Shown here: one piece after another, positions 1 to 64,000 of the stretch | Layout: every line of letters begins with the position of its first letter | How positions within the stretch are numbered: the first letter of the stretch is position 1 | Source: Leptolyngbya sp. SIO1E4 | GTDB taxonomy: Bacteria; Cyanobacteriota; Cyanobacteriia; Phormidesmidales; Phormidesmidaceae | Length of the DNA: 64,000 nucleotides | Assembly (NCBI GenBank): GCA_010672825.2 | Contig: JAAHFU020000001.1 | Span: 2,108,001-2,172,000 of the forward strand | Direction of reading: 5' to 3' | Position numbers and translations under genes: made by a program | Notes under the pieces: generated by a model | Databases searched by the model: none | What the model was told of the DNA's origin: nothing | The model's input: only the letters and a program-made list of their open reading frames with translations

Positions 1-3000
1 TTTCAACGTCTGGATGGCTCAATCACGTGGGTTTACGGGCAGACCGTTGCTGAACAGGATGCAAACGGGCAAGTAATTGGCTATGTCGGAACCATTACAG
101 ATATTAGCGATCGTAAACAGGCAGAACTTGCCCTGAAGCAAAGCGAAGCTAAAAGCCGAGCTATTTTAGCGGCAATTCCTGACCTGATGTTTTCCTTTGG
201 GTCGGATGGAACGTATCGCAGCTATATCGTTAGCAACAGCAAAATTGACATTTTCCCGACCGACCATCAGCCCCTAGGCAAGTTGATGACCGATGTGTTG
301 CCCACAGAAGTTGCCCAACGCCACGCTCAAGCTGCGCAAAAAGCCATCGCAACTGGTGAACTGCAAATCTATGAGCAAACAGTCCGTATTGGCGATCACT
401 GGCAGGATGAAGAGGTGCGAGTGATCAAAAGCAGTGAAGATGAAGTCTTCTTTATGATTCGCGATATTAGCGATCGCAAGCAAGCTGAAAGACAGCTTCA
501 GCAACTCAATCAGGCGCTAGAAACGAAAGTGCAAGCTCGCACAGCGGAGCTGCAAGAGCGGGAGCAATTCTTACAAACCTTGCTGGATGCCCTTCCCCTA
601 TCTATCTTTTGGAAAGATCGAAACTCGATTTACTTAGGCTGCAACCGCAATTTCTTGCAAGATGCGGGTCTCACTTCCATGGCGGGCATCATTGGCAAAA
701 CAGACTATGACATGCCTTGGAGCAAAACCGAAGCCGACGCCTATCGAGCCGACGATCAAAAAGTCATTGCCTTTGACACGGCCAATCTCGGAATTATCGA
801 AACCCAAATTCAGGCGGATGGTAACCAGACCTGGCTAGAAACGAATAAACTACCTCTCCATAGTCTCACCGGTGAAGTCATTGGGGTTTTGGGCACCTAT
901 CAAGACATCACCCACCGTAAACAGGCTGAACAGGCGATGAAGCGACAGCTGGCGGCGATGGAGGCCGCGATTGACGGCATTGCGATTCTGCAAGGAGATA
1001 CCTACCTTTATGTGAACCAAGCTCACCTCAACCTGTTTGGGTATGAAAGTTCTGAAGAACTGATTGGCCAATGTTGGAAATTCTTATACGCTCCAGATGA
1101 GTTAGAGCGGTTCGAGCGTGAAGTCTGGCCAGTATTAGAACGTGATTTAGCTTGGGAAGGGGAGGCGATCGCCACACGCAAAGATGGTTCCACCTTTACG
1201 GAAGGGCTATCCCTTACCCTTACTGAGGATGGATTGTTGATTTGTGTGTGCCGCGACGTCACGGATCGCAAACAAGCAGAACTCAGACTAAAGCAACAGG
1301 CAGAACAAGAACGCCTGCTCGGATCGATAACTCAACGAATGCGATCCTCTCTCAAGCTAGACGAAATTCTTAAGACCACAGTTGAGAAAGTGCATCAGGT
1401 CTTGCAGACAGATCGAGTTTTGGTCTATCAGATCTTTCCGAATGGGACAGGGGCTGCCATTGCTGAATCTGTGCATCCTGGCTGTTCTAAAGTGCTAGAT
1501 TTGGTCTTTCCGGAAGAAGTTTTTCCTCAAGAGAACTACGATCGCTACGTAGACGGCCGGATTTGCGTTCTTAGCGACTGCGAAGATGAGCGTCAACATG
1601 TCCTACCTTGCTTGGTGGAATTCCTTAAAGAAATTCAAGTGAGGGCTAAACTTGTCGTTCCTATTAGTCAAAAGCAATCTCTCTGGGGGCTCTTGATTGC
1701 TCATCAATGCGATCGTCCCCGCCAATGGAAAACATGGGAAATTAATTTGCTCCAACAAGTTGCCAATCAGTTAGCGATCGCGATTCAGCAAGCCAACTTA
1801 TTTGACCGATTGCAGCAAGAACTGACTGAACGGCAATTGGCTCAGCAGCAGCTGACTGAGCGTAACCAACAACTCGCCATTTCTAACGAAGAACTCGCTC
1901 GCGCGACTCGCCTCAAAGACGAGTTCTTAGCCAACATGAGTCACGAACTGCGGACGCCGCTTAACGCCATTTTAGGGATGGCAGAAGGGCTACAAGAAAG
2001 CGTCTTTGGGGAAGTCAATGCGCAACAGCTAAAAGCGCTCAAAACCATTGAGCGTAGTGGTTCTCACCTATTAGAGCTGATCAATGACATCCTGGATGTT
2101 GCCAAAATAGAGGCAGGACAAATAGAACTCGATTGTATTCCTGTTGCGCTAGAACCGCTCTGCACATCCAGCTTAGTTTTTATTAAACAACAAGCCCTGA
2201 AAAAACGTATCCAGCTGAAGCTTGAACTCTCTGCTCATTTGCCAGATCTCTCTATTGATGAAAGGCGTATCCGCCAGGTTCTGATCAACTTGCTGAATAA
2301 TGCGGTTAAATTTACATCTGAAGAAGGACATATCACTCTGAAAGCAAGCTTGCTAAAACGCTCTGATGATGCAGAGACACCACTTGCCCCTCATCAAGAT
2401 TACTTACGAATTTCAGTCATTGATACTGGTATCGGGATTGCTCCAGAAAATGTAAAAAAATTATTTCAACCTTTTGTCCAAGTAGATAGCGCTCTGAATC
2501 GACAATACCCCGGTACAGGGTTAGGGCTAGCTCTCGTGAAACGCATTGTCGAACTGCATGGTGGGCATGTAGGACTGATCAGCGAGGTTGGGGTTGGTAG
2601 CTGCTTCATGATTGATCTGCCCTGTACCTATACAGCTCCGCTTCCGTTTGAGTTGACGCAACCGCCCAAGCACACCCTTGAATATGCTCAATTTGAGCAG
2701 CCCTCATCGTCCGCCATTTTGCTAGCCGAAGATAACGAAGCCAATATTGCGACCCTGTCAGGTTATCTAGAAACTAAAGGTTATTGCATTGTGGTGGCTA
2801 GAGACGGTCAGGAAGCGATCGCCCTTGCCCAATCTGAGCAACCAGCTTTGATTTTGATGGACATTCAAATGCCGGGTATGGATGGCCTAGAAGCCATGCA
2901 GCACATCCGTAAAATCCCTAGCTTGGCCGATGTCCCCATCATTGCCTTAACAGCCCTGGCTATGAAGGGCGATCGTGAACGCTGTCTTGCGGCCGGAGCC

Positions 3001-3087
3001 ACTGACTACCTCAGCAAACCTGTCAAACTCAAGCAGCTAGCAAGTCTAATTCAAGAACATCTAGCATCCAAGTACCCATCGTCTTAA
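1..3087 (+). CDS. Multi-PAS/GAF hybrid histidine kinase, 5' end outside window
   Basis: Cytosolic hybrid sensor kinase, partial. The frame is open from base 1, and its first 62 codons encode the end of a PAS/PAC unit, so the ATG at 187 is internal. Numbering from base 1, PAS units end with RKQAE linkers near 40, 160, 308 and 424. A GAF domain spans about 440-607. HisKA has phospho-acceptor His648 in SHELRTP. The ATPase has the NAVKF, DTGIGI and GTGLGLAL boxes, and the C-terminal receiver has Asp954 in MDIQMP. No membrane segment is visible. The GAF domain has a Cys (codon at 1609) where bilin-binding GAF domains place theirs, but Leu follows instead of His. The transmitter-receiver part closely resembles that of the kinase at 8503-11091. 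With no output domain, it probably passes phosphate to a separate partner. Confidence 0.93.
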   Translation, partial: FQRLDGSITWVYGQTVAEQDANGQVIGYVGTITDISDRKQAELALKQSEAKSRAILAAIPDLMFSFGSDGTYRSYIVSNSKIDIFPTDHQPLGKLMTDVLPTEVAQRHAQAAQKAIATGELQIYEQTVRIGDHWQDEEVRVIKSSEDEVFFMIRDISDRKQAERQLQQLNQALETKVQARTAELQEREQFLQTLLDALPLSIFWKDRNSIYLGCNRNFLQDAGLTSMAGIIGKTDYDMPWSKTEADAYRADDQKVIAFDTANLGIIETQIQADGNQTWLETNKLPLHSLTGEVIGVLGTYQDITHRKQAEQAMKRQLAAMEAAIDGIAILQGDTYLYVNQAHLNLFGYESSEELIGQCWKFLYAPDELERFEREVWPVLERDLAWEGEAIATRKDGSTFTEGLSLTLTEDGLLICVCRDVTDRKQAELRLKQQAEQERLLGSITQRMRSSLKLDEILKTTVEKVHQVLQTDRVLVYQIFPNGTGAAIAESVHPGCSKVLDLVFPEEVFPQENYDRYVDGRICVLSDCEDERQHVLPCLVEFLKEIQVRAKLVVPISQKQSLWGLLIAHQCDRPRQWKTWEINLLQQVANQLAIAIQQANLFDRLQQELTERQLAQQQLTERNQQLAISNEELARATRLKDEFLANMSHELRTPLNAILGMAEGLQESVFGEVNAQQLKALKTIERSGSHLLELINDILDVAKIEAGQIELDCIPVALEPLCTSSLVFIKQQALKKRIQLKLELSAHLPDLSIDERRIRQVLINLLNNAVKFTSEEGHITLKASLLKRSDDAETPLAPHQDYLRISVIDTGIGIAPENVKKLFQPFVQVDSALNRQYPGTGLGLALVKRIVELHGGHVGLISEVGVGSCFMIDLPCTYTAPLPFELTQPPKHTLEYAQFEQPSSSAILLAEDNEANIATLSGYLETKGYCIVVARDGQEAIALAQSEQPALILMDIQMPGMDGLEAMQHIRKIPSLADVPIIALTALAMKGDRERCLAAGATDYLSKPVKLKQLASLIQEHLASKYPSS

Positions 3088-3609
3088 AGAGTCTTAGAGA
3101 CATCCCCATCCAAGTAGCCATCCGTATACCAGATAAACTTATTGGATCTACAAAATGAGAGGCGCTGGAAATGCCTGCCCAGCATAGCTTCGACGCAACA
3201 ATGTGAAGCTTTTGTAAATTAAACATAAAAAAATTGTTATTTATTGACAGTTAATGGGCAGGCTGAGTAGAGCTTGTTGAGCAAGGGTGTGGAACCCTTG
3301 GACGCATGAGGGTGATAAAGAAATCTGCTCGAGTAAGGGCAGGGTTTTATCGCTAAGCCCCCTTTGAATCACATTAACCCCCTTCAGGTATCGCTGTCTG
3401 ATACCTGAAATTAGTGATAGATACGAAATTTTAATTGCTTCACTCTTTACCTCGAAGACAGTTGATGTCTAGCGAGGCACAAATGCTGCTGTCTCCATCC
3501 CAGGAGATAGGCACAATGGATTTCGTATAACGCGGGTAAAACGTCAGGAATACACTCCCTTCAGCAAGCTTTAGATAGTTGTATTGACGACCCATAGACT
3601 TCAGTAATC
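3088..3609. other. Gene-free stretch upstream of the NRPS-like locus
   Basis: No convincing coding region was seen here. The stretch is AT-rich near 3210-3250 and contains a perfect inverted repeat at 3383-3409, listed separately. It is long enough to hold the promoter of the NRPS-like genes, but no clear promoter hexamer pair stands out. Confidence 0.6.
3383..3409. promoter_or_regulatory. Perfect 10-bp inverted repeat, possible operator
   Basis: TTCAGGTATC at 3383-3392 and GATACCTGAA at 3400-3409 are exact reverse complements separated by seven bases. No T-run follows, so it does not look like an intrinsic terminator. It lies about 200 bases before the first NRPS-like start and could bind a dimeric regulator. 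This role is inferred from symmetry and position only. Confidence 0.4.
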
Positions 3610-4137
3610 ATGGAATGTAGTACTCATCAGTCTGAAAAATTCATGCAGCCACTGTCTTCCAACCAGAAAACGCTGTGGTTGGCATACCAGTTGGCTCCTA
3701 AAAGCTCTGCTTATAACGTTTACACAACGACTAGGATTAGTGGAAAAGTTAATTTCAGGGTTTGGCAAGATAGCTGGCAAGCTTTAGTCGAAAAACACCC
3801 TACCTTGAGAGCTACGTATCAGTTAAAGGATACCCAGGTATTTCAAGTTTTAGACACATCCTTGTCTATAGAGATTGATTTGCAATATGTGGATGTTTCC
3901 CAGTTTGAGGAAAAGGAAATTCAACAGAAAATTTTAGAGGCAGCTAACCATCCCTTTGATCTAGAGAACAGCCCAGCTTTTAGAATCTATTTGTTTGAAC
4001 AATCCTCTCAAGAATATATTCAACTTGTTGTCATCCATGAAATCTTAGGAGAGTTACGGTCATTGTTAATTCTTCTAAGTGAGTTTTTTAATCTCTATGC
4101 TAAAAGCTCAGTCAAAAATTGCCTTTTAGTATCATGA
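3610..4137 (+). CDS. NRPS condensation domain, N-terminal lobe (split gene)
   Basis: 175 residues matching the first half of an NRPS condensation domain. Motif C1 (SSNQKTLWLAYQL...SSAYNV) is near residues 16-37, and the arch residues W..LVEKHPTLRATY are near 57-72. The C3 motif HHxxxDG is degenerate: without gaps it reads HEILGEL near residue 143, so the second, catalytic His is Glu and DG is EL. The protein stops in the linker where an intact domain would continue into the second lobe, which is found 80 bases downstream in another frame at 4218. Either this is a broken domain or a condensation-like protein made as two chains. Peptide-bond formation by the standard mechanism is unlikely. Confidence 0.75.
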   Translation: MECSTHQSEKFMQPLSSNQKTLWLAYQLAPKSSAYNVYTTTRISGKVNFRVWQDSWQALVEKHPTLRATYQLKDTQVFQVLDTSLSIEIDLQYVDVSQFEEKEIQQKILEAANHPFDLENSPAFRIYLFEQSSQEYIQLVVIHEILGELRSLLILLSEFFNLYAKSSVKNCLLVS

Positions 4138-4217
4138 TCTGCTAGCACCATACTGCTGCTCTTGCCTGATACGTTGCATCTACTCTAAATCTACAAGCTG
4201 ATAAGGTATAGGCACCC

Positions 4218-7200
4218 ATGCAATCTCCATATTTAGACTACATTAAATGGCAGGCTAACCTCCTTTCTGGAGAACGAGGAACTCAGCTAAAACGTTACTG
4301 GGAAAGCTACCTTGCTGATGCACCTATTCAGATAAATCTTCCTGCCGATTACCCACGGCCAATCGGCTCGAGTTACCGAGGTGATGTTTATCTAGATATG
4401 TTGACTGCCAATCAAGTTGAGCAGATCAAACAATTTGGGGGGGCTAACAACATTGACCTGTGCATTATATTTCTTGCTAACTTATATGCCTTCCTGGGAC
4501 GTCTTTGTAAGCAAGAAGATTTGGCCATTGGCTTGCCAATGATGTCAAGTTGGCTAGACTCCAAGCGCTCCCAAAGCGTAATTGGAATGCTTGCTAATTT
4601 GGTTCTCTGTCGGATCGACTTGAGCGAAGCGGCTTGCTTCTCTGAGATGTTAAATCAGGTTAAGTCTGCTTTTGAAGAAGTAGAACAACATCGAGATTAC
4701 CCTTTTATAGAAGTTGCTGACTATCTCAGCAAGCGTCGTGGAGAGATCACTAAAATGTCATCCTCTGTGCAGGTAGCGTTTAGTTGGGAAAAAGATCTTT
4801 GTGACTATATTGCTGACTCTGAAACTTTTTCAATTGAGCCTTATCCTTTGGGAGAACAAGGAGGAGGGGCATTTGATATCTATCTGACAGTGATGGAAGT
4901 GGGTAATACACTTCAGCTTTGCTGGAAGTACAGTACAGACCTTTTCAAACAAGCAACGATCGCCCGTTTTGCTCATCAGTTCAAAACCTTGCTCATGGCT
5001 GCCATTGCTCAACCGATGCAGCCCTTAACACAGTTGAATCTGCTATCAGATGCAGAGCGTTACCAGCTGTTAGCAGCTCAGAAGCAACGATATTGTGAGC
5101 CGATATCCCAATGTATTCATGAGTTGTTTGAGGCTCAGGTCGAGCGGACGCCTCACGAAGTAGCCGCTATCTACGAAGAAGAACACCTCACCTATCAAGA
5201 ACTCAACCAAGCTGCCAATCAACTCGCCCACTATTTGCGTGATCTAGGCGTTCAACCTGACACCTTGATCGGCATTTTTATGCCCCGCTCTTTAGAAATG
5301 ATTGTGGGGTTGTTGGGCGTTTTGAAAGCCGGTGCTGCCTACGTGCCCATTGATCCGACCTATCCGCCAGAACGACTAGCCTACATGCTTGACGATTCTC
5401 AAGTCTCTGCCGTGTTAGTACGTTCAAAATCCCTGGATCAGCTGCCGGAAACAACAGCACAGGTTATCCACCTCGCCTCAGACTGGGAAATTATTTCTCA
5501 GCAATCAACCGCGAATCCCTCGCCTACTGCGACCCCTGAAAATCTGGTCTACGTCATCTATACGTCTGGTTCAACCGGCAAACCCAAAGGCGTGATGATC
5601 GAACACCGATCGCTCGTCAATTTTGCACAACAGGCTTGTCAAGAATATGACATTACCGCAGGCGATCGCATTCTGCAATTTGCATCGTTTAGCTTTGATG
5701 CGGCTGTCGAAGAAATCTACACATGCCTGATTTCTGGAGGCACACTGGTTCTGCGTCCAGAAATCATGTTGGACTCTGTCCCTACTTTTCTCAGAACCTG
5801 TCAAGCATATGCCTTGACCGTCTTAGATTTACCGACGGCTTACTGGCATCTTCTCGTAGAAGTTTTAGCCAATCAGCCTGAACTCTCTTTACCCTCAACG
5901 TTAAGATGTCTCATCATCGGTGGAGAACGAGCCAATCCTTATTATGTGGAACAGTGGCAGCAGTTTGTTGGTGAGTCTCCCCAGCTCATCAACACCTATG
6001 GCCCAACGGAAGCGACTGTCGTCGCGACAGCCTATCGATTGCCGCCTGACATTCAAACTGAAGTAGACGGATCATCCCCCCGCAAACAGCCTGAACTCCC
6101 TATCGGTAAACCTTTAGGAAATATCAAAGTCTATGTTTTAGATGATCAGCAACAACTGGTTCCCTTTGGCCTGCCGGGAGAATTATGCCTTGGCGGTGCC
6201 GCATTGGCTCGTGGATATCTCAATGCGCCAGAAACCACCCAAAAAAGTTTTATCCCGGATGAATTTAGCGATCAATCGGGTGCCCGACTATACCGAACAG
6301 GCGATTTGGTTCGCTATCTTCCAGATGGCAATCTGGAATTTTTGGGACGCATCGATCATCAAGTTAAAATTCGCGGGTTTCGGGTTGATCTGGGTGAGAT
6401 TGAATCAACCATCACCCATTATCCTGGAATTCGCCAAGTCTTTGTGACGGCTCAGCCAGATCGTCTGGGTCACCAACAGTTGGCAGCCTATATTGTCTCT
6501 GATCTGATTCCTGATCGCATTCCTTACCAAACTGACTGTTTGCTGGAATATGCAGATCAGTTAGTCAAGCTGAAAACCGTAGATATCTCCTCATTTGGCG
6601 TTGGCCTGTTAAAGGCACCTAAAGCCTTGAGTCAAGGAGATTCGGTTCGCATTCGCTTTTTATTACCTGGCCAAGAAGATGAGTACTGGTTTGACGGAAC
6701 CGTCATCTGGCACCAGGGCGATCGTATGGGGGTTCAGTTGCAGCCGACAGAGCGAGATCAAACGCTCCTCAAGCAAAGTGCTGCCTATCTACTGGAATCT
6801 CAAGGCATTCTCAAGGCACTGCAGCGAACAGTCGAAGGAGCCCTGCGGAAATACCTGAAGCAGAAACTCCCTCACTACATGATTCCGACCAACTTTATCT
6901 TAATCAACGTGTTGCCGCTGACACCCAACGGCAAGGTTGATCGGCGTCAATTACCGCCTCCTCACCTCACGCAAATTGGGCTCATTGAGTCAGACCGCAG
7001 CTTACCTGGTACCCAAACTGAGCAGACTTTGCGGAAGATGTGGTCTACACTCCTTGGGGTTAATCAGATTGAGCTAGAAGATAACTTTTTTGACTTGGGC
7101 GGTAATTCGCTGCTTGCTATTCAATTCATCAATCGCTTAAGCGAGGAATTCCAAGTAGACATTCCCGTGTGGATGCTCTTTAAACACTCCACAATTACTA

Positions 7201-8462
7201 GCCTTGCAAAAGTCGTAGATGATCTTAGGCAAAAGCATCAGTCTCCTGATGCGCAGTGGGTACAGTCACCAACCTATAATCTCCAGGCTGATGCACAACT
7301 TGACCCGGCTATTCAGTATGCTACGAAGATTGACTTAGCAAAAGTGATTGCGCCGTCAGGCATTCTGCTCACTGGCCCAACAGGGTTTGTTGGACCATAT
7401 CTCTTATCACAGCTTTTACAGCAGACAGATGCTGATATATACTGCCTTGCCCGTTACCGTTCTGGCCAAGCAGCCAGACGGCGGATCGAAGATCAACTCA
7501 CTGCTTATGAACTCTGGCATCCAGAATACCGGCAGAGAATCATTCCGGTGATTGGAGATCTTGCTAAACCTTTATTGGGATTATCAGAATCCCAGTTTCA
7601 GGATCTAGCAAATAGCATAGATGTGATTTATCACAATGGTGCCTGGGTAAACTTTGTTTATCCTTACTCAGCTTTACAGGCAGCCAACGTTCAAGGAACT
7701 CAAGAAGTTCTTAGATTAGCGGGCTGTGCAAAAACTAAACCCGTTCATTTGGTGTCTACTCTGTCTGTTTTCTCTGACGCCTATGCTCAAAAAGAATTAG
7801 TGCTCGAAACTGATCAGCCGCGCTTTGAGGATCAGCTACAAACAGGATATGACCAAAGTAAATGGGTCGCAGAGCAATTAGTGAAAGCAGCCCAAAATCG
7901 TGGACTTCCTGCAACGATTTACAGATTAGGAACATTACTTGGAGATAGCGAAACTGGCATCACGAAAAAACCGAACGACTTTTTCTGTAGCCTACTTAAA
8001 GGGTGTTTGCAGCTTGGGAAAGCCCCGATTCTGTCAAGAAATCTTAACATTACTCCAGTCAATTATGCTTCCCAGGCAATCGTACACATATCCCAGAATC
8101 CTACTTGTTTTGGACAAGCATTTCATGTCATCAATCCTCAATATATCTCTTGGAAAAGCTTGGTAGCTTGTCTCCAGTTCAGTGGTTATTCTGTCCAAAT
8201 GGAGCCGTATGAGCAATGGCTATCGCGGCTAAAGCAGCAGGTTCAAGCGGGGTGTAAGAATGATTTAGCCACATTCTTACCCATATTAGGTTCTGAGAAA
8301 GATTTCCCGTTAGAAACCCCTGAATTTGATGCCGACCTGTCTCAAAAAGCTCTTTCTAAATCTGTGAAGAAATGCCCCAAAATTAACGGGATTTTAATAA
8401 AAAGTTACTTGGATTATTTCCGTAAAAGTGGCGATTTGAAGTTCGATTCTCCTCAGCTATAA
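4218..8462 (+). CDS. NRPS-like reductase: C-lobe, A domain with PilZ-like insert, carrier, thioester reductase
   Basis: 1414-residue one-module enzyme predicted to activate a carboxylic or amino acid, load it on its carrier domain and release it reductively as aldehyde or alcohol. Residues 1-280 are the second lobe of the condensation domain, with C4 YLDYIKW and the C6-like YPFIEV. The A domain spans about 300-905: A3 YTSGSTGKPKG, A5 TYGPTE, A8 RGFRVDLGEIE, A10 NGKVDR. The by-eye specificity code is D-A-E-D-I-G-T-V-V-K, for which I know no assigned substrate. Residues about 763-865, between A8 and A10, hold a PilZ-like segment with D789xSxxG794. The carrier has GGNSLLA near 963. The reductase (about 1040-1310) has a TGPTGFVG Rossmann loop and YDQSK. 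The start is fixed by a TAG at 4209; an AAGG at 4203 precedes it. The kinase at 8503 follows after 40 bases. Confidence 0.9.
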   Translation: MQSPYLDYIKWQANLLSGERGTQLKRYWESYLADAPIQINLPADYPRPIGSSYRGDVYLDMLTANQVEQIKQFGGANNIDLCIIFLANLYAFLGRLCKQEDLAIGLPMMSSWLDSKRSQSVIGMLANLVLCRIDLSEAACFSEMLNQVKSAFEEVEQHRDYPFIEVADYLSKRRGEITKMSSSVQVAFSWEKDLCDYIADSETFSIEPYPLGEQGGGAFDIYLTVMEVGNTLQLCWKYSTDLFKQATIARFAHQFKTLLMAAIAQPMQPLTQLNLLSDAERYQLLAAQKQRYCEPISQCIHELFEAQVERTPHEVAAIYEEEHLTYQELNQAANQLAHYLRDLGVQPDTLIGIFMPRSLEMIVGLLGVLKAGAAYVPIDPTYPPERLAYMLDDSQVSAVLVRSKSLDQLPETTAQVIHLASDWEIISQQSTANPSPTATPENLVYVIYTSGSTGKPKGVMIEHRSLVNFAQQACQEYDITAGDRILQFASFSFDAAVEEIYTCLISGGTLVLRPEIMLDSVPTFLRTCQAYALTVLDLPTAYWHLLVEVLANQPELSLPSTLRCLIIGGERANPYYVEQWQQFVGESPQLINTYGPTEATVVATAYRLPPDIQTEVDGSSPRKQPELPIGKPLGNIKVYVLDDQQQLVPFGLPGELCLGGAALARGYLNAPETTQKSFIPDEFSDQSGARLYRTGDLVRYLPDGNLEFLGRIDHQVKIRGFRVDLGEIESTITHYPGIRQVFVTAQPDRLGHQQLAAYIVSDLIPDRIPYQTDCLLEYADQLVKLKTVDISSFGVGLLKAPKALSQGDSVRIRFLLPGQEDEYWFDGTVIWHQGDRMGVQLQPTERDQTLLKQSAAYLLESQGILKALQRTVEGALRKYLKQKLPHYMIPTNFILINVLPLTPNGKVDRRQLPPPHLTQIGLIESDRSLPGTQTEQTLRKMWSTLLGVNQIELEDNFFDLGGNSLLAIQFINRLSEEFQVDIPVWMLFKHSTITSLAKVVDDLRQKHQSPDAQWVQSPTYNLQADAQLDPAIQYATKIDLAKVIAPSGILLTGPTGFVGPYLLSQLLQQTDADIYCLARYRSGQAARRRIEDQLTAYELWHPEYRQRIIPVIGDLAKPLLGLSESQFQDLANSIDVIYHNGAWVNFVYPYSALQAANVQGTQEVLRLAGCAKTKPVHLVSTLSVFSDAYAQKELVLETDQPRFEDQLQTGYDQSKWVAEQLVKAAQNRGLPATIYRLGTLLGDSETGITKKPNDFFCSLLKGCLQLGKAPILSRNLNITPVNYASQAIVHISQNPTCFGQAFHVINPQYISWKSLVACLQFSGYSVQMEPYEQWLSRLKQQVQAGCKNDLATFLPILGSEKDFPLETPEFDADLSQKALSKSVKKCPKINGILIKSYLDYFRKSGDLKFDSPQL
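6510..6812 (+). other. PilZ-like domain inserted in the adenylation domain
   Basis: Encodes residues about 765-865 of the NRPS-like protein. An ordinary A domain needs only a short linker between LAAYIV and LRKYLKQKLPHYMIP, so about 100 residues are extra. The insert has the PilZ signature DxSxxG (D789-I-S-S-F-G794), followed by alternating beta-strand-like segments ending in MGVQLQ. The companion RxxxR motif is only half present (Leu763, Arg767), so cyclic-di-GMP binding is uncertain. Methyltransferase domains are known to insert at this point in other NRPSs. Confidence 0.7.
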
Positions 8463-8502
8463 CAAGGGGTAGGAATTAAAGTTTCGGGTAGAGACCCAAA
8501 AA

Positions 8503-11091
8503 ATGTTAGCAAACTGGATTTATAATGCCCGAAAAAATAATTCATTGGCTAAGCAAGCCTTAGTCAAAATTTCCTTGGGCGTCACTCTAGTCATTGTTGC
8601 ATCAACAACGCTGAGCTATTTCTACACTCTATATCTCTTAGAACGGGAAACTAAGCAAAAGCTCAGGCAATATATTCTGGAACGCTCCAAGCGGGAAGAA
8701 TCCTTATTTGACTTGGCTAAGGACAATGTTGAATTTGCTAAAAGCATTGCCCTCCAGCAGCTAACAACTCCATCAGAGCAAAATTATGCTGAGCAGTACG
8801 AGCAATTTTTTGTCCAGCATGAAGATGGGGTGACTCGCAACCGCCCAGAGTATCCCTATTATCAATATGCGGCGCTCTTTTTAGATGATGAAGTTAACGT
8901 TACCGATGATGTGAAGCGCCGGGTTGTGACTACCTTTGAACTCACGACTCATTATGGCCGGGCTTGGAATAATCGCTTTCCTAATCTTTATTTCTTGGCC
9001 CCTGAGAACTTTTCGATGGGGTACTGGCCAACATTTGATTGGCCTTCAGAAGCGACCCCAGATGTTGACGAGACAGAAGAGGAATATTTTTACCTGTCGA
9101 CCCCTGACTATAACCCAGAGCGTAAAACCGTTTGGACAGGTGTTTATATTGATCCGGTGGCTGAGCAGTGGTTAGTGTCGGTGATATCACCGATTGATAT
9201 CGATGATCAACATGTGTTGACCGTGGGCCAAGATGTTCCCCTGGATGAACTCATCTCACGCACCATCAATCAGACTCTAGAAGGAACTTACAATATCATC
9301 TTCCGTGAAGACGGTCGCTTGATTGCTCATCCTCAACTCAGAGATAGAATCATCGCAAGCGAAGGGGAACTGACGCTGATGGAAGTTGGGGATGCTAGCC
9401 TTGAAGAAATTTTCAAGCTCGCTACAAATAGCGAAGATATCCCTGTTGTTATCAATAATCAGCAAAGTCAAGAATTCCTAGGGGTGACTAAGCTTGCTGG
9501 GCCAGATTGGTATTTTGTCACCGTCTTCCCAAAATCTATTCTGGCTAAACGTGCTTCTAACTTAGCAATTTTTGTTTTACTGCTTGGAATTGGGGTATTA
9601 GTACTAGAAATTATTGTTTTGTCTTGGGTTTTACGATATGATGTGACACTGCCTTTGAAAAGACTAACTACAGCAACAGCTCAGATTGCAGCTGATAACT
9701 TTAACATTAAAGTAGATGAATCCAAAAAAAATGAGTTAGGACGATTAGCTATCTCATTTAATCAGATGACTGAAAAACTTCAGTCATCTTTTCGGGCATT
9801 AGAAGAAGCGAATTCAGATTTGGAAATTCGGGTTGAAGAGCGTACGCAAGAGCTAAAAACAGCTAAAGAATCTGCAGATACTGCTAATCGTGCTAAGAGT
9901 GAATTTCTTGCCGCAATGAGCCATGAGTTGCGCACTCCGCTCAACGCCATCCTAGGCATGTCTGAAGTGCTACAAGACCCTATGTTTGGGAAAACTAGCG
10001 AACAACAATTCAAAGCCTTAAAAACTATTGAGCGGAGTGGCTCTCATTTATTAGAACTCATTAACGATATTTTGGATGTTGCCAAAGTTGAAGCTGGCCG
10101 CATGGAACTTGATTGCACACCCATTGCGATCGCACCATTATGCCAAGCCAGTTTGGCATTTATTAAGCAACAGGCTTTGAAGAAGAACATTGAGCTTGAG
10201 GTTAAATTGCCGTTCGATCCGCCTGATTTACTCGTGGATGAACGGCGTATCCGTCAAGTCTTGATCAATCTGCTGATTAATGCAGTCAAATTTACCCCAG
10301 AGAAAGGACGCATTACCTTAGAGGTCAGCCAACCCCAAGCAATCAGCCAACCCCCAGAAGACAGCTGCCCTGACAACTTAGAGGCTGCTACTGATGTAGA
10401 GTCTCCTGCTCAGCACTCTGTTCGAATTGCCATTATTGATACCGGTATTGGCATTGCTCCAGATAGTCTCAAGAAGCTGTTCCAACCTTTTGTCCAAATT
10501 GATAGCGCGTTGAACCGTCAATATACTGGAACCGGCTTAGGACTCGCGCTCGTAAAGCGCATCGTTGAGCTCCACGGTGGGCAGGTGGAGGCCACTAGCA
10601 AGGTGGGGGTTGGCAGCTGCTTTGCTATCGATCTGCCGTGTACTGACGTTGCGTCCTCTCGCAAGGAATCCACCCCTCAACTCGAACCTGCCAACATTGA
10701 ACCTAGCCAACCCAAGGCAGCCTCCCCTGTGATCTTGCTAGCTGAGGACAACGAAGCCAATATCGCCACGTTTTCTGGCTATTTGGAAACTAAAGGCTAC
10801 TGCATCGTGGTGGCCAGAAATGGACGGGAAGCGGTTGCACTGGCTCAGTCTGAAAACCCATCTCTGATTTTGATGGATATTCAAATGCCAGAGATGGATG
10901 GTCTGGAAGCAACACAGCACATCCGTCGAGAGGCTCACTTGGCCGATGTACCCATTATTGCTTTGACTGCGTTAGCAATGCCGGGAGATCGCGATCGCTG
11001 CCTTGCGGCGGGTGCCACTGATTATCTCAGCAAGCCCGTTAAGATGAAACAATTGGTCGCAACCATACAAAAACTGTTAGCGTCTCACTGA
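8503..11091 (+). CDS. Cache-HAMP hybrid histidine kinase
   Basis: 862-residue membrane sensor kinase. Transmembrane helix 1 is at about 21-46. An extracytoplasmic double-Cache-like sensor spans about 60-345 ([10 protein letters not shown] and WYFVTVFP motifs). Helix 2 is at about 353-377, followed by HAMP 378-430, HisKA with His474 in SHELRTP, an ATPase with [19 protein letters not shown], and a C-terminal receiver with Asp792. It begins 40 bases after the NRPS-like gene and is probably co-transcribed with it. From HisKA to the receiver it is a close paralogue of the kinase ending at 3087, while the sensory halves are unrelated. This suggests two inputs into one output. The ligand is unknown; the product of the neighbouring enzyme is one speculative candidate. 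An IS630-type terminal repeat starts four bases after the stop codon. Confidence 0.93.
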
Positions 11092-11094
11092 AGA

Positions 11095-11108
11095 TATAGC
11101 GGTGTGCA
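11095..11108 (+). repeat. Left terminal inverted repeat of IS630 element
   Basis: TATAGCGGTGTGCA, an exact reverse complement of the right end at 12612-12625. The leading TA is probably target sequence. Confidence 0.85.
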
Positions 11109-11150
11109 AGCTGCTGCGGTACGCTCATTTGTACTGCTCTGGTACTGATA

Positions 11151-11475
11151 ATGCGTCCTCACTCGGCCGATTTACGTCAACGCATCATTACCCTTTACGA
11201 ACAAGGTGAAGGGTCCATCTGACACCTCGCCAAACGCTTTCAAGTGAGTCAGGAAAGCATTCGCTGCCTCCTTAAACAGTATCGAACCACTGGCAGCCTT
11301 GACCCGAAACCGCATGCTGGGGGACCTCAAGCAACCCTCCAAGCGACACACCATGAGGTGTTACGGGAGTTGGTGGAAGCCGACAATGATGCGACTTTGG
11401 TCCAACTGGCTCAGCGCTTAGAGGCCCAGACCGGGGTGCAAGTGAGCGGCAGTACGATCAGCCGGACCCTAAGCA
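11151..11475 (+). pseudogene. IS630-family transposase, N-terminal part with nonsense codon
   Basis: Reads from ATG 11151 (MRPHSADLRQRI...) as the helix-turn-helix half of an IS630 transposase. A TGA at 11220 replaces the residue after EGSI. The same frame continues with HLAKRFQVSQESIR to the conserved GSTISRTL, where it is cut by the IS982 sequence starting near 11476. It cannot give an active protein without readthrough. Confidence 0.85.
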
Positions 11476-11551
11476 AACGTGAGTACGGGATAAGAAATGA
11501 AGGGGCTGAGTAAGCTGAGAATATCCAAAACTATTCAGCCACGCCCCTCCC

Positions 11552-11983
11552 ATGACCAGTTTAGAAGAGCTTTTCTGCCACATCGATGATTTCTGCCAAG
11601 CCTTTGAACCCCAGTGGCAAGCCAAGCTGCTTGGCCATGGATTGCAGCGGCGGAAGCGTGCTCGCTCCCTGAGCCTCAGTGAAATCATGACGATTCTGGT
11701 GAGCTTTCATCAACAGTCCTATCGCAACTTCAAGCACTTCTATCAGAAACATGTCTGTCGCTATTGGGCGGCGGCATTTCCCCAACTTCCTAGCTATCAA
11801 CACTTTGTCGATTGGATACCGTCTACTTTGATACCCTTGTGTGTCTATCTCAAACACGGCTTTGGCGACTGCAGTGGCATCAGCTTTATCGATGCGACCG
11901 CCCTGAAAGTCTGTCATAACCGGCGCATCAACCAGCATCGCGTGTTTGATGAATTGGCCGCACGGGGCAAGACCTCGGTCGGA
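11552..11983 (+). pseudogene. IS982-family transposase, N-terminal fragment
   Basis: Begins MTSLEELFCHIDDFCQAF and contains the IS982-type segments RSLSLSEIMTIL, GISFIDATALKVCHNRR and ARGKTSVG. A full IS982 transposase is roughly twice as long; here the region after GKTSVG is missing and the frame runs into IS630 sequence (LSITRKKK), stopping at 12020-12022. The left end of the insert is probably near 11476 (AACGTGAGTACGGG). No right end is present, so the element was deleted internally after insertion. Confidence 0.82.
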
Positions 11984-12605
11984 CTGAGCATCACGCGAAA
12001 AAAGAAGTCTCAAAGCCAGTGAAGTTTATAGCCAGGCGAAACAGCAGCAACGCCGCGATTATTGGCAAAGCATTCGGGATATCGCGGCCGAAGATTTGGT
12101 GTTTCTCGATGAAACGGGCGTCAACTTGGCGATGGTGTTGCTTTACGCACGTGCGCCGCGAGGCCAACGAGCCTATGCCCAGCAACCGAAAGGTCGAGGT
12201 AAGAATCTTTCCATTATTGGTGCAATGAGTCTTAAGGCCGGATTCCTAGAGGGCCTGAGCTTCACGGGCGGCACTCCCGGCGATGTCTTTCTGTGGTTTA
12301 TCGAAACGCTTCTGTCGCCAGTCTTGTGGCGCGGAGCGGTCGTGGTGATGGACAACTTACCGGCCCATAAAGTTGATGGGGTGCGTCAGGCGATTGAAGC
12401 GGTGGGCGCACGACTCCTTTATCTGTCCCCCTATTCACCGGATTTCAATCCTATCGAAAATCTCTGGGCGAAATTGAAGGGGCATTTGAGAGCGGTTGAG
12501 GCGCGCACCCCAGAGGTATTGCATGAAGCGATCTCTCAGGGACTCACTCTGATCACCCTCCAGGATGTACGCCACTGGTTCACCCACTGTTGCTACTGTG
12601 CTTGA
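11984..12605 (+). pseudogene. IS630-family transposase, C-terminal catalytic part
   Basis: Resumes the transposase with LSITRKKK, then, after a frame change at an A6G run (11998-12004), continues with SLKASEVYSQAK. It holds the DDE-type catalytic core: VFLDETGVNLAM, VVMDNLPAHK and the DFNPIENLWAKLK block. It ends in TGA 12603-12605, just inside the right terminal repeat. The catalytic residues are intact, but the N-terminal DNA-binding half is separated from them. Confidence 0.85.
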
Positions 12606-12611
12606 TTGATC

Positions 12612-12625
12612 TGCACACCGCTATA
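12612..12625 (-). repeat. Right terminal inverted repeat of IS630 element
   Basis: TGCACACCGCTATA, an exact reverse complement of 11095-11108. A diverged copy of the last 29 bases of this element occurs at 34240-34268. Confidence 0.85.
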
Positions 12626-12690
12626 GCAGCTTGCATTCGGATAAATCATACCCTATCCCCTATTACGCCTCTCACAAGAGGAGTGTTAGC

Positions 12691-13080
12691 TCAGGGGCTG
12701 CTCATTCTCCCTTTGATTGACAGGTAAAGAGAAGCAGGCAGCCAGAATAGCAAATTTAAAGTTAAGCGTGAAAGAATCGCGACCCAACTAAGGTCAGGAT
12801 TCTGGAAGACAGAATATATCGAAAAAATACACGAGATAATACCTATCACACCAATGATTCGGAGTGTAATGGGATGACTTCTAGGAAAGAAACAAGCGAT
12901 CGCAAAAACTCCGCACAACCCCACTAATACTGCTGTCACCAGGATAAAATCTAGCGGGTTTTCAGGAGGCCTCGTTGCGAATGTTTCTGAAGCCTGCATT
13001 AAGAGAGAAACCCCAGCTAAGATAGACAGTATTCCAAGGGCAATCCATCCTTTTCTTCGCATCACAACTTTCTCATTCAA
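12691..13080 (-). CDS. Small membrane protein, unknown function
   Basis: 129 residues with about four hydrophobic segments (near 10-28, 43-64, 72-92 and 97-120) and few charged residues apart from the basic N-terminus (MRRKGW). No family recognised. ATG 13080 is taken as start, though Met7 (MRRKGW) is possible. It lies 41 bases downstream of another small membrane protein on the same strand, so the two probably share a transcript. Confidence 0.6.
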   Translation of the reverse strand: MNEKVVMRRKGWIALGILSILAGVSLLMQASETFATRPPENPLDFILVTAVLVGLCGVFAIACFFPRSHPITLRIIGVIGIISCIFSIYSVFQNPDLSWVAILSRLTLNLLFWLPASLYLSIKGRMSSP

Positions 13081-13121
13081 TGTAAACGCGATCGCATCCT
13101 GATATCTCTTCCAATAAAATT

Positions 13122-13544
13122 TTATTGGCCAGATAAAACTGCCAATAACTCAAGTATAGACAATAGAAAGCTGACAATAATGATCACGCTGACCCAGGTC
13201 AGTGCCTGATTAAACTTGACAAAATCAGACAGTAGAGTTCTCAGTTTTACGTCATCAATGTTTTGCGATCTTTTCGCAAGTTCAATGATTGGCTTCGAAC
13301 TGTTGTGAGCTTTGGAATAGAATATGCCGATGTCAGGCTTTCTACGAACTTCTTCATATATTCTCGGATGATTTTTTTTAAGATAAGATATTATTTGGTT
13401 TCGCCGTTTGAGATAAATACTATTAATGCCCATAATGGCAACCATGAAAAATGCTACTAGAAAGATACAGCCCAAAGGAATGGTCGTTTCTCCAATCTGA
13501 ATTTGCTCTTTAAAGAACGAAAGAGGAGTTGAATTATCCATCAA
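13122..13544 (-). CDS. Two-helix membrane protein, unknown function
   Basis: 140 residues: an N-terminal helix at about 22-42, a basic cytosolic loop with LKKNHPRIYEEVRRKP, and a C-terminal helix at about 113-137. The layout of helix, loop beginning near xP.IYE, and terminal helix recalls UspB-type proteins, but the likeness is weak and no function is assigned. It is first of a likely pair with the gene at 12691-13080. Confidence 0.6.
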   Translation of the reverse strand: MMDNSTPLSFFKEQIQIGETTIPLGCIFLVAFFMVAIMGINSIYLKRRNQIISYLKKNHPRIYEEVRRKPDIGIFYSKAHNSSKPIIELAKRSQNIDDVKLRTLLSDFVKFNQALTWVSVIIIVSFLLSILELLAVLSGQ

Positions 13545-14206
13545 TAAGAGTTATCCAGAATTTATTTATCCAAAACTATCAATTTCAGCTACCCATCACC
13601 AATATACTCCCGATGGCTGGTATATATGAATATTGTTGCTGGCTATGCACGGCTACAGTTTCAAACTTGCCGTACGACATCATGCTAAAACGCTCCTACG
13701 ATTTCTAGAATATATCTCAACCGCTCAACAACTACTCTATGACTAGCGCTTGATTCGCTTACCCTTGTTTAGGTTTATCATGGTGGCCGCGACATTGAAA
13801 AATAAGTATTTCTTCCTGAAAGGCTCTCTACTTTTTGAGGTGTCAGGACACCAATGCCTTGGGGCTAAAGGTTTCAGTGAATAGTTCCAATGGTCTTCGC
13901 AGTCAATAATCTTTTGATGAAAGGTTTTCAGTCATTGCACGGCATGTAGTCGATCTCAACTCACACAGCGTCAAATTACCTTGGAGAAGTCTAACTCCAG
14001 ACACTATTAACATCAACGTTGCTCGAATGTTGATTGGCGTAGGGTTATTTGAATTTGTGGAGACTATAAATTTAAAAAAATATGGTAGGGCATAAATATC
14101 ATCTTTCTAAAGAGATTATGTAATTTTTTCAGGATTAAGAAATAAAAGTTTGGGCGTTGAAAGGCTTCAATGTTTCCTGTATATGTCAGATTTAGAGTCT
14201 TTTGAG
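13545..14206. other. Gene-free AT-rich stretch
   Basis: All frames are broken by stops and no RNA gene was recognised. There is a small inverted repeat TTGAA-AGGC-TTCAA near 14157-14170. The composition is more AT-rich than its flanks from about 14040 to 14160. Confidence 0.55.
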
Positions 14207-14232
14207 CCGTCAAAGCCTGCAGGCTTTGACGG
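14207..14232. terminator. Perfect 26-base palindrome with T-run
   Basis: CCGTCAAAGCCTG at 14207-14219 is followed directly by its exact reverse complement (14220-14232). On the plus strand AATTTTTA follows, as in a weak intrinsic terminator. No recognised gene ends just upstream, so it may close an unannotated transcript from the gene-free stretch or isolate the EF-hand gene downstream. Confidence 0.5.
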
Positions 14233-14372
14233 AATTTTTATGGGATTCAGAGTGTTGAATGATTGCTAGTAGTTCGATTTTAATTTCCTTTTAATCAGAA
14301 TCTCACTGCACGCTTATGGCTTTATTAGTGCTCTCTCAGAGGTAGAAGTCATTCTAGAAACAGTTAAGAGAT

Positions 14373-14404
14373 GAATTAAGACGAAAGCCTTAATTCGAGG
14401 GAGG
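14373..14404 (+). promoter_or_regulatory. 5' leader hairpin and strong ribosome binding site of EF-hand gene
   Basis: GAATTAAG (14373-14380) and CTTAATTC (14389-14396) form an 8-bp stem. GAGGGAGG (14397-14404) follows directly and makes a strong Shine-Dalgarno site five bases before ATG 14410. Pairing could influence access to the ribosome site. The arrangement also supports the short gene as real. Confidence 0.5.
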
Positions 14405-14409
14405 TTCAC

Positions 14410-14583
14410 ATGCAACGCTTTTTCTTTTCTGGCTTCGCTGTTTTCTTAGTCGCTACAGCTGCTTTGCCTGCTGCAGCCGCCAGACAAACAAGTTTGACAG
14501 ATTCGACTGCTGATTTAAATGGAGATGGCTTTGTGTCATTAACTGAATTGAAAAACTACAACCGCGACGCACGCCAAAGCTAA
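14410..14583 (+). CDS. Secreted 57-residue single EF-hand protein
   Basis: A short gene below common length cut-offs. Residues 1-24 form a signal peptide: basic start MQR, a hydrophobic core and an AAAA cleavage zone. The mature part is about 33 residues and contains one complete EF-hand loop, D35-L-N37-G-D39-G-F41-V-S43-L-T-E46, with every calcium-ligand position filled, followed by LKNYN. It has a strong ribosome binding site (GAGGGAGG) and its own terminator 25 bases after the stop. It should be exported and bind calcium, possibly as a dimer since EF-hands usually pair. No named family recognised. Confidence 0.8.
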   Translation: MQRFFFSGFAVFLVATAALPAAAARQTSLTDSTADLNGDGFVSLTELKNYNRDARQS

Positions 14584-14607
14584 TAACAGTGCTCCTCATG
14601 AGATGAT

Positions 14608-14637
14608 GCCCCTGCCAGTATTGGTGGGGGCTTTTTT
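14608..14637 (+). terminator. Intrinsic terminator of the EF-hand gene
   Basis: GCCCCTGCCA (14608-14617), loop GTAT, TGGTGGGGGC (14622-14631), then six T. The ten-pair stem includes two G-T wobbles. It starts 24 bases after the EF-hand stop codon. Confidence 0.85.
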
Positions 14638-15454
14638 ATGGTGGCGTGTACTGCTTTCCCCTGAAAAAGGAAGATTAATCGCTACCTGGAAAATGACCAT
14701 ACTGTGGAGATTAGTGCACGATTTCTCTGGAAATTGCTCTCGAATAGAGTCTGAGGATGAATTGCAGATATTTTTCGTAGTGGATATCAGGGAGGGTAAT
14801 CCTGACAACTCGACCTTGTTATTCATGCATGGTCTTTTATGCTAACGACTGGTGTAGCAGGGACTGCTGCACGCTAGTAATCATTGGGTGATTTTCTAGG
14901 AAGCGTATGACGACTGCTCCTCCTCTTCACGATCGCCCCTGACCTCCTGTTAGCTTTGGCCTGCCCTGGATAGGTGAAACGATCAATTTCTTGTTTGACC
15001 CCCAATTTGCCCATAAACGCAGGCTCGATACGGAATGAAGGGGGTGGCAGCGTGACTCCTACGGCAATACACCTAGAAACTGCTGCCCAATCAAGACTTA
15101 AATTTGAATCCTGTGCCCCCTTTGCGACTCTGTTCTGGTTTAGTCGTGAAGTTGGATCAACGCTGAGCAGGCATTAAAAACTAAGGGTTGGCAGTTGAAA
15201 AAACGGCAATCCGCTTGATTAGCAGTGTTGGCCGTTGCGCCGCACGCATGAAACCAACGGTATTTGTAAAGTGGTGGTATCCATGCGGTATCAATACAGC
15301 GGTAGTGCTGACAGCTGATGGTTGCTGAGTATAGCTGCTACTGCCTAATTGGCTAGATCGGGAACACTATACTAAGAGCACCGAACTCTCTAGATGCCCA
15401 TCCTTCGAGGCAGTTTTGGGGGAGGGGTGTGGTGATTTCATCGAGCATCCTGGT
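14638..15454. other. Gene-free stretch
   Basis: No open frame here has coding character or a recognisable product. It contains CCTAGAAACTGCTGC near 15069, a 15-mer also present in the repeat-rich gap at about 34132. The promoter of the AAA ATPase gene must lie at the right end. Confidence 0.5.
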
Positions 15455-17386
15455 ATGGCTATGAACGACTTTTTCAAAGGCTTTGAACAACTCCTAGAAC
15501 TCGCGAAAACCCTGGAGGAAAAGGCAGAGAACGGAGAATTAAAAACGGATATTCGTGTTCATAGTCGTAGCTTTAGCAACATTCCGCGCCAGGGCAATAT
15601 TCCCAAGGATATTGGGGTTTCGCGGATTTGCACCCCCGGTTCTGATGAGGATGCTGGCGATGATGGCATCAGTGAAGAGGTCATCATTACCCCACCGCCT
15701 GCCAATACTCCAGGAGAGCCCAGAGAGGCGGCTACCAATGACTCATCCAGGTCAACGGCTAACAGTGCGTCTCAGGCTGCACAGGCAAGTTCTGCCCTTC
15801 CTTCCTTGCAAGATGTCGGTGGACTGGCACCCGTGATTCAGGAGCTGCGAGAAGTGGTAGAAATTCCTTTAAAGCGGCCTGAACTGTTGGCGCAGCTAGG
15901 TTTAGAGCCGCCAAAAGGCGTCTTATTAGTGGGGCCGCCAGGCACAGGCAAAACCCTAACGGCTAGATCGCTGGCTGAAGCTTTGGGCGTTAGCTACATT
16001 GCAATCGTCGGGCCTGAGGTCATGGGTAAATATTATGGTGAGGCAGAAGGGCGGCTCCGCAAAGTGTTCGAGAAAGCTGCGAAGTCGGCTCCTTGTCTGA
16101 TCTTCATTGACGAGATTGACAGCCTTGCCCCCGATCGCAGCCAGGTTGAAGGAGAAGTAGAGAAACGTCTGGTGGCTCAGCTGCTGAGCTTGATGGATGG
16201 CTTTGCGAAAACTCAGGGTGTGATTGTGTTAGGGGCAACAAATCGTCCTGATCATTTAGATCCCGCGCTGCGGCGCCCTGGACGGTTTGATCGCGAAGTC
16301 CAGTTTCGAGTACCGGATCGGGCTGGGCGATTAGAAATTTTGCAGATTCAAACTCGCCAGATGCCCCTGGATGAGTCGGTGAGTTTAGGGGTGATCGCTG
16401 ATTTAGCTGTCGGCATGGTCGGCGCAGATCTCAAAGCACTGTGTCAAAAAGCAGCTTACTTAGCCCTGCGGCGGCAGGTCCCTTCCCTCAATGATCCAAT
16501 TCCTGAAAATTTACAGGTCTCCCAGGCCGATTTTGATGCTGCTCTGAAGGCCGTGAATCCTTCGGTGTTGCGAGCCGTAGAGGTAGAGTCACCGCAAGTT
16601 GATTGGGAAGCTATTGGTGGTCTAGAAGACGCCAAACGCACGCTGCAAGAATCTGTAGAGGGGGCACTCCTGTCCCCAGAGCTGTATCAGCAAACAGGCG
16701 CTACAGCCCCTCGAGGTATTCTTCTGTGGGGGCCACCAGGCACTGGAAAAACCCTACTGGCCAAAGCCCTTGCAGCCCAAGCTCACGCCAATTTCATCGC
16801 CGTTAACGGCCCAGAATTGCTCAGCCGTTGGGTGGGGGCTGCTGAACAGGCCGTTCGAGAACTGTTTGCTAAGGCGAGACAGGCAGCTCCCTGTGTGGTG
16901 TTTATTGATGAGATTGATACGCTGGTTCCCGTGAGGGGGCAGTTCCAGGGTGATTCAGGGGTGAGCGATCGCGTGGTGGGTCAGCTCCTCACTGAACTCG
17001 ATGGTCTGCGGACATGTACGGACGTTCTGCTGGTGGGGGCAACGAACCGTCGCAGTGCCCTTGATCCAGCGCTGCTCAGGGCAGGACGCCTGGATTTGCA
17101 AATTGAGGTTGGCTTGCCGAATGCAGCCAGTCGGCTCAAGATTCTGCATGTCCATAACCAAGCGCGCCCCTTGGCCAACGTTGATTTAGAGGCCCTTGCC
17201 CAGCAGACCGACGGTTGGAATGGTGCAGATCTGGCGCTCCTCAGCAACCAAGCTGCCTTAGAAGCCGTGCAGGAATACCGGGCCTCAGGTGCTGCAGACC
17301 CCACACAAATCCGCATTCAGCCACAGCATTTTCAGAGTGCCTTTGAGGTATTGCAACGCCAAAAACAGATGACTTCTGAGGGCTAG
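15455..17386 (+). CDS. Cdc48-like double AAA ATPase
   Basis: Protein with two AAA modules, predicted to use ATP to unfold or remodel protein complexes in the cytosol. An acidic, Ser/Thr/Pro-rich N-terminal part of about 120 residues precedes the first module. Each module has Walker A GPPGTGKT and Walker B (LIFIDEID, VVFIDEID). The first also shows the ATNRPDHLDPALRRPGRFDR sensor/arginine-finger region; the second has ATNRRSALDPALLRAGRLD. ATG 15455 (MAMNDFFKGF) is preferred over the upstream TTG at 15416; Met 15461 is also possible. The N-terminal part lacks a recognisable Cdc48 N domain, so adaptor use probably differs from the eukaryotic enzyme. It stands alone, convergent with the GNAT gene. 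Confidence 0.9.
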   Translation: MAMNDFFKGFEQLLELAKTLEEKAENGELKTDIRVHSRSFSNIPRQGNIPKDIGVSRICTPGSDEDAGDDGISEEVIITPPPANTPGEPREAATNDSSRSTANSASQAAQASSALPSLQDVGGLAPVIQELREVVEIPLKRPELLAQLGLEPPKGVLLVGPPGTGKTLTARSLAEALGVSYIAIVGPEVMGKYYGEAEGRLRKVFEKAAKSAPCLIFIDEIDSLAPDRSQVEGEVEKRLVAQLLSLMDGFAKTQGVIVLGATNRPDHLDPALRRPGRFDREVQFRVPDRAGRLEILQIQTRQMPLDESVSLGVIADLAVGMVGADLKALCQKAAYLALRRQVPSLNDPIPENLQVSQADFDAALKAVNPSVLRAVEVESPQVDWEAIGGLEDAKRTLQESVEGALLSPELYQQTGATAPRGILLWGPPGTGKTLLAKALAAQAHANFIAVNGPELLSRWVGAAEQAVRELFAKARQAAPCVVFIDEIDTLVPVRGQFQGDSGVSDRVVGQLLTELDGLRTCTDVLLVGATNRRSALDPALLRAGRLDLQIEVGLPNAASRLKILHVHNQARPLANVDLEALAQQTDGWNGADLALLSNQAALEAVQEYRASGAADPTQIRIQPQHFQSAFEVLQRQKQMTSEG

Positions 17387-17439
17387 GAGCGGCCCTCCTG
17401 GGCAAGGCAGCGCCTAGGAAGATTTTTGAGGCCAGCCGA

Positions 17440-18114
17440 TTAACTGGGTAACGTCTGCGATGGCATTGAGTGCAGTCGGCTAGAGGCAGCGCGGGGGGAT
17501 AACTCTTTTTTTAGCAGTAAGCGTTGTGGCTGAGCATTTAAGAGAGACAGGACAGTTGTCTCAGCCTGCTGCACCTGATACCCCATATGGTGATAGAGCT
17601 GACGAGCAGACTTATTGTTGGCCATGACATGGAGATACAGTTCTCGGAATCCCCAATCCAGGGCTTGTTGCTCAGAGGCGGCTAGTAGCCGACGGGCCAC
17701 CCCTCGTCGCCGACAGTCTTGCCGCACGGCTAAGTTTGAAAGATACACTTGCTGAGGTTGGTGAAAGGTCAAGACTCCATACCGGCGACAGGAAATTTCA
17801 ACGGTCCCCACCACCTGGTCAAGATGATTCGCTGCATCAGGGGCGATCGCAGCTAGACAGCGATAGTGCTGCTGCGTTGTTTGGAGCCGTTGTTTCAAAT
17901 CTTCATAGATGCCGAACCGCAAAATGGGATAGACCCAGCGTCGCCATCCCAGTGGAGGATAGAAACTACTCGTGAGTACCTCCGCCAGCTGTTGGAGGTC
18001 TTTAACCTTGGCAGACCGAATGTTGCAAAAAATAGAGCTGGAATAAGCAGATGAGGACACTGAAAACCTGATCGTGGAAGTGACCATGATGCCCGTGACC
18101 AATAGGGTGGGCAC
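17440..18114 (-). CDS. GNAT family N-acetyltransferase
   Basis: 224 residues from a GTG at 18114; ATG 18087 (residue 10) is an equally good start, since the acetyltransferase fold begins near residue 31 (IRSAKVKDLQQLAEVL). The acetyl-CoA loop is QDCRRRGVARRLL, preceded by VYLSNLAV and followed by LYLHVMANNKSARQLYHHMGY, as usual for GNAT enzymes. The substrate is unknown. The C-terminal 35 residues are basic and Ser-rich and probably disordered. It is convergent with the AAA ATPase gene. Confidence 0.88.
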   Translation of the reverse strand: MPTLLVTGIMVTSTIRFSVSSSAYSSSIFCNIRSAKVKDLQQLAEVLTSSFYPPLGWRRWVYPILRFGIYEDLKQRLQTTQQHYRCLAAIAPDAANHLDQVVGTVEISCRRYGVLTFHQPQQVYLSNLAVRQDCRRRGVARRLLAASEQQALDWGFRELYLHVMANNKSARQLYHHMGYQVQQAETTVLSLLNAQPQRLLLKKELSPRAASSRLHSMPSQTLPS

Positions 18115-18546
18115 TGTTTAAAGTTAAGTGTCCGCTCTATACGCTGACACAACCGCAAGTTTAGCGTTCGCCAGCAGCGATTTTGTCAGACGGTGATGAT
18201 GGATTGGCAAAATCTTACGGATGCCTTCATAGAAAAACCCCCGATGTCGGGATTTTAGGGATAGAGTTGTCACTAGGATTGATGGTGTGTAGTCGAGGGC
18301 TGTCAACGCTTCTGGCCGGGTAGGGTGCAACAGTACACCGCTGAAGAAACGAGAATTCCCGGACTTAGGCTGACAGAAAATGTAATGTTTGAAGAGTTCA
18401 CCCATTTCTTGGCGCTCTGGAATCGAGTCTGATGAACTCTGCCATCATCCATCTTCCTCAACGCTGAAAGGGAGCTTGGGCGATCGCATCAGCAAAGCCA
18501 ACGCCTGTACTCACTCTCAAATCGTCGAACTCATTCAACCGAATGC
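18115..18546. other. Divergent intergenic region with a minus-strand terminator
   Basis: Separates the minus-strand GNAT gene from the plus-strand cyclase gene. No coding region supported. A terminator-like hairpin points leftward at 18231-18256. A TTGACA on the minus strand lies upstream of it near 18305, so a very short RNA could be made here. Confidence 0.4.
18231..18256 (-). terminator. Hairpin with T-run on the minus strand
   Basis: CCCGA (18240-18244) and TCGGG (18247-18251) pair. Reading the minus strand, two more G then five T (18237-18233) follow. The plus strand shows only four T. No recognised gene ends here on the minus strand, so it may close a small RNA. Confidence 0.45.
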
Positions 18547-21500
18547 ATGCGGCTATCTAAATTTCAACGTCAAGAGCAGGGAAACAAGCCCAAGCTACTG
18601 GTTGTAGATGACGAACCAGACAACCTTGATCTACTCTACCGAGCGTTTTACCGAGAATTTAAAGTGTTGCGCGCCGAAAGTGGCCATGCAGCCCTGGCGA
18701 TCTTGGCAGAACAGCCAGATGTCGCCATTGTGATTTCTGACCAGCGCATGCCGGGGATGAGCGGCACAGAGTTTCTGCGGCAGACGGCTGCGAAACATCC
18801 CAATATCATGCGGATTATTTTGACGGGTTACACCGATGTCGGTGATCTTGTGGATGCAATTAACGAAGGCAAGGTCTTCAAATACGTCACCAAGCCCTGG
18901 GAAGATGAGCATCTCCGGGCTGTCGTCAAGCAAGCCCTCGAAACCCATCAAGTGCTGAGAGCCCGTACCGAAGAACTGCAGCGCAGCCTGCGGCAAGAGA
19001 GCCTGCTCAATGCCATTACCCATACCATTCGCAGTGCCGCTAGCTCTCAACGCATGATGCAGACCATTGTAGAAACCGTCGGCGCGCTGATGGGGTCAGA
19101 TATCTGCGTTGTGCAGCCCTACTATGACCCAATGCCTGCGATTCCTGATCGCTTTGTGTACGTTTCCTCTGATGCGGCAGTTGCCTCAGAAACGCTACAG
19201 AATGGTGAGGCTTCTCTGGTGTGGGAGGTCGCCGAAATCACGGTCTTAACCCCGGTCGACTTTGAGACGAGCCCAGAGTTCGTAGCCCGTCGGTCGACCT
19301 ATGAAGCACTCAATATTCAATCGACACTGCTGATTCCCCTCATGGGGCAGCAAACTTTAATAGCTGTCTTAGCATTACACCATTGTGGAACACCCCATGA
19401 GTGGAGCAGTAGCGAAATGCAGTTACTGGTCACCATGGCTGATCAGGTGGGTCTGGCCCTGTCTCAAGCGAGAACGTACGAACAGATGCAAGCCCTGGCC
19501 CAACGCGAACATTTGCTCAACACCGTGACCCAGGCCATTCGCTCCAGCCTGGAACCCCAGGCTATCTTTGCTGCCATTACGCAAGAATTGGGTCAGGTGC
19601 TCAGCGTTGATAGCTGTGTCCTATCTTTATGGACTGCCTCGGATGAGTACATGCGATGTGTGGGCTTGTATGAAGGGGGTGAAAACACGGCGACTGCAGC
19701 GGAAGAATTGTCCAACATCGCTGTGCACATGGGGGACGATACCCTGCCCCGATCTCAGGTGCCGATTCGCAGTAATCCGCTCTTACAGCACCTCTTGGCC
19801 AACCAGCAGCCTTTGGCAATCCATGACCTCAGCCAGCACCCAGAGATGGCAGTGCAAGATCCCCCGCCCTTACGATTAGCGGCGCGATCGCTCTTAGTGG
19901 TACCGCTGATCACTGAAGGGCAAATTATTGGGAGTATTTCTCTCCGCCATTTTCATCACCCCCACACCTGGAGCCAGGATGAAATTTCGCTAGCACAATC
20001 GGTGGCAGCCCAGGCTGCGATCGCAGTGCAGCAATCTCGGCTGTATCAAACTACCCGAGAACAGGCAGAGCAGTTAATGGCCTTGGATCGCCAAAAAACT
20101 GAATTTTTTCAAAACATTTCCCATGAGTTTCGTACCCCCCTCACCTTGACCTTAGGCCCTTTAGAAGGAGCTGTGAATCAAGGCCAAGGCCTGGACTACG
20201 AGCAGTCCACCGTTGCCCTGCGCAATGCTCGCCGACTGCTCCGCCTCGTGAATCAACTCTTAGACTTACAGCGCTTAGATGCTGGGCGCATGCAGCCTAC
20301 GTTTAGACCGGTTAATCCAGAAGCCTTTGTAGACGAGATTGTGACGGCCTTTCAGCCTTACTGTCATCGCAAAGGGCTCCATCTTGTTGCCCAATTATCT
20401 CCGTGCCCCACCCTCTATCTGGACTTAGAAAAGTTCGACAAGGTTCTTTATAACCTGCTGTCCAACGCGGTTAAATTTACCCCAGAAGGGGGCACGATCA
20501 CCGTCACGTTGGCTCCTAATGCTAGCCAGTGCGTTTTGACGGTACAAGATACTGGTATCGGGATTCGAGAGGATCAGCTGCCTTATTTGTTTGAGCGCTT
20601 TCGCCAGGCAGATGGATCGACCAATCGCCGCCATGAGGGGACTGGGCTGGGGTTAGCCCTCGTGAAAGAACTGGTTGCATTACACCATGGGCGTATCACC
20701 GTGGAATCGACTTATCGCGAGGGTTCGGCGTTTCGCATCACCTTACCGACAGGACGTCATCACCTACCCAGCGACCAGATTGTTGAAAATGCTGCCTTCA
20801 CAGAGACAAGCCGCGCCGTGATTGAGTTAGCGGATATTGTCCTCACAGAGGATGTATGGCATCCAACGTCTTCAGAACAGGCTGTGACGGTTCCTCCCAC
20901 GACCCCTCATATTCTGGTGGTCGATGACAACAGCGATTTACGCGCGTATATTTCCAATGTCTTACAGCGTCAAGGGTATCAAGTTCGGACGGCGCACTGT
21001 GGCGCCATTGCCCTGGAGATGATGCAAACTTACACGCCCGATCTGATCCTCAGTGATTTAATGATGCCTGGCATGTCTGGGTTAGACCTGATTTATCAAG
21101 TCCGTCAGAGCGATCGCCTGTGCAGTATTCCCGTGGTGTTGTTGACGGCCAAAGTAGATGATGAAACCCGTATTGAGGGGGTTGAACAGGGCGCTGACGC
21201 CTATCTGGGCAAGCCCTTTAACGATCGAGAACTGTTGGCAGAAGTCCGCAATCTGCTGGCATTAAAGGCGAATGAGCGGCGCGTCGCTGAACTCAACCAA
21301 TATTTAACAGAGTCGGTGTTGCGACGATTTTTGCCGGCGTCTTTGGTCAATAAAGCTGCAACGGGTGAACTTCAGCTTGATCTCAAACCTGAGCCGCGCT
21401 TGATTACCGTACTGTTTAGCGACATTGTTGGGTTTACACCCTTGTCTAATCTGCTGGGTTCTCAACGGGTTGCACAGCTCTTGAACGAATATCTAGCGGC

Positions 21501-21957
21501 CATGACCGATGCCATTTTCGCCAGCGGTGGCACTGTGGATAAGTTTATGGGGGACGGTGTGTTGGCGCTATTTGGGGCACCGGAAGATTTACCCACGGCA
21601 GAACAAGCACAGCGAGCTTTGGCCGCGGTGAACCGTATGCATGCAGCCTTAGCTGACCTCAATCAACAGTGGCAACGGGAGGGAATGCAAGCGATTGATG
21701 TGCGCTATGGCATTCACCAAGGGGATGCGGTGGTAGGCATGTTTGGTAGTGCCGTACGGGCGGACTACACCGCGATCGGCGCGTGTGTCAACATTGCATC
21801 TCGTTTGCAAGAAGTGGCTGATCCCAACGGCGTGCTGGTTTCTTGGGAATTGGCACAACACTTGCCTGAAGCACCCATTTTAGAAACCCGCTCTGTGATG
21901 CTGCGGGGCCTCACAACGCCGATGCAGGTTTGTAGCATTCGCCTGACTACGCCATAG
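18547..21957 (+). CDS. cyaC: CyaC-like receiver/GAF/histidine kinase/receiver/adenylate cyclase
   Basis: 1136-residue soluble signalling protein predicted to make cAMP under phosphorelay control. Order: receiver 1 (about 15-130, Asp65), two GAF domains (about 165-320 and 330-500), HisKA (His526 in SHEFRTP), HATPase_c ([19 protein letters not shown]), receiver 2 (about 790-910, Asp837), then a class III cyclase (about 940-1130). The cyclase has both metal Asp (959 and 1003), the adenine-selecting pair Lys999/Asp1073, and Asn1082/Arg1086, so it is adenylate- rather than guanylate-specific. This is the architecture of cyanobacterial CyaC. Neither GAF shows an obvious bilin Cys-His pair. The start codon ATG 18547 is reasonable; the receiver begins near residue 15. 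Confidence 0.92.
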   Translation: MRLSKFQRQEQGNKPKLLVVDDEPDNLDLLYRAFYREFKVLRAESGHAALAILAEQPDVAIVISDQRMPGMSGTEFLRQTAAKHPNIMRIILTGYTDVGDLVDAINEGKVFKYVTKPWEDEHLRAVVKQALETHQVLRARTEELQRSLRQESLLNAITHTIRSAASSQRMMQTIVETVGALMGSDICVVQPYYDPMPAIPDRFVYVSSDAAVASETLQNGEASLVWEVAEITVLTPVDFETSPEFVARRSTYEALNIQSTLLIPLMGQQTLIAVLALHHCGTPHEWSSSEMQLLVTMADQVGLALSQARTYEQMQALAQREHLLNTVTQAIRSSLEPQAIFAAITQELGQVLSVDSCVLSLWTASDEYMRCVGLYEGGENTATAAEELSNIAVHMGDDTLPRSQVPIRSNPLLQHLLANQQPLAIHDLSQHPEMAVQDPPPLRLAARSLLVVPLITEGQIIGSISLRHFHHPHTWSQDEISLAQSVAAQAAIAVQQSRLYQTTREQAEQLMALDRQKTEFFQNISHEFRTPLTLTLGPLEGAVNQGQGLDYEQSTVALRNARRLLRLVNQLLDLQRLDAGRMQPTFRPVNPEAFVDEIVTAFQPYCHRKGLHLVAQLSPCPTLYLDLEKFDKVLYNLLSNAVKFTPEGGTITVTLAPNASQCVLTVQDTGIGIREDQLPYLFERFRQADGSTNRRHEGTGLGLALVKELVALHHGRITVESTYREGSAFRITLPTGRHHLPSDQIVENAAFTETSRAVIELADIVLTEDVWHPTSSEQAVTVPPTTPHILVVDDNSDLRAYISNVLQRQGYQVRTAHCGAIALEMMQTYTPDLILSDLMMPGMSGLDLIYQVRQSDRLCSIPVVLLTAKVDDETRIEGVEQGADAYLGKPFNDRELLAEVRNLLALKANERRVAELNQYLTESVLRRFLPASLVNKAATGELQLDLKPEPRLITVLFSDIVGFTPLSNLLGSQRVAQLLNEYLAAMTDAIFASGGTVDKFMGDGVLALFGAPEDLPTAEQAQRALAAVNRMHAALADLNQQWQREGMQAIDVRYGIHQGDAVVGMFGSAVRADYTAIGACVNIASRLQEVADPNGVLVSWELAQHLPEAPILETRSVMLRGLTTPMQVCSIRLTTP

Positions 21958-22002
21958 GCTAGCGCTAAGCTAGAAGCGACGCTTTCTAGGGTAGCCCTGC
22001 TC

Positions 22003-22872
22003 GTGTGGTCTGACGCTTATCGAACGCCCCGTTCTGTGTGGGCAGTGAGTGCGATCGCAGCTACCGCGCTTCATGCGGGGGGCGCATGGTGGGCCATCAC
22101 TTACTGGCAAACCCGTCGCAGCACCACGACCCCTCCTCCGATCTCAGTAATTGCGTTACCGACTGCTGACGTCACACGCAGCCCACAGCAGCCTATCCCT
22201 TCATTACCGCCAGTATCTCCTACATCCCAGGCAGATCCTGCAGAAGCAGTACCCGCTGCTCCTCAGTTTGAAGCAGTGCCTGACACCTCGGTACCCCAAG
22301 CATCGCCCCCTACAGCTCCAGATCCTCCTAACACGGTTGCCGCTCCTACCCCCCCACCGTCTCAACCCAGGCCGCCTGCCTCCCCAGATCCTCCTAACAC
22401 GCCTGCTTCCCCTAGCCGCCCACCGTCTCAACCCAGACCACCCGCCCCTCAAAACCCTGAAACCTCGCCTGCTGCGCCAGCAACAGACGAGGTGTCTCCG
22501 AATCAACGCGGTGTGCTAGCAGCCTTAACACTTGATCCGGTCCCTGTTCAGTATCGGGCAGATCCCCCGGATGACTTCCCGCAAATGCCTTCTGGGTGGG
22601 AGCAAACCGCTTCTGCCCTAATTGAGGAATCTCGGTGTTTCACAGGCTCAATTCCCCCCCTCATCACCCTGCAACTGACGGTTGAGATGGATGGGCAGAT
22701 CTCTAACATCAAGTCTTGGCAAAACAGCAATTACCCTATCGATGACGACCTAGTGAACTGTCTGGATACGCTGAAAACTCAACTGCCCCCCCTCATCCCT
22801 GCGATGACAACCGGCAGCCCCATGCCGACCGATATGGTCTTGCTAACGTTAGAACTGAGTGTGACTGAATAA
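22003..22872 (+). CDS. TonB-like proline-rich membrane-anchored protein
   Basis: 289 residues starting at GTG 22003, 45 bases after the cyclase gene. One transmembrane helix (about 13-34) is followed by a Pro/Ser/Ala-rich stretch (about 45-165) suited to spanning the periplasm. The C-terminal domain (about 190-289) has paired conserved-looking Cys (RCF..., NCL...) and the TonB-like pattern LQLTVEMDGQISNIKSWQNS. The Pro-rich part holds a 22-residue tandem repeat with unit APDPPNT...PPSQPRPPA. It resembles TonB in layout but lacks ExbB/ExbD neighbours, so energy coupling is only inferred. Confidence 0.65.
   Translation: MWSDAYRTPRSVWAVSAIAATALHAGGAWWAITYWQTRRSTTTPPPISVIALPTADVTRSPQQPIPSLPPVSPTSQADPAEAVPAAPQFEAVPDTSVPQASPPTAPDPPNTVAAPTPPPSQPRPPASPDPPNTPASPSRPPSQPRPPAPQNPETSPAAPATDEVSPNQRGVLAALTLDPVPVQYRADPPDDFPQMPSGWEQTASALIEESRCFTGSIPPLITLQLTVEMDGQISNIKSWQNSNYPIDDDLVNCLDTLKTQLPPLIPAMTTGSPMPTDMVLLTLELSVTE
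22317..22448 (+). repeat. 66-base tandem repeat in the proline-rich linker
   Basis: Two adjacent units of about 66 bases (22 codons) encode PDPPNT-x-A-x-P-x-x-PPSQPRPPA. They are in frame and nearly identical in DNA, so the linker length probably varies between strains. Confidence 0.6.
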
Positions 22873-23107
22873 AGACTGAAGACTGTTCTCTGTAGGGAGA
22901 CCTCATGATCAAGGCCTATGCAGCCATGGAAAACTTCGTGATCGGAGCGTGTTAATCCCCGATTCTCAGTCGTTGAATCCCCGCGATCGCTCACAACAAA
23001 TCTGCAATGATTCAGAAAATAGACCCAATATGGGGCGATGTCGTAGTCGTTGTTACGGCTATGAGCGTCTTTTCAGATGAGATACTTTAGGTCTAGTTCC
23101 CAACAGG

Positions 23108-23803
23108 ATGCTCACGGTGTCTCTCAAGCTAGTAATCGGTAATAAGAATTATTCTTCCTGGTCATTACGGGCATGGCTTTATCTCAAGGAGAGCCAGTTA
23201 CCCTTTGAGGAAATTCAGCTGTCCTTATTTACAAGCCAGTGGGAATCAGCCATTAAAAAGTACACCCCCGCTGGACGCGTGCCCGTCTTGCTTGAAGGTG
23301 ATATCAGGGTTTGGGATTCTCTAGCAATTATGGAGTATGTGCGAGAGCATTATCCAAATGCTATAGGTTGGCCTCGCGATCGCGCCTGTAATGCTCATGC
23401 CCGCTCTATCGCAGCAGAAATGCATTCTGGGTTTCTCGCGATTCGCGAGGAACTGCCCCAAAATGTGCGGATATGTCAGCAGCGATCGCGAGATGACTTT
23501 TCCAGCGTTGCCCAAGCTCAAATTCATCGAGTGGAAACTCTCTGGCAAGACTGCTATCGCCAATATGGGGGGCCGTGGCTGTGTGGAGACTTCTCGATCG
23601 CAGATGTCATGTACGCCCCAGTTGCCCTGCGGTTCGTCACTTACAGCATTCAACTTAATGCCGATGCTCAGACGTTTGTTGAGGCAGTGCAAGGGCTAGA
23701 TTCTATACAGGCCTGGATACAGGCGGCGGCGGCAGAGCCGGAAGATTTGCCCTTCATTGATACCCTGCAACCCGCTAGCAACACCCCGTTATCTTTTGGA
23801 TAG
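23108..23803 (+). CDS. Glutathione S-transferase
   Basis: 231 residues. The N-terminal thioredoxin-like domain starts LKLVIGNKNYSSWSLRAW, where the Ser of the SSWSLR segment would activate glutathione. The cis-Pro/glutathione-binding segment is GRVPVLLEGDIRVWDSLAIMEY. The helical C-terminal domain (about 85-215) includes WLCGDFSIADVMYAPV. The family conjugates glutathione to electrophiles or reduces peroxides in the cytosol; the substrate is not predictable here. ATG 23108 is used as start; the fold begins near residue 6. It is convergent with fabI. Confidence 0.9.
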   Translation: MLTVSLKLVIGNKNYSSWSLRAWLYLKESQLPFEEIQLSLFTSQWESAIKKYTPAGRVPVLLEGDIRVWDSLAIMEYVREHYPNAIGWPRDRACNAHARSIAAEMHSGFLAIREELPQNVRICQQRSRDDFSSVAQAQIHRVETLWQDCYRQYGGPWLCGDFSIADVMYAPVALRFVTYSIQLNADAQTFVEAVQGLDSIQAWIQAAAAEPEDLPFIDTLQPASNTPLSFG

Positions 23804-23856
23804 TGAGCCTGTCGATAATGAGCGCCTGTCGACAGTGGGCATGAGGCGTGAAACAT

Positions 23857-24633
23857 CTACATCCCCATGATGTTGTAGCCAGAATCTACATATAGAATTT
23901 GCCCGGTCACACCACTGGCAAGGTCACTGCACAAGAACGCAGCTGCTTTACCGACTTCTGCCTGGGTCACTGTGCGGCGTAGGGGAGCAACCTCTTCAAC
24001 ATGATGAATCATATCTAATATGCCGCCGACGGCAGAAGAAGCTAGCGTCCGAATTGGCCCTGCGGAAATGCCATTAACTCGAATATTGTGCGGTCCTAGC
24101 TCTGAGGCCAAATAGCAGACATTCATTTCCAGGGCGGCCTTAGCAATGCCCATGACATTGTAGTTAGGCACAACCCGTGCTCCGCCCAGGTAGGTAAGCG
24201 TCACGATGCTGCCGCCTTCAGTCATTAAGGATTTAGCGGCCCCAGCGAGGCTAATTAAGGAGTAGGCGCTAATGTCTAACGCTGTCTGAAAGCCTTGCCG
24301 TGAGGTATTGCTAAAGTCACCCGTGAGGTCTTCGCGGTTAGCAAATGCAAGACAATGCACCAGCACATCTAGCTTGCCCCACGTCTCTTTGATCGCCCCG
24401 AAGGTTGCATTTACCTGATCTTCGTTTTGAACGTTACAAGGCAAAAACAGAGAAGGATTCAGCGGCTCGACTAGATCTTTGACCTTTTTTTCCATCTTGC
24501 CCTTGTCGTCGGGCAGATAGGTGATGCCCAAGTCAGCACCCGCAGCATGTAGCTGTTGAGCAATGCCCCAAGCAATGGAGCGGTTATTGGCAATGCCAGT
24601 AACCAGTGCGTGTTTTCCAGTGAGATCCAGCAT
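23857..24633 (-). CDS. fabI: Enoyl-[acyl-carrier-protein] reductase (NADH)
   Basis: 258 residues, the usual FabI length. It reduces the trans-2 double bond of enoyl-ACP in the last step of each fatty acid elongation cycle. Visible features are the nucleotide loop GIANNRSIAWGIA, the active-site pair Tyr-x6-Lys in YNVMGIAKA, and the C-terminal GVTGQILYVDSGYNIMG. It is divergent from the haloperoxidase gene, with more than 500 bases between the starts. Assignment is secure. Confidence 0.96.
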   Translation of the reverse strand: MLDLTGKHALVTGIANNRSIAWGIAQQLHAAGADLGITYLPDDKGKMEKKVKDLVEPLNPSLFLPCNVQNEDQVNATFGAIKETWGKLDVLVHCLAFANREDLTGDFSNTSRQGFQTALDISAYSLISLAGAAKSLMTEGGSIVTLTYLGGARVVPNYNVMGIAKAALEMNVCYLASELGPHNIRVNGISAGPIRTLASSAVGGILDMIHHVEEVAPLRRTVTQAEVGKAAAFLCSDLASGVTGQILYVDSGYNIMGM

Positions 24634-25149
24634 GGTAATTCTGTTGTGAGCCCCTTAGGAGGATACTCAAAACTGGGGACGAATGGATAGTCCCTCTATC
24701 GGGATTTCCGCTGGTTGGATACGGATGCCGCTGGTGTTCTAGAAATTCCCAGCAGCTCTGTGAACTCCTTGAAGACGCGAAAGATCACGTTTTATCCGGA
24801 TGACCAGTGGGCATTGCGTAAACCCTAGATATCCCGAGTTGCTGGTCGCCGTCAGTTGCCTGTGACCGGTCATCCATAAGGCTCCCCGCGCAGTCGGGAC
24901 ATTTTCAACGCCACATTGCCTGGCACCCTGGGCAATGTCCGGCCTTTCAAGCTTCTCAACGACAAAGATCAATGCATGGAATCAGGCGGTGCGATCGCAC
25001 CGCCTGATTCCATGCATTGATTGGTTTTTTTGTCAATAAAATTTGGAGATTTTTTGGGAAAAAGTCAGGAATTTGCACGGTGGACTTGTTGAACATCTTG
25101 AGAGTTTAGTCCTCACGTATTTGAAGTTATCCAAAGGAATTAGCCCCTA
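24634..25149. other. Long divergent intergenic region between fabI and haloperoxidase
   Basis: No coding region is supported. It contains an 8-bp inverted repeat ACATTGCC...GGCAATGT near 24910-24940 and the 54-base palindrome at 24968-25021. Promoters for both flanking genes are expected here, but no clear hexamers are visible. Confidence 0.5.
24968..25030 (+). terminator. Perfect 54-base palindrome centred on HIP1, followed by T-run
   Basis: Bases 24968-25021 are their own exact reverse complement, with 27-base arms and no loop. The centre is the HIP1 octamer GCGATCGC (24991-24998). Downstream comes TGG then seven T, so in RNA it would be a very strong terminator hairpin. It sits about 120 bases before the haloperoxidase start, and no recognised gene ends upstream on this strand, which points to a leader attenuator, an sRNA terminator or a cruciform-forming site. 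Confidence 0.7.
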
Positions 25150-27015
25150 ATGGAATCACGTCGTTCTCAAGCCCTTAACGTTCGTATTGAAGCTGCCAAA
25201 GTTGCTTTTAATCGGGAGCATCCGCCCCATGAAGCCAATGGGGAAGAACTACAGTACCGGTTTGCAAAGCCAGATTCGGATGCAAGCCCAGAAGATGTTA
25301 TTCGCGGTGGCAAGCCTTCTCATATTGCCAACTATACGAAAGGGCTCCCCCATCGAGAAGATGATGGTCTGATTGCAGACCCGGCTGATTTTCAACAGTT
25401 TGTCCGGGGGATTGACTCGGGGGATGTCCGTGACTTTCGAGATACTCCCTTAGGCCCACTACAAAGAGATGACAGCGGCCACGTGATTGCTTGGGGGGCG
25501 CAACCCGGGCAACCCATCTCCTGGCAGTCTGGGTTCACGAATTCTGAAACTATCCGTGATGCCAAGGGTGGATCTGTTCCAGTACGGGCCTGGGAAAGCC
25601 AGGGCGCCGGAAATACATTTGATTTAGAAGGGCCAGATGCCCAGGCCGTGACAATGCCACCTGCTCCGATCTCGGACAGCGAAGAACTCATCGCTGAAAT
25701 GGCCGAAGTGTATGAAATGGGCCTTTTGCGGGATATTCCTTTTGCCAAATTCGAGCATGATGCCGATGTTCAAGCGGCAATCTTTCGCTTAAACCAACTG
25801 GCTTGGTTTAACGGTTCTCACATCGCCGGGCTGTCCCCTGCGGCCCAAGCGCGTCGTCGGAGTCAAGTCACCGCAGAAACAGTATTTCGCGGGACAACCT
25901 TTGGGGATGCTGTCGGTCCCTATCTATCCCAATTTCTGTGTGCTGGAACCCCTGAACTTGGCAGCAGCACTGGACAAACCAGCGAGAGTGCGCGGGCGGG
26001 TCTTGTGCAATATGGAGCCTTAGTTTTCCAAAATAAGGTTCGGTTTGCTACCCCCTATCGAGACTATATGACCACCTGGGAATGGTGGTTAGATGTTCAG
26101 AATGGTGCCGATCTCCGCGGGACTGAAAGTTATGAAGGGGACTGCTCTAACCCTCGCTATCGGTTTATCGCCACCCCTCGTGACTTGGCGACCTACGTTC
26201 ACTATGACGCGCTTTACGAAGCGTATTTGAATGCTTGCTTAGCGATGCTGGCACTCAAAGTTCCCTTTGATCCCGGTATTCCTTTTCAAGGGACTGATAT
26301 CCTTGACCATCAGCAAGGGTTTGCGCATTTTGGTGGGCCTCACATCTTGTCCCTGGTGACAGAAGTTGCCACCCGGGCCCTGAAAGCTGTCCGATTTCAG
26401 AAGTTCAACGTCCATCGTCGCCTCCGCCCTGAAGCGGTTGGGGGGCGGCTGCATCGGATGAAAAACTCTCCTGGCAATCCTAGCTTCCAGCCCTTCGAGG
26501 CCATGGGCGATCGCCTGACTCAAACGGGTCTTTTAGAGGCTGTCTGCGCCCATAATCAGCGACAAAACACGATTCAGGATGGTCGGCAAGAAGATGGTGA
26601 GACTCAAAGCAGCTACTTGCTACCCATGGCTTTTCCCGAAGGCTCTCCCATGCATCCAGCGTATGGGGCGGGTCATGCGACGGTTGCAGGTGCCTGCGTC
26701 ACGATTTTGAAGGCGTTTTTTGACCATCGCTATGTCTTGCCTCGCCCATATGTGTATCCGGCTCCCTGCGGTCAGGTACTCAATGTTGCTGAAGGTACTC
26801 CAGATCTGACCATTGAAGGGGAACTCAATAAGCTCGCATCTAATATTTCCATTGGTCGTAACTGGGCTGGAGTGCATTACTTCACTGACTACTCCGAATC
26901 TGTACGAATGGGTGAACAAATCGCGATCGGCATCCTGGAGGAGCAAAAGCTTACCTACGGAGAAAATTTCTCAATGACGGTGCCCCTGTATGACGGTCAG
27001 ACCATCCGAATTTAG
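25150..27015 (+). CDS. Vanadium-dependent haloperoxidase
   Basis: 621 residues. Oxidises halide with hydrogen peroxide using a bound vanadate. The vanadate-site residues line up with the algal bromoperoxidase pattern: Lys418 and Arg426 (KFNVHRRLRP), Gly508-His509 (YGAGHA), Arg570 and His576 (RNWAGVH). His502, seven residues before the vanadate His, matches the bromoperoxidase-type second His. Position 507, Ser in the usual SGH motif, is Ala here. No signal peptide is seen; the N-terminus MESRRSQALNVRIEAAKVAF is basic and hydrophilic. The gene stands alone with a strong terminator 59 bases after the stop and a long palindrome upstream. Bromide rather than chloride use is inferred from His502. 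Confidence 0.93.
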   Translation: MESRRSQALNVRIEAAKVAFNREHPPHEANGEELQYRFAKPDSDASPEDVIRGGKPSHIANYTKGLPHREDDGLIADPADFQQFVRGIDSGDVRDFRDTPLGPLQRDDSGHVIAWGAQPGQPISWQSGFTNSETIRDAKGGSVPVRAWESQGAGNTFDLEGPDAQAVTMPPAPISDSEELIAEMAEVYEMGLLRDIPFAKFEHDADVQAAIFRLNQLAWFNGSHIAGLSPAAQARRRSQVTAETVFRGTTFGDAVGPYLSQFLCAGTPELGSSTGQTSESARAGLVQYGALVFQNKVRFATPYRDYMTTWEWWLDVQNGADLRGTESYEGDCSNPRYRFIATPRDLATYVHYDALYEAYLNACLAMLALKVPFDPGIPFQGTDILDHQQGFAHFGGPHILSLVTEVATRALKAVRFQKFNVHRRLRPEAVGGRLHRMKNSPGNPSFQPFEAMGDRLTQTGLLEAVCAHNQRQNTIQDGRQEDGETQSSYLLPMAFPEGSPMHPAYGAGHATVAGACVTILKAFFDHRYVLPRPYVYPAPCGQVLNVAEGTPDLTIEGELNKLASNISIGRNWAGVHYFTDYSESVRMGEQIAIGILEEQKLTYGENFSMTVPLYDGQTIRI

Positions 27016-27073
27016 CCAATCCCTGCTCTGAGTGCACCGCTGGCACTCTTTGCCTGAGTCTCTCCCTATGTAG

Positions 27074-27102
27074 CCGAGCAAGTCATGCCCTTGCTCGGTT
27101 TT
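27074..27102 (+). terminator. Intrinsic terminator of the haloperoxidase gene
   Basis: CCGAGCAAG (27074-27082) and CTTGCTCGG (27090-27098) form a perfect 9-bp stem with a 7-base loop, followed by TTTT. The rest of the gap to trxA (27103-27327) holds nothing recognised. Confidence 0.85.
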
Positions 27103-27327
27103 CTTCATATCAATGCTTTAGCCAGTGTGGGGCGATCGGTGTGCCGCCCTGAAAAAATGATGTTTGTTTACCAATACCTTGCTCGCCAATGAAGCGTCCG
27201 GCGGGCTCAAGATTTATCAAAAATTTCCCTAGGTACAGAGAATAGCCTTGCGGTCAGCCTACAAAGCTATCCCCTGACATTAAGGGAATCATCCAATTCA
27301 CTCATGGTTAGAGAACTGTGGAGCTCT

Positions 27328-27648
27328 CTAAAGATATTTTTCTAAGGTATTAGCTAGTGTTGTCTTAGGCACAGCGCCTACAACCATATCCACACGCTGC
27401 CCACCCTTGAAGATCATGAGGGTGGGAATGCTGCGAATACCATATTGGCTAGCAACACTCGGGTTTTCGTCAGTGTTTACTTTAACGACCTTCACTTTGC
27501 CGTCGTACTGCTCAGCGATTTCATCAACCACAGGGGCAACCATTCTGCAAGGGCCGCACCAAGGTGCCCAAAAATCAACTAAAACGGGAACTTGGCTCTC
27601 AAGCACCTCTGGCTTGAAGGTTGAGTCTGTTACTTGTGAGGCTGCCAT
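27328..27648 (-). CDS. trxA: Thioredoxin
   Basis: 106 residues with the redox motif WCGPC inside [12 protein letters not shown] and the cis-Pro segment [13 protein letters not shown]. This is a standard m-type-like thioredoxin, reducing target disulfides in the cytosol with electrons from thioredoxin reductase or ferredoxin-thioredoxin reductase. It is downstream of yfr1 and guaB3 on the same strand, the gene order known around yfr1 in many cyanobacteria. Confidence 0.96.
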
Positions 27649-27776
27649 GCCTTAGATATCCTTACCATTCCTAGTCATCAGAATCTTACCATAGCCAATA
27701 TTGAGTCTTTTCTGCGAGAGGATTTGCATTCAGACACACTCCATTGAGATCGGTATTGGCGTTGACCAGCTAATAA

Positions 27777-27843
27777 GGAACCGCCCGAAACGAATTTCGG
27801 GCGGAGTGTGGTGTGAGGAGTGAACGGAAACTTTCGTCTCCGC
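27777..27843 (-). ncRNA. yfr1: Small regulatory RNA Yfr1
   Basis: Read on the minus strand from about 27843. A 7-bp GAAA-capped hairpin (CGGAGAC-GAAA-GUUUCCG) comes first, then the single-stranded core ACUCCUCACACCACACU, which is the hallmark of Yfr1. A perfect 10-bp hairpin (27804-27781, tetraloop UUCG) then leads into UUCCUUAUU. The length of about 65 nt and the position between guaB3 and trxA match the known Yfr1 gene. A TACAAT box at 27856-27851 places the start at about 27843. In other cyanobacteria the core pairs with translation start regions of outer-membrane protein mRNAs. Confidence 0.9.
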
Positions 27844-27850
27844 TATCTCT

Positions 27851-27856
27851 ATTGTA
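27851..27856 (-). promoter_or_regulatory. -10 element of yfr1
   Basis: TACAAT on the minus strand, seven bases before the inferred first base of Yfr1. A TTGACA further upstream is about 34 bases away, too far to be the matching -35 box. Confidence 0.55.
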
Positions 27857-28155
27857 ATTGTGACACTTGAAATTCTGCCACTGGTTAGATTGTCAAGCCG
27901 AATGTTTTCTTTGCCTTTACTTTTGTTTATAAAGAGAAAAAAACTGCAAGATATGGGCCTGAGATTGCTCACGGCTCTCCTGCTGAAAAGGCCATTATCA
28001 AAGGATTTGACAAGGTTCAGTATCAACCAGCAGCATACGCTTTTTCTTCACTTTTCGGTGCAGTTATTGGTTACACCTGGATAGCGATGCTGATATTGGT
28101 CTGAGAAATTTCGTCAGGGTTTCTTATGGAAGTGAGCCCTTGACTGATAAGCCCT

Positions 28156-29343
28156 TTACTTGCCCATCCCTAGCTGCTGGGCCTTTTGGTAAACTTTTCC
28201 TTCCGTTAGCAAAGAAGGCGCGATCACAACTTCTACCTGCTGCATTTCTTGGAGATTTTTAGCACCCAACGTCCCCATGCTGGTTTGCAGTGCGCCCAGT
28301 AAATTGTGGGTGCCATCATCGAGTTGAGCCGGGCCTCTGAGGATTTGCTCTAAAGTCCCGGTGGTTCCCACGCGAATGCGTGTCCCCCGCGGCAGAATAG
28401 GGCTGGGAGTTGCCATTCCCCAATGGAATCCTCTTCCTGGAGCCTCTTGTGCCCGTGCGAAGGGAGAGCCAATCATGACGCCATCAGCCCCTGAGGCAAT
28501 ACATTTGCAAATATCCCCTCCGGTCACTAAGCCGCCATCGGCGATTACAGTCACGTATTGTCCAGTTTCTCGATGATAATCATCCCGCGCAGCTGCACAA
28601 TCAGACACCGCCGTTGCCTGCGGGACACCGACCCCTAAAACACCGCGAGAAGTACAAGCAGCCCCTGGGCCAATCCCCACGAGTACACCTGCTGCCCCGG
28701 CTTTCATTAGATTAAGCGCGACTTCATAGGTCACACAGTTTCCCAAAATCACTGGAATGGGCATCTCGCTGCAAAATTGGGTCAGATCTAGCGGCGTGAC
28801 AGAAGCGGGAGACAGATGTGCCGTGGAAACCACCGTAGCTTGAACAAACATTAGATCTGCTCCGGCTTCGGCAATGACTTGACCATAATTGGCTGCCCCT
28901 GCTGGGGTAGAGCTGACGGCTGCAATGCCCTTTTGAGCTTTAATCTCTTGAATTCGCTGACGAATGAGTTCGGGTCGGATGGGCTCAGCGTAGAGCTTTT
29001 GCATGAGCGTCACGAACTCGTCTTTACCGACCGAAGCAATTTGATCCAGAATGGGTGCCGGATCGTCGTATCGAGTTTGAATCCCTTCTAGATTAAGGAC
29101 ACCCAATGCTCCTAACTGAGAGAGCTTGACGGCCATGGTTACATCCACAACGCCGTCCATAGCACTGGCGATAATCGGAATTTCCCGCTCGATGCCGCCA
29201 ATTTGCCAGCGGGTATCCGCCAGTTTAGGATCTAACGTCCGGGTTCCTGGCACAAGGGCAATTTCATCAATTCCATAGGCTCTGCGGGCACTTTTTCCAC
29301 GACCCAGTTCGATATTCACGACTCTCTCCAACCCAAAAACCAT
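28156..29343 (-). CDS. guaB3: GuaB3-family IMP dehydrogenase
   Basis: 395 residues, an IMPDH barrel without the CBS pair found in ordinary GuaB. The catalytic loop GPGAACTSRGVLGVG carries the nucleophilic Cys. The phosphate-binding part reads IADGGLVTGGDICKCIASGADGVMIGSPFARA. The start MVFGLERVVNIELGRGKSARRAYGIDEIALVPG is typical of the GuaB3 clade. The enzyme oxidises IMP to XMP for guanine nucleotide synthesis. It is the first gene of the minus-strand block guaB3-yfr1-trxA. Confidence 0.93.
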   Translation of the reverse strand: MVFGLERVVNIELGRGKSARRAYGIDEIALVPGTRTLDPKLADTRWQIGGIEREIPIIASAMDGVVDVTMAVKLSQLGALGVLNLEGIQTRYDDPAPILDQIASVGKDEFVTLMQKLYAEPIRPELIRQRIQEIKAQKGIAAVSSTPAGAANYGQVIAEAGADLMFVQATVVSTAHLSPASVTPLDLTQFCSEMPIPVILGNCVTYEVALNLMKAGAAGVLVGIGPGAACTSRGVLGVGVPQATAVSDCAAARDDYHRETGQYVTVIADGGLVTGGDICKCIASGADGVMIGSPFARAQEAPGRGFHWGMATPSPILPRGTRIRVGTTGTLEQILRGPAQLDDGTHNLLGALQTSMGTLGAKNLQEMQQVEVVIAPSLLTEGKVYQKAQQLGMGK

Positions 29344-29570
29344 TAAGCTAGGCTAACATTTTGTCGCATTGTCATGGCTATCGCAATCGACGGGCGATCG
29401 ATCCCTAGACAGATAGCTTTTAAGCCTTTCAAATTAAGTTTAGGATCGTTGCCCAGTGCTTATCCAGAGATGGTTTCAGGCCAATGGGCGGGGGCGATCG
29501 CTGCGCTGTCTCATGCGTTCAAGGCACAGGCAGACCCTATTTCCCTTTCACTGTGAGGAGTGCGCATATT

Positions 29571-30284
29571 GTGAATCTATCTTCATTAGGATTTTTCCGT
29601 AGTTTACGTACGAAGAATCGACAATTTGCGGTGATTGGGCTAGGCCGGTTTGGCAGGGCTGTTTGCCTAACGCTAAACAGTCTCGGGTATGAGGTTCTGG
29701 GCATTGATAATAATGAACAGCGCGTGACCCAAGCGCTCGCCGATGAGATTGCTGCCCATGCGCTGCAGCTAGATTCAACCCAAAGACCGGCGCTGAAAGA
29801 AGCGGGCATCCCTGATTTCGATACGGTCATCGTGGCGATTGGCAACTACATTGAGGAAAGTGTCATCACAACCCTCAACATTAAAGAGTTAGGGGTTGCT
29901 TATGTGGTGGCAAAAGCCTCTTCCGAGATTCACGGTAAAGTGCTGAAGCGAGTTGGGGCTGATCATGTTGTCTTTCCAGAGCATGAAATGGGCTGTGCGT
30001 TGGCTCGATCCCTAACTTGCCCAGGCATTTTAGATCGATTTGAGCTAGATCCCGATAACAGCATTGTGGAGCTGCGGGTGCCTGGCGTTTTCGACCAAAA
30101 AACGATCGCGGAACTCGATCTCCGCAATAAATATGGTGTGACTTTGCTGGCGCTTAGCCAACCCGAGAGCGCAGAGAAATTTGAGGTCAACCCCAGCCCC
30201 GTTAAACGTCTCAAGAAAGGAGCGGTGATGGTGGTGGTGGGCAGTAACCGAGGGCTGGATCGTCTGCCAATTTATGAGGGCTAA
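29571..30284 (+). CDS. KtrA/TrkA-type RCK regulatory subunit of a K+ channel
   Basis: 237 residues from GTG 29571, chosen because GAGGAG lies ten bases upstream and the family starts just before the Rossmann strand. A frame open from 29484 adds no conserved sequence. RCK-N has the nucleotide loop AVIGLGRFGRAV and the acidic end of strand 2 (GIDNNEQRV). RCK-C covers the last 75 residues (LRVPGVFDQKTIAELDLRNKYGV). Such octameric rings gate KtrB/TrkH potassium uptake in response to ADP/ATP or NAD(H). No membrane partner is in the window. It overlaps anmK by 11 bases. Confidence 0.88.
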   Translation: MNLSSLGFFRSLRTKNRQFAVIGLGRFGRAVCLTLNSLGYEVLGIDNNEQRVTQALADEIAAHALQLDSTQRPALKEAGIPDFDTVIVAIGNYIEESVITTLNIKELGVAYVVAKASSEIHGKVLKRVGADHVVFPEHEMGCALARSLTCPGILDRFELDPDNSIVELRVPGVFDQKTIAELDLRNKYGVTLLALSQPESAEKFEVNPSPVKRLKKGAVMVVVGSNRGLDRLPIYEG

Positions 30285-31488
30285 AAGGTTGCGTGTTATT
30301 GGATTAATCAGCGGAACGTCAGTAGACGGAATTGATGCGGCGATCGCAGATATTGAGGGGCAAGGCTATGTCCTCAACGTGCAGGTCATAGGTGGGCAAA
30401 CCATTGCCTATCCTGCGGCGTTACGTCAGCAAATTTTAGATGTTTGTGCAGGCCAGGCAATTGCGATGGCTGATTTGGCTGGCCTCGATGATGCGATCGC
30501 CCAAATATTTGCCCATGCCGCCCAGGCATTGATCGAGCAACATGGCAATGTGGATCTCATCGCATCCCATGGACAAACGGTTTTTCACCGCCCTCCTACC
30601 CAAGATCATGCCGCTGTACCCTCAAACTTGGGGTTCAGCCTACAACTTGGCCGAGGGGATGTAATTGCGGCCCTGACCCAACACTCAACCATCAGCGACT
30701 TTCGCCGGGCGGACATCGCGGCGGGGGGGGAGGGGGCTCCCTTGGTGCCTCCGGTAGATCTGGCTCTGCTCAGTCATCCTAAATACTGGCGCTGTGTGCA
30801 AAACATTGGGGGCATTGGTAATGTGGCTCTGTTGCCCCCCTGGAACCCAACCAGCCATGCCTCGCCCCCTCAGGTTATCGGATGGGATACTGGCCCTGGT
30901 AACAGCCTGATCGATTTGGCCGTAGAAATCTTTTCTGCTGGACAACAAACTTACGATCTCGACGGAGCCTGGGCTGCTCAAGGGACTCCCTGTCTCGCCT
31001 TGGTGGACCGTTGGCTACAGCATCCCTACTTCCAACAATCTCCTCCTAAGTCTACCGGGCGTGAACTCTTTGGCCCAGCGTTTTTAGCAGATTGCTTAGA
31101 GGAAGCACAAGCCCTTGAATTAACCCCAGCAGATGTCTTGGCGACCTTGACGGAATTTACAGTGGTTTCCATTGTTCGGAGTTATCACCAGTTTTTACCC
31201 ACCTTGCCCGATCAGGTGCTGTTGTGTGGCGGGGGTAGTTACAATTGCTACCTGGTTCAGCGCTTACGGCTACATCTACCGAATACCGACATTCAGACCA
31301 CAGCGGCGGCAGGCATTCCTGTTGGCTTAAAAGAAGCGGTTGCCTTTGCGGTGTTGGGGTACTGGCGACATCATCAGTTTCCTGGGAATTTACCCAGCGT
31401 CACAGGTGCAACTCGACCGGCTTTGTTGGGAACCCTCCATACACCGCTTGCTGATGAAGTATCGGAATTAAGCCGAGATGCAATCTAG
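30274..31488 (+). CDS. anmK: Anhydro-N-acetylmuramic acid kinase
   Basis: 404 residues. The enzyme hydrolyses and phosphorylates 1,6-anhydroMurNAc released during peptidoglycan turnover, giving MurNAc-6-phosphate. It begins with GLISGTSVDGIDAAI, the diagnostic start. Also visible are LIASHGQTVFHRP, ISDFRRADIAAGGEGAPLVP, QNIGGIGNVA, GWDTGPGNSLID and LLCGGGSYN. It overlaps the RCK gene by 11 bases in another frame, so the two are probably translationally coupled although their roles seem unrelated. Confidence 0.95.
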   Translation: MRAKRLRVIGLISGTSVDGIDAAIADIEGQGYVLNVQVIGGQTIAYPAALRQQILDVCAGQAIAMADLAGLDDAIAQIFAHAAQALIEQHGNVDLIASHGQTVFHRPPTQDHAAVPSNLGFSLQLGRGDVIAALTQHSTISDFRRADIAAGGEGAPLVPPVDLALLSHPKYWRCVQNIGGIGNVALLPPWNPTSHASPPQVIGWDTGPGNSLIDLAVEIFSAGQQTYDLDGAWAAQGTPCLALVDRWLQHPYFQQSPPKSTGRELFGPAFLADCLEEAQALELTPADVLATLTEFTVVSIVRSYHQFLPTLPDQVLLCGGGSYNCYLVQRLRLHLPNTDIQTTAAAGIPVGLKEAVAFAVLGYWRHHQFPGNLPSVTGATRPALLGTLHTPLADEVSELSRDAI

Positions 31489-31689
31489 AACGTCTCTACA
31501 TAATTACTAACTGCATATGTTGTAATAGAGGCGATATACCTATGCATCTCTTGTCACCCATGACACTGAATTGGTGCGTAGGTTTTATGTTCAGCGGGTT
31601 TTCTCCGCAACCAAATCATTTCGTGGCCTGTCTATTGCTGGCTTCAGAACGATCAGACATCAGTCACGTGCAGTATCAGGGAATGACGT

Positions 31690-32133
31690 GTGGAGCACAC
31701 ATTTTTAATTGAGCCTGGCCGCTGGACAATTCAGGGTAATTGGCTGGAGCGTGACATCCTCCCGTTAGTTGTTCGCGGAGGCATCTTAATTGCCTGGAGC
31801 CGTGATAACTGGTTCACCATGGTCATGAAGATGACTTTCCCTGGTTCCAACAAACAGGAGATTGCACTGCAGTATAAAGGGCGATTAACTAGCGGCGATC
31901 GCCAATATACCTTTGTCTTACAGCACAGTTTGCTAGGCCGTGTTGAAGGAGAAGGCTGGGTCGCGCCCGAGTCTGTTGTGCAGAGGTATTGGTGCTTGGG
32001 CGATCGTCAACGACGCACTGGTTTTGAAACTCTCTATCGACTTGACTCCAGCCGCTATCATCTCTCCAGCGGAATTATGGCAGGTCACTATCTAACGACT
32101 GCCATTGAGGCAATCCTAGAACGGCAGGCATAG
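31690..32133 (+). CDS. Conserved cyanobacterial-type protein, unknown function
   Basis: 147 residues starting at GTG 31690. Rich in beta-strand-like alternation and aromatic residues (RWTIQGNW, IAWSRDNWFTMVMK, YTFVLQHSLLGRVEGEGW, YHLSSGIMAGHYLT), suggesting a small beta-barrel of lipocalin-like size. No signal peptide or catalytic motif. It appears to be one of the conserved proteins of unknown function common in cyanobacteria. The 200 bases upstream contain no other gene. Confidence 0.75.
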   Translation: MEHTFLIEPGRWTIQGNWLERDILPLVVRGGILIAWSRDNWFTMVMKMTFPGSNKQEIALQYKGRLTSGDRQYTFVLQHSLLGRVEGEGWVAPESVVQRYWCLGDRQRRTGFETLYRLDSSRYHLSSGIMAGHYLTTAIEAILERQA

Positions 32134-32475
32134 ATACCTTGCGGTCAAAACTGGGTATCTTTGACTTACCCCGTCTATCTTTTTCGGGTTTAAGTAACTT
32201 CACATGGAGCGCTATATTTCTAGCGCGTATATGGCTGCTGCTGAAGCAAACTAAGCGGACAGCTAGAATACGATTACTTGCCCTCGTTATAGCTGTCAGC
32301 CATCGCCCTGGTTTGACTCTGAGCTATGGCTAGGGTTACAGGGTTGCACACCACTGGGCACTGGTGGCTGCTATCAGCTTAACTGCATATCTTTTGGGTT
32401 GGCTATTGCTCAGCAGAAGGGTATTGGGCTGTTAGGGCTGATGTTTGCGGCAGTTGTTGAAAGGGAGTTTTCTCG
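32134..32475. other. Gene-free stretch upstream of the protein kinase
   Basis: No supported coding region. A 7-bp inverted repeat AGATACC...GGTATCT (about 32131-32161) could be a weak terminator for the gene at 31690. GCGCTA...TAGCGC lies near 32211-32228. Confidence 0.4.
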
Positions 32476-34044
32476 ATGCCCATCTCCTCGTCTGCCTCCG
32501 CGACTACCACAATGTCAGATTCCAATCTCGGACGAAAACTCACTAACCGCTACGAGTTGGTAGACCTAATTGGCCAGGGGGCGATGGGAAAGGTTTATCG
32601 TGCCGAAGATACCTTACTTGGTGGGGTCGTCGTTGCGGTCAAATTTTTATCTCAGACCTTGTTGTCAGATAAGATGCGCAACCGTTTTGTACAGGAAGCC
32701 ACAACCTGTGCACAGCTTGGTCAAAAGAGCATCCATGTCGTGCGGGTAACAGACTATGGCGTCAGCGAAGATGGTGTTCCCTTCTACGTCATGGAATACC
32801 TGCATGGAGAAAGCCTCAGTACCCTGATCAATCGGCGACCGCTGCCCATCCCGCGATTCTTGGGGCTAAGTCGTCAGATTTGTTTAGGATTGCAGTCTGC
32901 CCATAAAGGGATTCGGGTCAGAGGATATAGTAAGCCAGTCTCAATCATTCACCGAGATATTAAACCCAGTAATATTCTGGTTACTCAGGATCCGACGCTG
33001 GGAGAGCTTGCCAAGATTTTGGATTTTGGCATTGCTAAACTCATGCAGGTGGATAGCGAACAAACCAGTTCGTTTATGGGTACCCTCGCCTATGCCTCTC
33101 CAGAGCAGATGGAAGGGAAGGAACTTGACAACCGCTCCGATATTTATAGTTTGGGCATCATGATGTTCCAAATGTTGACTGGAAAGCTCCCTCTGCGGGC
33201 TGCTAGTCATACTTTTGGTGGGTGGTATAAGGCGCATCATACCCAGGCTCCTCATTCATTTATTCGGGTAGATGCTGATACCAAAGTTCCTAAACTGTTA
33301 GAAAATCTCGTCATGAGCTGCCTGGAAAAGCAGCCAGAGAATCGCCCTCAATCAATTAGCGACATTTTGCAAGCGCTTGAGCCTTTAGAGCAGCGGTTTG
33401 GTTCAGCCTTTCGAATTGGTCAGCGTATTGGAGCAACGCTCTCCCGCCTGCCGGTGGTGAAGAAACCGGTTAGCTCCAGTGAAGGTTCCCCTCTCTCCAC
33501 AGCGGACAATGCCTGTCGGCTAGCCTCTTGGCCCAAGAATAAACCCATTGCTGAAATTGTTTTCCCCCATATTCTGAAGGTTAACCAGCAGTCTTTGGCA
33601 ACCCTATGGGTCATGATGCCCCGAGAAGAAGTTACCAAGCGGCTGCAGGGAACACGCTATAACAACTTCATTTGTACGATGTCACCCCATCCGATGGTGT
33701 TATGGCTCACTGTACTCTACAGCGCACAACACGGCCCTCGCTGGCTCCCCTGCTATCTTGACCTGAAAAGTCAAGCTGGACAGGAAATGGCTTTCCTCTT
33801 AGGACAAACTGGAACTTACAAAGTCCTCTTTTTTGCAACTGACGAGCCGCATCAATGTGCTCATACTGTGACCTGTAATGTTGCATCCCCCCAGCGGAAG
33901 CTGCTACAGGAATGGGTAATGGCTGCTCGCACCCATCCCTCTTTGGGCAGCTCTAGCATGAGCAAAGACATGCTGAAGCATGAGCTGAATAACAACATGA
34001 AGGAAAAAATCCTGCGCCAATTAGAATCGCTTTACATCAATTGA
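32476..34044 (+). CDS. Hanks-type Ser/Thr protein kinase
   Basis: 522 residues. Kinase domain about 27-305: glycine loop LIGQGAMGKVY, ATP-anchoring Lys in VAVKFL, catalytic loop HRDIKPSN, DFG motif in DFGIAKL, activation segment with GTLAYASPEQ. All key residues are present, so it should be active. The C-terminal 200 residues have no transmembrane helix. They form an uncharacterised soluble domain with repeated strand-like segments (LATLWVMMPREEV, PHPMVLWLTVLYS, WLPCYLDLKSQAGQEM) that may sense or bind partners. A short low-complexity Ser/Ala/Thr N-terminus precedes the kinase; ATG 32512 (MSDSN) is an alternative start. Confidence 0.92.
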   Translation: MPISSSASATTTMSDSNLGRKLTNRYELVDLIGQGAMGKVYRAEDTLLGGVVVAVKFLSQTLLSDKMRNRFVQEATTCAQLGQKSIHVVRVTDYGVSEDGVPFYVMEYLHGESLSTLINRRPLPIPRFLGLSRQICLGLQSAHKGIRVRGYSKPVSIIHRDIKPSNILVTQDPTLGELAKILDFGIAKLMQVDSEQTSSFMGTLAYASPEQMEGKELDNRSDIYSLGIMMFQMLTGKLPLRAASHTFGGWYKAHHTQAPHSFIRVDADTKVPKLLENLVMSCLEKQPENRPQSISDILQALEPLEQRFGSAFRIGQRIGATLSRLPVVKKPVSSSEGSPLSTADNACRLASWPKNKPIAEIVFPHILKVNQQSLATLWVMMPREEVTKRLQGTRYNNFICTMSPHPMVLWLTVLYSAQHGPRWLPCYLDLKSQAGQEMAFLLGQTGTYKVLFFATDEPHQCAHTVTCNVASPQRKLLQEWVMAARTHPSLGSSSMSKDMLKHELNNNMKEKILRQLESLYIN

Positions 34045-34080
34045 ATGTCCAGTGTCCGTCTCTACTGATCCCGACGACCC

Positions 34081-34116
34081 TTGTTAGTTGAGTGCAGTAC
34101 ATCTTGATCAAAACAG
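34081..34116 (+). repeat. Direct repeat, copy 1
   Basis: About 36 bases beginning TTGTTAGTTGAGTGCAGTAC, matched by copy 2 at 34180-34216 with a one-base indel and a few mismatches. The shared core is CAGTACATCT. Confidence 0.6.
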
Positions 34117-34142
34117 TTTCTAGGCCTCATGCCTAGAAACTG
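34114..34142. repeat. Perfect 12-bp inverted repeat
   Basis: CAGTTTCTAGGC (34114-34125), loop CTCAT, GCCTAGAAACTG (34131-34142). No T-run follows, so it is more likely part of a dispersed element than a terminator. Its right arm shares CCTAGAAACTGCTGC with a site near 15069. Confidence 0.65.
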
Positions 34143-34179
34143 CTGCATTCAAATAGATAGCGCCATGAATGCTATAGCC

Positions 34180-34216
34180 TTGTTCAGTTGAGTCCAGTAC
34201 ATCTGGGTCAAGACAG
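34180..34216 (+). repeat. Direct repeat, copy 2
   Basis: About 37 bases beginning TTGTTCAGTTGAGTCCAGTA, related to copy 1 about 100 bases upstream. The inverted repeat next to copy 1 is not repeated here. Confidence 0.6.
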
Positions 34217-34239
34217 GGGCTAGGGTTTGGGGTCTAGGG

Positions 34240-34268
34240 TGTGCTTGATTAGCCTGCATACCGCTATA
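34240..34268 (+). mobile_element. Remnant of an IS630 right end
   Basis: 25 of 29 bases match the right end of the element at 12597-12625, including the transposase stop region and the terminal CCGCTATA. No left end or transposase sequence remains nearby. It shows a second, older copy of the same family. Confidence 0.6.
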
Positions 34269-34396
34269 AGGCTCTGGATACCGGTATAGGCGATGGGTAC
34301 CTGTCAGGTTGACTGAACCAGGATAGTAGAGGGGCGAAAGGCTGAAATGATAAGCTCTGAAAGAACTGTATTCAGTAACTGGCAGTCAAATTCGGG

Positions 34397-34612
34397 ATGT
34401 CTCAACGTGTGATTTGGGTAAATGAGCAAATTGATCCCTGTGGAATCTTATATTCTTGCATTGCCTGCTGTGATGAAGAACAAGCCCAAGCTTGCCATGC
34501 AGCCTTTGAAGCTAATCTGAGTGCCCAACAGAAGGAAGCTGGGTGGATTGCCCGGATGCGCACTGTGGAGTCTTGGGATGAGGTTCCAGTGAATGCTTTG
34601 AAGCTGAATTAG
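34397..34612 (+). CDS. Small conserved protein, unknown function
   Basis: 71 residues: IWVNEQIDPCGILYSCIACCDEEQA..., a Cys cluster (Cys14, Cys21, Cys24, Cys25, Cys33) and a C-terminal SWDEVPVNALKL. The Cys pattern could bind metal, but no family function is known to me. The composition and motif layout are those of small conserved cyanobacterial proteins. Its stop codon overlaps that of the convergent gene: the four bases TTAG at 34609-34612 serve both strands. Confidence 0.7.
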   Translation: MSQRVIWVNEQIDPCGILYSCIACCDEEQAQACHAAFEANLSAQQKEAGWIARMRTVESWDEVPVNALKLN

Positions 34613-34944
34613 CTATGCCGATTAATATCCATCAGAGTTTTACTCAAGACTCTGATGGGTTCAGTTGTTTCAGCTGAGAAGAGGGATAGGTCTAGTGGGC
34701 CCCAATTTGAGTGGGCGCTTTCGGCTAGCTGTAGCAAGAGGGGATGCCGTAGCTGCACTCTGCCTGGGCATCGCAGAACAAGCAGTGGCATCCTCCCTTG
34801 GCCTGCTTTTGAAACCAGCGTCCATTCACAGGAATCTAGCCACGTCTTGACGGACGCAGGGAGCCGCTCTTTGAATTGGCTCAATCGATAATGCTGAGCC
34901 AGCACATCTCGCCACCGGTAGCCAGCATCGGCAGGAGTTGACAT
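34609..34944 (-). CDS. Conserved protein, unknown function
   Basis: 111 residues, soluble, with a basic, aromatic first half (YRWRDVLAQHYRLSQFKERLP, WLDSCEWTLV) and a strand-rich middle (LLVLRCPGRVQLRHPLLLQLAESA). No domain recognised. It is convergent with the 71-residue gene, sharing the four bases of the overlapping stop codons, so transcription of each runs into the other. Confidence 0.65.
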   Translation of the reverse strand: MSTPADAGYRWRDVLAQHYRLSQFKERLPASVKTWLDSCEWTLVSKAGQGRMPLLVLRCPGRVQLRHPLLLQLAESAHSNWGPLDLSLFSAETTEPIRVLSKTLMDINRHS

Positions 34945-35113
34945 AAAAAGCTTGCCTGAGACACCTAACCAGAGTTTAACTTCCCGAACAATGGCGACAG
35001 CTAAAATTTATCTGTGAAGTCAATAAGCTTAAGATTTGTTCCTAATTCAGGCTTTACCTTGCCTGTCAGCCCTTGAAAAGACTGAACGTGCCATTGTCTG
35101 ACTCCAATCTATA

Positions 35114-35938
35114 TCAGGGCAAGATTGCATTGATAGTACCTGTTTTTGCAAAGGCTTGAACTTCTCTAATCGCGTGTGCCCAAGCAGTAGATTCATCGCC
35201 TGGAATTGGCATCAGTTGAGCCTGAGGGGCCAGGTCATAAAACAGCGAATTGGCTAGCTGAGTGTGCTGAGTCGCTTGCTCTGGGTGTAATAGCAGCACA
35301 GGTGTCTTAAGGTGCGGCAGCGCTGCATTCAACCATTCAGACCGCAGCACGGCTTTACGTCGTTGGAAGAGTAACCGACTAGCGGCTCTGTAGCCGCGTA
35401 GTTGCTGTCGTTTTTGCCAAACCTGGTGGAGCCAGCGATCGCCCCCCAATAGCTTGACAAGCGGCGTTACCAAGCGGAGTCCCCAAAACCGTAAAGCCCA
35501 GGGCGAGGCTAACCACCGGAGTCCCCGCCAGCGCTGATCTAAGGTGGGTGCACTGAGCCCTTCAGGCGCCATCAAAACGAGCCCTTGAATCGTGTCAGGA
35601 TGTTGCAAGCTGTAACGGACTGCTACCCAAGCACCTAGCGACTCTGCAACCAGGATCTGAGGTTGCACCCGAATCGCTGCTAGATATTCAGCTAAGGCAG
35701 ACACCTCACCGTCAATAGAATATGCGCCCTTTTCGAGGCGGCTGGACTCTCCAAAGCCGAGGAGATCGGGCGCAATGCAGTGAAACTGTTGTCCCAGCTG
35801 CTGCATTAAAGGAATCCACTGGCTGCTGTCTTGCCAACTGCCGTGTAAAAACAGAACGGTGCTGCCAGAGCCCACTTCTCGCCAGGCAAAGGTTCCTTGT
35901 GCCGTACGCAGCTTGGCATTTCGCAGGGGTAAAGTCAT
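35114..35938 (-). CDS. Alpha/beta hydrolase
   Basis: About 274 residues from ATG 35938 (MTLPLRNAKLRTAQGTF); an upstream ATG at 35965 would add nine unlikely residues. Oxyanion region LFLHGSWQDSSQW. The nucleophile elbow AESLG has Ser flanked by Leu and has Ala in place of the first Gly. The likely acid is near LLLHPEQ and the catalytic His is in STAWAHAIRE. It lies 33 bases after the Nudix gene and completes the operon bcp-nudix-hydrolase. The substrate is unknown; the close Nudix partner suggests a metabolite clean-up role, but this is inference. Confidence 0.85.
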   Translation of the reverse strand: MTLPLRNAKLRTAQGTFAWREVGSGSTVLFLHGSWQDSSQWIPLMQQLGQQFHCIAPDLLGFGESSRLEKGAYSIDGEVSALAEYLAAIRVQPQILVAESLGAWVAVRYSLQHPDTIQGLVLMAPEGLSAPTLDQRWRGLRWLASPWALRFWGLRLVTPLVKLLGGDRWLHQVWQKRQQLRGYRAASRLLFQRRKAVLRSEWLNAALPHLKTPVLLLHPEQATQHTQLANSLFYDLAPQAQLMPIPGDESTAWAHAIREVQAFAKTGTINAILP

Positions 35939-35971
35939 GCTGATCGGGTGAGCCCTGAGGTGCAAATGATC

Positions 35972-36427
35972 CTAGGCAAGGACGGTTTTATTCATTAAAT
36001 AGTCTTGCAAATGACGAGCATGGTCGTGATCTAAAACAAAATCACTGACAGCATCAAGGGAAACCGCTTTCACGGCCATCACCTCTGCCGGATCGTGGGC
36101 AACGGGCACGCCTTCCACATGAACCTCGATGACTACACACACTGAATGAAACCGAGGATCACGCCGGGCGCTGGAGTAGACTCCAACTAGGCGCCCGATA
36201 CGAGCCACAGTCAAGCCTGTTTCCTCGGCTAGTTCCCGCTGCGCCGCTGTGGCGATATCTTCTCCCCAGTCAACAAAACCGCCGGGTAGCCCCCATAGCC
36301 CGCTATCGCGGCGGCGAATTAACACCACAGTTCCATCGGGCAAAATAGGGATAACACAGGCACCCACAATCGGTCGCCGCAGCAGTAGGCCTAACAATAC
36401 CCGTACCGGACGCCAAAGTAACTGCAT
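35972..36427 (-). CDS. Nudix hydrolase
   Basis: 151 residues with a complete Nudix box, G-x5-E-x7-REL-x-EE-x-G-L, starting at GFVDWGED and ending at EETGL near residues 50-72. It cleaves nucleoside diphosphates linked to another moiety, using Mg2+ at the box glutamates. A hydrophobic and basic N-terminus ([18 protein letters not shown]) is unusual and may associate with the membrane. It is the middle gene of a three-gene unit, 25 bases after bcp. Confidence 0.92.
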
Positions 36428-36452
36428 CGGCTACCTCCCTCAACGAGGATTC

Positions 36453-36929
36453 CTAAGAGGTGGTCATTAACTCCGCAAGGTGGGCTAAAACCTCTTGAGC
36501 ATGAGGTTCAGGTTTGACCTTGCGGTAAATTTTGGCAAGCTTGCCATCGGGGTCAATGATAAACGTACTGCGGGTAATGCCCATATACTCTTTGCCCATA
36601 AATTTTTTCAGACCGTAACTTCCATAGGTGGTAGCTACAGCCCCTTCGGTATCAATGAGAAGAGGGAAGGGCAAATTGTGTTTGGTCGCAAATTTAGTGT
36701 GGGCTTTTGCATCATCGGTACTGACACCCAATACAACGATATCTTTACCCTGATAGTCAGCGTATGCATCTCGAAACCCACAAGCCTCCTTCGTACAGCC
36801 GGGGGTATTATCGCGAGGATAGAAATACAGGACAACCCATCTGCCTTGCAGATCACTCAGCCGAATAACGGTTCCCTCAGCATCAAGAAGCTCAAAGGTA
36901 GGGGCCAGATCACCAACGCTTAATGTCAT
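36453..36929 (-). CDS. bcp: Thioredoxin-dependent peroxiredoxin (PrxQ/BCP)
   Basis: 158 residues. The peroxidatic and resolving cysteines are five residues apart in TPGCTKEACGF, the C-x4-C pattern of PrxQ. It reduces hydrogen peroxide and organic peroxides with electrons from thioredoxin. Other marks are FYPRDNTPGC, GVSTDDAKAHTKF and the C-terminal STFIIDPDGKLAKIY. It is the first gene of the minus-strand unit, with about 250 bases upstream separating it from the divergent oligopeptidase gene. Confidence 0.95.
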   Translation of the reverse strand: MTLSVGDLAPTFELLDAEGTVIRLSDLQGRWVVLYFYPRDNTPGCTKEACGFRDAYADYQGKDIVVLGVSTDDAKAHTKFATKHNLPFPLLIDTEGAVATTYGSYGLKKFMGKEYMGITRSTFIIDPDGKLAKIYRKVKPEPHAQEVLAHLAELMTTS

Positions 36930-37185
36930 AAGAATCGTTCATTGCTGTAGTGCCGCTATTGTATACCCGTGCATCTGTATCCCTATACATCCTCCTGTCA
37001 GAATGCGCTAAAATCAAACTCGGAATGAGTTCGCTTAAGCGCCCCTGCTCTGACTGGCATGATTTTAAGTTGAACTCAGACCGTTAGGCCTGATGCGATC
37101 GCCTTGGCCAGGGCTTGAGAGTCTCATCAAATCTGAGTCTTAGCCGATTTTGCGCAAATCTTGTCCATCCTGTTCGTAAATACCT

Positions 37186-39270
37186 ATGACTGTAACCGTT
37201 CAAACCAATCCGCTGCTCATTGGAGAAGGGCTTCCTCCCTTTGATGTCATTCAACCCGAGCACGTTGTGCCTGGGATTACTGAACTATTGGAGATCCTAA
37301 CGGCTGATCTTGTACACCTAGAAGCCGTGGTGCAGCCTAGTTGGGAAGGTCTTGTTGAGCCCCTGACACGCATTGAAGAACGTCTAAGCTGGAGTTGGGG
37401 GATTATCGGTCACCTCATGGGGGTTAAGAACAGCCCAGAACTGCGAGAGGCGTATGAAACAGTTCAAGCTTCCTTAGTTCAGTTTGCGAATCGATTAGGA
37501 CAGAGTAAGCCCTTGTATGATGCCTTTAAACAAATGCGAGCAGGGGCTCAGTGGGAAACCCTCGATCCTGCGCAACAACGGATTGTTGAGGCTGCCATAC
37601 GTGATGCTGAGCTCTCTGGTGTGGGATTAGAGGGCGAAGCTAAATCGCGATTTAACCAGATTCAACAGGCATTAGCAGAACTGTCTACCAAGTTCTCTAA
37701 CCACGTTCTTGATGCAACGAAAGCGTTTAGCCTGTCCCTCACAACGCCGGAGGACATTGATGGGCTGCCAGCTAGCTTGTTAGCGCTAGCCGCCCAGGCT
37801 GCCCAAGCCGCAGGGTGTGAAGACGCGACTGCAGAGAAGGGACCCTGGCAGATTACGCTGGATTCCCCTAGCTATTTCCCCTTTCTGCAACACAGCCGTC
37901 GTCGAGATCTTCGAGAGCAGGTATATCGCGCTTTTATTACTCGCGCTGCTTCTGGAGATCTCGATAACCAGCCCATCATTGAGGAAATTTTGAAGCTACG
38001 CCAGGAAATGTCGGGCCTTTTAGGTTATACAACCTATGCTGAACTCAGCATTGCCCGCAAAATGGCTCCCTCTGTGGCCGCGGTAGAGCAGCTGATGGAA
38101 GAGTTGCGGAGTGCTAGCTATGATGCTGCAGCGGGCGAGCTAGAGGAGTTGCAGGATTTTGCCCATAACTATGGCGTTACAGAGGACCTTAAGCAATGGG
38201 ATGTGCCATTTTGGGCAGAGCGGATGCGAGAAGAGAAATATGGGTTGAATGATGAAGAGCTACGGCCCTATTTTCCGTTACCGCAGGTGTTAGAAGGGCT
38301 CTTTACGCTAGCAAGCCGCCTCTTTGGTGTCGTGATTACTGCGGCTGATGGAGAAGCGTCTGTTTGGCATCCAGATGTTCGATACTTCCAAGTTGCCAAT
38401 GAGTTAGGCGAGGTGATTGCTCATTTTTACCTCGATCCTTACAGTCGCCCGGCTGAGAAGCGGGGCGGAGCCTGGATGGATGATTGTATTAATCGGGGCA
38501 AGTTCTCAGGTCACATCCGGTTACCGGTTGCGTACCTTACCTGTAACCAGTCTCCCCCGGTTGCGGGTAAGCCCAGTTTGATGACGTTCCGGGATGTGGA
38601 AACCCTATTTCACGAATTTGGCCATGGATTACAGCATATGCTGACCACGGTTGATTTTCCTGGTGCCTCTGGGATTAACAATGTCGAGTGGGACGCGGTT
38701 GAGTTACCGAGTCAGTTTATGGAGAACTGGTGCTATCACCGCGATACTCTGCTAAAACTTGCCCTCCACTATGAAACAGGCGAACCGCTTCCAGAGGATC
38801 TCTTTCAGAAAATCGTGGCAGCTCGCAACTTTATGACAGGAAGTGCGATTCTACGACAGGTTTATTTTGGTTGGTTGGATATTGCGCTGCATGACCGTTA
38901 TCAGCCAGGTGGTGCTGAAACCATTTGGGATGTGCGCGATCGCATCGCGGCAAAAACGACTGTGCTTAAACCCTTGCCAGAAGACGCGTTTCTCTGCGCG
39001 TTTGGACATATTTTTGCAGGGGGATATGCAGCTGGCTACTACAGCTACTTCTGGGCCGAGGTGCTAAGTGCTGATGCGTTTGCAGCCTTTGAAGAGGCTG
39101 GACTAGATGATGAAAAGGCTATCTCTGAAACCGGGCGTCGTTTTCGCAATACGGTGCTTTCTTTAGGGGGTAGCCGCCATCCTATGCAGGTCTTCACTGC
39201 TTTTCGGGGACGGCAACCGAGCACCCAAGCATTGTTGCGGCATCGAGGATTAGCCGCCTCAGCGGCGTAG
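37186..39270 (+). CDS. prlC: Oligopeptidase A (M3 family metallopeptidase)
   Basis: 694 residues. Zinc site HEFGH in TLFHEFGHGLQHML near residues 475-488, with the downstream glutamate in NVEWDAVELPSQFMENW. The long helical N-terminal half is typical of M3 peptidases. It degrades short peptides in the cytosol, for example cleaved signal peptides. It is a single gene; a 14-bp hairpin lies 29 bases after the stop. Start ATG 37186 gives the expected N-terminus (NPLLIGEGLPPFDVIQPEHVVPGI). Confidence 0.95.
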   Translation: MTVTVQTNPLLIGEGLPPFDVIQPEHVVPGITELLEILTADLVHLEAVVQPSWEGLVEPLTRIEERLSWSWGIIGHLMGVKNSPELREAYETVQASLVQFANRLGQSKPLYDAFKQMRAGAQWETLDPAQQRIVEAAIRDAELSGVGLEGEAKSRFNQIQQALAELSTKFSNHVLDATKAFSLSLTTPEDIDGLPASLLALAAQAAQAAGCEDATAEKGPWQITLDSPSYFPFLQHSRRRDLREQVYRAFITRAASGDLDNQPIIEEILKLRQEMSGLLGYTTYAELSIARKMAPSVAAVEQLMEELRSASYDAAAGELEELQDFAHNYGVTEDLKQWDVPFWAERMREEKYGLNDEELRPYFPLPQVLEGLFTLASRLFGVVITAADGEASVWHPDVRYFQVANELGEVIAHFYLDPYSRPAEKRGGAWMDDCINRGKFSGHIRLPVAYLTCNQSPPVAGKPSLMTFRDVETLFHEFGHGLQHMLTTVDFPGASGINNVEWDAVELPSQFMENWCYHRDTLLKLALHYETGEPLPEDLFQKIVAARNFMTGSAILRQVYFGWLDIALHDRYQPGGAETIWDVRDRIAAKTTVLKPLPEDAFLCAFGHIFAGGYAAGYYSYFWAEVLSADAFAAFEEAGLDDEKAISETGRRFRNTVLSLGGSRHPMQVFTAFRGRQPSTQALLRHRGLAASAA

Positions 39271-39299
39271 CCCCTTTGGGGATCAAGGTTGACAGACTA

Positions 39300-39338
39300 C
39301 AGAAGTAGTAGAGTTTATGAATAGCTCTACTACTTCTG
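39300..39338 (+). terminator. Long hairpin after oligopeptidase gene
   Basis: CAGAAGTAGTAGAG (39300-39313) and CTCTACTACTTCTG (39325-39338) form a perfect 14-bp stem with an 11-base loop. GTTTCC follows, a poor T-run. It is likely a terminator or an mRNA 3' stabilising hairpin. Confidence 0.6.
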
Positions 39339-39356
39339 GTTTCCTGAAGGGAACAT

Positions 39357-39376
39357 CAGCCGTTGTTTAACGGCTG
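39357..39376. repeat. Perfect 8-bp hairpin
   Basis: CAGCCGTT-GTTT-AACGGCTG. It lies between the two terminator-like hairpins of this 522-base gap. No T-run follows. It could be the 5' hairpin of a small RNA ended at 39533. Confidence 0.4.
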
Positions 39377-39511
39377 GTTAGTCATAAGGTACGTATCGAA
39401 TTGGAAAAAAGTAAGCTGATTTAGAAATTGCCGTGTAATATTGGGAATAATGTTGGCACTCATAAATCAACCCGATAAATTCAACCTTTAAATTATTGTT
39501 TGATCCTCAAG

Positions 39512-39533
39512 CCCGGTATTAACCGGGTTTTTT
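39512..39533 (+). terminator. Intrinsic terminator with no recognised upstream gene
   Basis: CCCGGT (39512-39517), loop ATTA, ACCGGG (39522-39527), then six T. A textbook plus-strand terminator 240 bases after the oligopeptidase stop, separated from it by two other hairpins. The remainder of the gap to 39792 holds nothing recognised. Confidence 0.75.
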
Positions 39534-39792
39534 CTTGAACAAGATAGCGTGCAGTATTGATACAACCAAAATTCGTATAATCCATTACTTTTTGAGGGTT
39601 ATGCCCCCCGAATCGTATCAATCGATCAAAAGACCAAGAGTGTAGGTTATACAAGATTCAAATTTTGACGTATAACAAACATGCTGAGTAGCTTGTCACT
39701 ACGTTATCTTTGACACAGTAAGTTCCTGAGATTCTCAATGTTGACGACAGAGCTGATGTGAAAGTCTTGGTCTACTGGATGATTCCGTTCTT

Positions 39793-40464
39793 ATGAGCGA
39801 TACGTCGGCATTTATTGCAGGCTGTGCCACTACTGGCGCTGCAGCATTAATGTTGCTGCTAGCACGTATGAGTGTGGGAGAATTGCCCGCAACCGTTGAA
39901 GGTGTGGAGTCTTCACCTACGAGCGAAGCCATCATGCCCGTGCCGGCCCCGCCACCGCCGAGTACTACGGGAAATGGTGCGCTTGAAGATGAGGAACTGC
40001 TTGCCGATTTGCAAGATCAGCAAGCCCTCACAGATCGTCTAGAAGCTCAAATTTCTCAGCAAGAACTCCTCGTCAGAGATTTAGAGTCTCAAGTAGCGCA
40101 GCAGCAGCAAGAAATGCAGGCACTTTCTGCGCGCCTCAACACCTATGAAACCTCTGTGAATATGCTCACAACCCAACAGCAGCAGTTTGCAGGGGTACAA
40201 AGAGAAACTGATAAGGCTCAGTCTTCACTCCTGTGGGTGGGGGCAGGGCTCGTTATGGTGGTGCTAATTGGGGGAGCCGTGGTGCTCGTGATCTTGGTAG
40301 TTTTAGTCTCATTTCAGTCGCGCCATCGTTCATCCCCATCGAGTCATATTGTTTATTCCACAGAGGTGACAGCGCCTCCTAACCCCTACTACCAACAGGA
40401 GTTTCTTCCGCCCCCAAAGCGACCGCGTCGGGTTTATCCGCAAGATATTTATACTCCCGAATAA
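39793..40464 (+). CDS. Coiled-coil membrane protein, unknown function
   Basis: 223 residues. The N-terminus has a hydrophobic segment (about 8-25, FIAGCATTGAAALMLLLA), then a Pro/Ala-rich linker and a Gln/Glu-rich coiled coil (about 65-135). A strong transmembrane helix follows (about 150-173, LLWVGAGLVMVVLIGG...) and a Pro/Tyr-rich cytosolic tail with KRPRRVYPQDIY. No family recognised. It may tether complexes at the membrane. ATG 39793 is used; no closer homologue cue fixes the start. Confidence 0.7.
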   Translation: MSDTSAFIAGCATTGAAALMLLLARMSVGELPATVEGVESSPTSEAIMPVPAPPPPSTTGNGALEDEELLADLQDQQALTDRLEAQISQQELLVRDLESQVAQQQQEMQALSARLNTYETSVNMLTTQQQQFAGVQRETDKAQSSLLWVGAGLVMVVLIGGAVVLVILVVLVSFQSRHRSSPSSHIVYSTEVTAPPNPYYQQEFLPPPKRPRRVYPQDIYTPE

Positions 40465-40500
40465 AGGCAGCGCGTTCTCTTTAGCAGTGGCGACTGCAAT

Positions 40501-40563
40501 AGAGACGTACCATGAGAACCCTAGAGTAATCGCGTTACGCTAAAGCTCCATGGTCACGTCTCT
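40501..40563. terminator. Long imperfect hairpin between convergent genes
   Basis: AGAGACGTACCATG (40501-40514) pairs with CATGGTCACGTCTCT (40549-40563) apart from one bulged base. GTAA-TCGCG-TTAC forms a smaller stem inside. Placed between a plus-strand and a minus-strand gene end, it could stop transcription from both sides, though neither side has a long T-run. Confidence 0.45.
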
Positions 40564-40597
40564 TAGGGCCAAGAGGAAGTTTTCAGATCAGACGGGC

Positions 40598-41359
40598 TTA
40601 AAATTTGTGCGATTTAACTTGAGGCATCTGGCAGGCATGTTGCAGAGCGGCCACTAAACGGCGGATAGCTGCTACCATAGCCAGTTCGTTGTCCAGCTTA
40701 TTCACCGCAGAACCCACGCCAACGCCTGCGGCCCCTGCGGCGATCGCCATCGGCGCAGTCACGTCAGATAACCCTGAAGCGCAGAGAACTGGTACGGAAA
40801 CGACTCGAGAAATTTCGTGAGCTGCTGCCAACGTTGGGGCCGCTTTTTCAATGAGACCCAGGGTGCCACCATGAGTTGGCCGACTGCTTGTGCCCCCTTC
40901 AGTTTGGATGATATCTGCCCCTGCAGCGACTAACGCTTCAGCCAATTGCATCTGTTCATCTAAGGCCAAAATATGTGGAACCGTAACTGATAGTAAGATG
41001 TGTGGCAACCGCTCACGGGTGCGCTGAGTTAGTGCCAGCACCTCTGCTGCTTCAAAGCGAATGCCCTGGGCATAGAAGGCATCAAAATTCCCAATCTCGA
41101 TCAGATCGGCCCCTGCCGCAACAGGTGCCAGAAAATCTTCGACATCGACTGCAGAGACACAGATGGGTAAGTCTGTGAGGCTCTTCGCAAGCCTTACGAG
41201 CGTAGCGTCAGCCGCAATGTCTAGGAAGGTGGCACCTCCTTGATCCGCTGCGCGGACAATCGCAGCGACGCGATCGCGATCAAAGTTAGTCAATCCACTA
41301 ATAATTTTGAGGGCGTGGCCCTGATCAAACGCCTTTTGAAGCTTGGCTTGCATGGTCAT
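40598..41359 (-). CDS. ycf23: Ycf23 family protein (DUF561)
   Basis: 253 residues, a TIM-barrel-like protein found in cyanobacteria and plastids. Features: LKIISGLTNFDRDRVAAIVRAA, a barrel segment LIEIGNFDAFYAQGI, IIQTEGGTSSRP and VLCASGLSDVTAPMAIAAGAAGVGVGSAVNKL, the last resembling a phosphate-binding glycine loop. Biochemical function is not established; transcriptional and metabolic roles have been proposed for the family. The start MTMQAKLQ could be Met1 or Met3. Confidence 0.92.
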   Translation of the reverse strand: MTMQAKLQKAFDQGHALKIISGLTNFDRDRVAAIVRAADQGGATFLDIAADATLVRLAKSLTDLPICVSAVDVEDFLAPVAAGADLIEIGNFDAFYAQGIRFEAAEVLALTQRTRERLPHILLSVTVPHILALDEQMQLAEALVAAGADIIQTEGGTSSRPTHGGTLGLIEKAAPTLAAAHEISRVVSVPVLCASGLSDVTAPMAIAAGAAGVGVGSAVNKLDNELAMVAAIRRLVAALQHACQMPQVKSHKF

Positions 41360-41521
41360 AGAATCCCTGTAATCAAGTCCATAACGATTTATTGTCCCAC
41401 TCTGTCTGCCTAGAAGGTAGAGGGGGAGTTGTGTTGCAGGGCAAATGAAATTATGCCTTCATTTGCAATCCTTCATATTGGCTGGCCCTAGCAAAGCCCA
41501 AGCTCATTGGCAGCAATATCT

Positions 41522-43282
41522 CTAAGAAGCGTGCACCGCTTGAGAAGAATCACCCGTCGACAAGCTGGAAACTAACTGCTTCATTTCAGCGATCGCCTGC
41601 AACTGGTAATCACTGGCCTCCTGAAACTGAGATAAAGATTCAGCCGTATCTTCTAGCTTTTGTTTGAGTCCAGTGATGCCCTCTTGTCGGGGGGGCATCA
41701 ACTCTGCCAACAATTGTGTCCGTCCTCTAACAGTTCCGACTTCTGACTGCTGCTCATGTAGCTGCGCATCTTCTTGCCGTAGCTCGGCTTGAGCAGCACT
41801 TTGCTCAGCAGACTTTTGCTCAATCTCTTGCTTAAGAGCGTCTACGGCACCTTGAATGTCTTTGACCTCGGCTTCAACCTTTTGCAAGTCTTCCGAGGTT
41901 TGCTGACGCAGGCCATCGATTTGCTTTAACACAGGCTCAAGGTCTACCACATCTACAGAAGACTCTTCCGCTGCCAGCCCTTGACGGCGACGCAAAACTG
42001 CCTGATGCTGACTCAGCACTTCTTCACGTTCTAGCAAGTTGCGGCGCTGACCCACCAAGGTCTCGTTAAGCATTTGGTAACGGTCTTGCTCGTCGGCCAA
42101 ATCGGTTTCCAACTGCAGGCGATCAAACTCATTAGCCTGCTCAATTTTCTGCTTAACTTCTTCAATTGCCTGTTGCTGAAGGTGCAACTCCTCTTCTTGA
42201 TCACTGACAAAGCGAGAGACCTTCTCGAGGTCTTTTTCCAAATCAGTAACTAATGTTTGGAGCTCATCTACCGGCATGGATTCCAAGGCTGCCACGTCAA
42301 CCTTGTTGCTCAGGCGAACTTTATCGGAAGTATTCAGGAGTTCATAAACCTGTTGGTAGAGGTGACTCTGCGCTTGCAGTTGCTGAGAGAGCTCTTGCGC
42401 ATTCGCTTGCTTAAACGCTAAAAGCTGTTGCTGAAATTTAAGCTCACTCCTGCGAGCATTCAACGCAGCTTCGCTGTCATGCCAACTTTGCCAGCGTTGC
42501 TTCAGAGTTTCACGCGCTTGCTGCAGCTGTTCCTGCTGCTCCTCCAAGGTTTGCTGCTCTGTTTCCAGAGATTGCTGATGTTCTGAAATCTCAGTTTGTT
42601 GCTGATCCGCAATCTCAAAAGCTAAATTGAGCTGTTCTCTGACGCTCTCAGTTGGGGTAACCGCACTGGTGAGTCGTTCCAGTGCCTCTTGAATTTGTCG
42701 CATCTGCGCTTCGTCTAGGCCAGCGTTTTGCGCAGAATCAGCCTGGCGCTCTTCAAAGCGACGAATTTCACCGTTGAGCTGTGCCCAGGCCCCCTCAAGA
42801 TCTTGGTTCTTTCGCTCTAGTTCCTGCCTGAGTTGGTCTAATTCTTGCTGAGAGGTTTCAATTTCTTGACGCTGAGATTCGAGTTGCTCCAGGTCGGCTT
42901 CCGCTTGCTCAACCTGCTCTTGCCGCGTTTCTAGCTCTAGCTCTCGGCGGTTCAGCTCTTGACTCTGAAACGTAAGAGACTGCTTCCACTGCTCAATCTC
43001 TTCCTCTTGAGCCTTGGACTTCTTAGCCTGGTTGGAAAAATTCTGCAGAATGCCGACCAAAGGCCGCCCGGCATCGTAATGACGTTGAATCTGGCGGTTG
43101 TTGGATAACTCAACCATCACCAACGCACCGGCACTGTAGCTAGCATCATCTGGCGCTGCAATGATTTCATCCTTAGGGACTGCTGCCCAGGTATCACTGC
43201 GCTGACAAGCAATAAGCTTAAACTCTGCCTTACCACCGCCGATGAACCCGGTCTTTTTTTGAACCTCAGCCAGATAAAGCAC
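41522..43282 (-). CDS. hmpF: Pilus motility taxis protein HmpF
   Basis: 586 residues. The N-terminal globular part of about 85 residues (MLYLAEVQKKTGFIGGGKAEFKL...GALVMVELSNNRQIQRHYDAGR) is the hallmark of HmpF. It is followed by a Gln/Glu-rich coiled coil covering most of the protein. In filamentous cyanobacteria HmpF is needed for type IV pilus driven gliding and works with the Hmp chemotaxis-like proteins at the cell poles. Here it is divergent from hmpA, with a 543-base gap, so the two could be co-regulated. Length and start agree with the family. Confidence 0.92.
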   Translation of the reverse strand: MLYLAEVQKKTGFIGGGKAEFKLIACQRSDTWAAVPKDEIIAAPDDASYSAGALVMVELSNNRQIQRHYDAGRPLVGILQNFSNQAKKSKAQEEEIEQWKQSLTFQSQELNRRELELETRQEQVEQAEADLEQLESQRQEIETSQQELDQLRQELERKNQDLEGAWAQLNGEIRRFEERQADSAQNAGLDEAQMRQIQEALERLTSAVTPTESVREQLNLAFEIADQQQTEISEHQQSLETEQQTLEEQQEQLQQARETLKQRWQSWHDSEAALNARRSELKFQQQLLAFKQANAQELSQQLQAQSHLYQQVYELLNTSDKVRLSNKVDVAALESMPVDELQTLVTDLEKDLEKVSRFVSDQEEELHLQQQAIEEVKQKIEQANEFDRLQLETDLADEQDRYQMLNETLVGQRRNLLEREEVLSQHQAVLRRRQGLAAEESSVDVVDLEPVLKQIDGLRQQTSEDLQKVEAEVKDIQGAVDALKQEIEQKSAEQSAAQAELRQEDAQLHEQQSEVGTVRGRTQLLAELMPPRQEGITGLKQKLEDTAESLSQFQEASDYQLQAIAEMKQLVSSLSTGDSSQAVHAS

Positions 43283-43825
43283 GCTAGTTTTCCTCTTCCC
43301 GTGTCATGGTCACTGGGTGCCTACAAGATCAGATGTTTAGCTCAGCACCACAGTTACATTCGATACAGAATGCAGAGCATTTGCAAGCTCAAGGGCGCTA
43401 ACTATATATATTCTAGATTCCGATCTCTACCCAGATGACCCTATCCTCATACATTGCCCTTAAGTTAACGCATGTTGCCCAGAGTATGGCCGAATTGAAT
43501 AGGGTTCTGTCATTTTCGATAATTGTAATGCTTACAGCCTAAATCGAGTGAACTTGGTGATTAGATACACGGGATCATGCGAAAGGAACCAGCCATGACA
43601 AGCGATAGAGAGACCAGACTTGTGACGCTAGCCAACAGGGAGCGTCGCTGCAGCCTGACAGGGCCATCTCATGGTTATCTTGCTAGAGGTGTAGCCATTG
43701 TCTCTTGCCTGAGATACGAATACTATTAAGCCAGCATGGTTCAACTTCAGGTATGTGCCAGACGTCCTGACGGAAAATGAAGATGGGTATTACCACTGTG
43801 ACGGCAGAGAGTTAGCTGAGTAAAT
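43283..43825. other. Divergent intergenic region hmpF/hmpA
   Basis: No coding region supported. It must carry promoters in both directions, but no clear -35/-10 pair or known motif was found by eye. Confidence 0.5.
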
Positions 43826-45088
43826 ATGCAGGGGCAACTGGCTGAGATTGACATTCGCAGTATTCTGCAGCTGATTGAACTGGGGCAGCGTACCGGAGAT
43901 CTCTATGTGGAGGCTTATCCAGCTGCGACAGCATTAAGTACAGGTGAAAGTCGCATAGATGGAGAGACTGCACCTCAATCGTGGCTGGTGTTCTTGCTCA
44001 ACGGCCAGATTGTTTATGCTGGCACCACTGATGGAAATCTGGAGCGCTTAAAGGGATACTTGCATCGCTATGAGTTAGAAAATACCCTCGATACGCTAGA
44101 TGTTCCTTCGATCGCCACCTTCAACTCGCCAGAGTATGGCTATCTGTGGGCATTACTGGAAAATCATCTGCTTACCCCTCAGCAGGGACGCACTATTCTG
44201 CAAGGGATGGTGCACGAGACTTTATTCGATCTGCTGAGTTTGCATCAAGGGTCTTTTGTTTTTAAATTGGCAGCGGGGTTAAGTCCACAGCTCACCACCT
44301 TTGAGATTAGCTCCCTAGTGGCAACCTTGACGACCCAGAGTCAGGCTTGGAAGCAGTTTTATCCTCACATTCAATCTCCCCACCAATGCCCGATGATTGC
44401 CGATCAACCCCTTCAAGACAAAGACTGGAACGGGGATAAAACTAGTCGTCTGTTGACTTGGATGGATGGCAATACCTCAATTCAACAAATTGCTCGCTAT
44501 CTAAATCGCAATGCCGTTACTGTGGCCAAAGGTATTTACCCCTATGTCCGTCAGGGGCTGATTCAGCTACCGCCCATTGCTCCGACGATGCCCGACACCG
44601 AAGCGTCTGAAGAATGGCATGCGACACAAGTTCCCCGCATCGTGTGTGTCGATGACAGTCTGACGATTCGACAAACCGTCGAGAAAATTCTGGATGACCA
44701 GGGGTATGAAGCCACGTCTCTAGGGAACCCCCTGCGTGCTCTGAGCTTGCTGTTTCAGTTGAAGCCGAATTTAATTCTGTGCGACATTGCCATGCCGGAG
44801 TTAGAAGGATACCAACTCTGTGCCATGCTGCGTCAATCCACCGCTTTTCGGCAAACTCCAATTGTGATGCTAACGGGCAAAGATGGCTTTATTGACCGTG
44901 TTAAGGCACGGATGGCAGGTGCAACCGATTACTTAACCAAACCCTTTGGCACTCAAGAACTGCTCACGTTGGTCGAAAAATATGTGGGCCTTGGTAACCC
45001 TTCCAGACCTCGCCCCGATCATCTGCTAGCAGATGCTATCAAGGACGACTTAGAGTTAGGAACAGGGCCAATGCCACCGTTCAGATAA
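43826..45088 (+). CDS. hmpA: PatA-like response regulator of the Hmp system
   Basis: 420 residues. The N-terminal PATAN/DUF4388 domain (about 1-120) begins MQGQLAEIDIRSILQLIELGQRTGDLYVE. A middle helical part (about 120-255) includes LLTWMDGNTSIQQIARYLNRN. The C-terminal receiver (about 270-390) has phospho-acceptor Asp320 in LILCDIAMP and the conserved Lys in DYLTKPFG. It belongs to the PatA/PixG/PilG group and is expected to be phosphorylated by the CheA hybrid and to act on pilus motors. It is the first gene of a five-gene operon. Confidence 0.92.
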   Translation: MQGQLAEIDIRSILQLIELGQRTGDLYVEAYPAATALSTGESRIDGETAPQSWLVFLLNGQIVYAGTTDGNLERLKGYLHRYELENTLDTLDVPSIATFNSPEYGYLWALLENHLLTPQQGRTILQGMVHETLFDLLSLHQGSFVFKLAAGLSPQLTTFEISSLVATLTTQSQAWKQFYPHIQSPHQCPMIADQPLQDKDWNGDKTSRLLTWMDGNTSIQQIARYLNRNAVTVAKGIYPYVRQGLIQLPPIAPTMPDTEASEEWHATQVPRIVCVDDSLTIRQTVEKILDDQGYEATSLGNPLRALSLLFQLKPNLILCDIAMPELEGYQLCAMLRQSTAFRQTPIVMLTGKDGFIDRVKARMAGATDYLTKPFGTQELLTLVEKYVGLGNPSRPRPDHLLADAIKDDLELGTGPMPPFR

Positions 45089-45461
45089 GCATCCCAGGCA
45101 AAATGCGTATTTCAACGGACTCGTTGGGTAATCTTCTACAGAACACCATCGAGTGTAGGCCAGGGTGTATCAGCTTGACCGCAAGCAACTCTATGGATGG
45201 CACCGCAAGGTTAAGGGCGACCATGTTTTTACCGTATATAAAATGCAAGCATGACGGGTGATACCCTTCATAGCTCTCATGCGCTACTAAAGCTAAGTAA
45301 ATCAATTTGTCCAGAATTTCAGCATTTCGTTAGTTTAGGGTTACCTTAATAGGCACAGGATGGTGCTTTAGAGCCTTAAAGCTGTCAAAGTTGCCCACAC
45401 GAGTAAGGGTCAGTCTTAAAGATTTGCATCAAGGTAGCCAGTCGGCGAGTCATTGAATACT
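45089..45461. other. Gap inside the hmp operon
   Basis: 373 bases between hmpA and hmpB with no supported gene or terminator. The length allows an extra internal promoter. Confidence 0.45.
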
Positions 45462-45830
45462 ATGAGCATGGTTTTAGTGGTGGAAGACAGTATCCCGCAA
45501 CGGGAGATGATTACCGAATTGCTGCGAGGGAGCGGTTTGGATGTCACTGCCGCAAATGACGGGGTAGAAGCCCTAGAGCATATTCAATCAGGGCGACCCC
45601 CTGATCTGGTTGTGTTAGACATTGTCATGCCTCGTATGAACGGGTACGAGGTCTGTCGCCGCCTAAAAGCAGATCCTTCGACTCAAGACGTACCCGTAAT
45701 CCTATGTTCATCCAAAGGTGAAGAGTTTGATCGCTATTGGGGTATGAAACAAGGCGCTGATGCATATATTGCAAAGCCGTTTCAGCCGACCGAATTAGTG
45801 GGCACTGTCAAACAGCTTCTACGGGGGTAG
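45462..45830 (+). CDS. hmpB: CheY-like single-domain response regulator
   Basis: 122 residues from ATG 45462; a TTG nine bases earlier and Met at 45468 are alternatives. Acidic pair in VVEDS, phospho-acceptor Asp53 in LVVLDIVMP, Thr/Ser switch in ILCSSKG and Lys in YIAKPF. Equivalent to PilH/TaxP2-type regulators that tune pilus retraction or act as phosphate sink. It ends 23 bases before hmpC. Confidence 0.92.
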   Translation: MSMVLVVEDSIPQREMITELLRGSGLDVTAANDGVEALEHIQSGRPPDLVVLDIVMPRMNGYEVCRRLKADPSTQDVPVILCSSKGEEFDRYWGMKQGADAYIAKPFQPTELVGTVKQLLRG

Positions 45831-45853
45831 TTTCTTAAAGGGAAAAGTAAGAT

Positions 45854-46384
45854 ATGGTCGGAAATCCCGATTTTTTAGCTGGAAAAGGGCAAGAGCAAGG
45901 ACCTGAGTTACAACAGTTAGAGACCCCAGAAGGTGAACTTTACCTCCGGTTTTTCGTAACCTCTGGTGAGGAATTTGCGCTGCCTGCGACGGGAATTCGA
46001 CGCATTATTGAACAGCCCCCTGATAGGATTACACCTGTTCCAAATGTGTCTCCTTTATTGTTGGGTACCCTTAACGAACAGGGGCGGGTTATTTGGGTGG
46101 CGGATTTGGGGCAGTTTCTGGGCTATGCCACCCAACTGAATACTGATCGGCCAGAGATTCCAGTAATTGCGGTTGAAAGTCAAGGAACTATGCTAGGCTT
46201 AGCCGTTAACCAGATTGTTGGCACTGACTGGATGGATTTGGAAGCGCTCTCTCTGTCCCAGGGTATTCCAGATGCAATGGCGCCCTTTCTCAAAGGAGAG
46301 TGGATGGTGGATGAAAAATCAAGCCGCGTTCTTCGCTTACTGGATCACGTTGCTGTTTTAAGGTCAGCTCGCTGGGCCGCCTGA
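45854..46384 (+). CDS. hmpC: CheW-like adaptor
   Basis: 176 residues with the CheW fold: LYLRFFVTSGEEFALPATGIRRIIE, VSPLLLGTLNEQGRVIWVADLGQFLG and LGLAVNQIVG. It couples the transducer HmpD to the kinase HmpE. AAGGGAAAAG precedes ATG 45854. It lacks any extra domain. It lies 45 bases before hmpD. Confidence 0.92.
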   Translation: MVGNPDFLAGKGQEQGPELQQLETPEGELYLRFFVTSGEEFALPATGIRRIIEQPPDRITPVPNVSPLLLGTLNEQGRVIWVADLGQFLGYATQLNTDRPEIPVIAVESQGTMLGLAVNQIVGTDWMDLEALSLSQGIPDAMAPFLKGEWMVDEKSSRVLRLLDHVAVLRSARWAA

Positions 46385-46429
46385 GCAGCTGCAATTGCTT
46401 TAGATCGCTTAAACGGCAGGAGATAGCAG

Positions 46430-49201
46430 ATGGGATCAAGTACTGATTATACTCAAGCTTATCAGAAAGCTGAGAGAGCCTACATGCAGGGTCGCTATGA
46501 AGACGCCGCTGCTGTAATCGATCAGCTCGCTGCCGAATACCCAACTGATCCCAGTGTGCTGCTGCTGCGAGGTCATATCTATTGCTACGGCCTGCAGCAT
46601 TATGGTGAAGCTAAGGCGCAGTATCAGGCAGTTTTGGATATCACCTCTGATCCCGAATTTGTGGATTTTGCCAATAACGGCCTAGCTTATGCTGAAGAAC
46701 AATTCGCAGCAGATATCCCCAACACTTCGCCAGGCATGGAAAGCAGCGCCCCTGTTTCTGTGGAGGGAGACACTGAATTTGAAGAATGGTCTGACGATTT
46801 TGCGACAGAAGCCTCTGACATTTCTGTCGGTAACGACGAGGTCGATTTTGCAGACTTTAACTTAGAAGAAGTCGAGGTCGATCTGGATATGTCTGCCGAT
46901 CTGTCTGAATCGGCAGATCCATTTGCAAGTTCTTTGGAGGTGGGGTCTGATCCGGCTGAATGGGCGGAGTTGGAAGGAGAAGAGACCTCTTTTGCTAATG
47001 ACCCATTTGCTGCCCCGAGCGTTTCGGCCCCGCAATCCACTGATTTTGAGGCCGCAGCCGCTGACAATCCATTTGCATCAGATGAAGACTTATCGGATAT
47101 AGAGTTGCCGGATTCCGAGATTGCTGAGGGTGATCCATTCGCAGATTTTGAAAATTTAGAGACTGCTGAGACCGATCCAATGCCTTTGGAAGCCAATGCG
47201 GCTGAGGCCGAGGACATGTCCCTCTATGATTCCCCCTTGGATGAAGAGACAACTTTTGTCGGCATTGCCGATGAGCCCCTGGAAGAGCAGACGCTCTTCA
47301 TGGCTGAGCCACCAGATGACCCGCCCGATGAATTTGCCTATGGCTCAGAGACTGAGGAACTGTCAGAGCTGTATCCAGTCGAGGAAAATTCGACTGAGGA
47401 AACCTACGATGACTATGTTACCTACTCTGACAACGGGGCTGCGATCGCTGAAGACAGCACCAGCACCCAGGGAAATGTTGATTTCCTGGATGACTTTGAC
47501 GAGTTTGATGACCTAGGCAGCCTTCCTGACTTTGAGTTGACAGATAGCTCTGCGGATTTTACCAGTCCTTCTGTGGGCAGCTCTGGTATCGGTGCCACGG
47601 ATGATTCAGACAACGGTTTTGGGAGTTCAGACTTTTCCATTGCCGATGCTAATGATCAGTCAACGATTGGCGACGAAGAGATTTTCAGCATTTCTGGCAC
47701 GGCGGAGCAGCTTCCTGCGTTTGCTAAGTTGGATGAAGACGAAGCGGAACCAGCACAAGTGGAGCAAGGCTGGTTAGCTCCTCTGGAAAATGCTTCTATC
47801 GACACCAAGCAAATTATGATTGCGGGGGCGACGGGGGTCATGTCAGCGATCGCTGTGGCCATTGTCAACTTCGTTGCTTCCAGCTTAATGCCAGACCAAA
47901 AGTTGCCAAGGGGAATTCCCCCTGCCATGGCGGTGACAACTGGGCTGGTCGGCTTTGGGACTGCTGCAGGAATTGGGCAGCTCGCTCATCGCCGTACTAA
48001 GCAGTCCTTCAAGAACTTGCAAGAGCAGTTTACGGCGGTTTCTCAGGGCAACTTAAATGCCCGGGCGACCGTTTATGCTGGCGATGAGATGGGGCAGCTG
48101 GCCACCAGCTTCAACCAAATGTCGCGGGTTATTCTCACGACAACCAGCGAAGCTCAGCGCAAAGCCCAAGAACAAGAACAGGCAAAAGAGGATCTGCAGC
48201 GTCAGGTCATTCGACTTTTAGACGATGTAGAAGGAGCTGCTCGAGGTGACCTGACTGTACAGGCGGAAGTCACTGCGGACGTGCTAGGGGCCGTTGCAGA
48301 CTCGTTTAACCTCACCATTCAGAACCTACGAGAAATTGTGCAGCAGGTGAGCGTGGCGGCGCGGCAGGTGAGCAAGGCTTCGACGGAAAATGAAGTGTTT
48401 GCCCGCAGCCTGTCTGCAGATGCCTTGCGACAGGCGGAAGAGCTTGCCGTCACTCTGAATTCCGTACAGGTGATGACAGACTCTATTCAGCGGGTGGCTG
48501 AAAGCGCCCGCGAAGCTGAAGATGTGGCCCGGTCTGCATCAACGACCGCCCTACGAGGGGGCGAGTCGGTGGAACGAACCGTCGCGGGTATTCTCGAAAT
48601 TCGAGAAACGGTGGCAGAAACGACTCGGAAAGTGAAACGCCTTGCGGAATCTTCCCAGGAAATTTCCAAAATTGTGGCCTTGATTTCGCAGATTGCTTCT
48701 CGAACGAATTTGCTCGCTTTAAACGCCAGTATTGAAGCTGCCCGAGCGGGAGAAGCCGGTCGTGGCTTTGCCATTGTGGCGGATGAAGTGCGGCAGTTGG
48801 CAGATCGGGCAGCGAAAGCTTCGAAGGAGATTGAGCAAATCGTCTTGCAAATTCAAAGTGAAACCAGTGGTGTGATGACGGCCATGGAAGAAGGCACTCA
48901 ACAGGTAATTGAGGGCACGCGACTGGCTGAGCAGGCGAAGCGATCGCTAGAAGACATTATTCAAGTATCCAATCGGATTGATGTCCTGGTGCGCTCCATT
49001 ACGGCTGATACCGTGGAACAAACAGAGACCTCGCGGGCCGTGGCCCAAGTTATGCAGTCTGTAGAATTAACGGCTCAAGAAACCTCGCAAGAATCTCAAA
49101 GAGTGTCTGCCTCCCTACAAAATCTTGTGGGGGTTGCTCGCGATCTGCTCACGTCTGTTGAACGATTTAAGGTCGATGCGGAGGAGGAGAAAGCTGGATA
49201 A
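46430..49201 (+). CDS. hmpD: Methyl-accepting transducer with acidic linker (PilJ/HmpD type)
   Basis: 923 residues. A TPR-like N-terminus (about 1-95, [20 protein letters not shown]) is followed by a long acidic, disordered linker (about 95-455) containing four (D/N)PFA motifs. Two transmembrane helices (about 462-486 and 496-515) have almost no external loop, so no outside ligand domain. HAMP units come next, then the signalling domain with hairpin tip [29 protein letters not shown]. It has no bilin GAF domain, so it corresponds to PilJ/HmpD rather than PixJ. Its input must come from the membrane or from the cytosolic N-terminus. A ribosome site (CAGGAG) precedes ATG 46430. Confidence 0.92.
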
Positions 49202-49407
49202 TCCACTGGCTCTGAGAGAGCCTTACCCATGTCAGTGATGTGCTGTAAACACACCGATGACCAACCCTTTAAGATGACTGAAAACAGAGTGCGTCGAATT
49301 GACTAGGCTCACTGGTTGAAGACATCAAGGCAATTGACGACTGTCACAGACAAGCACCGCGAACTTTCACGGGCACCACAACCAAGCACTAGGGGGAATT
49401 GTCCGCC

Positions 49408-52400
49408 ATGATGCCTGAACAGCAGCAGCGAATACTGGGATACTTCATCGAAGAGGCGAAGGATCACCTCAATACGATTGAGCAGGGATTGCTGAATCTC
49501 CAAGCTACCATCGAAGATCCAGAGATGGTCAATGAAGTCTTCCGGGCAGCTCACTCGGTTAAAGGAGGGGCTGCCATGCTCGACATCGGCAGCATACAGC
49601 GGACATCTCATCGCCTTGAAGACTATTTCAAAATTCTGAAAGAATCACCGGCCAAAGTTGATCGCGCTTTGGAGTCAATGTTTCTCCAAGTGTTTGATGG
49701 GTTGCAAGCGCTGCTCGAAGAACTGCAAGGCCCTTTCGGCCTAACTGAAGATAAAGCTCAAGAAGTGATGAATGACCTTGAGCCTGTCTTTGAGCAACTT
49801 GAGCAGCACCTCCATGCGTTAGTTGCCGAGTCTGCCGTTGCTAAATCCGCCTCACCAGCACCTGCCGCAACTGAGAGTGCTGCGCCCCAACGTCGTGCTA
49901 GGACAGCACCGCAGGCGAGTGAAGAAAGCGCCCTGAAACTTGTCTTTAGAAGTGATGTCCCTGGACATCTGCGCGAGATGCTGGCTTTATTTAAGCAGTC
50001 TGATACCGAGGCTAGCCGTGCTGCTCTACAGTCCTGCTGTGATGCCCTGGCTCGCATTGGAGAGCAATTTGATCTTTATCGCTGGTGTGATCTAGCTTCA
50101 GCAGCGCGTCAAGCCGTTGGTAACTTGGAGCAAACGTATCGGGCTCTGGCTCCTGTCGTTATTAAGGATTTAAAGCGATCTCAAGAGCAAGTGCTGGCGG
50201 GAAAAGCTGATGACATCAGTATTTCCGTCGACCTGGAAGGGCTGATGCCCCCGGTGGCTGAACCTGAGCCCATGGGTTCTGATATTGATGCCCTCTTAGA
50301 TGACGCCTTATCCGTCTCCGAAGAGACTGAAGACACTGATCTGGTTGACCTATTTGGGAGTGACTCCCAACCTGCTCCCCCTGAGGCTGACCTTGACTGG
50401 CTAGAATCTTCTACTTCCAGTACTCGCGATGCTGCTGCAATAGAATCAGAGGACTTTGCAGCCGAAGAGTTTTTCCCCGAAGCAAGTTCAGGATCAGAGC
50501 CGCTGGCGGCTACGCCTGATCAGGAACCGTCAGTGGGTGCTTCAGAGCTCAATAGCTTAGCTGATTTATTTGAAGGAGAGATAGCCAGCGTAGAGTCTCC
50601 CTGGCAAGAAGTCTCTGAAGGAGAAGACGCGATCGCCGCCAGCAGCGGCCCCGATATTGATATTTCTGACGATTTTTCAGACTTGCTAGGCAATAGTCTT
50701 GATGATGATCCCGCCACGGAAATTCAACAGGATCTTGCTGACCTGTTTGGCGAGGCTACCGTAGCCGAAGACCTACCTGAACCTGAAGACCCGCTAGCAG
50801 CGTCGGTGGAGATATCTGAAGAGATATCTGACAGTATCGAAAACGACTTTACCAACCTAGAAGATCCTCTAACTACGTCTACGGAGACCTCTGACATTTC
50901 CCCTGAAGAGGACTTTTCCGATTTATTTGAAGCGACAGAGATATCTGATACCGAAGCCGCTTCTCAAGAGTTAGACCTGTCATCTGACGATGATCAGGAA
51001 CTAGATGCCCTCCTGAACGCTACTTCCTCCCTTGATGTAGACGATTTAGACGAGGCGGTTTCTATCTTAGGAGACGATACGAGCAGCGCTCCGAGTATGG
51101 ATGCGGCCTTCGATGATTTAGGAGATCTTTTTGAGGATGGTAGTGATGCTGATCTGGTTTCTGATTTAGGGGATACCACTCTAGTCGCAGGAGCCGAAAC
51201 AGAGGTTGGGCTTGACCTCTCTGAGTCAGGATTGCCAGAGCCTACTTCCGACAGCGCTGACGGTGACGACATCTTAAGCGATCCATGGGGAGACGCGGAG
51301 GAATTCTCTAGCTCCTCTGAAGTGACAACATCTGCTGACCCGGTTTTATCGTTTGAGAATATTGACGATCCTTGGGCGACACAAGAGTCTGAAGAGGAGG
51401 CCTCCGATGATACTGCTCTGGATGCTTTAGACGAATTATGGTCAGAGTCTGAAGCAGCCCATCAAGAGCTTGAGGATGAGCCCGCTGCAGCTATAGAGGA
51501 TGAGGACTTTGCTGATTTTGCAGCCTTAGATCTAGATGATGAGTCAAACCCTGTTGATGCAGAAGATAATCTGGGTGAGCTCCCTGACGCTGCAACAGGA
51601 GATGTAGGAGATCTCTCCATTCTCTTCGATGAGAATCTCGATATTCCCTCAAGCTCAGCAGCGGAAATCATCGGTGCTGAAGCCAGTGATTTGCCCAATG
51701 ACTTAGAGGAAGAAGCCTCTGATCTGGATGCCCTTCTAGATAGCAACAATCTAGACGCTGATCTGGATGGCCCCAGTGATGATTTGCTCGATGACTTAGG
51801 GGAAGAAACCTCTGATCTGGATGGCAACAATCTAGACGCTGATCTGGACAGCTCTAGTGATGATTTGCTCGATGACTTAGAAGGAGAAACCTCTGATCTG
51901 GATGCCATTCTGGATGGCAACAATCTAGACGCTGATCTGGACAGCTCTAGTGATGGAACACTTGATTTAGATAGCGAACTGAGTGACCTACTAGCGGATG
52001 AAGGATCTGCCATCTCTCAGACAACAGACTCTGTGATCTCTGATGAGAATGCCCTTGCTGAGGAAATTTTGTTCTCAGAGGAGAGCACCTCTGACGCAGC
52101 GCTTGCTCTGGATATCAGCGATGATAGCTTGCTGACAGATGGGGACGACCTCCAGGATCTGTTGGACACCTCCCCTGAGTCAATGATACTAGGCTCTGCC
52201 GAGGCGGCAGCATCGGCGCTAGACAGTGGCGCTCATGACCTGGATCTATCTCTTGGGGAAGAGGGAGACGATGCCGCAACAACCTTCGATGCCCCAGAAA
52301 CAGAGTTCGATGCGCTGATCGACGATGTTGCAGAAACTGAAGCAGAGTCTCCGGCATCAGCCGATGAGGTTTGGTTGGGAGCTGAACCGCAACCTCTGGT

Positions 52401-55400
52401 GAATTCACCAGAATCGTCAGCTTTAGATCTCGACTTAGCATTAGAAAATGCAGTCGTTAACCCGATTGACTACGCAACAGAGGACACCAGCCTAGACGAT
52501 TTATTGGATGTTCCCTCCGTGGGGACTCAGGCGAGGACGCCTGAAATGTCTTCAATGCAAGATGACATCAATGACTTTTTTGGAAATCCCTCACCGCTAC
52601 CGGAGACTTCAGGCTCACCCGAATTCGACGAGGTTTTAGGCGCTACCAGCAGTGATTTTGACCTTACATCCAATGCGGACAGCGAGCCAGATTTGGATGA
52701 TGCTGCCTTCAATGCATTGGAAAGTGAGGTAGAGAGTCCACCGGATGATGCGGTCTCCCAAGGAGAGATGACGGAAATATTTGATGACTCTCTACTTGCG
52801 CTAGAAACCGACGGTGTTTCGGATGATCCAGTGACTGCAGCAGCTAACACCACCTTTGAGACTGGGGATGCCTTCCCTGCTCAGGAAGCAGGAAGCGACG
52901 AGTTAGAAGCTGCTGCTCCCTTAGATGGCTTGGATGCTTTTCTGGAACATGACTCCACAAGCGAGTCAGCCGCTGATTTGGATGCTCTGCTTGAAACTGA
53001 TTCCTTAGAGACATCAGAGGCTGCTCCGCCCCTAGAGGATTTAGATGTTCTCCTAGATAACGCACCTACCGATACCCCTGCTGATAACTTAGACGCTCTG
53101 CTCACAGATGACCTGTTAGAGGAATCAGAAGCGACCGACTCCCCAGAGGATTTAGATGTGCTGCTGGAAGGGGAGCCCGTAGAGACATCAGAGGCTGCTC
53201 CGCCTCTCGAAGATTTAGATGTGCTGCTGGAAGCGGAATCCATAGAGGCATCAGAGGCCGCTCCCCCTCTCGAAGATTTAGATGCCCTCCTAGATGACGC
53301 ACCTGCCGATACCCCTCCTGGTAACTTAGACGCTCTGCTCACAGATGACCTGTCAGAGGAACCAGAAGCGACCGACTCCCTAGAGGATTTAGATGCGCTG
53401 CTTGACGCGGAGTCTGGAGAGGCGTCAGAGACGGTGCCTCTAGAAGATGTAGAAGATTTAGATGCTTTGCTTGGGGCTGAATCTGCTTCGGAGGAACCGG
53501 AAGCGACCGGATCCCTCGAAGATTTAGATGCTTTGCTAGAAGAGGCTCCGGCGGATGCCGCTCCCCTTCTGGAAGATGCCGCTCCCCCTCTAGAAGACTT
53601 AGATGCCCTGCTCGACAGTGAATCAGATAGTGCCGATAGCAACGCCGACTTCGGTGAGCTGGACGCACTATTAGAGGATGATCCTTCTGAAGCAGCTAGC
53701 CATGGAGATGTTGATTTTGATGATTTAGAGGCTCTGCTAGACGATGATGCTCCTCCTCTTGCCGTCTCAGTTCCTGATGAAGAGGATCAGGATGACGGAG
53801 AAGATGAGTTTGGCGATCTTGAAAAGCTCTTAGAAGAAGCTGATCAAACTTTAGGCGGTTCTTCTCCTACCATTCGCTCGACTAGTGGAAGTCGTAGTCG
53901 TTCCTCTCGTCGTGTGGGGGCCATGGTTGACCAAACCATGCGCGTTTCTGTTAAACACCTGGATACGCTCAACAACCTGGTGGGAGAACTGGTGGTGAAC
54001 CGCAACTCTCTAGAGCAAGATCAAGAACGCCTACGGCAGTTCCTCGATAATCTACTCTTCCAGGTTCAACAGCTTAATGACGTGGGGCAGCGGATGCGTG
54101 ATCTCTATGAGCGATCGCTGCTAGAGAGCTCCTTGATTTCTAACCGTCAAGCCTTCCAGGGGACCCGGGTAAGAGGCGGAGAAAGCCGGAGCGGGAACGG
54201 AGGTAACGATCACGCCACTGGAGCGACCTTTGATGCCCTAGAGATGGATCGGTTCACTGGGTTTCACACCTTGTCCCAAGAAATGATCGAACTGATTGTA
54301 CGGGTACGAGAGTCGGCCTCGGATATTGCGTATACAGTCGAGTCGTCGGATCAAATTACCCGTCAGTTTCGACAGGTCACTACGCAACTCCAGGAAGGGT
54401 TAAACAAGGCCCGTATGGTGCCTTTTGCCCAAACGGCTGATCGCCTTCCCAGGGCTGTGCGAGATATTTCCCTGAAATGTGGCAAAGAAGCACGGCTGGT
54501 GGTTGAAGGGCGCGATACGCTGATCGACAAGATGATTTTAGAGCGTCTCTACGACCCCATGACCCACCTGGTTAACAATGCCATCACCCACGGCATTGAG
54601 ACGCCGGACGAGCGGGCTGCAGTCGGTAAACCCCGAGAAGGAACCATTACCGTACGGGCTTTTTATCAAGGCAACCAAACGGTCATTTATATTGCTGATG
54701 ATGGTGCAGGCATTAACCCAGATGTTGTGAAGCGTAAAGCTATCAAAAAAGGTCTCATCACTCAGGCAGAGGCAAACGCCATGACCATGATTGAGACCTA
54801 TGAGTTGCTCTTTCGCCCTGGCTTTACCACTCGTGAAAAAGCCGACGATTTTGCAGGCCGTGGTTTTGGTATGGATGTTGTACGCACTGCCTTATCGGAA
54901 ATTCGCGGCTCGATCACTATCGATTCCGAGATGTCTAAGGGGACAAGCTTTACAATCCGCCTCCCGTTAACCCTCAGTATTTCGAAGGCGCTGAGCTGTC
55001 TCAATAACCAGGCTCGCATTGCCTTCCCGATGGACGGGGTGGAGGACATGTTTGATGTTCCCAGAGATCGGATACACACTGACGAAAATAACCAAAACAG
55101 TATTCCCTGGCGGGATACGACCCTGACATTCCAATCGCTGTCTGAACTGCTGCAATTTAACCGCTCGCTGGGGAGAGGTCGCGTTTACGGTGGCAATAAA
55201 GACGACGATATGGTTTCTATCGTGGTGTTACGCAGCGCCAATACCTTTATTGGGCTGCAGGTAGACCGGGTTCTGGGCGAGCAAGAAATTGTGATTAAAC
55301 AGCTTGAAGGCCCAGTGCCGAAACCCATGGGTATCGCAGGGGCAACTGTCCTGGGGGATGGGCGGGTGATGCCCATTGCCGATGTTTTGGAACTGATCGA

Positions 55401-55896
55401 CATTGCCCAAGGTCGGGTTCGTCGCGAAGCAGGCTCCTCGCTATGGACAAAAACTGAAGAACCGCCAACAGAAGATGTTGCAGATACCAAGACGGAGCCA
55501 ACCGTGCTGATTGTGGACGACTCCATTACGGTACGTGAGCTGCTGTCGATGAGCTTTAACAAGGTTGGCTATCGCGTTGAGCAAGCCCGCGATGGTCAGG
55601 AAGCCTGGGAAAAGCTACGCTCTGGTTTACCCTGTGAATTAGTTTTTTGCGATATCGAGATGCCTCGTATGGACGGGCTGGAGTTACTCTCTCGCATGCA
55701 AAAAGATAGTATCCTCAAGCGCATACCGATTGCCATGTTGACCTCCCGAGGTGCGGATCGCCACCGTCAGATGGCCCTAGATCTTGGTGCCAGCGGCTAT
55801 TTCACTAAGCCTTATTTGGAAGAAGCTTTGCTGGATGCGGCCCAACGCATGTTGAATGGTGAAGTGCTGCTCACCAAAGCAGAGGGTGAAGACTAA
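49408..55896 (+). CDS. hmpE: Giant CheA-CheY hybrid kinase of the Hmp system
   Basis: About 2162 residues from ATG 49408, chosen because AGGGGGA lies ten bases upstream; a TTG at 49399 is less likely. Hpt domain 1-110 with phospho-acceptor His in AAHSVKGGA, then a second helical Hpt-like region to about 270. An acidic linker of about 1200 residues (280-1490) follows with repeated DLDALL-type motifs. Then come the dimerisation helices (HLDTLNNLVGELVVNRNSLE), the ATPase (HLVNNAITHGIE, ADDGAGINPD, GRGFGMDVV), a CheW-like domain and a receiver with Asp2082. It should phosphorylate HmpA and HmpB. The linker is far longer than in most PilL/HmpE proteins I know. Confidence 0.93.
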   Translation: MMPEQQQRILGYFIEEAKDHLNTIEQGLLNLQATIEDPEMVNEVFRAAHSVKGGAAMLDIGSIQRTSHRLEDYFKILKESPAKVDRALESMFLQVFDGLQALLEELQGPFGLTEDKAQEVMNDLEPVFEQLEQHLHALVAESAVAKSASPAPAATESAAPQRRARTAPQASEESALKLVFRSDVPGHLREMLALFKQSDTEASRAALQSCCDALARIGEQFDLYRWCDLASAARQAVGNLEQTYRALAPVVIKDLKRSQEQVLAGKADDISISVDLEGLMPPVAEPEPMGSDIDALLDDALSVSEETEDTDLVDLFGSDSQPAPPEADLDWLESSTSSTRDAAAIESEDFAAEEFFPEASSGSEPLAATPDQEPSVGASELNSLADLFEGEIASVESPWQEVSEGEDAIAASSGPDIDISDDFSDLLGNSLDDDPATEIQQDLADLFGEATVAEDLPEPEDPLAASVEISEEISDSIENDFTNLEDPLTTSTETSDISPEEDFSDLFEATEISDTEAASQELDLSSDDDQELDALLNATSSLDVDDLDEAVSILGDDTSSAPSMDAAFDDLGDLFEDGSDADLVSDLGDTTLVAGAETEVGLDLSESGLPEPTSDSADGDDILSDPWGDAEEFSSSSEVTTSADPVLSFENIDDPWATQESEEEASDDTALDALDELWSESEAAHQELEDEPAAAIEDEDFADFAALDLDDESNPVDAEDNLGELPDAATGDVGDLSILFDENLDIPSSSAAEIIGAEASDLPNDLEEEASDLDALLDSNNLDADLDGPSDDLLDDLGEETSDLDGNNLDADLDSSSDDLLDDLEGETSDLDAILDGNNLDADLDSSSDGTLDLDSELSDLLADEGSAISQTTDSVISDENALAEEILFSEESTSDAALALDISDDSLLTDGDDLQDLLDTSPESMILGSAEAAASALDSGAHDLDLSLGEEGDDAATTFDAPETEFDALIDDVAETEAESPASADEVWLGAEPQPLVNSPESSALDLDLALENAVVNPIDYATEDTSLDDLLDVPSVGTQARTPEMSSMQDDINDFFGNPSPLPETSGSPEFDEVLGATSSDFDLTSNADSEPDLDDAAFNALESEVESPPDDAVSQGEMTEIFDDSLLALETDGVSDDPVTAAANTTFETGDAFPAQEAGSDELEAAAPLDGLDAFLEHDSTSESAADLDALLETDSLETSEAAPPLEDLDVLLDNAPTDTPADNLDALLTDDLLEESEATDSPEDLDVLLEGEPVETSEAAPPLEDLDVLLEAESIEASEAAPPLEDLDALLDDAPADTPPGNLDALLTDDLSEEPEATDSLEDLDALLDAESGEASETVPLEDVEDLDALLGAESASEEPEATGSLEDLDALLEEAPADAAPLLEDAAPPLEDLDALLDSESDSADSNADFGELDALLEDDPSEAASHGDVDFDDLEALLDDDAPPLAVSVPDEEDQDDGEDEFGDLEKLLEEADQTLGGSSPTIRSTSGSRSRSSRRVGAMVDQTMRVSVKHLDTLNNLVGELVVNRNSLEQDQERLRQFLDNLLFQVQQLNDVGQRMRDLYERSLLESSLISNRQAFQGTRVRGGESRSGNGGNDHATGATFDALEMDRFTGFHTLSQEMIELIVRVRESASDIAYTVESSDQITRQFRQVTTQLQEGLNKARMVPFAQTADRLPRAVRDISLKCGKEARLVVEGRDTLIDKMILERLYDPMTHLVNNAITHGIETPDERAAVGKPREGTITVRAFYQGNQTVIYIADDGAGINPDVVKRKAIKKGLITQAEANAMTMIETYELLFRPGFTTREKADDFAGRGFGMDVVRTALSEIRGSITIDSEMSKGTSFTIRLPLTLSISKALSCLNNQARIAFPMDGVEDMFDVPRDRIHTDENNQNSIPWRDTTLTFQSLSELLQFNRSLGRGRVYGGNKDDDMVSIVVLRSANTFIGLQVDRVLGEQEIVIKQLEGPVPKPMGIAGATVLGDGRVMPIADVLELIDIAQGRVRREAGSSLWTKTEEPPTEDVADTKTEPTVLIVDDSITVRELLSMSFNKVGYRVEQARDGQEAWEKLRSGLPCELVFCDIEMPRMDGLELLSRMQKDSILKRIPIAMLTSRGADRHRQMALDLGASGYFTKPYLEEALLDAAQRMLNGEVLLTKAEGED
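51716..51966 (+). repeat. Coding tandem repeat in hmpE, block 1
   Basis: Three near-identical units of about 81-93 bases encode SDLD...NNLDADLD(S/G)(S/P)SDDLLDDL. The units differ mainly by a 12-base indel. The high DNA identity indicates recent duplication. Confidence 0.75.
52975..53640 (+). repeat. Coding repeat in hmpE, block 2 (EDLDxLL motif)
   Basis: Eight EDLD(A/V)LL motifs, spaced mostly 20-30 residues apart, often in the frame SEAAPPLEDLDxLL. Related NLDALL and ELDALL motifs intersperse them. The DNA is also locally repetitive, and the minus strand reads as long Ser-rich open frames that are artefacts of the repeat. Confidence 0.75.
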
Positions 55897-55907
55897 AAGA
55901 TCCCTGC

Positions 55908-55951
55908 GGCGATCGCACGCCATACAGAAGGCGATCGCACGCCATACAGAA
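55908..55951 (+). repeat. 22-base tandem duplication containing HIP1
   Basis: Two exact head-to-tail copies of a 22-base unit (55908-55929 and 55930-55951), each with one GCGATCGC octamer followed by ACGCCATACAGAA. They start 12 bases after the hmpE stop codon. Confidence 0.85.
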
Positions 55952-56074
55952 ACAGAGATCAGGTGAAAGCCACACAGCAAAGTATGGAGCACAATCACCT
56001 TGCTCAAAACCCCCTAGGGTATCTGGGTCAAGATACAGCCTAAGGTTGAGGAGGTGCTTTACTTGGCGTTTTCA

Positions 56075-57376
56075 TTAACTTGCGTTTGGCTGAGCAGGGC
56101 GATACGGCATATCAGTCAGCGCCTCTTCAGGCTCAGCATCTCCCGCTGCCAGCCCAAGAGCTTGCAACGGATTATTAATAGCGTCTACTAAATTAGCCAC
56201 GGTTAAATTCATCAGCTCGTTGGGGTTGAGCACAACCCATCCATGGGCCGTGAGTTCGCGCAGCTCAAAGTGTAAGTGCGGCCCAGTGGAATTGCCAGTG
56301 CTGCCAACTAAACCAACTACCTCGCCTTGCTTAATTGACTCGCCAGGGCGCACCAAAATCTGAGAAAGGTGAGCATAGCGAGTTTCCTGGGTGTTGTCTT
56401 CATGGCGCAGAATTACAATTAGGCCATAGCCGCCTAAATAATCTGCGACGGAGACTTCTCCATCTTTGGTGGCTACTACCGGAGTTCCCTCAGGCGCGCC
56501 CAAATCCGTACCTGCGTGAAAACGGCGATCGCCAAAAATCGGGTGCGTGCGCCAACCGAAAAGCGATGTAATGGGAGATGGAATTGCTAGCGGGAAAACA
56601 AATTCTTCTGCGCCTCTCCTGAGCAAATTGAGAGAACTCAGCTTCTCGTTAAAATACTCACGGCTAATGACGGTAGTTCCACCAATACTGACACCATGAC
56701 CGCCAATGCTCACTGGCCCAATAGAAAGGCCATTACCCCCTGACGCCTGGGCATCGGTGCTGGCATGAGCCGCTTCTAACTCTGCCCCTTGAGCAGAGCA
56801 AACATGATTAGGAGCGGATTGCGGTTGGTCTAGGGTGAACTGACATCCCGTGGAGCGATCTGAAAAGATGAGGGATGGCCCTTCTGGAGATTGAGTTGCC
56901 CCTAGCTCGTAGTCTGTTGGATCAATAAACACACTCCCCAACCCTTCATCATTGCTCGAAGAGGCAGCGGGCTCTGAACTCTCATCAGAAGTTTGCGGAA
57001 TCAGCGGTGCCGACTCAGACGTTTCATCTGTCGTGACATGAAGGCGTATGGGGGGTTGAACAGGAGCAGCCTCTCCCGAGGGTTGTGGGGCAGTAGGCGC
57101 GGCTTCGACAGTCGGATTAGTCGTCACCTGAGGGCGCAATAGTAGCTCGGCAGATGTCTCTACTGGGTCGATTGAAGGCGAAGACTCAACCGGCACCGGT
57201 GCTTCACTGCCTCCATCAGTACTTGCCCAGGCAGGAAAAGCTGTCAGCGCTACGCTGCTGCTTAAAAGGCCTGCTCCACCTAGCAAAAGCCATTTCAGCA
57301 AAGAAACGCCATCAGAAGAATATGCGGTGCTGGAGAATTGCTCCGGCTTCATGCTGGTTGCTCCGTCAAACGCCAC
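56075..57376 (-). CDS. M23 family metallopeptidase (LytM domain), exported
   Basis: 433 residues. A hydrophobic segment at about 27-50 (WLLLGGAGLLSSSVAL) acts as signal or anchor. A Pro/Ser/Glu-rich linker (about 55-190) follows, then the LytM peptidase near 275-385. Zinc ligands are visible as FHAGTDLG (His and Asp) and GPHLHFELRE (HxH). The family cuts peptide cross-links in peptidoglycan or activates amidases. It starts eight bases after the end of birA, so the two are probably co-transcribed. Confidence 0.93.
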   Translation of the reverse strand: MAFDGATSMKPEQFSSTAYSSDGVSLLKWLLLGGAGLLSSSVALTAFPAWASTDGGSEAPVPVESSPSIDPVETSAELLLRPQVTTNPTVEAAPTAPQPSGEAAPVQPPIRLHVTTDETSESAPLIPQTSDESSEPAASSSNDEGLGSVFIDPTDYELGATQSPEGPSLIFSDRSTGCQFTLDQPQSAPNHVCSAQGAELEAAHASTDAQASGGNGLSIGPVSIGGHGVSIGGTTVISREYFNEKLSSLNLLRRGAEEFVFPLAIPSPITSLFGWRTHPIFGDRRFHAGTDLGAPEGTPVVATKDGEVSVADYLGGYGLIVILRHEDNTQETRYAHLSQILVRPGESIKQGEVVGLVGSTGNSTGPHLHFELRELTAHGWVVLNPNELMNLTVANLVDAINNPLQALGLAAGDAEPEEALTDMPYRPAQPNAS

Positions 57377-57384
57377 GGTAAACC

Positions 57385-58227
57385 TCAGATATTGTAGCCT
57401 AGCGTGATCTCACCCGGCCTTAAAGATAGGGTCTGTTTCTGACCTGGTGTATCCAGGCTAACAGTTAAATCCCCTGTAGTGGAGACGCCTATTACCTTTC
57501 CAAGGTGCCCATTTAGGGTAAAAACCTGGCCTAGATTCGCAAGTTTTTGCTGATAGGCTCCAATGAACTGGTGAATTCCTTGGTGTTGCCAATACTGATA
57601 GCCTTGGAGTACGCCCCGCAATGCGATCGCCGCTAAATCCTCTAAGGACTTCAAGCTATCTGGCGCTGGATCAGGCAAAAGTTGTCGCAGAGATATGCCA
57701 TGCGGAGGCACGGGGTTGAGCCAATTAATCCCCACCCCAATTACAGCTGTTTGGATCCGTGAAGCGTTTTGTTTAGAAGGCATGCCACTGGTTTGTTCAA
57801 TACGGGTTTCCGTCAAAATACCCCCCACTTTGTACCCGTGGCTCACTAAATCATTGGGCCATTTAAGCTGAGCAGCAACCCCCAAACGCTCTAAACAGGT
57901 GGCCATCCCCCAGGCGCTGGCGAGCGTTAAAAGGGTGCGATCGCTCATGGGCAACGCGGGTTCCAGGACTAAAGAAAGATACAGCCCTCCCGGTGAAGAT
58001 ACCCATGTGCGGCCCCATTGTCCCCGCCCGGCACTTTGCTGGCGTGCAATGACGACTGTCCCTGCCCCTGCGCCTTGATCGACCAAGCTCCAGGCATGTT
58101 GATTGGTAGACGGCAACGCTTCAAAAATATGCACCTTAAATTGCGGACGCAGCGCTGCTAACTCAGGTAATACCCCCAATTGCTGTGCTGGACGGCTTAA
58201 GGCTTCGACAATGCGCCTATAATCCAC
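57385..58227 (-). CDS. birA: Biotin-[acetyl-CoA-carboxylase] ligase
   Basis: About 280 residues from GTG 58227 (VDYRRIVEALSRP). The longer frame to 58368 is rejected because it would overlap the divergent pgeF start and adds no conserved sequence. Key parts: FEALPSTNQHAW, ARQQSAGRGQWGRTWVSSPGGLYLSLVL (biotinyl-adenylate loop GRGQWGR), LKWPNDL and GGILTE. It joins biotin to the BCCP subunit of acetyl-CoA carboxylase. There is no N-terminal DNA-binding domain, so it is not a repressor like the E. coli protein. Confidence 0.92.
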   Translation of the reverse strand: MDYRRIVEALSRPAQQLGVLPELAALRPQFKVHIFEALPSTNQHAWSLVDQGAGAGTVVIARQQSAGRGQWGRTWVSSPGGLYLSLVLEPALPMSDRTLLTLASAWGMATCLERLGVAAQLKWPNDLVSHGYKVGGILTETRIEQTSGMPSKQNASRIQTAVIGVGINWLNPVPPHGISLRQLLPDPAPDSLKSLEDLAAIALRGVLQGYQYWQHQGIHQFIGAYQQKLANLGQVFTLNGHLGKVIGVSTTGDLTVSLDTPGQKQTLSLRPGEITLGYNI

Positions 58228-58329
58228 AGTTCTCTCTGATACGGTGTGAGTAAACCTACCACGGACGGAACGCGGCTCCGATATACTCCGTCTTAAGACT
58301 TGCGTTGGGCATTGGCTGCATCTGACCCT

Positions 58330-59112
58330 ATGAATGAAACCTGGCATTGGCACACCCAGACCGAACATCCTTATCTCACCACAACGCTGTTAAAACATTG
58401 GCAGCATGGCTTTTTTACACGAGACTCTTGGCCGCATTCCCCAGAAGCCCTGAGCCCCCATCTAGAGGCGGCAGCAACGGTCTATCGGGCTAAGCAGGTG
58501 CATGGCAAACGAGTCATTAATCCCAGCGATTTTCCCTTCGGTTCCCTTGAGGAGGCCGCAGTCGCCAGGCCCGAAGCCGACGCTGTGATGACAGTGGCCC
58601 CGCAGCAGGCTGTATGGGTCTGTACGGCAGACTGTACGCCGGTTCTGATTGCAGACGAGACGACTAAACAGGTCGCGGCGGTACATGCGGGTTGGCGAGG
58701 CACCGCGTTGAGAATTGTGCCAGAAACGATTGGCTGCATGCAGGCCCATGGCAGTCAACTGGCGGATTTGCGGGTGGCCATGGGGCCAGCGATCGCAGGC
58801 GCGGTTTACCAGGTGACAACCCATGTGGCGGCAGAGGTTGCACGCTCGCTACAGATAGCGACTGAAAAGGACGAAGAGTTGCTAGGTCAACTCCAGGCGA
58901 TGGAAACTCCCCCGGTCTTGCCCGATCCCAGCCCTGGGCGGATACGGCTAGATGTCCGCCAGATTCTTGCTCTGCAGTTGATCCGATTGGGTTTGGAAGC
59001 AGAACAAATTGCGATCGCTCCCCATTGCACCTACCAAGAGTCAGACCGCTTTTTCTCGTATCGACGAACTCGCGAAAAAAAGGTGCAGTGGTCAGGCATC
59101 GTGAGCGATTAA
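58330..59112 (+). CDS. pgeF: PgeF/YfiH laccase-domain protein
   Basis: 260 residues from ATG 58330 (MNETWHWH), since a start at 58300 lacks support. Metal-site motifs: KQVHGKRVI (His), CTADCTPVLIAD (Cys), VHAGWRGTALRIV (His) and a C-terminal CTYQESDRFFSYRR. Members act on purine nucleosides (adenosine, inosine phosphorolysis or deamination) and edit peptidoglycan precursors; a multicopper oxidase role is now doubted. It is divergent from birA with about 100 bases between the starts. Confidence 0.92.
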   Translation: MNETWHWHTQTEHPYLTTTLLKHWQHGFFTRDSWPHSPEALSPHLEAAATVYRAKQVHGKRVINPSDFPFGSLEEAAVARPEADAVMTVAPQQAVWVCTADCTPVLIADETTKQVAAVHAGWRGTALRIVPETIGCMQAHGSQLADLRVAMGPAIAGAVYQVTTHVAAEVARSLQIATEKDEELLGQLQAMETPPVLPDPSPGRIRLDVRQILALQLIRLGLEAEQIAIAPHCTYQESDRFFSYRRTREKKVQWSGIVSD

Positions 59113-59162
59113 ATTTGCACCTGTCGATTCATACCTGCCTGTTATGGGCTCATCATGTCAGA

Positions 59163-61283
59163 CTAGCTCTCAGTTGGAGACGGTGAAGCTGGCGGCGATG
59201 CCTCTTCTGAACCTGCCACAGTTCGCCCATTTTGCTTAACACTGTTTGAGGTGGCAGTATCTGAGGTGGCAGTATCCGTCGCTTCAGATACTGCCGCTTC
59301 AGGGTTAGCCGCGGTTTCAGTGTCCGTTTGCAGAGAGGGGGGAGCAGTCTCCACAACAGGTGCAGGCAATGGAACTTCTTCAACTGCAGGCAACGTTTCT
59401 ACATTGAGCCGGGTAGGGCGGCTGCCCCCAGATAACCGCTGGAGCAGTTTGGGTTTAGGGTCATGTAAAAGGTAAATAATGCGATCGCCCGCTTGCCAGT
59501 CATCTTCCTTCAAGGAGACTCGCATGCGGTTGTCCCGCTTCACCAAGATTGGAATCAATTCTCGGCTACGCATCAAAGCTCGCAGATGGGCCCGCTGCAT
59601 CAAAGACCCTCGGGCCCGCAGAACTGTTTCGCCTAAACGAACACTGCCCTCTTGGAGATACCCATTCCACATTTTCAGAGGAATGGTCGGAAAAACGGCC
59701 TTTTGCCCAGAGGATTTCTGTCCAGAGGAAGGCTTTTTGCTGTTGCCTTTTTTCCCTGGGACTTCTTCTGCCGCGTTCTCCTCTGAAAAGACGGACACAA
59801 TGCGAGGAGGCTGAAACTCTTCTTGGGCCTGCTGAGCAATGACGGCATTGACGTCGCCATTATTGGTAATTGCTAATAGCGTGGTTGCCGTTGCCAGTCC
59901 CGCTTTTTCTAAAACCTCCGTATCCAAGGCGCTGTTGACAAACACCGGTAAGTTTTCCTGCTCTGCCTGCTCGCAGGCCGCCGCATTAGTGTCGATCAGC
60001 ACGACCGATTCGCCCCCATCCTTAAACAGGCGCGCGATCAACAGACTGAGTGGATTGCAACCAACGATCACGACACCACAGCCTTCTTTCTGAATCGTCA
60101 CCCCTAAAAACCGGGCCAAGGTACTGGCCGTCAAGCCTTGTGACAGCACCGTAATGATGATGGTCAGAAAGACCAGTGCCTTAATCGCATCGCCGCCACT
60201 AATCCCTCGCTCTGTTAGCAGAATGGCAAATAAGGAGGCGACTGAAGCCGAAACAATGCCTCGGGGAGCTACCCAACTTAAAAAAAGTTTCTGACGCCAA
60301 TTTAAGTCGCTAGAGGCCGTGCACAGCCAGATATTCAGAGGTCGGATGACGAGCATAAGCACTAGCACTGTGAGCAATGCCCCTTGTCCTAGGGCAAACA
60401 CGCTCGCAATAGACAGGTCGGCTGCTAGCAGAATAAACAGCACAGAGACCGCCAAAATCGTGAGTTGTCCCTTAAACCGCCTTAAGAGCCGCTCATCTGG
60501 AACGGAGAGTGCTCGCACAACCAGGCCTGCGATGACTGTTGCCATCAGCCCTGACTCGCCTCGAATGGCTTGGGCGATGCCATAGAGTCCCCAGAGGCCT
60601 GCCAGCACGACCAAGTTACGCAATTCCTCAGACAAAAACTCCGCTCGCTTGAGAAAAATGCCAAGGAGCGCGCCTCCTGTCCCTCCAATTGCTGCCCCAA
60701 TCCCTAAGCGCACGGCTAACCCACTGACAATCAAGAGGGGATCCGCATCTCCATTGAGGATAATATCGAGCACAACAACGGCTAGGATGGCGCCGACTGG
60801 GTCGATGAGTACCCCTTCACCTTCAAGAATGGTGGAGACCTTCCGATCAACTTGGACTTGGCGCAGTAGCGGGTTGATCACGGTTGGCCCGGTCACTACC
60901 ACAAGGGAGGCATACAAAAAAGCCAGAGACCAGGGGAATTCGCCCAGCCAGTGAGCGGCCATGCCTCCCCCCACGAGGGTGATAAAGACGCCGGTTGTGA
61001 CTAAATTGCGGAGGCTATCTGATACCCGCCCCAGTTCTTTGAGTTCTAAACTGAGGCCGCCTTCAAAGAGGATGAGGGCAACACTGAGGGAAACCACCAC
61101 TTCAAGGCCAATCCCCAACTCTTGGGGGTGGAGCCAACTGATGCCGTCTGACCCTAACCCAATGCCAAACAACAGCAGGAAGATAATGCTGGGTACCTTG
61201 AGATATTCAGCAATGACCTGGGCAGTAATCCCGGCTAAAACCGTGAGAACAATTTGTCGGGTGATCTCAAACGAGGTGTCCAT
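59163..61283 (-). CDS. CPA1-type cation/proton antiporter with RCK-like C-terminus
   Basis: 706 residues. About 12 transmembrane helices (5-400), with the ion-binding region VVVTGPTVINPLL and EGVLIDPVGAILAVV (conserved Asp) and VAPRGIVSASVASL. An RCK-N-like domain follows (about 405-510), but its glycine loop is degenerate: VIVGCNPLSLLIA, where the second and third Gly are Asn and Ser. A Lys/Ser/Gly-rich linker (about 520-540) separates it from an RCK-C domain (about 570-625, ELIPILVKRDNRM). A Thr/Ala/Ser-rich tail ends the protein. It exchanges Na+ or K+ for H+ across a membrane. Nucleotide control is doubtful because of the loop changes. Confidence 0.9.
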   Translation of the reverse strand: MDTSFEITRQIVLTVLAGITAQVIAEYLKVPSIIFLLLFGIGLGSDGISWLHPQELGIGLEVVVSLSVALILFEGGLSLELKELGRVSDSLRNLVTTGVFITLVGGGMAAHWLGEFPWSLAFLYASLVVVTGPTVINPLLRQVQVDRKVSTILEGEGVLIDPVGAILAVVVLDIILNGDADPLLIVSGLAVRLGIGAAIGGTGGALLGIFLKRAEFLSEELRNLVVLAGLWGLYGIAQAIRGESGLMATVIAGLVVRALSVPDERLLRRFKGQLTILAVSVLFILLAADLSIASVFALGQGALLTVLVLMLVIRPLNIWLCTASSDLNWRQKLFLSWVAPRGIVSASVASLFAILLTERGISGGDAIKALVFLTIIITVLSQGLTASTLARFLGVTIQKEGCGVVIVGCNPLSLLIARLFKDGGESVVLIDTNAAACEQAEQENLPVFVNSALDTEVLEKAGLATATTLLAITNNGDVNAVIAQQAQEEFQPPRIVSVFSEENAAEEVPGKKGNSKKPSSGQKSSGQKAVFPTIPLKMWNGYLQEGSVRLGETVLRARGSLMQRAHLRALMRSRELIPILVKRDNRMRVSLKEDDWQAGDRIIYLLHDPKPKLLQRLSGGSRPTRLNVETLPAVEEVPLPAPVVETAPPSLQTDTETAANPEAAVSEATDTATSDTATSNSVKQNGRTVAGSEEASPPASPSPTES

Positions 61284-61639
61284 AGGCGTTGCACTAACCG
61301 GGCAGCGAAATTGCTACCTGAGGCAATTCCAATGACGACAGCGAACTGAACGTGAGCCGTGAAGCAGCATAGACGTGAAGCTTAACTTTGAAATCGCAAT
61401 CCACCTAGACCACACACCTTGAACTCACGAATTCATCGAGACAGTGATTTCCGCTTCCTGATGCAAGACCCAATCAGGTCAGCTCTGCAATACATCCTTA
61501 CGGCTTAGGTGCCAGTTTTGCCGTCGGTGAATCTCAGGAAAACTGTCTAAGGGCATTGGCGCACTTAACCAAAGAGGTCTGGCGATTCCATCTAACATAA
61601 CACTTGATCCCGAAAGGGTATTCAATAACTACCGTCAGT
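61284..61639. other. Gene-free stretch between antiporter and mltA
   Basis: No coding region or RNA gene recognised. It should contain the antiporter promoter on the minus strand. Confidence 0.5.
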
Positions 61640-62851
61640 TTAAGGACGCAGCAGCAGATAAAACAAATGACCGTCTGTGTTGATCTGTCCAGCTTGCTCA
61701 CCGGCGGCATCGCCGCTGCCCACAAAGATATCGACTCTTCCTGGCCCTTGGATAGCGCCTCCGGTGTCTTGATTCAAGACGTACCGACTCATGGGCTCAG
61801 CTTCCCAATTGCCTGAGGCATCTTTTTGGGGCCAATTGAGGGTGATCATTGCGATCGCCCCTGGAGGCATCAGCACTTTGTCGGTGGCGATAGAGCGCCC
61901 TGCAGTCACTGGTACAGAGAAGGTGCCGGTCGGTGGCCCGCCTGCTGTTTCTCGGAAGAAGACAAAGCGATCATTGCGGGGCAGATACACGCTTAACTCT
62001 TCGGGATAGGTGTGGAAATGGGCCAGTAGCCTTTCTAAGGTGAGTTCCGATTCTGGAATTTTGCCGTCATTAATGAGTTCACGTCCGATGCTGACATAGT
62101 CGTATTCTGTGCGCCCGGCATAGCCCACTGACATAAACGTTCCATCTGAGAGCTGTAGCCGTGCCGATCCTTGCACCTGAACCAGAAATGCTTCTAGGCG
62201 ATCGCGCAACCAAGCAAGCTCTAGGCCCTGCAGGGGGCCTTGATCTGCCTGCAAACCATCTTCCCCTTCCAGGGCTACCCGGGTGGGATGGGGTTGTTCC
62301 CAAGTTTCTAAATTAGGGGGGCGCTGGTAGAGGGGATATCGATACTCTGCTGTCGGTGTACGACTAGCCTGAAAGGACGGCTCAAAATAGCCCGTAAAGT
62401 GTACGCTACCTGCCCCGTCATAGCCAATGGTCTGATACAGCACAAACTCGCGCTGAACCGCTTCATAAAAAGCCTCTGGAGACTGGCTGATCAGCAGTAA
62501 AGCACGGAACCGCAGAAGACTCTGGCGCACCCGATCGCGGGTAATGCCTGCAACTGGATAGGCTTCATAGGCTGTGACTGCTGCCGGAGTATCTAGATAC
62601 TGCAGGCTGTAATCAATCGCCGTGATGAGTTGTTTATAGGCATCAGTCTCATCTTCCTGAAGGAGGTCATCTTGGGGCGAGAGGGTTGCAGGCCAGTCTT
62701 CTACTGGGATCACTGGCTCGACCGGCCCTTGCCTGCCTGGCTCGCCCTCAGCTGCGACGGCTGCTTCAAACAGAATTCCACCGCTGCAAGTGATGCTCAA
62801 GAGCCCAGCAGCGATTGCCCCTCGCAGGCTTAAAGTGTCGTACCAGCCCAT
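61640..62851 (-). CDS. mltA: Membrane-bound lytic murein transglycosylase A
   Basis: 403 residues. A signal sequence (about 9-33) has Cys in ITCSGG that could be lipidated, though the context is not a clean lipobox. The MltA domain covers about 90-290 (VHFTGYFEPSFQASRTPT..YRYPLYQRP). The C-terminal 3D domain carries the three Asp of the family (NQDTGGAI, GRVDIFVGSGDAAG). It cleaves peptidoglycan glycan strands to 1,6-anhydro ends, the substrates recycled by AnmK encoded elsewhere in this window. The upstream gene's stop overlaps its start as TAATG. Confidence 0.93.
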   Translation of the reverse strand: MGWYDTLSLRGAIAAGLLSITCSGGILFEAAVAAEGEPGRQGPVEPVIPVEDWPATLSPQDDLLQEDETDAYKQLITAIDYSLQYLDTPAAVTAYEAYPVAGITRDRVRQSLLRFRALLLISQSPEAFYEAVQREFVLYQTIGYDGAGSVHFTGYFEPSFQASRTPTAEYRYPLYQRPPNLETWEQPHPTRVALEGEDGLQADQGPLQGLELAWLRDRLEAFLVQVQGSARLQLSDGTFMSVGYAGRTEYDYVSIGRELINDGKIPESELTLERLLAHFHTYPEELSVYLPRNDRFVFFRETAGGPPTGTFSVPVTAGRSIATDKVLMPPGAIAMITLNWPQKDASGNWEAEPMSRYVLNQDTGGAIQGPGRVDIFVGSGDAAGEQAGQINTDGHLFYLLLRP

Positions 62852-63105
62852 TAGAATCGTTCAACACTGGAGCTAAAGATGGGCTCTACCCGAATCGCCA
62901 ACAGGCGAGAGGGACGAATCACCATGTATTCGCCGGGATTAATCTTTGGAATAGGCACACTGATGAATTCTTCTGAAGTGGCTTTAGGCATCAGCTCACC
63001 GCTATACCATTTCTGGAATTCCTGAATCGTTGAGAACTTCACTTCTTCGTGGTGTCCACCATCGAAGAGCATGTGGATGATGTATTCACTGGGAGTTCTT
63101 GGCAT
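62851..63105 (-). CDS. Small conserved protein upstream of mltA, unknown function
   Basis: 84 residues from ATG 63105 (MPRTPSEYIIHMLFDGGHHEEVKF); the frame upstream to 63171 looks non-conserved. Contains FSTIQEFQKWYSGELMPKA and ends in strands VPIPKINPGEYMVIRPSRLLAIRVEPI. No signal peptide, no known domain. The TAATG overlap with mltA indicates translational coupling, so a role linked to cell wall enzymes is possible. Confidence 0.75.
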   Translation of the reverse strand: MPRTPSEYIIHMLFDGGHHEEVKFSTIQEFQKWYSGELMPKATSEEFISVPIPKINPGEYMVIRPSRLLAIRVEPIFSSSVERF

Positions 63106-63246
63106 CGTGGTTCTAGTCTTCTCAAGCACCGTCCCCATTATGGGATGGTAGAACAGACAAATTGTACCCACGTTCTTACTCTTAACAGGTCATGGGCTGA
63201 TTTCATTGTTCGCGATCGCTGTTTTCTGCCGCTTGTGAGACTCCGC

Positions 63247-63265
63247 GTGATGTTTCAAACATCAC
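63247..63265. promoter_or_regulatory. 19-base palindrome upstream of the mltA operon
   Basis: GTGATGTTT-C-AAACATCAC, a perfect 9-bp inverted repeat around one central base. It lies about 140 bases upstream of the minus-strand start at 63105, a plausible place for a regulator site. The surrounding 63172-63434 contains no supported gene. Confidence 0.4.
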
Positions 63266-63434
63266 AACTGTGCTGCATGGTTCCACTTTTCTACTGTGAT
63301 GATCGATCAACCAATCTGGCCGATCAAACCCATGGTGGCGGTTCGCAAGGGTGATGGCGTTTCCCAGGGAAGGCTCACTCAACGAAGCACTGGTACCCAT
63401 CGTCCATGACACGGCGGCGTCAACCCCTGGATGA

Positions 63435-63689
63435 TTATGTTTTGAGTTGTCGCAGATATGCTGTCAGTTGTTCGGACAGTCTGATCGCTACAGTGGTAAC
63501 CTTGTGCCGCTGCCCTGTGGCCATGAAGGTTCCCTTGAGCTGAGCACGATTGAAGGTGTTTTGCTGAATCTCTGCATCCCTAAAATCGGCAAGCTTTAAA
63601 TCAGCTGCGGTGAAGTCGGTTTCATCGAGCCCGACGGGGTGGGTGGGTCGGTGGTTGAGACCTAGCGTTTGCTGGCTGGTTGGCTGAAA
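63435..63689 (-). pseudogene. Pentapeptide-repeat segment cut off by an in-frame TGA
   Basis: 84 codons in the same frame as, and directly after, the TGA that ends the membrane protein at 63690. They read PTHPVGLDETDFTAADLKLADF, a short pentapeptide-repeat pattern A(D/N)LxX, then TFNRAQLKGTF and a charged C-terminus ending QLTAYLRQLKT. No start codon precedes the conserved part, so it can be made only by readthrough. A single gene broken by one nonsense change is the simplest reading. Confidence 0.65.
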
Positions 63690-63923
63690 TCAGCGAGCAG
63701 ATAAATGGGTCACGTCATAGTAGCCCCACAGGGCGCCACCAATTGCGCCGATTAGGCTAGAGGGAATGCTATGCAGCACACTGTCCAAGTCTTCGGGTTG
63801 CTGAAGACTGCCGACCAGGATTCCCAGTAAAAACACACCTCGCAATGTGCCCAATACCACAGACCAGTATCGAGACATTTTGCGGGTTAGCAGCGCGATA
63901 AATAACCAAACAATGCCCACCAA
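63690..63923 (-). CDS. Membrane protein, N-terminal part of an interrupted gene
   Basis: 77 residues from a TTG at 63923, or GTG one codon later. The frame stays open further upstream to a TAG near 63992 without ATG or GTG, so the start is uncertain. Three hydrophobic segments (VGIVWLFIALL, VVLGTLRGVFLLGILVG, LIGAIGGALWGYY). The TGA stop at 63692-63690 is followed in frame by a pentapeptide-repeat segment, so the intact protein probably had a membrane part plus pentapeptide tail. Confidence 0.55.
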   Translation of the reverse strand: MVGIVWLFIALLTRKMSRYWSVVLGTLRGVFLLGILVGSLQQPEDLDSVLHSIPSSLIGAIGGALWGYYDVTHLSAR

Positions 63924-64000
63924 AACGGCCCAACCTGTGGCTGATAAGGCACTGAAAAGATAATAAAGAGAACGATATGGAATCGCATGACCCTAGGGCT

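Follow-up and report, generated by a model that had tools for sequence, protein, structure and literature searches.

A predicted PilZ domain interrupts an adenylation (A) domain of a nonribosomal peptide synthetase (NRPS) in Leptolyngbya sp. SIO1E4, sitting in the loop between motifs A8 and A9, within the A subdomain. It is one of 43 distinct inserts, all at a single insertion site, in cyanobacteria and Beggiatoales. The best explanation of this family, covering both descent and mechanism, is that the PilZ domain would act as a sensing or docking module on the mobile A subdomain, an account to which we give an even chance.

Architecture of the interrupted module

The window, meaning the whole 64,000-nucleotide stretch that was analysed, contains a 1414-residue ORF (4218-8462) in which Pfam recognised, in order, half a condensation (C) domain, an A domain, a peptidyl carrier domain (PCP) and a thioester reductase, with matches to AMP-binding (304-668), PilZ (767-853), PP-binding (936-999) and NAD_binding_4 (1051-1288). 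An earlier note on this DNA had described an NRPS-like enzyme here. The domain content bears this out, but the gene extends beyond the ORF: position 4218 lies inside the C domain, and the Pfam Condensation match within the ORF covers only the second part of that domain. The features are as follows.

3610..4137, + strand: condensation domain, first part, in a frame different from that of the main ORF (Pfam Condensation, profile 4-160; tblastn with the intact relative L062_14039_18880)
4224..5072, + strand: condensation domain, second part, residues 3-285 (Pfam, profile 173-456)
5127..6377, + strand: A-domain core through motif A8, residues 304-720 (Pfam AMP-binding 304-668; motif positions)
6378..6500, + strand: A subdomain, first part after A8, residues 721-761 (alignment and AlphaFold2 model)
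6501..6830, + strand: predicted PilZ insert and the helical extension joining it to the A subdomain, residues 762-871 (Pfam PilZ 767-853; AlphaFold2 strands and helix; boundaries common to the 43 distinct inserts)
6516..6518, + strand: R767, the single arginine kept of R-x-x-x-R (present in 43/43 inserts)
6582..6599, + strand: DISSFG, the D/N-x-S-x-x-G motif, residues 789-794 (D in 43/43, S in 42/43 and G in 42/43 inserts)
6867..6887, + strand: A9 motif LPHYMIP, residues 884-890 (motif positions)
6927..6956, + strand: A10 motif NGKVDRRQLP, residues 904-913, catalytic lysine kept (motif positions)
7023..7214, + strand: peptidyl carrier domain, residues 936-999, with FFDLGGNSL (Pfam; motif positions)
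7368..8081, + strand: thioester reductase, NAD_binding_4, residues 1051-1288 (Pfam)

Where HHxxxDG would stand, the out-of-frame C-domain part reads HEILGEL. Because the C domain is split between frames, the window's copy of the gene is probably decaying, and it is therefore not the best one for assays. Its A domain has motifs A3, A8 (residues 710-720) and A10, and the code of the core was read as DAEDIGTVV.

The insert is predicted to be a PilZ domain

Within the ORF, PilZ (PF07238) was matched with an E value of 4.8e-11 and a score of 43.3 bits (cut-off 22.5), and the insert on its own matched Pfam PilZ with an E value of 1.1e-12. Counted by hand, the segment from the 'IE' ending A8 to the end of 'NGK' is 179 residues long in the window's protein, against 75 in an insert-free L062 module, which makes about 104 extra residues. 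The earlier note had placed some 100 extra residues, carrying D789-S791-G794, between A8 and A10; the positions were as it gave them, Pfam identifies the domain as PilZ, and the site can be narrowed to between A8 and A9, with A10 also kept. AlphaFold2 modelled the A domain with a mean pLDDT of 87.6 (79-94 in the blocks of the insert) and placed strands at 484-552 followed by a helix at 556-572, the order of the six-stranded PilZ barrel and the helix after it, so that the structure prediction proposed in that note ended in a PilZ-like fold. Foldseek with the whole A domain returned only A domains and no PilZ among the best 50 matches, because the PilZ part is a minority of the chain. A PDB sequence search with the insert profile gave weak matches only, the best being to PilZ type IV fimbriae assembly proteins (E 0.0047) and then to BcsA (0.032).

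Could these residues be an ordinary A-domain stretch, or resemble PilZ by chance? The Pfam score, the Foldseek and VIA matches of a stand-alone relative (see below) and the absence of the segment from both insert-free A domains of the same L062 protein rule this out, leaving it a vanishingly small probability. Among those 50, the structure closest to the A domain of the window was PDB 4d4i (54% identity over 467 columns), which together with 4d56 we take to be ApnA A1 of anabaenopeptin synthetase (entry title 'bi-specificity of A-domains'); at 481-482 residues these entries have no room for an insert.

PilZ-interrupted A domains are patchily distributed

The insert was found at 41-50% identity in eight further cyanobacterial genomes and, more weakly, in a ninth. 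At least 10 of 386 genomes carry it, the window's own included, a lower bound with at most nine candidates scored per genome. The 25 named loci comprise 19 from cyanobacteria and six from Parabeggiatoa/Thioploca, and the distribution is patchy. No relative was found in the viral contigs searched, nor by tblastn at 1e-15 in a plasmid collection.

The substrate codes of the insert-bearing A domains were diverse, with 21 different codes among the 32 examined (codes were read by alignment to motifs, and we assign no amino acid on their basis), a diversity for which we rejected a substrate-specific role for the insert. PilZ is no known enzyme, and the same diversity argues against substrate tailoring by the nested domain. 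Mean pairwise identity rose from 0.32 in the specificity region to 0.44 in PilZ and 0.67 in A9-A10, a gradient in line with the published rule, as given in the available text of PMC8097286, that A cores are swapped while A subdomains are kept. Resolution is weak in the middle part of the insert tree, and we therefore infer a single origin from the shared site and the similarity. Across 21 Nostocales pairs dN/dS was 0.10-0.42 for the insert and 0.09-0.19 for the A core, the insert values tending to be somewhat higher; the insert is thus under purifying selection.

One arginine of the cyclic-di-GMP motif is kept

R767, D789, S791 and G794 rank with the best-conserved positions of the 43 inserts. 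The R-x-x-x-R ahead of the barrel, hallmark of cyclic-di-GMP-binding PilZ domains, is reduced to R767, in agreement with the half-kept motif noticed earlier: an arginine at i-4 (position 763) is absent from 43/43 inserts, and one at i+4 occurs in 1/43. With this second arginine gone from every one of the 43, classical cyclic-di-GMP binding by the insert is doubtful; a partner protein, or a nucleotide bound in an unusual mode, would be likelier. After the barrel, a helical extension (..YLLETQGFLKVLQR..) is conserved, and R870 is present in all 39 rows reaching that position.

The genome of the window has 22 GGDEF matches, the nearest about 20 kb away, and each of the eight further insert genomes examined has between 11 and 41. 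Among the matches listed, a GGDEF gene lay within 20 kb of the insert in only one of these eight (G354, about 11 kb), so that a genetic link between the insert and diguanylate cyclase genes finds no clear support in these nine genomes.

The A subdomain and PilZ domain also occur as a stand-alone protein

In six Beggiatoales genomes (6/42 of the order of G387) we found proteins of 198-224 aa consisting of an A subdomain and a PilZ domain, encoded downstream of dTDP-rhamnose genes. They form one branch of the tree (100/99), all score above the PilZ (PF07238) cut-off, and all keep the arginine and DxSxxG. The A10 lysine, kept in 60/60 readable module rows, is replaced in all of them, by glutamine in five and by glutamate in one. 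The model of a stand-alone protein matched the TycB A subdomain (Z 14.0, 40% identity, 89 residues), the PilZ domain of BcsA (Z 13.8, 97 residues), Alg44 (Z 12.9) and TioS 5wmm (Z 12.6), and VIA matches over 43-141 were to BcsA, Alg44, MotI and MrkH.

We rejected the idea that these ORFs are frameshift debris of metagenome assemblies on account of their presence in six genomes, their similar start just after A8, their shared neighbourhood and the invariable replacement of the A10 lysine. The G386 unit is less clean, having a stop at the A8 position and its first ATG/GTG/TTG some 15 residues further on, within the subdomain. Because the unit stands alone beside dTDP-rhamnose genes with the A10 lysine replaced, this form argues for a function apart from adenylation.

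Possible roles of the insert

We propose that PilZ would have entered an A domain once, descended together with the A subdomain as cores of differing specificity were exchanged, and passed between cyanobacteria and giant sulfur bacteria, where the A-subdomain/PilZ unit may have been cut free for a separate job beside the dTDP-rhamnose genes. In the synthetases, the barrel would ride on the portion of the A domain that moves back and forth from the adenylating to the thiolating position, and would present a surface for sensing or docking; a ligand or protein at or near the R767/DxSxxG face could favour one position or anchor the synthetase, and would thereby set when the module loads its amino acid. 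Purifying selection, the near-invariant R767 and DxSxxG, the indifference to substrate and a stand-alone form without the adenylation lysine agree with such a regulatory role, with the caveat that residues of the pocket may be retained for nothing more than folding.

What the surface would bind is a separate question. It is possible, though less likely than not, that the barrel is a protein-protein docking module, as in PilZ proteins that do not depend on cyclic-di-GMP, and serves to bring in an enzyme acting in trans or to anchor the synthetase. The half-lost nucleotide motif, the conserved helical extension, the substrate independence and the stand-alone version without the catalytic lysine all speak for it, and PlpA offers a precedent, working in motility without cyclic-di-GMP binding according to the sections of PMC8316039 at hand. 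A true receptor for cyclic-di-GMP or another nucleotide, gating adenylation directly by means of R767, DxSxxG and an A-subdomain residue such as R870 in place of the missing arginine, is rather unlikely. The near-invariant R767, D789, S791 and G794 and the constant R870 would suit it, as would the many GGDEF matches in the insert genomes and the stand-alone copies adjoining polysaccharide-precursor genes, a setting in which PilZ proteins often act. It has to contend, however, with the loss of the other arginine throughout, with GGDEF genes that are not clearly linked to the insert among the matches listed, and with XCC6012, a PilZ protein without intact motifs that showed no reliable binding in the portion of PMC3131395 available.

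The insert might also be a tolerated passenger that came in once, only folds, and persists because A subdomains are recombined as intact units. Tolerance of inserts at this site is established, as described in extracts of PMC11355689 and PMC8949500, and the distribution is patchy; but dN/dS of 0.10-0.42, the kept R/D/S/G residues, the spread over two phyla and an excised form kept in six genomes make this improbable. Returning to a regulatory role, the fullest version, in which a messenger or partner gates nonribosomal peptide synthesis through the PilZ of the A subdomain and the excised unit is a free regulator of rhamnose-polysaccharide synthesis, is a tentative one, well short of an even chance.

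Relation to known systems

BcsA and Alg44 share the barrel fold and D-x-S-x-x-G and likewise have PilZ built into a synthase. PilZ domains of that type keep R-x-x-x-R and bind cyclic-di-GMP, whereas the predicted domain in the window is nested in a subdomain and lacks one arginine. A8-A9 is also the loop used by A domains interrupted by a methyltransferase (TioS A-M-A, PDB 5wmm; McyA; KtzH), with A8, A9 and A10 intact on both sides. The earlier note had equated the two sites, and the Nostoc line L056 supports this: both inserts come after '..LVAYIV' or '..LVAYVV' and before the helix ahead of A9. The nested inserts described in the consulted parts of PMC11355689, PMC8949500 and PMC8097286 are methyltransferases, monooxygenases, oxidases, reductases or ketoreductases, and an epimerase insert is listed for PMC8807600. 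All of these nested domains are enzymes, whereas PilZ is a binding domain. PlpA and XCC6012 resemble the putative case here in having a PilZ fold with a function and no measured classical binding, but they are not enzyme-derived, and PlpA has the motif residues while XCC6012 has SxxG only (PMC8316039 and PMC3131395, as far as the text at hand describes them). Among the matches listed from open-licence papers we found no report of a PilZ domain inside an A domain, though one may exist elsewhere; the insert would be a new variant among interrupted A domains.

A binding domain at the A8-A9 site would offer a post-translational switch of the assembly line, placing peptide assembly under what may be a previously undescribed kind of control, and PilZ-interrupted A domains would provide a natural template for controllable synthetases. 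With the stand-alone form, apparently a piece of an NRPS put to another use, the question can be tested on a protein of 200 residues; if this reading is true, the excised A-subdomain/PilZ unit would be a part of an assembly line turned signalling protein.

The PilZ domain lies inside the A subdomain of the window synthetase

The open reading frame at 4218-8462 (+), which is open over 1414 codons, encodes according to Pfam the second part of a condensation domain followed by an adenylation (A) domain, a carrier domain (PCP) and a thioester reductase (R). Residues 767-853 match PilZ above the cut-off (E 4.8e-11) and lie between motifs A8 (710-720) and A9 (884-890), while A10 (904-913), C-terminal of the PilZ domain, keeps its lysine. 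By hand count, about 104 more residues separate A8 from A10 than in an insert-free module. The AlphaFold2 model of this A domain, built on an alignment of 32 insert-bearing sequences (mean pLDDT 87.6), arranges the strands and helix of the insert in PilZ order.

Upstream, the first part of the condensation domain (3610-4137) is in a different frame. Across 3610-4250 the domain is spread over two frames and has lost HHxxxDG; the A-PilZ-PCP-R frame downstream is otherwise open. At the HHxxxDG position the window gene has HEILGEL, and its Pantanalinema relative (L062_14039_18880, 1614 aa) has HHIVSDL. This relative is 40% identical to it over 1430 columns, has the same domain order, C-A(PilZ)-PCP-R, and spans both parts of the C domain in a single frame. 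The insert tree flags three end branches as long, that of the window row among them. Decay of the window gene is probable, but the frame break may instead be a sequencing error. The gene had no match at E 1e-25 among 58 relatives, 35 of them from the same family, and tblastn (1e-4) found no second stretch resembling any of its domains in the window or the preceding 13 kb; an insert-free NRPS module is present elsewhere in the genome.

The NRPS gene is flanked by two hybrid histidine kinases (187-3087 and 8503-11091) whose C-terminal halves resemble each other. Beyond the second, two short transposase pieces, one of the DDE_Tnp_1_3 family and one of the DDE_3 family, adjoin each other at 11552-12605. 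Further on are a protein that we take to be Cdc48-like (15416-17386), which has AAA lids and a pair of AAA ATPase domains, and a hybrid sensor kinase (18547-21957), in which GAF domains and two receiver domains are combined with an adenylate/guanylate cyclase domain at the C-terminus.

The insert is scattered among genomes and constant in position

A search of the phylum with residues 755-915 as query located the complete insert at 19 places in at least 10 of 386 genomes, the window's own included and one (G053) by a weak match only; this is a lower bound because at most nine candidates per genome were scored. Any match at 1e-5 occurred in 94 of the 386, the remaining rows listed covering mainly A9-A10. 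Scanning named genomes turned up 25 insert loci, 19 of them from cyanobacteria (Microcoleus, Nostoc, Kamptonema, Oscillatoria, Laspinema, Leptolyngbya, Argonema and others) and six from Parabeggiatoa/Thioploca. Among 398 genomes sampled from its phylum, the Beggiatoales genome G387 was the sole match at 1e-25, and 15 of the 42 genomes of its order match at 1e-12. We infer a single entry of the insert and its transfer between phyla.

A profile search of 36 loci yielded 49 inserts, of which 43, window included, are distinct once copies and one frame-broken record are dropped. In these the site is constant, past the '..LVAYIV' strand and ahead of the helix running to A9. Modules 1 and 3 of the Pantanalinema locus have a short natural loop there, and at another locus (L056) the module adjoining the insert-bearing one carries a methyltransferase in the same loop. 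In two proteins, L035 9652-17148 (-), residues 1980-2375, and L047 4958-11572, residues 1682-2075, one A core precedes a tandem pair of A-subdomain/PilZ units with both A10 lysines present, apparently with a partial carrier domain in between in L035; in L044 1759-12858 (-), residues 3075-3290, two PilZ domains stand in tandem within a single A subdomain.

Judged from the specificity codes, 21 of which differ among 32 insert-bearing A domains, the insert is tied to no particular substrate; in one region of genome G143 (L041 and L042) five modules carry it, each of them despite differing codes. Mean pairwise identity is 0.32 in the specificity region, 0.44 in PilZ and 0.67 in A9-A10, which agrees broadly with the natural recombination described in the available text of PMC8097286, where A cores are exchanged and A subdomains stay. 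PilZ distances are correlated no less strongly with those of the N part of the A core (0.69) than with those of A9-A10 (0.58), so the insert was not always inherited with the A subdomain alone.

A stand-alone form is found beside rhamnose genes

In six of the 42 Beggiatoales genomes (G386, G387, G389, G399, G400 and G401) the A subdomain with PilZ forms a separate ORF of 198-224 aa, starting directly past A8; in G386 about 15 residues of the frame precede the first usual start codon.

Stand-alone A-subdomain/PilZ genes
L106, 4329-4958
L107, 2250-2813
L108, 6776-7363
L109, 7414-8001
L110, 7374-7994
L111, 5865-6446

Pfam detects PilZ in all six proteins and AMP-binding_C in five, four above cut-off (G386 taken as the whole open frame). 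At the A10 lysine, which is K in all 60 readable module rows, five of the proteins have Q and the sixth has E. The six form a single branch (support 100/99); dN/dS, computable for 10 of the 15 pairs, is 0.09-0.31, in some of them at saturated dS. In the predicted model of one of the six (mean pLDDT 89.8), residues 43-141 match PilZ structures (BcsA, Z 13.8; Alg44, Z 12.9), and residues 1-195 match A subdomains over about 89 aligned residues (TycB, Z 14.0, 40% identity).

Judged partly by eye from sequence likeness, rfbA-like and rfbC-like genes lie upstream on the same strand at all six loci; rfbB is seen at four loci and rfbD, downstream, at two; one or two ORFs separate rfbC from the PilZ gene at three. 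Family searches confirmed rfbA (L106, L108, L110), rfbC (L106, L108, L109, L111), rfbB (L107, L108 and, less specifically, L109) and rfbD (L106, L107); a methyltransferase-like protein in L110 and L111 stayed under every cut-off. No other observation points as strongly to an independent function of the unit as this stand-alone version beside rhamnose genes; it does not indicate of what kind that function is.

Regulator, docking site or passenger

R767, D789, P817, G827 and W831 are invariant in the 43 inserts, and S791, G794 and G838 occur in 42. By-eye comparison with a PilZ protein of the window's genome (L001, ..RQAHR..) makes R767 the second arginine of R-x-x-x-R. Since an arginine four residues earlier is never present (L in 33), all 43 lack one half of the classical cyclic-di-GMP motif; four residues after R767 arginine occurs once. 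The other half, R767, and DxSxxG are kept.

We infer a regulatory or docking role for the insert. Two observations count against it: the nucleotide motif is half lost, and clear linkage to diguanylate cyclase genes was absent, one lying within 20 kb of an insert in one of eight genomes among the matches listed. The insert may also be a tolerated passenger. In seven Nostocales genes, compared in 21 pairs for each region, the insert has a dN/dS of 0.10-0.42 and the A core one of 0.09-0.19.

Nested A-domain inserts named in the accessible text of two reviews (PMC8949500, PMC11355689) are methyltransferase, monooxygenase, oxidase, reductase or ketoreductase; the word PilZ is absent from the main text, as available, of both and of PMC8097286. 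No account of an A domain with a nested PilZ domain came up in the open-access literature, searched partly through best-ranked matches. As Pfam detects PilZ in insert-bearing A-domain proteins, the architecture has probably been visible in databases without having been discussed.

From one reaction step to the next the A subdomain rotates by about 140 degrees, according to the part of PMC8097286 available. A PilZ domain nested in it would travel along with this swing, and a ligand or protein bound at the PilZ face could bias one position of the subdomain, or anchor the synthetase.
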